Assembly: GCA_038729465.1 (NCBI GenBank)
Contig: JAVYRZ010000010.1
Span: 1 to 36,406, forward strand
Direction: 5' to 3'
Origin: Thermoplasmata archaeon
Lineage (GTDB): Archaea; Thermoplasmatota; Thermoplasmata; Thermoplasmatales; ARK-15
DNA length: 36,406 nucleotides
Positions 1 through 36,406 of the stretch are shown here, piece by piece. A program made the translations under genes and the position numbers. The notes below the pieces were generated by a model, which made no database searches, was not told the origin of the DNA, and saw nothing but the letters and a program-made list of their open reading frames with translations. Each line of letters starts with the position of its first letter. Position 1 is the stretch's first letter.

Positions 1-4
1 GAAT

Positions 5-880
5 ATGATAGATAACTATTTACTCTACTTACTGGCTGGCTGCTTTGGGTTAGGGATGTTGCACGGAGTCATCCCAGATGAGCACACTTGGCCGATCACA
101 TTTTCATATTCGGTTGGAACTACCACTGGTAAAGGAGGAATGATGGCAGGAGCCTTTTTTTCTCTTGCATTCACAACACAACGAGCTATAATGAGCCAGA
201 TCGTGTACTTTGCAGTGGGTGCCTTTCTCGTCTCTTCAGACCTATTAAATGGGCCGGTTTATTCAATAGTTGGATTGGTTATGGCTATAGCAGGGTATCT
301 TATCTTAAAGAACAAAATGCCACATATCCATCTATTTATGAAAATATCTCGTAAAGATCTTGCCAAGCACATTCCTCTCAATAAACAGGATAAAAAGTCT
401 AAGCTGCTAGTTCCAGTGCATTGGTGCCTCATTCATGGTTTTATTTCCGGATTTGGGGTTGATACCGGCATATTCTCAATATGGATATATTTAGTTACCC
501 TGCCTGCGATAGCATCCTCAGGACTATGGATGCTGGGATGGCTACCCGGAGCATTGTTTGGAATTGGAACCTTTGTAATCCTAGTGTTGATTGGATTTAT
601 CTTTGGTGAAGTTCTTCAGGTAAGCAAGAGATTCGGTGTTCAAAGAGTCGAGAAATTTGGTAAACTTGTCGGAGCGAGGGTACTTCTTTTCGGTGGCATC
701 TTGTTTATTTTGCTTGGGCCGCTATATTATTTTGGGGTAGATAAGTTATTACCATTTGATTTTGGCACTTTTATTGTTCTCCTTGTAATGATAGCAATTG
801 CTATACCTACTATGGCATTTACATGGCATCAACTTGGAAATCCTTCTCTGAACTTGATTGCGCAGAATCAGTCTAAATAA
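5..880 (+). CDS. Polytopic membrane protein, NiCoT/RcnA-like putative metal transporter
   Basis: The 291-residue product is mostly hydrophobic, with about six or seven predicted membrane spans. Near the N-terminus it carries LHGVIPDEHTW. This resembles the histidine/aspartate signature in an early helix of nickel/cobalt transporters (HX4DH) and of RcnA-type exporters (LHG-x-x-P). A second His-rich helix, HWCLIHGFISGFGVDTG, lies near residue 140, as expected for a two-half transporter. Nickel or cobalt as substrate is inferred from these motifs only. The first ATG is at position 5, so the true start could lie upstream of the window. No partner gene (hydrogenase, urease or cobalamin genes) is visible nearby. 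The frame is certainly coding; the family assignment is moderate. Confidence 0.6.
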   Translation: MIDNYLLYLLAGCFGLGMLHGVIPDEHTWPITFSYSVGTTTGKGGMMAGAFFSLAFTTQRAIMSQIVYFAVGAFLVSSDLLNGPVYSIVGLVMAIAGYLILKNKMPHIHLFMKISRKDLAKHIPLNKQDKKSKLLVPVHWCLIHGFISGFGVDTGIFSIWIYLVTLPAIASSGLWMLGWLPGALFGIGTFVILVLIGFIFGEVLQVSKRFGVQRVEKFGKLVGARVLLFGGILFILLGPLYYFGVDKLLPFDFGTFIVLLVMIAIAIPTMAFTWHQLGNPSLNLIAQNQSK

Positions 881-1244
881 AAATCAGTGCAAAATGATGA
901 AAAATTACACTGTCAATGTTTTTTGCTATTTATGATGTCATTGTTTTGACATATACGATATTTTGTTGATTCATATACAATAATTTTCTATAATAAAAAA
1001 GTTAATATAAAGAAAGTTTATAGCAAGTAAATAGGTATCATAAATTCTCATGCAAGGAATTACAAAAATTGCACAGGGCTATAACAAAAAACTGACTATA
1101 TATCAAATCTAACTTCATTGAATTTGTACTTTGTGTTAATAATGAATAGTTAGGTTTAGATATTTCAAATAATTGGCGGTTAGATCTAAGAGTTCATAAA
1201 AAAAGAAATAGAGGGATTAAAGTATCAGATAATTGTGGAGGTAA
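881..1244. other. 364-nt AT-rich intergenic region with three GTTAGRTYTR-type sites
   Basis: No open frame or RNA gene could be supported here. The region contains three related 10-mers: GTTAGATTTG on the minus strand at 1104-1113, GTTAGGTTTA on the plus strand at 1149-1158, and GTTAGATCTA on the plus strand at 1179-1188. The two plus-strand copies start exactly 30 bp apart. The first and second copies together form an imperfect inverted repeat. Their position before the small-gene cluster at 1.25-2.2 kb suggests operators. That is inference. Confidence 0.4.
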
Positions 1245-1496
1245 ATGAAAATGGGAACGCTTGAATTTGAGATGGAAAGAGATCGAATGAAACCAGCTAC
1301 CAGATATGTTGTTTATTATGCAAAATTACCAGGACACCACATTGATATAGCTGCAATGACTCAAGTGTTTGTAGATGAGTTTAATATACCAGGCACTAAG
1401 TCTAATATATTAGGAAGAAACAATAATAATCTACCAGACAAAATTAAGGTAACGATTGAGTGGGAAGATATAAATGAGGAAACATTGAAAGAATGA
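1245..1496 (+). CDS. Small soluble protein of unknown function
   Basis: I do not recognise this product. It is 83 residues long, without membrane segments or cysteines, and has a mixed alpha/beta character: a tyrosine-rich strand near residue 22, an amphipathic stretch around 35-47 and an acidic C-terminus. A strong Shine-Dalgarno sequence, GGAGGT at 1237-1242, lies only 2 nt before the ATG at 1245 but 8 nt before the in-frame ATG at 1251. The real start is therefore probably 1251, giving 81 residues. It precedes two small membrane-protein genes on the same strand with a 47-nt gap and may be cotranscribed with them. Confidence 0.6.
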   Translation: MKMGTLEFEMERDRMKPATRYVVYYAKLPGHHIDIAAMTQVFVDEFNIPGTKSNILGRNNNNLPDKIKVTIEWEDINEETLKE

Positions 1497-1543
1497 AAAG
1501 AAATAGTTAAGTATTTGAATAAAGATGAATGAGGTGCTGAAAA

Positions 1544-1927
1544 ATGAGGGAGAGAGATGATTATCGAAAGATATTCGTGGTCGGACTGGCTATAATGTTC
1601 ATATTGATAGGAATATCTGCATTGATAGGGGCATTATTCAACGCAAAGAACTATACAATAAATTATATGCCCGCGTATATGGGATGGGTTGGTGGTTTTG
1701 TTGGATTGATCATAGGTTTGATTTTGTTATTTTTCATAATATGGGTACTCTCATGGGTTTTTCGAGCATTTTCGCTTTCTCACACATATTATCATAGAGT
1801 TTTCTGGGATAGATGGGATCATGATGAGGCGGTTGAAATATTAAGAGAAAGGTATGCAAAAGGAGAGATTACCAAAGAGCAGTTTGATCAGATGCTTGCA
1901 GACTTAGAAAGAGATGGAAAAAGATGA
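1544..1927 (+). CDS. SHOCT-domain small membrane protein
   Basis: This 127-residue protein has two strongly hydrophobic segments, at about residues 10-32 and 45-72. A basic/aromatic linker follows, then a C-terminal SHOCT (short C-terminal) domain, recognisable by the pattern ILRERYAKGEITKEQFDQML. SHOCT tails are known as oligomerisation modules on otherwise unrelated proteins, often at membranes. The biochemical role is unknown. A GAGGTG ribosome-binding site lies about 8 nt before the ATG. The stop codon overlaps the next gene by 4 nt (ATGA), which indicates translational coupling. Confidence 0.8.
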   Translation: MRERDDYRKIFVVGLAIMFILIGISALIGALFNAKNYTINYMPAYMGWVGGFVGLIIGLILLFFIIWVLSWVFRAFSLSHTYYHRVFWDRWDHDEAVEILRERYAKGEITKEQFDQMLADLERDGKR

Positions 1928-2202
1928 GTAATTTAAGAGTGTATCTTATAGTGGTATTATTTTTTCTGGGCTTGCTTTCAGTGATAGAGAGTATTTTCTT
2001 GATGCTATATGTAGATTCACTAGGAGAATCTGATCTTGGATCTATGTATTTGGTCACAGGAATCATTATTGCATTTCTATTATTACTTTTTGCAGGTGCG
2101 GCAACTATAGAAAATAAAAATAGTAATTATAAAATAGGCCAGGTAAATACGATAAGCGTGGATAATAATGAGAACGATGAGATAAAAAATAATAAAAATT
2201 GA
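1924..2202 (+). CDS. Small two-span membrane protein
   Basis: This 92-residue protein is unrecognised. It has two hydrophobic helices, at roughly residues 5-30 and 40-62, followed by a hydrophilic Asn-rich tail of about 30 residues. Its ATG overlaps the stop of the SHOCT-protein gene by 4 nt, so the two are almost certainly translated together and may form a membrane complex. No catalytic motif is visible. A T-rich stretch about 40-60 nt after the stop may end the transcript. Confidence 0.65.
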   Translation: MSNLRVYLIVVLFFLGLLSVIESIFLMLYVDSLGESDLGSMYLVTGIIIAFLLLLFAGAATIENKNSNYKIGQVNTISVDNNENDEIKNNKN

Positions 2203-2360
2203 GCTTTGGCACAGAAAAATCGTAAATAGCTCTGTCTGTTTTATAAAATAATATACAAAAAAGAGAGAATATTAAGGATTGCACGGCACAGACTTTTATG
2301 GTTGTATATATGAAAAAATATTATTGCAAAGTTTATGACTGAGGAGAATATTGTATGAAT

Positions 2361-3770
2361 TCATGAGTGTTTAGTTTTTAACAAAGATGTGTAAACTCCG
2401 ATCAAGCTCAATATTCCAGACACCAGCATGACCACCTTGAACCCTGATACAAATGCATTATAGTATGATATTGTGATAACGCTCTCAACACCGGAAAACA
2501 TCTCCAAAAGCATAGTTCTTGGCAAGCTGGCAGCTAAAATAGTGCTGGCAAGTGCAATGCTCATCAACTGTCCTGTGAATCTCATGGTTCCAAGGGTTCC
2601 TGATGCCACTCCAAACTTGTCTTTGGTAACAGAGCCCATAACAGAATTTGTGTTTGGTGCTGAAAATAATCCAAATCCAATTCCGATCATGCTCAACGGT
2701 ATTATTATATCCCATACAGAATTTATCTTTATGAATGAAAGTATCAAAAATGATATTCCAATGATACCCATTCCGATAGCTGCGATCTCTCTTGAACCAT
2801 ACCTATCAGAAAGTTTACCGCTGATAGGAGAGAATATCACCATGAATATAGGCTCTGCTACAAGTATAAGTCCCGCATTAAAAGGGTTGTATTTTAATAT
2901 AATCTGCAGATAAATTGAGAATACAAACACTATTGAGAAAGTGCTGATATAATTTAAAAATGCCGTAAAATTGGAGGCAGTAAATGTCCTGTTTTTCGTA
3001 AAAAGAGAAATGTCCAGCAGGGGATTTGCAGTTTTAGATTCGAGTATAACAAATATAGTTAAAAGTGCTAGGCCAAATATTAATAAATATATCATTGAGA
3101 TCCAGCCATAAACCTGAGATACGCTCAAATAGAAAATAGTAGATACTAATCCGACCGTGAATATTATTGCGCCTCTTACATCTATCTTTACTCTTTTTCC
3201 TCTAATATCCAGATTTTTCATTGAAGAAAAAGATATTACTAAGCCGATTAGCGCGATAGGGATATTTATAAGAAATATTGAGCGCCAGCCAAAATACTGT
3301 ATTAAGATACCGCCAAGAAACGGTGCTGCAGTTAATCCTAAATATACTGACATAACATTAATTCCCAATGCACCACCACGAATATGTTGAGGGTATATGT
3401 GGCTGACTATAGCTGTTGAATTTGTGCCTATGAACGCTGCTCCCAATCCAGTAAAAAACACCAGTGCTATGAGCATATAGATATTGGCTGCAAAATAGAT
3501 GAGTGAAGATCCAATCAAGAATATTATAAAACCCAGTCTAAATAGTTTAACTCTTCCGTATTCATCAGATATCTTTCCAAAAAGAATCATGAACGATGCT
3601 AGTGCAATCAAAAAACTCAGAGGTACCCAAACCACCTCTGTGAAATTTGCGTGAAAAGTCTGCCCTATTTTAGGCACTGCGAACGAGATCAAGCTTGATG
3701 TGAAGGGAGCTAGAAATGCAGCTAGAGAGGTTGTGAAAAGTATGAGCTTTCTACCGGCGTTGCTAAGCAT
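2361..3770 (-). CDS. MFS transporter, DHA2 (14-span drug:H+ antiporter-like) family
   Basis: The 469-residue product has the length and hydrophobic periodicity of 14-helix major facilitator proteins of the EmrB/QacA (DHA2) type. A loop motif LFGKISDEYGRVKLFRLG matches the conserved MFS loop 2-3 signature (G-x-x-x-D-x-x-G-R-x-x), and a second copy, GKLSDRYGSREI, begins the second half. Such proteins export drugs or organic compounds using the proton gradient. The substrate cannot be told. A TATA-like AT-rich element about 27 nt before the ATG suggests a leaderless mRNA. The gene is divergent from the second MFS gene at 3875. Confidence 0.88.
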   Translation of the reverse strand: MLSNAGRKLILFTTSLAAFLAPFTSSLISFAVPKIGQTFHANFTEVVWVPLSFLIALASFMILFGKISDEYGRVKLFRLGFIIFLIGSSLIYFAANIYMLIALVFFTGLGAAFIGTNSTAIVSHIYPQHIRGGALGINVMSVYLGLTAAPFLGGILIQYFGWRSIFLINIPIALIGLVISFSSMKNLDIRGKRVKIDVRGAIIFTVGLVSTIFYLSVSQVYGWISMIYLLIFGLALLTIFVILESKTANPLLDISLFTKNRTFTASNFTAFLNYISTFSIVFVFSIYLQIILKYNPFNAGLILVAEPIFMVIFSPISGKLSDRYGSREIAAIGMGIIGISFLILSFIKINSVWDIIIPLSMIGIGFGLFSAPNTNSVMGSVTKDKFGVASGTLGTMRFTGQLMSIALASTILAASLPRTMLLEMFSGVESVITISYYNAFVSGFKVVMLVSGILSLIGVYTSLLKTKHS

Positions 3771-3840
3771 AGAGTATAGAAAGAGTAAGTATTATTTATT
3801 CTTTTATGTTTATTTTCTAAACGATTCTGCTAAAAAAAAG

Positions 3841-3849
3841 TTAAATATT
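3841..3849 (+). promoter_or_regulatory. TATA box for the MFS gene at 3875
   Basis: TTAAATATT is centred about 30 nt before the ATG. Archaeal transcription starts about 25 nt downstream of the box centre, so the message would be essentially leaderless. Confidence 0.55.
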
Positions 3850-3874
3850 GTTTTTTACTTAGCGCTAAAAAGCT

Positions 3875-5146
3875 ATGAGCTATACATCTCTGAAAACTGA
3901 AGATAAATACGATCTAAAATGGATTTATAATACTATATTTGCAAACATAGCTATGGGTCCATTATCAACCATAATCGTGCTCTATATATTAGCGTCTGGT
4001 GGAGGAGTTATTGAAGCTTCATATGCTATAACTGCGGGAACTGTTATTTCCATTCCAGCATCTTATATTTGGGGCAAAATTTCAGATTTGTACCAGAGAA
4101 GAAGAGCTCAGATAATAATTTCGTATATAGGACTTGCAGGATCGCTTCTTGCACTATATTTTATAAATAATGTACTGGACATAATATTGATTTATGCACT
4201 TTATTCGTTTCTTATCACTGCAAATTCCGCCCCGCTGAGTTTGCTGGTTATGGAAACTTCATCTAAAGATCTCTGGAGCAGAGTATTTTCTATATTGCAA
4301 TTGGCAGGAAGCGTTGGTGGAACTGTTGGATTTGCATTCGCATTTGTAGTTACGGATGTAATAGCACTGAAGTTCCTGATCTTAATACTGTTCTTTATCT
4401 CACTGATTTCGGTAGTAACAAGTGCTATTTATGTACCTGAGCCTGTTAAAAAAATGGATAGGTCTATTTTCGGTACAGATCTATTTGCATTTTTATCCCG
4501 TATGTACACAAATTCAATATTGTTTATAAAGTCAACAAATGTCAATATTGTTAAGCTAAAAAGATCATTTAAATTAAGAAATAACAGCACTATCTCAAAA
4601 CTTTACTTTGCGATTTTTTTGTTTTATATAGGATCTGGACTTTTCAATACTGTTTACCCTGCTGGACTAAAGCAAAATGGGCTTTCAGAATCTACGATAT
4701 TCCTGGTTATTTTCATAGGTATGATAGTTCAGACTATAACGTTTTATTATCTCGGTTCTAAACCGCATACTATTTCAACCTCTAAAGGTCTTTACAGTGC
4801 TTTATTTTTAAGAGGCGGCTCTTACTTCATGATTGGCATTATATTCATTTTAATGAAACCAATTATCTTTTATTCAAACATGATATTTTATGCTTTAGCC
4901 GCGGGTATTGGATTCTCAATATACTACACAGTTTCAAGCGTAATGGTATTTCAGACCATAGGGAAGAGTAATAGAGGAAAATCGCTAGGAGCATACAGTG
5001 CAATCATAGGGATCGGCACTTTGATAGGAGCCCTATTATCAGGGTATATATCATATTATATAGGCTACTGGTTTACATTTGCTTTAGCTGGAGTAACTGT
5101 ACTAAGCAGCTATTTCTTCTTTTCCATGATAAAATTTCATGGGTAA
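3875..5146 (+). CDS. MFS transporter (12-span type)
   Basis: This is a 423-residue polytopic protein with about 12 hydrophobic helices and a central hydrophilic loop near residues 190-230, typical of 12-helix major facilitator permeases. The loop 2-3 signature is GKISDLYQRRRAQ. The substrate is unknown. The gene has its own TATA box and probably a leaderless transcript. It is divergent from the DHA2-type exporter, with about 104 nt between the two start codons, so the two promoters lie back to back and could share regulation. Confidence 0.82.
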   Translation: MSYTSLKTEDKYDLKWIYNTIFANIAMGPLSTIIVLYILASGGGVIEASYAITAGTVISIPASYIWGKISDLYQRRRAQIIISYIGLAGSLLALYFINNVLDIILIYALYSFLITANSAPLSLLVMETSSKDLWSRVFSILQLAGSVGGTVGFAFAFVVTDVIALKFLILILFFISLISVVTSAIYVPEPVKKMDRSIFGTDLFAFLSRMYTNSILFIKSTNVNIVKLKRSFKLRNNSTISKLYFAIFLFYIGSGLFNTVYPAGLKQNGLSESTIFLVIFIGMIVQTITFYYLGSKPHTISTSKGLYSALFLRGGSYFMIGIIFILMKPIIFYSNMIFYALAAGIGFSIYYTVSSVMVFQTIGKSNRGKSLGAYSAIIGIGTLIGALLSGYISYYIGYWFTFALAGVTVLSSYFFFSMIKFHG

Positions 5147-5162
5147 TATGCGCTTAGAAAAA

Positions 5163-5173
5163 ATATATATTAA
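5163..5173 (+). promoter_or_regulatory. TATA box for the isochorismatase-fold gene
   Basis: ATATATATTAA is centred about 27 nt before the ATG at 5195. This fits leaderless transcription. Confidence 0.5.
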
Positions 5174-5194
5174 AGATATTCTTAATAAGATAAT

Positions 5195-5782
5195 ATGACA
5201 AAAGAAAATTATGAAACTCTGAAAGATGTAATTGATCCAAAACACACAGCACTGGTAGTTTGGGACGTACAAAAGATGCTAGTATCACATATATTCAACC
5301 ACACTGATTTTCTGAAAAATTTAAATGATCTAATATCCGTTGCTAGAGCGAAGAAAATTCCCATATTTTTTACAAAGATTACACCTCTGCCACCTAACTT
5401 TGAATCTCCGGCAAGAAAGTATATGCTTCGCAAGATGGGATCGAGTTTTGGAAACATGCCCAAAGAAATGTTTGATCTAGAGATCGAGCCATTAAAAGAG
5501 GAGATTGTTCTATTAAAAAACACAGCGAGCATCTTTATTGGCACAAACTTTGACCTAATGCTCAGAAATGCAGGAATAGAAACAATAATTTTTACGGGCA
5601 TTGCCACGGAAATAGGCGTAGAATCTTCTGCAAGAGAAGCAATAAATAGAGGATATTATACAGTCGTAGCAAGAGATGCTGTATCCTCTGGAGACAAAGA
5701 TGCTCACGAAAGATCTCTTAAAAATATGGAAAAACTCATGATTGTGGAAACAGTATCAAACATTAAAGCGAATTTGTCTTGA
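5195..5782 (+). CDS. Isochorismatase-fold hydrolase with Gly at the usual Cys position
   Basis: The 195-residue length and motif order match the isochorismatase/nicotinamidase superfamily. Asp24 lies in the first strand (VVWDVQKML). Lys108 lies in LLKNTASIFIGTNFD. The third motif reads TGIATEIGVESSAREA. In nicotinamidases and N-carbamoylsarcosine amidases the position corresponding to Gly141 is the nucleophilic Cys (T-x-x-C-V). In true isochorismatases (EntB, PhzD) it is Gly. The protein therefore probably does not act by a cysteine thiol mechanism. It may hydrolyse a vinyl ether-like substrate or be non-hydrolytic. The reaction is unknown. It is monocistronic, between an MFS gene and the thermopsin gene. 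Confidence 0.85.
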   Translation: MTKENYETLKDVIDPKHTALVVWDVQKMLVSHIFNHTDFLKNLNDLISVARAKKIPIFFTKITPLPPNFESPARKYMLRKMGSSFGNMPKEMFDLEIEPLKEEIVLLKNTASIFIGTNFDLMLRNAGIETIIFTGIATEIGVESSAREAINRGYYTVVARDAVSSGDKDAHERSLKNMEKLMIVETVSNIKANLS

Positions 5783-5882
5783 TTACCATAAATAAAAACT
5801 TTCTAAATTTTTACCCTATTTTTTAGATCTTATATATTACAGCTTATTTATATAATAATTATATAATAGATATTACAAAAAA

Positions 5883-5891
5883 TTATAAATA
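5883..5891 (+). promoter_or_regulatory. TATA box for the thermopsin-like gene
   Basis: TTATAAATA is centred 28 nt before the ATG at 5915 in a very AT-rich leader region. It is a close match to the archaeal TATA consensus and suggests a leaderless mRNA. Confidence 0.6.
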
Positions 5892-5914
5892 GTAGACGAT
5901 TAATATAGAAAAGT

Positions 5915-8461
5915 ATGGGCAACATAACAAATAGAAAAAAGGAAAATATATTGAAAGTTCTACTGTCAATAGCAGTAGTCGTCGTCTTTTTGAGTTCTGG
6001 TTTTTTGGTATCCTCTGCAAATGCTGTGGCTGCACCAAGCCATGCGCAGACTTATCAAACATCAAACTCACAAGGATCGACAATGACTCAGAAGGTGCTA
6101 AACTCATTAAAAGAGAATGGTATTCCTGCTAAATATGCATATTTACCAAATTTTAACGCTAAATATGTGAAAAATGGCAATACTATATCTCCACTATACA
6201 GCTCAGCTCCGGCACCAATGGGATTGGGTTATTTTGGATTGATGAACAATAGTGGTGTTTTGACAGGAACGGTATTAAACACTACCAGTTTTGAAGGATC
6301 TATCACCGTAAACAACCTTAACGTGTTTTATCTGGATGATGACGGCCCTTATAGCCTTAGTTTTCAGTTAAATACTGTTCTTAGAAACGTTACACTGTTC
6401 GGAAACAACAGTTATGTATTCTGGAACCAAAATGTGGTATTTTATTCTGTTAGAACTCATACATTGGAGTTAATAGACAATATCTGGAACTTTTCAAGCA
6501 ACCAGTTTTTGTTCACTCCTAACTCTTTGTACAGCTATGATGGCATTCCAGTTCCACCCACTTATTATTATGCGATCGGTCCAACATTTAGCAATGTTGC
6601 GTTTCCTTTTACCATAAATCTATTTCTTAACAGCACGGTTATAGATAATAGAGATGCAGTATTTTTCAATTATACTTTAATACAACAGAATCAAGCACCC
6701 ATCTCTGGATCTTATGATGAAGTATTATTCAATTCCACTTATGGCATGCCTTCAGATTACAAGACTGCTCCTGCTTATTATCAGGTAAATGGTAATGAGT
6801 TCACTCCTGATGGTTATTTGCTGTATGATGCTGAAATAATGCTTGGAGGTCCTGGTGGCGGAAGCACGACCAACGTGTTTAATGCCAATGCCACAATGCA
6901 CCTAGATTACATGTCATCTACTGGATATACTGCAGTACCCTCTGCTTATAACTTTGGTAGTGATACTGGAGAGACCAGTCTTGGTGTATCATCATCATGG
7001 AACGGTGTCACTCCTACTGCGGTGCTTACTACAGGACCCTCGATTTTAGCACCTTTATGGGGCGTTTCTTCTGGATCTGGCAATATTAAGATCACAGGAA
7101 CGGTGACGCCTTCAAATGCGTTCATGTTCATCAGCCCAGGCCCGAAATTTAACGCTTCAACTGCACAGTGGGCTGCAATAGGTACCTCAGGAACGGTGTC
7201 ATATGAGCTACCTACCGGCACTTACAGCGCAGAGATACTGCTCAGCAACTATAATCCTGTAAGTCTGACTTTCAGCAGTTCTACAGTATTGAATGTAAAT
7301 ATGGTAAAGAATCTGGCAAGAGGTATTTACACTCCTCTGTTTGCATTTGACAATGCTCAGGTAGCTGCTCTTTCAATGGCTGGAAATGGTACTATGAATA
7401 ATCCATATGTGCTTGAAAATAACCAGTATGGCTCGCTAAGTTCATTATTCAGTCAGTTGAATGATTATGCGTTTCCTGTGTTTCCAGGATTGCTTATTTT
7501 GAACACTAACGTTTATATATCGATCAACAGTCCTCCCACGTTTTTCATCAACTTTGGTGCTACCGCATCAAGCATCGCAACTTACTTCAAGCTTCCTACA
7601 TACAACTACCTGCAAATTCAATTATATAATACCTCTCACGTTTCCATATATCATGCCAATTATGTAACAGGCTGGTTTTCATATAACATGTTTATGTACG
7701 ATTTCCCTGTGGCAAACATCATATTATGGAACAGCACGAATGATTTAGTAGCAGGCAACAACTTTTACAGCTGGGGAAGCTCAATGCTTGTATATGGTGG
7801 TTCTCATAATGTAATCTGGGGCAACGAGTTTATCAACTATCCAGTTCCATTAACTGCTGCTGACATGTCTTATCTGGGTCCTGCAACAGGATTGAGCATG
7901 TACAGTTCCAACAATACTATTTACAACAACTACTTTAACGTCACGATCCCTGCATACAGCCCGCATTATAATATATATAACGGATATTTCGCAAACTACA
8001 CAAATGCCTGGAACATTACTCCTGAATCTGCCAGCATAGTCAACACGGTGAATGGATACCAGTTATCTGGAAACATTATGAATCAGGCCACTCAATCTGG
8101 AAACTTCTGGAGCTATTACACATCTGACATGCCAACTCCATTTAACGTATTTGGACTTATAGCAATTGGAGGAGATTACAGTCCTATAGTTCCCGTATCT
8201 TACAATGTAACAATCACCATATCTGGACTGTCCAATACCCCAGTGATGGCGTTTCTATACTCAAACAGCCAGAATCATCCATTTCTATACTCTGCAATTA
8301 ACACATCCAATACATTGAATTTCCAAGTAACAAATGGTGCTTACTATCTACTGATACTTACCCCGACCGGCATATATTCATCAGTACCAGCAACAATAAC
8401 AGTGAACGGAGCAAATGTATCAATAACTGTAACGCTGAGTGGAAACAGCGTTATACTTTAA
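5915..8461 (+). CDS. Secreted thermopsin-family (peptidase A5) acid protease
   Basis: This is an 848-residue extracellular protein. A basic N-terminus is followed by a hydrophobic core (about residues 14-33) and a likely cleavage after an Ala-rich stretch near residue 40, so a Sec signal peptide is clear. The mature N-terminal part contains PAPMGLGYFGLMNNSG and the Asn/Thr/Tyr-rich beta pattern typical of thermopsins. These are acid-active endopeptidases known from Sulfolobales and Thermoplasmatales. The middle and C-terminal parts carry right-handed beta-helix-like repeats (NNTIYNNYFN and similar). About twenty N-x-S/T sequons suggest dense N-glycosylation, useful on an acidophile surface. 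It probably digests peptides for scavenging. No C-terminal membrane anchor is evident. Confidence 0.88.
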   Translation: MGNITNRKKENILKVLLSIAVVVVFLSSGFLVSSANAVAAPSHAQTYQTSNSQGSTMTQKVLNSLKENGIPAKYAYLPNFNAKYVKNGNTISPLYSSAPAPMGLGYFGLMNNSGVLTGTVLNTTSFEGSITVNNLNVFYLDDDGPYSLSFQLNTVLRNVTLFGNNSYVFWNQNVVFYSVRTHTLELIDNIWNFSSNQFLFTPNSLYSYDGIPVPPTYYYAIGPTFSNVAFPFTINLFLNSTVIDNRDAVFFNYTLIQQNQAPISGSYDEVLFNSTYGMPSDYKTAPAYYQVNGNEFTPDGYLLYDAEIMLGGPGGGSTTNVFNANATMHLDYMSSTGYTAVPSAYNFGSDTGETSLGVSSSWNGVTPTAVLTTGPSILAPLWGVSSGSGNIKITGTVTPSNAFMFISPGPKFNASTAQWAAIGTSGTVSYELPTGTYSAEILLSNYNPVSLTFSSSTVLNVNMVKNLARGIYTPLFAFDNAQVAALSMAGNGTMNNPYVLENNQYGSLSSLFSQLNDYAFPVFPGLLILNTNVYISINSPPTFFINFGATASSIATYFKLPTYNYLQIQLYNTSHVSIYHANYVTGWFSYNMFMYDFPVANIILWNSTNDLVAGNNFYSWGSSMLVYGGSHNVIWGNEFINYPVPLTAADMSYLGPATGLSMYSSNNTIYNNYFNVTIPAYSPHYNIYNGYFANYTNAWNITPESASIVNTVNGYQLSGNIMNQATQSGNFWSYYTSDMPTPFNVFGLIAIGGDYSPIVPVSYNVTITISGLSNTPVMAFLYSNSQNHPFLYSAINTSNTLNFQVTNGAYYLLILTPTGIYSSVPATITVNGANVSITVTLSGNSVIL

Positions 8462-8493
8462 TTTTTTTTATTTTTTTTAAAAACTATTTTTTT
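8462..8493. terminator. T-rich convergent terminator region
   Basis: The gap between the thermopsin stop and the UspA stop consists of oligo-T tracts on the plus strand, including a run of 8 Ts twice, with oligo-A and some T tracts on the complement. Archaeal transcription ends at such U-tracts, so this probably terminates the plus-strand transcript. Termination of the minus-strand operon here is less clear. Confidence 0.5.
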
Positions 8494-8925
8494 CTATTTT
8501 ACGATCAGTACAGGTACTGGAGATTTAACAGTCAGTTTTTGGCTTACCGATCCCAGCAACGCACCTGCCCATATGCTTATGCCTCTGCTGCCTGCAACTA
8601 TCAAGTTTGCGCCTATCAATTTTCCATATTCTAAAATTGTATCTGCTATATCTGTTCCTTCCAGATATTTCACAGTCACTTTTTTAAACCTTTCCACAAT
8701 TTTCTTATATTCTTCATTCAACACTTTCTCTCCATTCTCTCTGACCATTTTCAGCATTTTCTCTTCCACATTCATATAAGTAACCGTCTCACCAAACTTA
8801 ATAGCCCCAACATATACTAAATGCAGTTCAGTATCTGCGGTTGCAATATTTGATATCACAAAATCTACGGCACGTTTTGCAAAATCTGACCCGTCATAAC
8901 ATATTATTATCTTTTTCATTGCCAT
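8494..8925 (-). CDS. UspA-type universal stress protein
   Basis: This is a single-domain 143-residue UspA protein. The N-terminal strand and loop read IIICYDGSDFAKRAVD. The C-terminal ATP-binding signature GSRG-x9-GSVSQKL fits the G-x2-G-x9-G-S/T pattern of ATP-binding members. Such proteins form cytoplasmic dimers that modulate stress responses; the target is not known here. A GAGGTG site just before the ATG comes from the end of the acetamidase gene, whose stop lies 4 nt upstream. UspA is thus the last gene of the Gfo/Idh - amidohydrolase - acetamidase unit. Confidence 0.92.
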   Translation of the reverse strand: MAMKKIIICYDGSDFAKRAVDFVISNIATADTELHLVYVGAIKFGETVTYMNVEEKMLKMVRENGEKVLNEEYKKIVERFKKVTVKYLEGTDIADTILEYGKLIGANLIVAGSRGISIWAGALLGSVSQKLTVKSPVPVLIVK

Positions 8926-8929
8926 CTTT

Positions 8930-9850
8930 TTACACCTCTACCAATTTCTTGGGCATTGTCAATGACACTACAAAATGCGGCTCATCGACAATCTCAGAAA
9001 TTCTTAAGTTACCGGCAACACTGCTCAAAATATATGCTTCTTCCGCACTAAATCCGTATTTTTCCAGCATTGATATCATATCCTCCACCGCATACTGAGC
9101 CGCTTTGTACAGATCTGCTGCAATACCCATTGTCACTAGAAGTTCTTCTTTTTTCTGCTCAATATTAATAATTGCATACGGATATTTTAAGTTTTTCCGC
9201 TTTAATATCCTCGTTTTTATTTTAGCAGTTGCCGTTGTTTCAATAGCCGTGCCACATACTTCACCGTCTCCCTGCGAGGCATGTGGATCTGATATTGATA
9301 ACAATGCTCCATTTACGAGTACTGGCAGGTAAAGTTTGGCATGTTTCCCTAATAATTTATTATCCATGTTCCCTCCAAAATGCTGGGGTGGTATCATGTC
9401 AAATGCCCCTGACTCTGGAGCCGTGCCTATCACTCCCAAAAATGGTGAAACTGGCACTTTTACATTTTTTAATAGTGGTCCGGTAGTTGCAATATTATCT
9501 TTAATGTTCCATATTATCAGCGCTTCGTTAAACCTGTTTTTTAATAACCCAAAATCAGGAAGTATTGCACTCCATCCCCAAGATCCTACTTTGATATCCA
9601 ATAACTCTATTTCTAGCAAATCTCCTTTCTTAGCCTCATTAATATATATTGGGCCTACAGCACCATCTAACTTGCTCTGGTCTAAGTTTTTTAGATCCTC
9701 TGTTTTAAATTGTTCAGTGATCTGCATTGTTGAGGCATCTGGCACTTTTACCAAAATCTCTTCTTCAGCAGATACATAAGCTATTGGCTTGTTATTGCTG
9801 CTCCATTTAAAATGCAAATTCTCTATTTTCGTTCCATCTATATTTATCAT
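8930..9850 (-). CDS. Acetamidase/formamidase family amidase
   Basis: The 306-residue product has the FmdA/AmdA family layout. The hallmark is SDPHASQGDGEVCGTAIE near residues 190-207, with the G-D/P-H-A-x-Q-G-D-G-E core. Earlier family positions include GPIYINEAKKGD and the Trp-rich SWGWSAI. Members hydrolyse short aliphatic amides to the acid and ammonia in the cytoplasm. Exact specificity cannot be read from sequence. The ATG overlaps the stop of the upstream amidohydrolase by 4 nt (ATGA), so the two are translationally coupled and may work on the same nitrogen compound. Confidence 0.92.
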   Translation of the reverse strand: MINIDGTKIENLHFKWSSNNKPIAYVSAEEEILVKVPDASTMQITEQFKTEDLKNLDQSKLDGAVGPIYINEAKKGDLLEIELLDIKVGSWGWSAILPDFGLLKNRFNEALIIWNIKDNIATTGPLLKNVKVPVSPFLGVIGTAPESGAFDMIPPQHFGGNMDNKLLGKHAKLYLPVLVNGALLSISDPHASQGDGEVCGTAIETTATAKIKTRILKRKNLKYPYAIINIEQKKEELLVTMGIAADLYKAAQYAVEDMISMLEKYGFSAEEAYILSSVAGNLRISEIVDEPHFVVSLTMPKKLVEV

Positions 9851-11334
9851 ACTATCTTTTCACCTGCTACATATGTTTCTTTAACTTTTATATTTTTTAA
9901 TTGTGATGCTTCGACATTAAATGGATCCTTGTTCAATATTATAAAATCTGCGTATTTTCCAAGTTCCAAAGATCCAATGTTGTCATCTAGCAATGCCTTA
10001 GCTGCACTTTTAGTGTATAAGTATAAAGATTCTTCAAGACTCAATGTCTGAGATCCGGACTCTTTATATAATGGTATTTTTTCATATTCTCCTCTTGTAA
10101 CTGCTGAATATACTGTTTGCCATGGATCTATGGGCTCTACAGGAGAATCAGTAGAAAATGCAACAGGAATATTATTTTCTATTAATGTTCTAAACGGATA
10201 TACTTGTTCTGCTCTTTCTTTTCCTACTCTATCTAAAACCCAGAAATCTGTAATTACAAAATGTGGCTGCGTTACAATTGTAGCACCAATATCCTTGATT
10301 TTTAAAATTTGATCTTTGCGTATTATAGAAGCATGCTCGATTCTGTGCTTGTTTTTTAATAATGCATAACTGTCCAGTACTACATCCAGTGCCCGATCTC
10401 CTATAGCATGTGTGGCTATTTGCAAGTTTTGCTGATCCATCTTCCTACAAATTCGAAAATATTCATGTTCATCTATCACTAAATTTCCAGATGTCTCAGC
10501 ATCTGCATAAGGACTAGACAACCATGCTGTTCTAGCACCTAGAGATCCATCAATAAACAGTTTTATTCCGTTGATTTTTAAAAACTCACTGTTTTTAAAC
10601 TCTTTCAAAACATCCAAGGACTCAGGATTAACATATACATGCACCCTTATTTTTAACTTTGCTCTCAATTTATCTAAAATTTTTAAGGTTTCAGAATTAC
10701 AACTTACAAATCCCACAGACGTAACACCTTTCTTCAACGCCTCATTTGCTCCATCAATTATATATTTTTGCACATCTTTTTTTATATTTTTTCGTGCCTG
10801 TTCAAACGCCTGTTCTTTAACTATACCCGTAATTCCACGATCATCACGAACTAAATATTCTGAGCTGTAGTCTGAATTTAATAGCCCTAAAATCTCTAAA
10901 GCCTTAGTATTTAGCACTGCTGCATGCAAACAAACTCTGCTTAAAAATACAGGCTTATCTTTTATTATCTTATCAAGGTCAAAACGGTCAGGCCAGCGTT
11001 GCTCTTCAAACAGTTCTTGATCCCAGCCATGTCCAATTATCCAATCTTTATCTTGTACTGTTTTAAGCTTTTCTTGCATCTCCTTAATAGATTTTACATT
11101 CCTTAAATCCAGAATGTTCAGATATTCTCCAAGCTCATCAAGATGCATGTGTGCATCCACAAAACCAGGCATTACTATGGATCTGTGAAGATCTATAATT
11201 TCTATCTTCCCAAAATTCAGGATTTTATCAGAGCCAAGTTCTGCAATCTTACCATCTTTGATTATCAGTGCATCTGTAATTTTTAAAGGTTTAAATGATG
11301 CATATATCTTGGCGTTGACAAATGCCTTAATCAT
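9847..11334 (-). CDS. YtcJ-like amidohydrolase (amidohydrolase family 3)
   Basis: This is a 495-residue metal-dependent amidohydrolase. The first metal motif is GFVDAHMHLDELGEY (H-x-H). Later motifs are ATHAIGDRALDVVLDSY, HRIEHASII and FSTDSPVEPIDPW, all hallmarks of the YtcJ / N-substituted formamide deformylase-like branch. The C-terminal strand, GKYADFIILNKDPF, is the usual composite beta domain. It probably cleaves an N-acyl or cyclic amide in the cytoplasm. The start codon lies inside the end of the Gfo/Idh gene (8-nt overlap). The stop overlaps the acetamidase start. A shared amide-degradation role is inferred from this tight coupling. Confidence 0.9.
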   Translation of the reverse strand: MIKAFVNAKIYASFKPLKITDALIIKDGKIAELGSDKILNFGKIEIIDLHRSIVMPGFVDAHMHLDELGEYLNILDLRNVKSIKEMQEKLKTVQDKDWIIGHGWDQELFEEQRWPDRFDLDKIIKDKPVFLSRVCLHAAVLNTKALEILGLLNSDYSSEYLVRDDRGITGIVKEQAFEQARKNIKKDVQKYIIDGANEALKKGVTSVGFVSCNSETLKILDKLRAKLKIRVHVYVNPESLDVLKEFKNSEFLKINGIKLFIDGSLGARTAWLSSPYADAETSGNLVIDEHEYFRICRKMDQQNLQIATHAIGDRALDVVLDSYALLKNKHRIEHASIIRKDQILKIKDIGATIVTQPHFVITDFWVLDRVGKERAEQVYPFRTLIENNIPVAFSTDSPVEPIDPWQTVYSAVTRGEYEKIPLYKESGSQTLSLEESLYLYTKSAAKALLDDNIGSLELGKYADFIILNKDPFNVEASQLKNIKVKETYVAGEKIV

Positions 11335-12307
11335 TTTTCATGCTTATACTTTTATTTTCAAGATCAGATTCATAGGCTGCATTTACAATTTTTACAACCT
11401 GATAGCCATCTATACCTTTTGCTATCTTTGCATGCTTGCCTTTTATTAAATTTATAAAATCAACTATTTCTGCTTCGTACATATTCACTTTCTCAATTTT
11501 TTGCTCTTCTTTTTTATTCTTATTAAATATCAAAGATCCTGAAACTTCTGTATTAAAAAAATCTCTGGCTATCAATGTACCATCAGTTCCATATATTATC
11601 AGGCTGTTGTCAGGATTGACAATATTTCTAGATGCTAAAACTGTTGCTAAGGTATTAGAATATCTGAGTGTGATATATTCTGTGGTTTCTATAATGACCT
11701 TTGATGGATTTCTCATCGCAAAAACAGAGTCTGGATACTTTGATAGCACATTATTTATAGTATCTATAACATGCACACCAGTACCCATTACCGGACCCCC
11801 ACCCACCTTATCTTCCTCAGACCACCATGTTCTGTCTGGATCTATAGTTCTACCTGAAGAATACGATGACCAACAGCCATAAATATAAGTAATATTTCCA
11901 AGTTCTGGCAGTAAATTCTTTACTTTCTCAACCGCGGGGTTAAAGCGCAAATGAAATCCCACAGCTAAGCTTAATTTCTTATCTCTGGCAATATTGACCA
12001 GATCTAGTGCTTCTTCATTTTTCAACGTCATAGGTTTTTCTAAAAGTACATGTTTGTTTTTTAATAATGCTTTTTTAGCTTGGGCATAATGTAGAAAGTT
12101 AGGCGAGGCTATGTACACTGCCTCAAAATCCTGATCTAAAAAAAGATCTAAATTATCAAAAGGCTTAGAATGATATTCTCTAGATACCTTAATTGCTTTC
12201 TCGATTGAACGGCTATATACGGCTTCAATTTCATTTTTAGTATTAAAAATAGCAGGCATCACTCTTTTTTGAGCATGGTTACCAATTCCAATCACACCAA
12301 ATTTCAT
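11327..12307 (-). CDS. Gfo/Idh/MocA family NAD(P)-dependent oxidoreductase
   Basis: The 326-residue product begins with a Rossmann motif (FGVIGIGNHAQKRVMPAI). It carries the family's EKP motif (LLEKPMTL, near residue 95), whose Lys acts in catalysis. It continues with the C-terminal alpha/beta domain, including GGPVMGTGVHVIDTI with the likely catalytic His. Members oxidise or reduce sugars, inositols and related compounds. The substrate here is unknown. It is the first gene of a four-gene minus-strand unit, with a TATA-like element about 25 nt before its ATG. Confidence 0.9.
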   Translation of the reverse strand: MKFGVIGIGNHAQKRVMPAIFNTKNEIEAVYSRSIEKAIKVSREYHSKPFDNLDLFLDQDFEAVYIASPNFLHYAQAKKALLKNKHVLLEKPMTLKNEEALDLVNIARDKKLSLAVGFHLRFNPAVEKVKNLLPELGNITYIYGCWSSYSSGRTIDPDRTWWSEEDKVGGGPVMGTGVHVIDTINNVLSKYPDSVFAMRNPSKVIIETTEYITLRYSNTLATVLASRNIVNPDNSLIIYGTDGTLIARDFFNTEVSGSLIFNKNKKEEQKIEKVNMYEAEIVDFINLIKGKHAKIAKGIDGYQVVKIVNAAYESDLENKSISMKND

Positions 12308-12326
12308 AATATCACAATAAAAAATT

Positions 12327-12337
12327 GAAATAAATAG
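12327..12337 (-). promoter_or_regulatory. TATA box for the Gfo/Idh - amidohydrolase - acetamidase - UspA unit
   Basis: CTATTTATTTC on the minus strand is centred about 25 nt before the ATG at 12307. No other promoter-sized gap exists inside the unit. Confidence 0.5.
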
Positions 12338-12514
12338 TTTTCTAAAATTTTTAATCTTTGTGACAATTTAAAGGATATGAAGTTGAAGATTTTTATGATG
12401 AGAAATGTACAGGAGCGAAAAGAGAACGATGATGGCATGTCAAAGCTATAGAGCCATGGATTTTCAATTGAACACGCTAATCGATAAAAATATTATGAAT
12501 TAATGTCTATCATT

Positions 12515-12557
12515 ACCCACTAAAAACCACTGCTCCCGCGGCTAAAGCTCGTGGGCT
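12515..12557 (-). mobile_element. Solitary IS200/IS605-type right end (omega/reRNA-like hairpin)
   Basis: Read on the minus strand the segment contains CCCACGAGCTTTAGCCGCGGG (12535-12555 on the plus strand, slightly over one stem-loop), followed by AGCAGTGG and a T run. A GC-rich imperfect hairpin with a CTTTAGC loop is characteristic of the right ends of IS200/IS605 and tnpB elements, where it forms the 3' scaffold of the TnpB guide RNA. No tnpA or tnpB is adjacent. The hairpin starts about 24 nt after the stop of the membrane-protein gene at 12579. It is therefore a solo remnant, possibly serving as a 3' end for that transcript. Confidence 0.6.
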
Positions 12558-12578
12558 TTATCCTCTTTATTTTGTAAA

Positions 12579-13217
12579 CTATTGTTGCATATAAATCTGT
12601 TCTTGCTCTTTTTTGCGCATTGCATTTTTGCGAAATCTTGACTTTTCTGTAAATTGCAAATACATTCCAATTGCAAATATTATAACTGCGAACAGTACAG
12701 ATACTGAATAGGATGCACCAAATCTTGAAAATACAAACCATAATATACCCATGCCAATTAAACCGGCAAGTATCACCAGGATCTTATTATAAAGTATATA
12801 TGCAACTGAAAACGCAATTAACGCCGCAACAATGGCAATGATAAAATTGTGACCAGATAATAAAGATACAGCTAAGTATGCGATATATGCAAATCCAGCA
12901 GACAGTGACAATCTCACTAAAAACAATAATAATATTGCACCTAATAATGCTCCCGCAGCTGCAATAATCAATACTGGTATTTTTGTGTAATGTATCATAT
13001 CTATTATAGATATCGAAAATACGGCACCTATATATGCTCCAAGTATCCCAAATAAAATCTTCCAAACTGCTTTTCCTTTAAATATCAGAGCCAGACCCAG
13101 TGCTAATAATAATATCAAATATAAAAATGATAAATTAGCAGGTAATATCCCCGGCAGTTTGAGATATCCTATAAAATGATATAGGACCGATTGGATCTGC
13201 TCTATTGTGACTGCCAT
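12579..13217 (-). CDS. Polytopic membrane protein (DUF4203/TMEM198-like)
   Basis: This is a 212-residue protein with about seven closely spaced hydrophobic helices and small Gly/Ala-rich turns (ILGAYIGAVF, AAGALLGAILL). It ends in a basic/Gln-rich cytoplasmic tail. The pattern resembles DUF4203-type membrane proteins, whose function is unknown. The family call is tentative; the coding call is firm. An AT-rich TATA-like element lies about 28 nt before the ATG. The IS605-type hairpin follows its stop closely. Confidence 0.7.
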   Translation of the reverse strand: MAVTIEQIQSVLYHFIGYLKLPGILPANLSFLYLILLLALGLALIFKGKAVWKILFGILGAYIGAVFSISIIDMIHYTKIPVLIIAAAGALLGAILLLFLVRLSLSAGFAYIAYLAVSLLSGHNFIIAIVAALIAFSVAYILYNKILVILAGLIGMGILWFVFSRFGASYSVSVLFAVIIFAIGMYLQFTEKSRFRKNAMRKKEQEQIYMQQ

Positions 13218-13569
13218 ATAGACAGACTATAACAAGATCCATTATTAAATTTTCCATGTTTCGACGTTGTCAATTTTCTGTTGATAATTGATTATTATTT
13301 TGTCGAAGCCATAGTTTTTATCGAGATCATTTACTCTGAACATGTTAAAAGTATAATACAGATTTAAAAGCCATCTGATACGGTTCTAAATCTTATGCAT
13401 AAATTTACAACTGCTTTTACTGCTGTATTAATATTGCTCTGAAAAAGCAAGATCATATCAACTAAGATCTGACAAAACCCATGTTTCACAAACCCTAAAA
13501 TTTAAAGCATTCTTAACAAAGCCGAAATTCTGACAAACATTAAATATGTTTAAATAATGATCTATCAAC
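13218..13569. other. 352-nt intergenic region between divergent genes
   Basis: No gene is supported. The two edges hold promoters for the membrane protein (minus) and the HIT gene (plus). The interior has two modest inverted repeats: TTCGAC/GTCGAA at 13260-13265 and 13302-13307, and AGATTTA/TAAATCT at 13360-13366 and 13387-13393. Both may be chance in this AT-rich DNA. The size leaves room for a small RNA that I cannot demonstrate. Confidence 0.35.
13540..13548 (+). promoter_or_regulatory. TATA box for the HIT-moaB pair
   Basis: TTAAATATG is centred about 26 nt before the ATG at 13570. This predicts a leaderless transcript. Confidence 0.5.
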
Positions 13570-14043
13570 ATGGATCGTATATTTGCGCCCTGGCGTATCG
13601 AATATGTCCGAACACCAAAAACAGATGAGTGTATATTTTGCAACGCTTTTGAAAAAGAGAGAAATATAATAATAGACAGTACAGAACATGCTTTGATATT
13701 AATGAACAAATATCCATATAATCCTGGCCATGTTCTTATTGCTCCGACAAGGCATGTATCAGAATTTGAATTGCTTTCTGCTGTTGAATTAAGTGAAATA
13801 GCAGAGTTTATGCAAAAGATCATCATGGCTATCAAGAATGCAATGCACCCTGACGGTTTCAATGTTGGCATAAACATAGGAACTGTTGCTGGTGCTGGCT
13901 TCAAAGATCATTTGCATGTTCATATAGTGCCAAGATGGAATGGAGACACGCATTTTATGCCCGTATTCTCAGATACAAGAGTGATCAGCCAGGCGATTGA
14001 GGATACTTATAATGAAATTAAAAAGGAGTATGATAAACTATGA
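13570..14043 (+). CDS. HIT family nucleotide hydrolase/phosphorylase
   Basis: This 157-residue protein has the histidine-triad motif HLHVHIVPRW (His114, His116, His118) and the N-terminal CIFC pair (Cys21, Cys24) of zinc-containing HIT proteins. HIT enzymes cleave nucleotidyl phosphates such as Ap4A or AMP-linked compounds by a nucleotidyl-His intermediate. Archaeal members of this branch are often labelled Ap4A phosphorylase/hydrolase-like. The exact substrate is open. The stop overlaps the moaB start by 4 nt (ATGA), so the two form an operon. Confidence 0.92.
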   Translation: MDRIFAPWRIEYVRTPKTDECIFCNAFEKERNIIIDSTEHALILMNKYPYNPGHVLIAPTRHVSEFELLSAVELSEIAEFMQKIIMAIKNAMHPDGFNVGINIGTVAGAGFKDHLHVHIVPRWNGDTHFMPVFSDTRVISQAIEDTYNEIKKEYDKL

Positions 14044-14528
14044 GCGTGAAAGATCATAAAGAACATGATTATGTTTTGACATTTGGAGTAATAACAGCGA
14101 GCAGTACCAGAACTGAAAAAACAGATGACTCTGGAAAGCTAATAATCGATTTGATTTCTAAAGCTCATAAACTTGTATATTATAAAGTGGTGAAAGATGA
14201 CATTGCAATGCTGAGAGACGCCGTATTAGAGACCAATTGTGATTTCTTGATAGTAAATGGGGGAACAGGGTTGAGCAGATTTGATCTTACTGTAGAGGCA
14301 ATTAAACCATACTTTACAAAAAATATTGACGGGTTCGGAGAGTTATTCAGAATGATTAGTTACAAAGAGATTGGCAGTGCAGCAATGATGAGCAGGGCCT
14401 CTGCAGGATTGATAAATAAGAAGATAGTATTTATAATTCCTGGCTCACCTGCCGCTATTGCAAGTGCAGTAAAAGAGCTTATTATGCCTGAAATAAGCCA
14501 TATTTACTATGAACTGAACAAGGAATGA
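14040..14528 (+). CDS. moaB: MoaB/MogA-like molybdopterin adenylyltransferase
   Basis: This is a 162-residue MoaB/MogA fold protein. VNGGTGLSRFDLTVEAI is the conserved GGTG motif that binds molybdopterin or AMP. IPGSPAAIASAV, near the C-terminus, is the second family signature. The enzyme adenylylates molybdopterin in the cytoplasm before metal insertion into the molybdenum or tungsten cofactor. It is translationally coupled to the HIT gene; a functional link between the two is not known to me. It faces fixX convergently, with only 4 nt between the stop codons. Confidence 0.92.
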   Translation: MSVKDHKEHDYVLTFGVITASSTRTEKTDDSGKLIIDLISKAHKLVYYKVVKDDIAMLRDAVLETNCDFLIVNGGTGLSRFDLTVEAIKPYFTKNIDGFGELFRMISYKEIGSAAMMSRASAGLINKKIVFIIPGSPAAIASAVKELIMPEISHIYYELNKE

Positions 14529-14532
14529 TATC

Positions 14533-14814
14533 TTATCCGTACTTATATGTGACTCCGTAAGATCCTCTTGGATAGTTCCAGTCTAACGCTTTGCTATCGC
14601 ATACTATAAAGCATGACCCACATTCTACACAATCCTCATAGTGAAACACTACCTGATTGTTTTCAATAACATAGCATTTTGCAGGACAAGAGTGCACACA
14701 AAACTTGCCCTGGCAAACATCGCACAATCTTGGGTCTTTAAGTATAATGTGTGGTTTGGAATCTACCTTGTATTTTATCAATGCTAGTCTATCATCAATA
14801 CTAAGTTCACTCAT
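14533..14814 (-). CDS. fixX: FixX-like ferredoxin
   Basis: The 93-residue protein ends in the FixX pattern CVECGSCFIVC, then LDWNYPRGSYGVTYKYG. An N-terminal set, CDVC with FCVHSCPA, gives at least eight cysteines in all, so two [4Fe-4S] clusters are plausible. FixX partners FixC in passing electrons from an electron-transfer flavoprotein to quinone or to a low-potential acceptor at the membrane. Its ATG overlaps the fixC stop by 4 nt. No FixA or FixB gene is present in the window. Confidence 0.9.
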   Translation of the reverse strand: MSELSIDDRLALIKYKVDSKPHIILKDPRLCDVCQGKFCVHSCPAKCYVIENNQVVFHYEDCVECGSCFIVCDSKALDWNYPRGSYGVTYKYG

Positions 14815-16091
14815 AGAGCTCTACCTCCACTCAATGCATCCATTAATAAAGTTGTCAACGGAACATTCTCCTGTCTTAAAAGTTGCATGATCTTCTTTTT
14901 TGGCATTCCATCAGAAATAACAATATTTCTCATAATGTTATTTATCATCTCTGGATATTCTTTATAGAATCTCTCATTTTCTACTGCTTTAGGCGCTTTT
15001 TTATAAGTGTACATATCTTTCATTATCACGCTGTTCTTCAACATTGTTTCATACTGCATCATACTCTTTGCTGAAAAGTCTTTTTCTTTATGTGCCCTTA
15101 TAGCATTTTGTGCTGCTAGTATGCCGGACAATATTGCAAGATCAACGCCATTTAAATATATGCCTGATGAATTAACAAATCCCGCGGCATCTCCAACTAC
15201 CATCATTCCATCTCTGTAAAGCTTTGGAACCATCTGTAACCCGCGTTCAGGTATTACGTGTGCTGAATACTCTTTAATCGTGCCACCTTCTATAAGATCG
15301 CTGATATATGGATTCGCTCTGAAATTTTCAATCAAATCATACGCATAATACTCGCTTTTGCGCATGGCTTCCAAAGATACAATCAGTCCCAGAGACACCG
15401 TGTTTTTATTGGTATATACAAATCCTCCACCGCGCAGTTTTCTGGTCGGTGCGCCCAGAATGAGCTCTTCTACACCCTCTCCCTTCTTCAATCCAAATCT
15501 TTTATCAATCTCTCCTTCAGGCAGCTCTATAATCTCTTTCATTCCCAGTCCCACATCCTGAGGCTTCGGTACTGTTTTCAGCCCAGCCTTCTGAGAAATT
15601 AATGATATTACGCCATCTGCGGCAATAACCACATCACCTTCCACAACATCAGACTCTGACTTTATGCCAATCACTTTATCACCATCATATACAAGATCAT
15701 CAACCTTGATTCCAGTGCCTATTAATGCTCCAGCTTCTTCTGCCTTCTGAGAAAACCACTTGTCAAATTTTGCTCTCAATACTGAAAAACCGTTATATGG
15801 CGGTTCTCTAAATTTTTGATTTTTATAGTCAATTGAAACATATGATTCATCAGTTAAAAATGTGATTTTTCGCTGCGATATCGGCCTTTCTACAGGTGCT
15901 TCTTTCCAAAACTCCGGAATCATCTTTCGAAGCGTATCCACATAAAGTACACCGCCAAACATGTTCTTAGAGCCTGAATTATCGCCACGCTCTGCCACAA
16001 AAGTATTCAAACCGGCTTTCGCAGCAGTGTATGCGGCTGCTAATCCTGCAGGGCCCCCGCCAACTACTATTAAATCAAACTTATCAGACAT
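14811..16091 (-). CDS. fixC: FixC-like ETF-quinone oxidoreductase (FAD)
   Basis: This is a 426-residue FAD oxidoreductase of the FixC / geranylgeranyl reductase superfamily. The N-terminal dinucleotide motif is IVVGGGPAGLAAAYTAAKAG. SGSKNMFGGVLY is typical of FixC. Near residue 300 the second FAD motif reads GMMVVGDAAGFVNSSGIYL. The likely role is electron transfer between EtfAB/FixAB and a quinone pool, together with the overlapping fixX. FixAB must be encoded elsewhere if the complex is complete. A palindrome 19-35 nt before the ATG may control it. Confidence 0.9.
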   Translation of the reverse strand: MSDKFDLIVVGGGPAGLAAAYTAAKAGLNTFVAERGDNSGSKNMFGGVLYVDTLRKMIPEFWKEAPVERPISQRKITFLTDESYVSIDYKNQKFREPPYNGFSVLRAKFDKWFSQKAEEAGALIGTGIKVDDLVYDGDKVIGIKSESDVVEGDVVIAADGVISLISQKAGLKTVPKPQDVGLGMKEIIELPEGEIDKRFGLKKGEGVEELILGAPTRKLRGGGFVYTNKNTVSLGLIVSLEAMRKSEYYAYDLIENFRANPYISDLIEGGTIKEYSAHVIPERGLQMVPKLYRDGMMVVGDAAGFVNSSGIYLNGVDLAILSGILAAQNAIRAHKEKDFSAKSMMQYETMLKNSVIMKDMYTYKKAPKAVENERFYKEYPEMINNIMRNIVISDGMPKKKIMQLLRQENVPLTTLLMDALSGGRAL

Positions 16092-16109
16092 AATCAGATC
16101 ACTGAGAAG

Positions 16110-16126
16110 GTATATTGAAAATATAC
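16110..16126. promoter_or_regulatory. Palindrome upstream of fixC, possible operator
   Basis: GTATATT-GAA-AATATAC is a perfect 7-bp inverted repeat with a 3-bp spacer. It begins 19 nt before the fixC ATG and so overlaps the place expected for the TATA box or transcription start. A dimeric regulator site is inferred. Confidence 0.4.
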
Positions 16127-16275
16127 ATTTAAATTTTATCTATAAATGCTAAAAATAGTTTGTTTATGATTATCAAGTTAAATTTTTATATTACTTTAAA
16201 AGATCTTTACAAATATCTGGACTTTCTTAAATTTAGCCGATAAGAGCAATAGTATATAATTCGTTACGGCATAAT

Positions 16276-17055
16276 TCAGATATTCTTGAACAGTTCAACC
16301 TTTGTATCTCTTATAGTTGGCCTAAGCTTTCTTGCAATATTGAGGTCTCTAAGATCAATCTGGTATTTTAATACCTGAGGCTTGAAATATGGCGCTTTAG
16401 CAAGTATCTCGCCTTTGGGCCCAATTATTGCCGACCCACCCCAGTAAACAAGACTTCTCTGTGTTCCTGCCCAGTTATTGTAAATATAAAATACCGAGTT
16501 TTCAATAGCCCGTGAAACCATCAGATTCTCGAAATAAACTCTTGAAGTGATCGGGCTGGCAGAAATATTGACTATGATATCGGCACCTTTTAATGCCTGA
16601 ATTTTTGAGATTTCAGGGAAGAATATATCATAGCAAATCTGTATGCCTATCTTCCCAAATTTAGTATTATAAACATTTATTTCGTTTGAATCTGAAAAAT
16701 AGATCTTTTCTTCAAATGGCCCGAAATTGGGCAGGTATATTTTCCTCACTGTAGCAACAAGATCTTTAGAGATCAATGCTGCAGAGTTATAGTACTGACC
16801 ATTATGCTCTTCAGGATAACCGAATATTACTGTTTTATCATACTTTTCAGTCACATTTTTTACAGTTTTAAAATCCTCGATGTCCTGATTCAAATGATAT
16901 TTGAACAGCTCATCGCGAATCATGTATCCTGTAATAAACAGCTCTGGAAATATAAGCAGTTTAGAGTCTTGAGTTTTAATCTGCTCAATTAAGAATTGCA
17001 GATTTTTCTGGTAGTTCATGGATCCCGAAGGCTGATAAACTGAGATGCTTAGCAT
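16276..17055 (-). CDS. Carbon-nitrogen hydrolase (nitrilase superfamily)
   Basis: This 259-residue protein has the Glu-Lys-Cys triad of the superfamily: Glu38 in IFPELFITGY, Lys105 in TVRKIYLPN and Cys141 in GIQICYDIFFPE. Single-domain members hydrolyse the amide or nitrile bond of small molecules. The closest general types are omega-amidase-like and carbamoylase-like enzymes. The substrate is not deducible. It starts 26 nt after the radical SAM gene on the same strand, so cotranscription is likely, although an ATAAATA element in the gap might also start a transcript. Confidence 0.9.
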   Translation of the reverse strand: MLSISVYQPSGSMNYQKNLQFLIEQIKTQDSKLLIFPELFITGYMIRDELFKYHLNQDIEDFKTVKNVTEKYDKTVIFGYPEEHNGQYYNSAALISKDLVATVRKIYLPNFGPFEEKIYFSDSNEINVYNTKFGKIGIQICYDIFFPEISKIQALKGADIIVNISASPITSRVYFENLMVSRAIENSVFYIYNNWAGTQRSLVYWGGSAIIGPKGEILAKAPYFKPQVLKYQIDLRDLNIARKLRPTIRDTKVELFKNI

Positions 17056-17081
17056 AAATCACATAATATATTTTGAGGTAT

Positions 17082-18014
17082 TTATGGTTTTAGCTCTTTT
17101 TTGATTGCTTTTACTTCTTCACCTGAAGGATGGTATGGGATATTATACACTGCTTTACCGGGCCTTTCATTATAGTAAGGCCTGTTACAACCCTTGCAAC
17201 CAGAGGTCATAAATGCAATTCCTTCATTAATTATTTTATCAAGGTTTTCAAATACAATGTTTTTAAGCATGTTGTTTTCAAACTCAAAATTTTGGATCTT
17301 TGCATCGTAATTTTCTATAAGGTACCTTGCCAGCTGCACTTTTCTGTATCTGTTCAGGTTCGGTGCCTCCAAGTTCAAATTTCTGTTGACCGGAGTATAA
17401 GCGAAAAGTGCAATGCTGATCTCTGCATCTTTTAGTCTTAACATCAATTTAATCAAGTCTCTGTCATTTTCTCCGAGCCCTACAATAAGGTGTGTGTTCA
17501 CATGCTCAAATATTTTTTTGGCATTTAAAAGTGCGTTCCAGTGTTCTTCCCAAGTAAACCTATTACCTACCATACGTCCTTTGTATTTTTCAAACAGTGG
17601 TGGTGTGGCAGCATCAAGGGCAAAGCTGATCGTGTCTACATAATCTCTGAACAGGATCATTGATGCATTGGAGATTGGAGTTATCGAAATGGAGATTGGC
17701 ACGTTCAAATTTTTCAACCTGCTCAAAAATTCAAGAAGCTCTTTCTCTACACCGAGATAATCTAAAGTCTGAACACAGATCCTAGCTAATTTGCTCACTC
17801 TTAATTTCTCTATTACCAGATCTGTATCATATGAGAACCATGGTACTCTAGAAAGCATATTTTCTTGCGCGTGAGAATATGCCTGCGCACAAAAAGAGCA
17901 ATTTGAATTACATTTTTCACCAAACATTATGTATATTGTGGATACTGGAAAATTCAAGTTACCAGGCTTGAGACCCAGGTATATAGCAGATGCTAACGAT
18001 AATTTAACATTCAT
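17082..18014 (-). CDS. Radical SAM protein, biotin synthase-related (LipS-like candidate)
   Basis: This 310-residue radical SAM enzyme carries CNSNCSFCAQ (C-x3-C-x2-C) near residue 35 for the catalytic [4Fe-4S] cluster, followed by a TIM-barrel-like pattern. The C-terminal GCKGCNRPYYNERP adds a second Cys pair that could hold an auxiliary cluster. The overall look is biotin synthase-related. Archaeal two-part lipoyl synthases (LipS1/LipS2) belong to this kind of protein and would use an auxiliary cluster as sulfur donor. That match is a suggestion, not shown by the sequence. It is divergent from the ModE-Nudix gene and followed by the nitrilase gene. Confidence 0.8.
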   Translation of the reverse strand: MNVKLSLASAIYLGLKPGNLNFPVSTIYIMFGEKCNSNCSFCAQAYSHAQENMLSRVPWFSYDTDLVIEKLRVSKLARICVQTLDYLGVEKELLEFLSRLKNLNVPISISITPISNASMILFRDYVDTISFALDAATPPLFEKYKGRMVGNRFTWEEHWNALLNAKKIFEHVNTHLIVGLGENDRDLIKLMLRLKDAEISIALFAYTPVNRNLNLEAPNLNRYRKVQLARYLIENYDAKIQNFEFENNMLKNIVFENLDKIINEGIAFMTSGCKGCNRPYYNERPGKAVYNIPYHPSGEEVKAIKKELKP

Positions 18015-18109
18015 TTCACCCAGATATCGAAACCAATTATTAAAAATATTTGATTTTGAATTTAAAAAAGTTATAAATATGCAATTTTTATATATTCTTC
18101 TGGTAGAGT

Positions 18110-18811
18110 ATGAATATAAAATTTAAGATCTGGCTAGAGCACGATAATAGGTACGTTTTAGGAGAGGGTTCTTATGCGCTTTTAAAAAAAATAGATGAGC
18201 TAAAAAACTTAAAAGCTGCAGCAGATTCACTAAAAATGTCATATCGTTATGCTTGGGGGGTAATAAAGAAGATCGAAACTGCATATCAGCAGAAAGTTGT
18301 AATCGCTGAAAGAGGGGGAATTGGAAGAGGAAACACAAAGTTAACTGCACAAGGCCTAAGTTTAATTAATGATTATGAAAAATACTTTAACATTTTTACA
18401 TATTATTCAACCAGGCCATACAAATTACCATCAGTTGCTGTAGATGGAATACTTATTATTAATGATAACATAACGCTTGTAAAGAGGAAAAATGAACCTT
18501 TTAAAGGTTATCTAGCGCTGCCGGGGGGATTTGTAGAATATGGAGAGAACTTAGAATCTGCGGTTGTGAGAGAGATCTTTGAGGAAATTGGAATAAAAGC
18601 TAGGGTTGAACGGTTACTTAACGTTTATTCAGATCCATATCGTGACCCGAGAGGGCATGTTATCTCTGCAGTATATGTATTGGAAGCAATTGGAGGATCT
18701 TTAAGAGCGGGTGATGATGCAGAGTCGGTGTTATTATTATCTAGGGACCAGATTCCAGTACTGGCATTTGATCACAATAAGATTATAGAATACTTTTTCA
18801 ACTCTAGATAA
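18110..18811 (+). CDS. ModE-type winged-helix domain fused to a Nudix domain
   Basis: This is a two-domain protein of 233 residues. Residues 1-95 look like the ModE N-terminal DNA-binding domain (GSYALLKKIDELKNLKAAA, then MSYRYAWGVIKKIE, and a GG-x-GRGNTKLTAQG wing). Residues 105-233 are a Nudix domain with an intact box at 140-162: GGFVEYGENLESAVVREIFE followed by EIG. The catalytic Glu residues are present, so hydrolysis of a nucleoside diphosphate derivative such as ADP-ribose is possible. The order is HTH first, opposite to NrtR regulators. It is probably a metabolite-sensing repressor, possibly of the divergent radical SAM gene. That role is inference. Confidence 0.88.
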   Translation: MNIKFKIWLEHDNRYVLGEGSYALLKKIDELKNLKAAADSLKMSYRYAWGVIKKIETAYQQKVVIAERGGIGRGNTKLTAQGLSLINDYEKYFNIFTYYSTRPYKLPSVAVDGILIINDNITLVKRKNEPFKGYLALPGGFVEYGENLESAVVREIFEEIGIKARVERLLNVYSDPYRDPRGHVISAVYVLEAIGGSLRAGDDAESVLLLSRDQIPVLAFDHNKIIEYFFNSR

Positions 18812-19025
18812 AGATTATGCTGTGCAACAATCGCATGGCTATTTTAGTATCTTTCTAACGCAAGATACATTATTCTTGCTCACATTTTTGATCTATTCAG
18901 GTATTCTTGTAGTTATTTGAACACTCTTTTATAAATTAAATCGATGAAAAATTATAGTAACAAAAAATAGAGACTGTATTTTGATAAGAATTTTTAAACG
19001 TTTTGAAAGTTAAAAAAATATTTTT

Positions 19026-19244
19026 TCACTCGATCTTGGTATTTATCCTGAAAATTACTCCTGTACCCTTTAGAGAAAGATAAAGCTTTGTAACTGTATC
19101 ATTATACTCTTGCTCACTGTCAAACTCTTTTACAAAATCAAACTGCCCAAATACTGACATAAAACCGCTCTCTTTTAAAATTTGTATGATCTCTAACGGA
19201 GATACGCCATCAGGACTAAAATATATTTTAACATATAATTTCAT
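19026..19244 (-). CDS. Small conserved-looking protein downstream of nusA
   Basis: This is a 72-residue product of unknown function. The alternation of beta-like (LYVKIYFS, GVIFRINTK) and helical (PLEIIQILKESG, EQEYNDTVTKLYLSL) stretches suggests a small ferredoxin-like alpha/beta fold. There are no cysteines or catalytic motifs. It follows nusA by 10 nt with its own AGGTGA-type ribosome-binding site just before the ATG, so it is the last gene of the RNA polymerase operon. A T run right behind its stop is a likely terminator. Confidence 0.65.
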   Translation of the reverse strand: MKLYVKIYFSPDGVSPLEIIQILKESGFMSVFGQFDFVKEFDSEQEYNDTVTKLYLSLKGTGVIFRINTKIE

Positions 19245-19254
19245 CCTCTCACCT

Positions 19255-19685
19255 TTATTGAATCTGGATGCTCTCTACTGGAAAATATCTATTCATCAGC
19301 TCTCTTGCAAGTTTCAGGTTTTTGCCATCCTTGCCTATGGCCCTTGCCTTTTCAGCCATGTTCACGTGTACCACTATGCTAAATTTTCCATTTGCATCGT
19401 CCATCTCCACGTTTGTTACTCTGAACCTATAAAAAAAGTTGCTTATAAATCGTTTTGGATCCATGCTATATTCAAGAACCCATATATTCTTGCCAAGCAT
19501 TTCTCTCACTTTCTGTATATTTGCACCGTTATTCTGAATCGCTTTTTGCAAACTTCCAGGAAATATAACAAACACAATTACGCTATCATCTTCCAATACA
19601 TCCATAACTTCTACTTTCGTGTTTGAGAAAAATACATTCATCATTCTCAATGAACGATCATCCAGTTTGATAGATCCCATACAAT

Positions 19686-19689
<4 letters not shown>
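19255..19689 (-). CDS. nusA: Archaeal NusA-like KH-domain transcription factor
   Basis: This is an archaeal short NusA of about 144 residues made of two KH domains without the bacterial N-terminal and S1 parts. The second KH loop reads KARAIGKDGKNLKLARELMN (G-x-D-G-x-N). The protein binds RNA and is thought to affect elongation or termination. The frame is open further upstream to 19767. The ATG at 19689 overlaps the rpl30e stop by 4 nt and gives the usual family length, so I chose it; the ATG at 19680 is a second option. It is part of the RNA polymerase operon, its normal archaeal location. Confidence 0.9.
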
Positions 19690-24203
<4,514 letters not shown>

Positions 24204-24207
<4 letters not shown>

Positions 24208-27200
24208 TTTAAATCACCCAACACCATTCTCATAACCACGCCAAGTGACATTACTTCATCTCTCATCAACTTAAATGCGTAGCTCGTTTCAATCATGTAT
24301 ATATTAGTTTTATTGCCACATACGGGACACCTTAAAGAACCTGTCTTTCGGTCAAATATTGCAACATGACCACAGTTGGGATTGCCGCATACGTAAAGTA
24401 ATGTTCCGTCTGATTGATCCAGTAATCGGTCTTTGATAACCATCGCCGCTCCATGCCCTATTAAAGTATCACGTTCCATCTCTCCAAACCTCAGTCCGCC
24501 CTGCCTGGATCTTCCTTCTGTAGGCTGCCTTGTCAAAATCTGCACCGGCCCACGAGATCTTGCATGGAATTTGCCACCAACCATATGGTGCAGTTTTTGA
24601 TAGTAAATTACCCCTGTGAATATTTCTGCTTCGAGCTTCTTACCAGTTATACCATCGTACATGATCTCTCTGCCATTATAATCAAACCCGTTTTCTTTTA
24701 ATGCATTTCTCAAAGCCTCTTCTGGCTCTCCAGAAAACACTGTGCCGTCTATAAACCTGCCTTCCATGGCCCCTACCTTACCTCCAATCATCTCTAACAG
24801 ATGCCCTATTGTTAATCTGGATGGTATTGCATGAGGATTTATTATCAAGTCTGGTATCACTCCATCCTCAGTAAATGGCAGGTCTTCCTGTGGCACTATG
24901 GCACCCAGCACACCTTTCTGCCCATGTCGCGACGCAAATTTATCACCAAGCTCTGGTATGCGTTCGTCTCTGACCTTCACTTTTACAAGCTTGTTTCCGT
25001 TCTCAGATGTTGTCAATATTACTCCATCCACAAAACCACTCTCTTCTGGCCTTATCGTTACTGATGATTCTCTCCTCTTTTGCGGAGAAATTATGTCGGT
25101 CTGTTCTTCCAAAAATCTGGGTGGAGATGTCTTGCCAATCAGCACCTCTCCCCCGCTAACAAATCGTTCTGGGGATATAATCCCATCTGTGTCCAAGAAA
25201 CGATATGCTTCCTCTGTCCTTACACCTTTTACATCAGGGCTAGGAATCTCAAATCGATCCATCTGACCACCCGGATACCTGCGCTCTTCTGATTGGTAAG
25301 TTCTGAAAAACGTACTTCTTCCAAGCCCTCTCTCAACCGCGGCTTTGTTCATTACCAGTGCATCCTGGATGTTATAACCCTGGTAGGATACTACCGCTAC
25401 CACAAAATTCTGACCTGATGGACGCTTTATGAATTTTGAAAATTCCATGCTCTTTGTTTTTAACAGTGGAACCTGAGGATAATGCAATAGATGCTCCCTA
25501 GTATCTGGCCGCATTCTGTAATTTGATGCAGGCAATCCCAGAGACTGTTTTGTCATTGCCGCTCCTAACGTAATTCTTGAAGACATATTATGCTCAGGAT
25601 AAGGAACCATGCCCGCTATCACACCCAGTATCAAAATAGGATCTATCTCTAAATGTGTATGCTCTTTATTCAGCAGTTTTTCAACTTTAAAAGTGCCTTT
25701 ACAGTAAGTGCACATTAGATCTATATTTTTCTCATCTTTACCTGGATTTTGCCAGATCGCATCATTTCTGCTTAAAATATGCCCGCATTTCGGGCATTTT
25801 GGTGGCACATTATATGGGTATACTGCAATAAAAGCGTTATCTTCTTCATCAGCATCGACCCACTCTATCACGCTCTCTTTCAATAGGTCTGCAATGGTTT
25901 TCTTGCCACTTTGCAACATCTCCTGGTGTTTATGTGTGTAAAGTATCGATCCATCTTTTACTATAAACAAAGGTCTTCTTATGCGACCTTTATCTGCATT
26001 GATCATAAGCTCGTTTGTGATACTATCATATCTCATGTTGATGTTATGAGACAGATCGCCATATCTGCGCTTTTCTTTAAGATAGTTCAATAGTTCAATA
26101 GGATCTTCATAAAACCCTACTAGATCACCGTTTAAATACACTCTTGCAAGCTTTCCAGTATCATGAGCTATCATTTTCAGACCTTTATCATTCAACTCCT
26201 TTTTTATTGGTTCTATAGGCGTGTCTTCAGAAATATCTATGATTAAAGCTGCGTTTTTTACAAGCCCGCAATTCTGACCTTCAGGCGTTTCATTGGGGCA
26301 TAACCGACCCCACTGTGTAGGATGTAAGTCTCTGGCCTCAAAGTGAGGCTGGGACCTTGTGAGAGGTGAGGTGATCCTTCTCAGATGGCTGATCATGCTT
26401 AGATAGGATGTTCGATCTAACAATTGTGATACCCCCGTCCTTCCTCCAACCCAGTTTCCGGTTGCCATCGCATGCAATATTTTCTGGGTAAGGACATCTT
26501 GCCGCACTGCAGCACGAAGCTTGATCATCCCCTTCTTTCGATTGTAAGTCCTTTCTAAATGATATTTCAGGTCTTTCAATAATGATTCAAAAGCATCTCT
26601 AAAGAGCTCTTCTAATAGGTCTCCTGCGAGCTTTAATCGCTTATTGGATAGATTATCTTTATCGTCTTCAGACCTCAAATTAAAATGCAGTTCTAATGCC
26701 ATTCTGGCCATTCTGCCTAGATAAAGTGCTTTTTTAAGGCGATCTGATGGTTTGTCTCCCAGATGTGGTAATAGGGACTTGTCTAGTATCTGCGAGATCC
26801 TTTTTTCACGGTATTCTTTAGCCTGTCCTGCCGCAAATCTTTTTTCGAGATAGCTAATCGCATCATTGGTGCTCATTATCCCTTCATCAATGTACCCTTT
26901 TTCACGCTCACAATCTTCAATGTTTGCCAGAACAATAGGGCCCATCTTTTCGTTGCTTACTATCGCATTATAGATCTCTTCATCCTTCTCCATCCCAAGC
27001 GCTTTCATCAGTATTATTAATGATAAAGAGCCGGATATGACTGGTATAGAAACTAACATCATACCATCCAGTTTCTTCTCAACGGTAATTAAAGATCTGT
27101 ACCCTTCCACTTGCGAAAATATCTTGGCTACTTCCACCGTAGTATCGTATTTGTCCTCTTTTTCTACCAGTACTCGATTCGGTGCCAGATCTTCAAGTGT

Positions 27201-27827
27201 CACTAATACTCGCTCAGTTCCTGACACTATAAAATATCCACCCGGGTCTTCAGGGTCTTCCTTCAGAAACTGCAGCTTTTTTTCATAGCTGTCGTTTTTG
27301 GATATTGCCGCCGGTTTTTTAGCATATTCATCTTGCAGATAATCATCAATATTTTTTTCATTTAAAACGCAAACTTTAGACTTTATCATTATCGGTATAT
27401 CGCCGATCTTAACTTCTTCTGCCTCTTTAGTTATCGTTTCATTCGTCTTTTCATCAATATCAATTTCCTGAAAAGTTATGAACAGCTCACCACTGTATGT
27501 AAAATCCCTGATTCTCGCCTCCATGGGTGTCTTTATTCTGTTAAAATCAGAGCCCCCTCTGCCGGCGGACATCACAAACTTTACTGTAGGCCGGTCTGGA
27601 TTTTCTTTGTCTCTCCCAAACCTTATTTTTATTATCTTACCACTGGTCTTGCTCTTGTCTAAGGTTAACTCGCCAGGTATGTCTTCATCGGAGATCTTAG
27701 TACTGTCTATTATGTGCTGTAACACATTTTCAACATTGTCTGCCGATGGAATAAAACTATTATACGAAGCTATCTGATGATTTACTATACTTCTTTCTCT
27801 AAAGAACGCATCAATTACATTTTTCAT
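24204..27827 (-). CDS. rpoB: RNA polymerase subunit B (unsplit)
   Basis: The second-largest subunit is encoded as one 1207-residue chain. Methanogens and haloarchaea split it into B'' and B', while Thermoplasmatales and Crenarchaeota keep it whole. Landmarks are the fork region [20 protein letters not shown], then [20 protein letters not shown], the [21 protein letters not shown] segment, [15 protein letters not shown], and zinc ribbons (CPKCGH with CTYCKG in the middle; CGNPNCGH with CPVCGN at the C-terminus). An AAGGTG site lies about 12 nt before the ATG. It is the largest gene in the polymerase operon. Confidence 0.97.
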
Positions 27828-27870
27828 ATTTTAATACACCTTTTTAATTTTATTTTTTTAAAATAGCTGG

Positions 27871-28125
27871 TTACTGTTCAACTACAGTTCTATAAACTAT
27901 AGTCTTCCCGGCCACAGTGCTGTCCCGTATTATCTTTACAATTCGTCCAGACTCTATCGGCCCATAAATTTTTTCAAGTATCTTTACCGCTGGATCAGAT
28001 CTATAAATTTTCGGCAGTAAACTCTTATCAACTGATAGTTCTTGAAGTATCTTTTCTTCCTCCTCTCGGGGAACTAAATAATGTTCAGGAACTAATTCAT
28101 GTTCTAGGACATTAAATTTTTTCAT
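27871..28125 (-). CDS. rpoH: RNA polymerase subunit H
   Basis: This is the 84-residue archaeal equivalent of eukaryotic RPB5's C-terminal domain. NVLEHELVPEHYLVPREEE and KIYRSDPAVKILEK are the family hallmarks. It sits at the jaw of the polymerase and contacts downstream DNA. An AGGAG site precedes the ATG. It opens the protein-coding part of the operon, 27 nt after the tRNA-Lys gene on the same strand and 43 nt before rpoB. Confidence 0.95.
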   Translation of the reverse strand: MKKFNVLEHELVPEHYLVPREEEEKILQELSVDKSLLPKIYRSDPAVKILEKIYGPIESGRIVKIIRDSTVAGKTIVYRTVVEQ

Positions 28126-28152
28126 ATTATTATTACTCCTTTAAACTTATTA

Positions 28153-28226
28153 CGGGTCCGAGGGGATTTGAACCCCCGGCCACCTGGTTAAAAGCCAGAT
28201 GCTCTACCGTACTGAGCTACGGACCC
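28153..28226 (-). tRNA. tRNA-Lys (anticodon UUU)
   Basis: On the minus strand a complete cloverleaf can be folded. The acceptor stem GGGTCCG pairs with CGGACCC, with discriminator G and no encoded CCA. The D arm is GCTC/GAGC. The anticodon stem TCTGG/CCAGG encloses CTTTTAA with anticodon TTT. The T arm GGGGG-TTCAAAT-CCCCT includes one G-U pair. There is no intron. It lies directly upstream of rpoH and may share its transcript. Confidence 0.96.
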
Positions 28227-28266
28227 AGCTATTTTTAATTGAATGCTTTTTCATACATACATAAGT

Positions 28267-28278
28267 ATCATATAAATT
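28267..28278 (-). promoter_or_regulatory. Candidate TATA box for tRNA-Lys and the RNA polymerase operon
   Basis: AAATTTATATGA on the minus strand would start transcription around 28246, about 20 nt before the tRNA. The 27-nt gap between the tRNA and rpoH has no room for a separate promoter, except one inside the tRNA. Confidence 0.4.
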
Positions 28279-28397
28279 TTATGGTGTTTTATGGCTTTAA
28301 ACAGCAATTGACAAAGTACCCTGATTTTCACATTTTTGGTCATAAAACACGCAGTTTAAAGTATCTGGATATAAAAGCGAAAAATACATTAAATTTA

Positions 28398-29381
28398 TCA
28401 CTCTTTACCAAACCGGTCAAGGATCTCAATACCATTTTCTCTTACTAAAATATGGTTTTTAACTCTTATCCCACCTCTGTTATGTATATATATTCCAGGT
28501 TCTAAAGTAAATATCATGTTCCTCTCTAATATATCTGATGTACCGGGATAGATCATTGGCTTGTAAAAGCCACCAAGTGCATGGCCAGTGTAATGTTCAT
28601 ACTCAAATCCTTTCCTCTTTAATCTGGATCGTATAAAATCATCAAGATTCTGCATTTCAGAGCCAGGGAAAAGCATCGAGGTAGCAGATTGCAGTACATC
28701 GTTCAGAAAATTCAGTTTTTCTGCCCAAAAACTATCAAAATTCGTGAATATCATTCTGCCAATAGAGCCAGAATAGCCTCTGTATACTGGAGCAGTATCT
28801 ATTAAAATCATCTCGTTTTCTTCAAGCCTCTTTTCCGATGCAACACCCATTGGATATGCTGTTCTTTTCCCAAACAATACGACCGTAGGATAAAGATAAT
28901 GATCAATTCCTAACTTTTCCAAGTTAAAATCAATTTCTGCCTTTACCTCATATTCACGCAATCCTATTTTTATTGATTCTACAGCCTTGTTCAAAGATAT
29001 ATCAATTTTTTCAGTCAGCTCTCTGAATACTTTCAGATCTTCTTCCATTGGTTTTTTAAGTATGTCGCTTAATATATCCGTAATATCGAAAGTCTCTTTA
29101 AAAATATGCTTTGTTGCATAAACCCTGCCTCTTATCAGTTTTTTCAGCTCCATTTCTGGATCTTTAGTAATAATTATGTCGTGATTCAATCTCAAATTTT
29201 CAAGCTCTTCTTCAAAGACCTTGTGAGCTATTATTTTGATGTCCGCGCCTGTTACTAAAAGATAGCTTAAACTTTTCGTGCCCAAAAATTTCAATAGCTC
29301 TGGGGCCTCAGAGTCTATAACTGCAACATCATCTTTTAATTTTCTTTGTAACAATCTCAATCTTATATCATTAGGGTCCAT
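28398..29381 (-). CDS. M24 (Xaa-Pro dipeptidase-like) pita-bread protein lacking two metal ligands
   Basis: The 327-residue product has a small N-terminal creatinase-like domain (about 1-110) and a C-terminal M24 domain. Of the five dinuclear metal ligands, Asp195 (MILIDTAPVY), His267 (YTGHALGGF) and Glu294 (FTLEPGIYI) are present. The second Asp, expected 11 residues after the first, is Ser206 (GYSGSIGRM). The last Glu (normally R-x-E-D) is Lys308 (RVKNHIL). Peptidase activity is therefore doubtful; a binding role is possible. I set the start at the MDPND codon, 27 nt after a TATA box. The frame is open upstream to 29471, but those codons are hydrophobic and promoter-overlapping. Confidence 0.82.
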   Translation of the reverse strand: MDPNDIRLRLLQRKLKDDVAVIDSEAPELLKFLGTKSLSYLLVTGADIKIIAHKVFEEELENLRLNHDIIITKDPEMELKKLIRGRVYATKHIFKETFDITDILSDILKKPMEEDLKVFRELTEKIDISLNKAVESIKIGLREYEVKAEIDFNLEKLGIDHYLYPTVVLFGKRTAYPMGVASEKRLEENEMILIDTAPVYRGYSGSIGRMIFTNFDSFWAEKLNFLNDVLQSATSMLFPGSEMQNLDDFIRSRLKRKGFEYEHYTGHALGGFYKPMIYPGTSDILERNMIFTLEPGIYIHNRGGIRVKNHILVRENGIEILDRFGKE

Positions 29382-29402
29382 CAAAAATAGAATAAAAATA
29401 AA

Positions 29403-29413
29403 AAGTATAAAAA
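29403..29413 (-). promoter_or_regulatory. TATA box for the M24 gene
   Basis: TTTTTATACTT on the minus strand is centred 27 nt before the ATG at 29381, in the gap behind the malic enzyme stop. It decides the short start for the M24 gene. Confidence 0.55.
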
Positions 29414-29419
29414 TGTTGG

Positions 29420-30778
29420 TTATTTTATAAAGTTTCCAACCTTTCTGATACAATTGCTGTCTAGCATGCATTTAATCTTCATTTTTGCGCTATCTATGTT
29501 TATAGATGCATCGTTAAACAGCTCGTCATGGCTCTTCTTTATTCTTGCCACACCCTGATCTATTGCCTTTTCGGCCACTGCTGTTGCTTCTCTCGCAAAC
29601 AAATATGAATTTTCCATTGTTGGAACAATATAATCCTCTCTCAGGCCCTCTTCCTCCGCAACTGATGCTATTGCCATGCTTGCGGCTATTGCCATCTCAT
29701 CAGTGATCGTTTTTGCTCTGACATCAAGTGTACCTCTGAAAATCCCAGGAAAACCTATAGAGTTATTAAGCTGATTTGGAAAGTCAGATCTGCCAGTGCC
29801 AATGATTTTTGCACCTGCTTCTTTTGCTTCCCAAGGCCATATTTCAGGAACTGGGTTTGCCACCGCAAACACGATAGAATCCTTATTCATTTTAGAGACC
29901 CATTCTTTCTTAATAACGTTTGGCCCAGACTTAGATGCTGCAATCATAACATCAACACCTATCATCGCTTCTGCCATATCTCCAGCTCTGTTCTCTCCAT
30001 TTGTTATCTGCGCGTATTCCCATTTGTAAGGATTATTGCGAGCCTCATTTTCCAAGTCTTTTCTATGCACGTTTAAAATTCCTTTACTGTCCACCAAAAT
30101 TATATTCTTTGGGTTAGCACCTACTTTTATCAATATTCTTGTAAGTGCTATGTTCGCAGCGCCTGCTCCTACTATTGTTATCGTTGCATCTTTAATTTTT
30201 CTGTTTGTCAATTTAAGCGCGTTAATAACACCTGCCAACACTACGGATGCTGTGCCTTGCTGGTCGTCATGCCATACAGGTATGTCCAACTCGGCCCTGA
30301 GTCTCTCTAGTATATGAAAACATTTTGGAGTTGCCATATCTTCTAAATTTATGCCCCCAAATGTTGGAGCAATCGTCTTAACAGTCTTTATGATCTCTTC
30401 TGGATCTTGTGTATTTAACATTATAGGAAACGCGTCAACGCCACCTAGATACTTGAAAAGTAAAGCTTTACCTTCCATAACCGGCAGTCCAGCCAGTGGC
30501 CCTATATTTCCCAGGCCAAGAACTCTTGACCCATCAGATACTATCGCAACATTGTTCCATTTATTGGTATATTCATATACCTTGTCAGGATCTTTAGCAA
30601 TTTCTTTACATGGTTCGGCGACCCCCGGTGTGTACCATACACTGAAATCTTGGTAATCAGTAATTGAACATTTTGGCATTACCTCAATCTTCCCTTTAAA
30701 GAACGAATGCCATGAGTTTGCTTTCTTTGCGGGTTCATTCGCTTTTCTTTCCAGTTCTTCTACATTTTGGTTGTACAT
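29420..30778 (-). CDS. Malic enzyme (NAD(P)-dependent, decarboxylating)
   Basis: This is a short-form malic enzyme of 452 residues from the ATG at 30778. WYTPGVAEPCKEI holds the catalytic Tyr. VWHDDQQGTASVVLAGVINA contains the metal-binding DDQQGT segment. The Rossmann motif IVGAGAANIALTRIL binds the dinucleotide. It converts malate to pyruvate and CO2 in the cytoplasm, supplying NAD(P)H and linking the citric acid cycle to pyruvate. The frame can be read from a TTG three codons earlier, but the ATG fits better with a TATA element at 30807-30815. It lies between the SRP RNA and the M24 gene. Confidence 0.93.
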   Translation of the reverse strand: MYNQNVEELERKANEPAKKANSWHSFFKGKIEVMPKCSITDYQDFSVWYTPGVAEPCKEIAKDPDKVYEYTNKWNNVAIVSDGSRVLGLGNIGPLAGLPVMEGKALLFKYLGGVDAFPIMLNTQDPEEIIKTVKTIAPTFGGINLEDMATPKCFHILERLRAELDIPVWHDDQQGTASVVLAGVINALKLTNRKIKDATITIVGAGAANIALTRILIKVGANPKNIILVDSKGILNVHRKDLENEARNNPYKWEYAQITNGENRAGDMAEAMIGVDVMIAASKSGPNVIKKEWVSKMNKDSIVFAVANPVPEIWPWEAKEAGAKIIGTGRSDFPNQLNNSIGFPGIFRGTLDVRAKTITDEMAIAASMAIASVAEEEGLREDYIVPTMENSYLFAREATAVAEKAIDQGVARIKKSHDELFNDASINIDSAKMKIKCMLDSNCIRKVGNFIK

Positions 30779-30806
30779 ATTTATCAAAACAGTAATAGCA
30801 AATTCT

Positions 30807-30815
30807 TATTTAAAA
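30807..30815 (-). promoter_or_regulatory. TATA box for malic enzyme
   Basis: TTTTAAATA on the minus strand is about 33 nt before the ATG at 30778. It predicts a start near 30785 and a very short leader. Confidence 0.45.
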
Positions 30816-30879
30816 TTGACGAGTTTTTTTTTAAGTTGACGATTTCTTTTTCAAAATGTATAAAAATATAATTAAAAAG

Positions 30880-31198
30880 TGGGTATCAGACACATCAAAG
30901 TGAATGTTCAGACTATCATCAAGTGCTCCACCAGATACTTCAACCCCGCGCCCCTACAAGCACCAAGAGTTCACGGTACCGCTGCTCCCTTCCGGGCCTG
31001 GCGGAGTTTCCATGATAAAATATAAGGTGGAATCTCTACAGATTCTGCCTTATACACCTTCGATCTCATAGGACAGGGCATCAACAGTGTAAGGTGGCTT
31101 GGTGGTAATCTGGCTACATCGCCTCTGACTGTCGCCCTTGCGTATAGACGATTTCAAGTACAGGAGACGCCTAGCCTCCCGGCCAAGTCTGATACCCA
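30880..31198 (-). ncRNA. Signal recognition particle 7S RNA
   Basis: The ends pair perfectly: TGGGTATCAGAC at the 5' end and GTCTGATACCCA at the 3' end on the minus strand, enclosing about 319 nt. Near the middle-to-3' part lies the universal helix 8 / SRP54-binding sequence GCCAGGCCCGGAAGGGAGCA. The length is that of archaeal 7S RNA with an Alu and an S domain. Upstream on the minus strand an A/T-rich element preceded by purines, about 25 nt away, may be the promoter. Downstream a U-rich stretch follows the closing stem and probably terminates transcription. Confidence 0.95.
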
Positions 31199-31345
31199 GT
31201 TTCATTAATGGTTATTCATTAAAAAAACTTTCGCTTGATGCTCTGTCTATTTTTTTAAAAAGTGATTTTTTCTTAGAATCCTGAACTTGATACATATTTG
31301 CAATTGTTGTAATATTTTCTATTTTTTTATAAAAATAACAGAAAA

Positions 31346-31352
31346 TTATATG
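31346..31352 (+). promoter_or_regulatory. TATA box for the class II ribonucleotide reductase gene
   Basis: TTATATG is centred about 30 nt before the ATG at 31379. A leaderless mRNA is likely. Confidence 0.4.
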
Positions 31353-31378
31353 TTTATCTTTGTATATCTATTTTTTGT

Positions 31379-33649
31379 ATGATCAGTCTGGTTAGAAAGA
31401 GAAGTGGAGACTATGTTTTGTACAGCCGTCAGAAAATAGTGGATGCAATATTGAAAGCTTTAAAAAGTACCGAAGAAATTGAGAGCCCGGAGAAGGTCTG
31501 TGAAAAGTTGGGCGAATCAGTTGAAAAAAAGTTGCTTCAGCAATTTCAGAACTCAGTACCTTCTGTAGAAAACATCCAGGATCTGGTAGAAGAAACGCTG
31601 ATGGAAGCAAATCTGGTAAAAACTGCAAAAGCTTATATTTTATACAGGCAAAAGAGAAAGGAAATTCGCGAGATCAAGTACATGTATGGTATAAAGGATG
31701 ATTTAAAACTGAATGTAAATGCCATAAAAGTACTTGAATCCAGATATTTATTGAAAGATGATTTTGGGAGAGTCATAGAGACTCCAAGAGAGATGTTCTA
31801 CAGAGTTGCCAGATATGTTGGGTTAGTAGAAATTCTCTATGATGAGCAGGTATATGATATTAATAAAAAACAGAAAGATCGTGACACATCTTATATGTAT
31901 GAAAATAAAAAGATACGTCTGTCAAGATTTGAGAAAGAGATGCTTTTAAGGGCATTTGACTCTCTCAATAAAGAGCATGCGATGAAAGTGAATTTTGAAG
32001 ATATGCTTAACATACTGGATGAAAAGAGTGAGGAGATTGAAGAGTATATCAGAAAATACTATGATATCATGGTCAATTTGCAATTTTTGCCAAATTCGCC
32101 GACTTTGATGAACTCAAATACGTCTATAAGCCAGTTATCTGCTTGCTTTGTAGTTCCGATATACGATTCGATAGACTCTATATATGACGCTGTAAAATAC
32201 GCTGCAATTATACATAAGAGTGGAGGCGGTACAGGCTTTTCATTTTCTAGGCTCAGGCCTGAAGGAGATTTAGTGGGATCAACGAAAGGAGTGGCTTCAG
32301 GGCCGGTCTCTTTTATGGAGATATTTGATAAATCAACAACAATAATAAAGCAGGGTGGTAAGAGAAGAGGAGCAAACATGGGAATCTTGAGAATAGATCA
32401 TCCGGACATCATATCATTTATTACTGCAAAAGGATTTGATGGAAAGTTACAGAACTTCAATCTCAGTGTTGCAATCACTGATACGTTTATGGAGGCGCTG
32501 AAAGATAATGGTAGTTTTGATCTTGTAAATCCCAGGACACAGGAAGTAACTGCCACAGTTCCCGCCTCACAGTTATGGAACCTGATAGTTTCGCAAGCTT
32601 GGAAAACTGGAGATCCGGGAGTAATATTTATTGACGAGATCAATAAAAAGAATCCTACTCCCTATCTTGGTGAGATCGAGGCAACAAACCCCTGCGGAGA
32701 GCAGCCTCTGCTACCATACGAGTCCTGTAATCTTGGGTCTATAAATCTGACAAAATTTGTAGAAGAAGGTGCCATTAACTGGGAAAAGCTAAAGAAGGTA
32801 ATCAAAATAGCAGTGAATTTTCTGGATAATGTGATTGATGCAAATAAATATCCTTTGCCTCAAATAGAGTATATGACAAAACAGACTAGAAAGATAGGGC
32901 TTGGGGTTATGGGACTGGCAGAACTGTTTTTAAAGTTGAAGATCCCATATAATTCTAAAGAGGCAATAGAGCTGGCAGATAAAATTGCGACATTTTTGGA
33001 GCGAGAGAGTCATAAAGCCAGTGAGGATTTGAGTTTAAGAAAAGGCACTTTTACGGCTTGGGGCAATTCGGTATGGCATGATCGGAGTGTGCCAATGCGT
33101 AATGCGAGCACAACAACCATCGCTCCTACTGGATCAATATCGATCATAGCTGGAACTTCATCTGGCATCGAGCCGTTATACGGGGTAGTGTTTGTAAGGC
33201 ATGTACTGGAAGGTGCCGAACTGCTAGAGATCAATCCTCAGTTCGAAGAGTTTTTGAAGAAAAACAACAAATATTCTGAAAACTTGATTAAAGACATTGC
33301 GGGATCTGACTCATTGCAAAATTTTGATTTCCCGGATGAGATAAAAAGATTGTTTGTGACTGCACATGACATCGATTATACCTGGCACATTCTAATGCAG
33401 TCTGTGTTTCAGAGCCATGTAGATAATGCAGTTTCTAAAACCATAAACTTGAAAAATGAAGCTGGGCTGGATGAGGTAGAAAATGCATTTTTGCTCGCTT
33501 ACAAGTTACATTGCAAAGGCATCACTATTTATCGTGATAAGAGCAAGGTTTCTCAGGTGCTTTACAGAGGAGAAGAAGAGGACCTCTCAGAATTAATAGA
33601 AAAATACATAGGTTCTAAAAAAAGTGAATTTGTGCAGAAAAAAATATAA
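31379..33649 (+). CDS. nrdJ: Class II (adenosylcobalamin) ribonucleotide reductase
   Basis: This is a 756-residue reductase making deoxyribonucleotides with a B12-derived radical. Residues 1-90 form an ATP-cone (LVRKRSGDYVLYSRQKIVDA). The catalytic barrel has Cys256 (SQLSACFVV), the thiyl-radical Cys439 (TNPCGEQPLLPYESC) and Cys450 (ESCNLGSINL). ASTTTIAPTGSISIIAGTSS is the conserved phosphate-binding segment. No small subunit gene is near, as expected for class II. The C-terminus ends at SKKSEFVQKKI and lacks the tail Cys pair that usually reduces the active site. No remainder is found before the convergent gene. Confidence 0.93.
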   Translation: MISLVRKRSGDYVLYSRQKIVDAILKALKSTEEIESPEKVCEKLGESVEKKLLQQFQNSVPSVENIQDLVEETLMEANLVKTAKAYILYRQKRKEIREIKYMYGIKDDLKLNVNAIKVLESRYLLKDDFGRVIETPREMFYRVARYVGLVEILYDEQVYDINKKQKDRDTSYMYENKKIRLSRFEKEMLLRAFDSLNKEHAMKVNFEDMLNILDEKSEEIEEYIRKYYDIMVNLQFLPNSPTLMNSNTSISQLSACFVVPIYDSIDSIYDAVKYAAIIHKSGGGTGFSFSRLRPEGDLVGSTKGVASGPVSFMEIFDKSTTIIKQGGKRRGANMGILRIDHPDIISFITAKGFDGKLQNFNLSVAITDTFMEALKDNGSFDLVNPRTQEVTATVPASQLWNLIVSQAWKTGDPGVIFIDEINKKNPTPYLGEIEATNPCGEQPLLPYESCNLGSINLTKFVEEGAINWEKLKKVIKIAVNFLDNVIDANKYPLPQIEYMTKQTRKIGLGVMGLAELFLKLKIPYNSKEAIELADKIATFLERESHKASEDLSLRKGTFTAWGNSVWHDRSVPMRNASTTTIAPTGSISIIAGTSSGIEPLYGVVFVRHVLEGAELLEINPQFEEFLKKNNKYSENLIKDIAGSDSLQNFDFPDEIKRLFVTAHDIDYTWHILMQSVFQSHVDNAVSKTINLKNEAGLDEVENAFLLAYKLHCKGITIYRDKSKVSQVLYRGEEEDLSELIEKYIGSKKSEFVQKKI

Positions 33650-33651
33650 TT

Positions 33652-35235
33652 TTAAAATATTTTTGGTTTTTTTATTTTTTCATATAAGTTCAATATTATC
33701 AACACTATAATATAAGCGCAAAGTGCCAATCCCAAAAATTGGAATACAGCAAGATTATATAGGAGTTTAATTGCATACACTACCCCGAAAGGTATGTAAA
33801 TTAATATCCCAGCCAGCAATATCATCAAAATTCCAGCCATATTTCCGCCAAAAGATGTTGCTGTGACTGTATCAGTATCAGGTGTCAATTTTGAAAACAG
33901 GTAAATGTTTGTAAAATAAAGCGTATCAAATGCTGCAGCCAATATATCTAACCACAGAAAAAACATTAAAAAGTTGAATAAGTTCAATATATAAGCCATT
34001 AAAATTAATATTATTGAAAGAATTATTACGAATATTATAAATTCAGATTTTGCTTTTATTTTTGCTAACTGATTTTTTGAAACTGGTAGCATATTCAGCA
34101 CCCAGTATGATTTGCCTTCCATCACCATGGTTGAAAGCGAGGCTATGGAGAGCATTATTACTATTATCAGAGAGGAACCTAAAAGATAGGTGAAAGAGAT
34201 GCTAGTTTGCCCTATTATGTTCATTATTAATGGTATAAAAAATGCGAAAGGAATTATAAATGAAATAAGTGCTTGAGGTTTTCTTCCCAAAAAGTGAGCT
34301 GTACGTATTAAATATCCGAGCCATGGCGCTTTGTATGAAAGAACAGAATGCTTTATCTTTGTATTTTTTGAGCTTTCTTTGATGTAAAATCCTTCAAAAA
34401 TAAATTTATTTAGCCTGTTGCTAGAATATACAAAAACTATTGAAAACAGTATTAAATATGCAATCGTAGTAAAAATAGATAGCAGTGGTGCATTAAACGT
34501 ATTTGCAACCGAGTAAGATGCGGAAAATGGAAACAAAAACCAGTATCCAGAATATTGGAGTGTGAAAACATTGAAAAATCCAAATATGTATCTAGACAGG
34601 TAAAAGATCAACTGCCAGAATAGAATTATGAAAATAACAATAAACACTTTTAAAGCCTGTTTAACTGCAGATCTTTTCGACTTGGATCTATACGATTTGG
34701 AAGATATAAAAAATGAGAGTAGTATACCGATAGAATACCCAAACATTAAGACTATAAGGATCCATGTAAGTTCTATAATAATGGTAAATAATGAATGATA
34801 TATCATAAATGTAACTATCGTGACCGGCACAGCTATAAAAAGTACAGATAACCCACTATAAAACAGCCATGAAAGCGTGATTGAATATATAATTGTGCGC
34901 TTAGAAATTGGCATAGCTTTCAAAGGTTCTATTAGATTGAGATCAATGATATTCCCTAGAAAAAGCGTTGAATAAAACAGGGATACTATAAATACGAATA
35001 GATAGATCACAAAATATACTCCATTTAAAGTTGCGAAGGTGTGTGATAAATAAATATAGTAAGAAAAAGAGGCGGATAAAATAAGGTATATTACTGCAAA
35101 ATTGAGATTATTGTAAAGCACTACATTTTTTAATCTTGCGTTTATTCTGTTGCTTGATTTATCTCCATTATACGCATTTTTTATACCTAAATATGCCTCT
35201 TCTCTTGTTAATATAGTATGTATTTTAAAGCTCAT
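33652..35235 (-). CDS. ABC-2 type exporter permease
   Basis: This is a 527-residue integral membrane protein with about 12 hydrophobic helices. Cytoplasmic coupling loops EPLKAMPISKRTI and NMLPVSKNQLAKI are the two P-I/V-S loops seen in ABC-2 type permeases, one per half. It therefore looks like a full-length two-half permease. Its ATG overlaps the stop of the ATPase gene by 4 nt, so the two make one transporter. The exported substrate is unknown; a drug, lipid or peptide are possibilities. It converges on nrdJ with a 2-nt gap. Confidence 0.85.
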   Translation of the reverse strand: MSFKIHTILTREEAYLGIKNAYNGDKSSNRINARLKNVVLYNNLNFAVIYLILSASFSYYIYLSHTFATLNGVYFVIYLFVFIVSLFYSTLFLGNIIDLNLIEPLKAMPISKRTIIYSITLSWLFYSGLSVLFIAVPVTIVTFMIYHSLFTIIIELTWILIVLMFGYSIGILLSFFISSKSYRSKSKRSAVKQALKVFIVIFIILFWQLIFYLSRYIFGFFNVFTLQYSGYWFLFPFSASYSVANTFNAPLLSIFTTIAYLILFSIVFVYSSNRLNKFIFEGFYIKESSKNTKIKHSVLSYKAPWLGYLIRTAHFLGRKPQALISFIIPFAFFIPLIMNIIGQTSISFTYLLGSSLIIVIMLSIASLSTMVMEGKSYWVLNMLPVSKNQLAKIKAKSEFIIFVIILSIILILMAYILNLFNFLMFFLWLDILAAAFDTLYFTNIYLFSKLTPDTDTVTATSFGGNMAGILMILLAGILIYIPFGVVYAIKLLYNLAVFQFLGLALCAYIIVLIILNLYEKIKKPKIF

Positions 35236-35999
35236 AATTTTTCACTGATCGCATTTATGATCGCTTCAAAGTTACTTTCTCCAGTAACCTTGAAAAACAG
35301 CGATTCCAGAGATCCAGAAACTATATTTCTGAGATCTTTGACGTTTCCCTCGGCTACCATAGTTCCATCTTTCAATATTGTAACCCGATCGCATATATTT
35401 TCAACAATTTCGAGAATGTGCGTGGAGAATATCACCGTCTTCCCCTGATTGCTGAAACTCTTGATAAGGTCTTTAAGAATTCTAGCGCTTTTAGGGTCTA
35501 ATCCATTCATTACCTCATCCATGATTATTAATTTTGGATTATGCAATAATGTTCCTATTATCGCAATTTTCTGTTTTGTTCCAAAGGATAGAGATCCTAT
35601 AAAATCGTTAAGGTACTCGTTCAGCTCAAATGCCGTTACAAGTTCATGGACTCTCCCGAATACTATGTTCTTATCCAGTTTTCGCATTGCGGCTATAAAA
35701 TCAAAGTATTCTATTGGTGTTAAAGATTCGTACAAAACTGGTACTTCAGGTATGAATCCTACAAGTTCTTTGATCTTTAAATTGTCTGCTACAACATCGA
35801 AACCAAGCACTTTCACGGTGCCGAAGGTAGGTATTGAGAGCCCTGCCAATATTCGCATCAGCGTACTTTTACCAGATCCGTTAGGCCCTAAAAGTCCGTA
35901 TATCTCCCCTTCTTTTATCTGAATGTTCAGGTTACTTAATGCATATTTAGAACCATATGCTTTTGACAAATTTTTAGTTTCTATTACTAGATTATCCAC
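35232..35999 (-). CDS. ABC transporter ATP-binding protein
   Basis: This is a 255-residue ATPase with Walker A GPNGSGKS (residues 38-45), signature GSLSFGTKQKIAI, Walker B KLIIMDEVMNGLDP and the switch His in FSTHILE. The type (CcmA/NatA-like) matches ABC-2 exporters. It energises the overlapping permease. The start codon is GTG at 35997-35999; the nearby ATG at 35999-36001 is in another frame. An AT-rich TATA-like element lies about 20 nt further upstream, so the message may be leaderless. It faces away from the tnpB remnant only in the sense of a shared strand, with no shared function evident. Confidence 0.92.
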   Translation of the reverse strand: MDNLVIETKNLSKAYGSKYALSNLNIQIKEGEIYGLLGPNGSGKSTLMRILAGLSIPTFGTVKVLGFDVVADNLKIKELVGFIPEVPVLYESLTPIEYFDFIAAMRKLDKNIVFGRVHELVTAFELNEYLNDFIGSLSFGTKQKIAIIGTLLHNPKLIIMDEVMNGLDPKSARILKDLIKSFSNQGKTVIFSTHILEIVENICDRVTILKDGTMVAEGNVKDLRNIVSGSLESLFFKVTGESNFEAIINAISEKL

Positions 36000-36047
36000 A
36001 TGATCAATATAGACTTATAATTATTTAAAATTTCTAGGTTATGATTT

Positions 36048-36066
36048 CTGTTAACCATGTTAACAG
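36048..36066. repeat. Perfect inverted repeat at the tnpB stop codon
   Basis: CTGTTAAC-CAT-GTTAACAG, with 8-bp arms and a 3-bp loop, overlaps the tnpB remnant's TAA. It could be part of the element's structured 3' region or a hairpin ahead of the ABC operon promoter. No GC-rich IS605 right end follows it. Confidence 0.5.
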
Positions 36067-36406
36067 CCACCTTTGAGAGTTATCATCTCTTTGATGTTTA
36101 AACTTTGCGGGTACAACCCAATACCCTCTATCCCGTCTGCAAATGCTTTGGGAATTGCTTTTTTTATTATGTTATATGTTGCGTTTAGATCCGCATGTAT
36201 TAATCTTCTATCTGATGCTCTGAATATTCTTCTTTTGATTCTCTTTCCCATGTAAGTGTCATGACGTTTATACTCTCATTATCCAAAAATGAGCATTTGC
36301 TCATATGACTTTCATCTATTATTATAACATTTATTTTTAATTCTTCTGCTTTAGATTCCTTACACCAATATCAATCCTCATAACTCTCTGTGATTCTTGC
36401 TCTTTT
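36060..36406 (-). pseudogene. tnpB: Decayed tnpB (IS200/IS605 family), cut by the window end
   Basis: Three pieces of a TnpB RNA-guided nuclease occur in three frames. MRIDIGVRNL at about 36350-36381 is the RuvC-I motif. KAEELKINVIIIDESHMSKC followed by SFLDNE, at about 36274-36352, carries the RuvC-II Glu (normally ESYTSKCSFLDNE). The rest, HDTYMGKRIKRRIFRASD to ADGIEGIGLYPQSLN with the RuvC-III Asp in HADLNATYN, reads on to the stop at 36060. The RuvC-I Asp and RuvC-II Glu are only about 20 codons apart, so some 60 or more codons are deleted. A lost A in a run near 36267 shifts the frame. The gene is inactive. The upstream part lies outside the window. Confidence 0.88.

Follow-up and report, generated by a model that had tools for sequence, protein, structure and literature searches.

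In NrtR regulators (NF050029; structure 3gz8), a winged helix-turn-helix (HTH) and a Nudix domain from the ADPRase lineage share a single protein of about 240 residues. According to PMC6800001, the Nudix domain stands first and the HTH last, ADP-ribose relieves DNA binding, and one member, MsNrtR, has a changed Nudix box and is inactive. AraR of Bacteroides (5bs6) is also built from a Nudix-fold sensor and an HTH, again with the Nudix-like domain first, and its sensor binds L-arabinose according to the title of entry 5deq. In the NadM-Nudix enzymes (2qjo, 2qjt), a closely related ADPRase-type Nudix domain forms the C-terminus of a fusion that begins with an NMN adenylyltransferase. ModE (TIGR00637; 1b9m, 2ijl), finally, continues from its winged helix and long helix into TOBE/Mop domains. 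The TOBE domains of ModE bind molybdate.

The archaeal protein described here has the entire N-terminal winged helix of ModE, including the wing and the long helix, but carries a Nudix domain at residues 106–233 where ModE has its TOBE/Mop domains. Unlike in NrtR, the HTH comes first and is of the ModE type, not the NrtR type. It differs from the NadM-Nudix enzymes in having an HTH instead of the adenylyltransferase, and from AraR in the position of the Nudix domain, since residues 106–233 of the model align to AraR residues 10–142. Searches of open-licence papers brought up no description of the HTH-Nudix architecture. The sections available of a survey of the Nudix clan (PMC5389931) do not mention HTH or NrtR by those words, and those of PMC10311068 report Nudix proteins of Sulfolobus acidocaldarius in which no HTH was found.

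Domain architecture of the protein

The gene lies on the plus strand at positions 18110–18811 of the window, the 36,406-nucleotide stretch of Thermoplasmata archaeon DNA that was analysed. It starts with ATG at 18110, encodes 233 residues and has full-length homologues. A first-pass annotation of this DNA had read the product as a ModE-like winged helix joined to a Nudix domain with an intact catalytic box, in the opposite order to NrtR, and all three parts of this reading have held. The AlphaFold2 model (67 sequences, mean pLDDT 90.7) contains two confident domains. Their relative placement is uncertain (pTM 0.58), and the interface is not fixed.

The N-terminal part (residues 1–101; 18110–18412) matches TIGR00637 (ModE_repress) over residues 17–95 with an E-value of 6e-17 and 61.5 bits, which is under the curated cut-off of 98.5. 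The N-terminus also matches Pfam HTH_1 of the LysR type (E 9e-4, under the cut-off). At E ≤ 0.01, a profile built from 17 N-terminal domains retrieves three distinct PDB sequences and no others, each of them a ModE: 2ijl (4e-21), 1b9m (8e-15) and 1o7l (8e-15). Judged by these profiles, the N-terminal domain is a ModE winged helix. In the model, helices at residues 19–31, 34–40 and 45–59 are followed by wing strands (64–67 and 75–78) and a long helix (80–100). The motif SYRYAWG (residues 44–50; 18239–18259) marks the start of the third, or recognition, helix. This HTH is the sole ModE-type match in its own genome, which contains four Nudix matches.

The C-terminal domain (residues 106–233; 18425–18808) matches PF00293 (NUDIX) over residues 109–226 with an E-value of 2e-20, above the cut-off. 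Its Nudix box (residues 140–162; 18527–18595) reads GFVEYGENLESAVVREIFEEIGI and agrees strictly with the consensus GX5EX7REUXEEXGU. By sequence and fold, its nearest relatives are Aquifex 2yyh, Enterococcus 2fml, the ADPR-pyrophosphatase half of NadM (2qjt/2qjo) and NrtR 3gz8, with Z scores of 21.4 for 2yyh, 19.3 for 3gz8 and 17.8 for 2qjt in the fold comparison. P176, located 15 residues past the last glycine of the box (16 counting that glycine), is kept in at least 90% of the alignment rows, and R178, D179, P180 and R181 are invariant. A proline at about this place is said in PMC10311068 to mark ADPR hydrolysis. Taken together, these features place the domain in the ADP-ribose pyrophosphatase/NadM/NrtR type, and it is apparently a working enzyme.

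Distribution of the fusion and its separation from NrtR

The first-pass annotation had suggested a search for the same domain order in other archaeal genomes, and it is found there. A scan of genome contigs gave 522 related places, of which the best 80 were retained. Both domains are encoded at 66 of these best 80 loci, all archaeal by title; more divergent fusions in other phyla could fall outside the best 80 of 522. The fused loci belong mostly to Thermoplasmata/Thermoplasmatota, DHVE2/Aciduliprofundum or Methanomassiliicoccales, and some are titled just "Euryarchaeota archaeon" or "archaeon". The other 14 of the 80 encode the Nudix part alone or a Nudix domain with an unrecognised N-terminus. 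Near-full-length matches occur in 21 of 61 genomes, that is, the window's own genome and 60 relatives. The HTH-Nudix protein thus represents a family common to many related archaea and is not a lone freak.

A broader picture comes from 389 genomes sampled evenly across the phylum. Matches at 1e-20 are present in 275 of them and, among the matches listed, mostly cover the Nudix part alone. The ModE-type HTH matches 60 times across 58 of these genomes, and 34 of these matches lie within a full-length HTH-Nudix gene. The remaining 26 include standalone HTHs and also proteins that we take to be TOBE-type ModE, for example at loci L144 and L145.

Two variants of the architecture are found. In family f38 (L131, L161), Nudix, TFS and a standalone ModE HTH are separate genes that follow one another in this order on one strand. 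The TFS (transcription factor S) family was identified there via a homologue in L101. Nudix-only genes in several of L098–L110 overlap or abut a TFS gene. Family f30 (L122, L133, L135, L146) joins the ModE HTH to a C-terminal stretch of roughly 100 residues without a Nudix box. Its model (mean pLDDT 70.5) has a Nudix-like order of elements, and hhalign gives a weak probability of 51% for kinship with Nudix. A Pfam scan of three of the proteins found the HTH and nothing else, and the 50 Foldseek matches listed are nearly all ModE/LysR HTH chains, with no Nudix structure among them. As modelled, the C-terminal stretch of f30 may be a Nudix fold stripped of its catalytic box.

That the family arose separately from NrtR is well supported, because the domain order is opposite and the HTH belongs to a different family. 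NF050029 matches the window protein only at profile positions 9–151 of 245, via residues 96–228 in the Nudix half, whereas an NrtR-like protein from Selenomonas, used as a control, matches positions 3–226. The independent origin proposed in the first-pass annotation agrees with this. The gene of the control protein (L169:1522–2319, Selenomonas plasmid pSRC1) stands beside an isochorismatase-family gene and pncB, and its Nudix box looks intact. The family also appears to differ from NrtR in its context, as its recurrent neighbour is urocanase and not NAD-salvage genes. The NAD context was sought with two query genes from L169, one nicotinamidase-like and one a partial PncB, whose proteins have no match at 1e-4 within the limited flanks of 67 loci. 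Read most simply, these sequence comparisons suggest that a ModE HTH became fused to an ADPRase-type Nudix domain in Thermoplasmatota or close to that phylum, in an event separate from the one that produced NrtR. An unrooted tree was built from 132 columns of 89 Nudix domains (L094, identical to L022, and L105, a faulty reading, left out), and many of its forks are weak. On it, the fused state needs 8 changes, at least 2 of which are forced by supported branches. One fusion with subsequent losses or several fusions may each account for this pattern.

Catalysis, DNA binding and probable function

The catalytic core GX5EX7REx2EE is present in 67 of 67 aligned fused proteins, and the strict box in 58. 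This distinguishes the family from MsNrtR, in which the core is lost together with the activity, according to PMC6800001. The recognition-helix motif SYR..W is retained in 63 of the 67; the exceptions are L075, L090, L093 and L094, all four of which retain the Nudix core. In L022–L026, relatives of the window's own order, the Nudix core is kept and the N-terminus is degraded or unrecognisable (L022 and L094 are identical in sequence). Because the box is universal, the motif nearly so, and the N-termini of L022–L026 degraded, selection within this set appears universal on catalysis, and strong but not universal on DNA binding. This pattern suggests that the protein has both functions and that, in lineages with a decaying HTH, the enzyme can do without it.

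The idea of a bifunctional regulator and hydrolase, raised as one option in the first-pass annotation, gains plausibility from the catalytic residues, which every fused relative has kept intact. An ADP-ribose-type hydrolase that is also a DNA-binding regulator, with targets shifting between lineages, is the best explanation, and its chances are about even. The ModE part would dimerise through the long C-terminal helix (80–100) and bind DNA, and the Nudix part would bind and hydrolyse ADP-ribose or a related nucleotide. Filling of the Nudix pocket would alter DNA binding, such that the protein would both report and clear its own signal. The target genes would differ by lineage, the hut operons for histidine breakdown being the best candidates in some. 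This explanation is favoured by the ModE identity, the ADPRase-like Nudix domain, the conserved residues, P176, the linkage to urocanase (14 of 64 loci) and the split genes of f38. Against it stand the absence of an operator, the loss of SYR..W in several lineages that keep the box, the pTM of 0.58, the unlinked urocanase of the window genome, and the nature of the commonest neighbours of all, which do not suggest themselves as targets.

The main rival is a housekeeping ADP-ribose pyrophosphatase whose ModE part serves dimerisation only or is a relic in decay, without any specific regulation. Such an enzyme would account for the many Nudix-only homologues in the phylum and for the contrast between the HTH motif, which is repeatedly lost, and the Nudix box, which persists in all 67 fused proteins and in 5 of 5 relatives with a degenerate HTH. 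The recurrent neighbours, mostly housekeeping genes, also suit it, as does the operator search. Exact dyads (arms of 5 and 6, spacers of 0–12) in the 140 nt upstream of all 67 genes, and in the same stretch for the 17 nearest, revealed no operator or conserved palindrome; the commonest dyad occurs in 3 sequences, against a maximum of 3 after shuffling. However, the recognition helix and the wing are strongly conserved (62–63 of 67) over deep divergence, and dimerisation alone would need neither. The housekeeping enzyme is a possible but less probable explanation than the bifunctional regulator.

Gene neighbourhood and candidate targets

Neighbours were counted with the protein's own ORF forced, at 67 loci, 64 of which have an upstream neighbour. 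In 14 of these 64, the HTH-Nudix gene is directly preceded on its own strand by urocanase (HutU), with gaps of 0–104 nt; in L061 urocanase is next but one. The HutU-linked loci are not confined to a single clade of the tree, and in some of them formiminotransferase genes follow further upstream in the same run. Urocanase is an NAD-dependent enzyme. It is conceivable, though rather improbable, that the protein is a local regulator of histidine breakdown, with the urocanase/hut operon as the ancestral target and a Nudix domain sensing a linked nucleotide. The window genome does encode a urocanase; however, it is unlinked to the HTH-Nudix gene, and apart from L061 no hut gene is nearby at the other 50 of the 64 upstream positions. 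Aligned with one another, the intergenic regions of three hut operons contain TATA-like stretches and no testable operator.

On the other side of the gene, an ORF of 72 residues, c1 (19026–19244, minus strand, convergent), is a recurrent partner. At 21 of 67 loci it is the next gene downstream, and there it often overlaps the 3' end of the HTH-Nudix gene. When two lists of matches in the phylum sample are compared, the nine best-scoring c1 matches (at least 94 bits) all adjoin a Nudix gene. The ORF has no Pfam match, and its profile finds weak matches in the PDB, the best of which (E 6e-4, a copper ATPase) was set aside. A second, more distant c1 copy is present in the same genome (G000:C2:104868–105089). 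In the window's order, the HTH-Nudix gene faces an RNA polymerase operon, an arrangement that seems to be inherited from a common ancestor. In 5 of 67 loci, the gene is followed by an Lrp/AsnC regulator.

Upstream of the window gene, a radical SAM gene (17082–18014, minus strand) diverges across the 95-nt intergenic region (18015–18109) that the first-pass annotation had described; no operator common to this region and those of relatives was found. The gene is identified as LipS2 by NF053743 (303.4 bits, cut-off 270). LipS2 and LipS1 together make up a two-protein lipoyl synthase, as stated in the titles and abstract openings of the pertinent papers. The same annotation took this neighbour as the obvious target of a nucleotide-sensing repressor and asked whether a neighbourhood of radical SAM and nitrilase genes is conserved. 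The divergent layout fits this proposal in the window, but among 64 loci LipS2 occupies the upstream position in 1, namely the window itself, and it is present in 2 of 67; a nitrilase is near the gene in 1 of 67. With these counts, the divergent LipS2 gene is not conserved as a neighbour, and LipS2 and the nitrilase were rejected as targets. In three same-family relatives with readable upstream genes, the nearest or next-nearest divergent gene encodes a GTPase. LipS1 is located elsewhere in the genome (G000:C2:53689–54498), unlinked to LipS2. Regulation of LipS2 is very improbable. A molybdenum- or tungsten-linked regulator in the ModE tradition is the least probable of all: the HTH type, a MoCF_biosynth gene in the window (14040–14528) and ORFs of about 672 residues, presumably molybdopterin-oxidoreductase-like, some 1.7–2.4 kb upstream in the same-family relatives L031, L032 and L056 speak for it, but these ORFs are clustered in three loci only, and the window protein has no TOBE or molybdate-binding domain, whereas what we take to be TOBE-type ModE proteins exist in the phylum (L144, L145).

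The bifunctional regulator and hydrolase also has a more far-reaching form, which is doubtful at present. The family could represent a separate archaeal invention, a transcription factor built on a Nudix domain and able to degrade the ligand it senses: ADP-ribose or a relative would set ModE-type binding, and hydrolysis would reset the switch. Within the phylum, this factor would have been rewired to other genes, split, stripped of its HTH or, in f30, perhaps stripped of catalysis to become a pure sensor.

Without a regulatory role, the protein would be a hydrolase of the ordinary kind whose N-terminus is unusual. If it does regulate, the bare label "NUDIX hydrolase" would be refined for a family that is widespread in the Thermoplasmata phylum (Thermoplasmatota), with close relatives among Methanomassiliicoccales and organisms that bear the name Aciduliprofundum. 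Transcription factors that sense nucleotides through a Nudix domain would then have arisen more than once, in archaea with another DNA-binding part and the opposite polarity.
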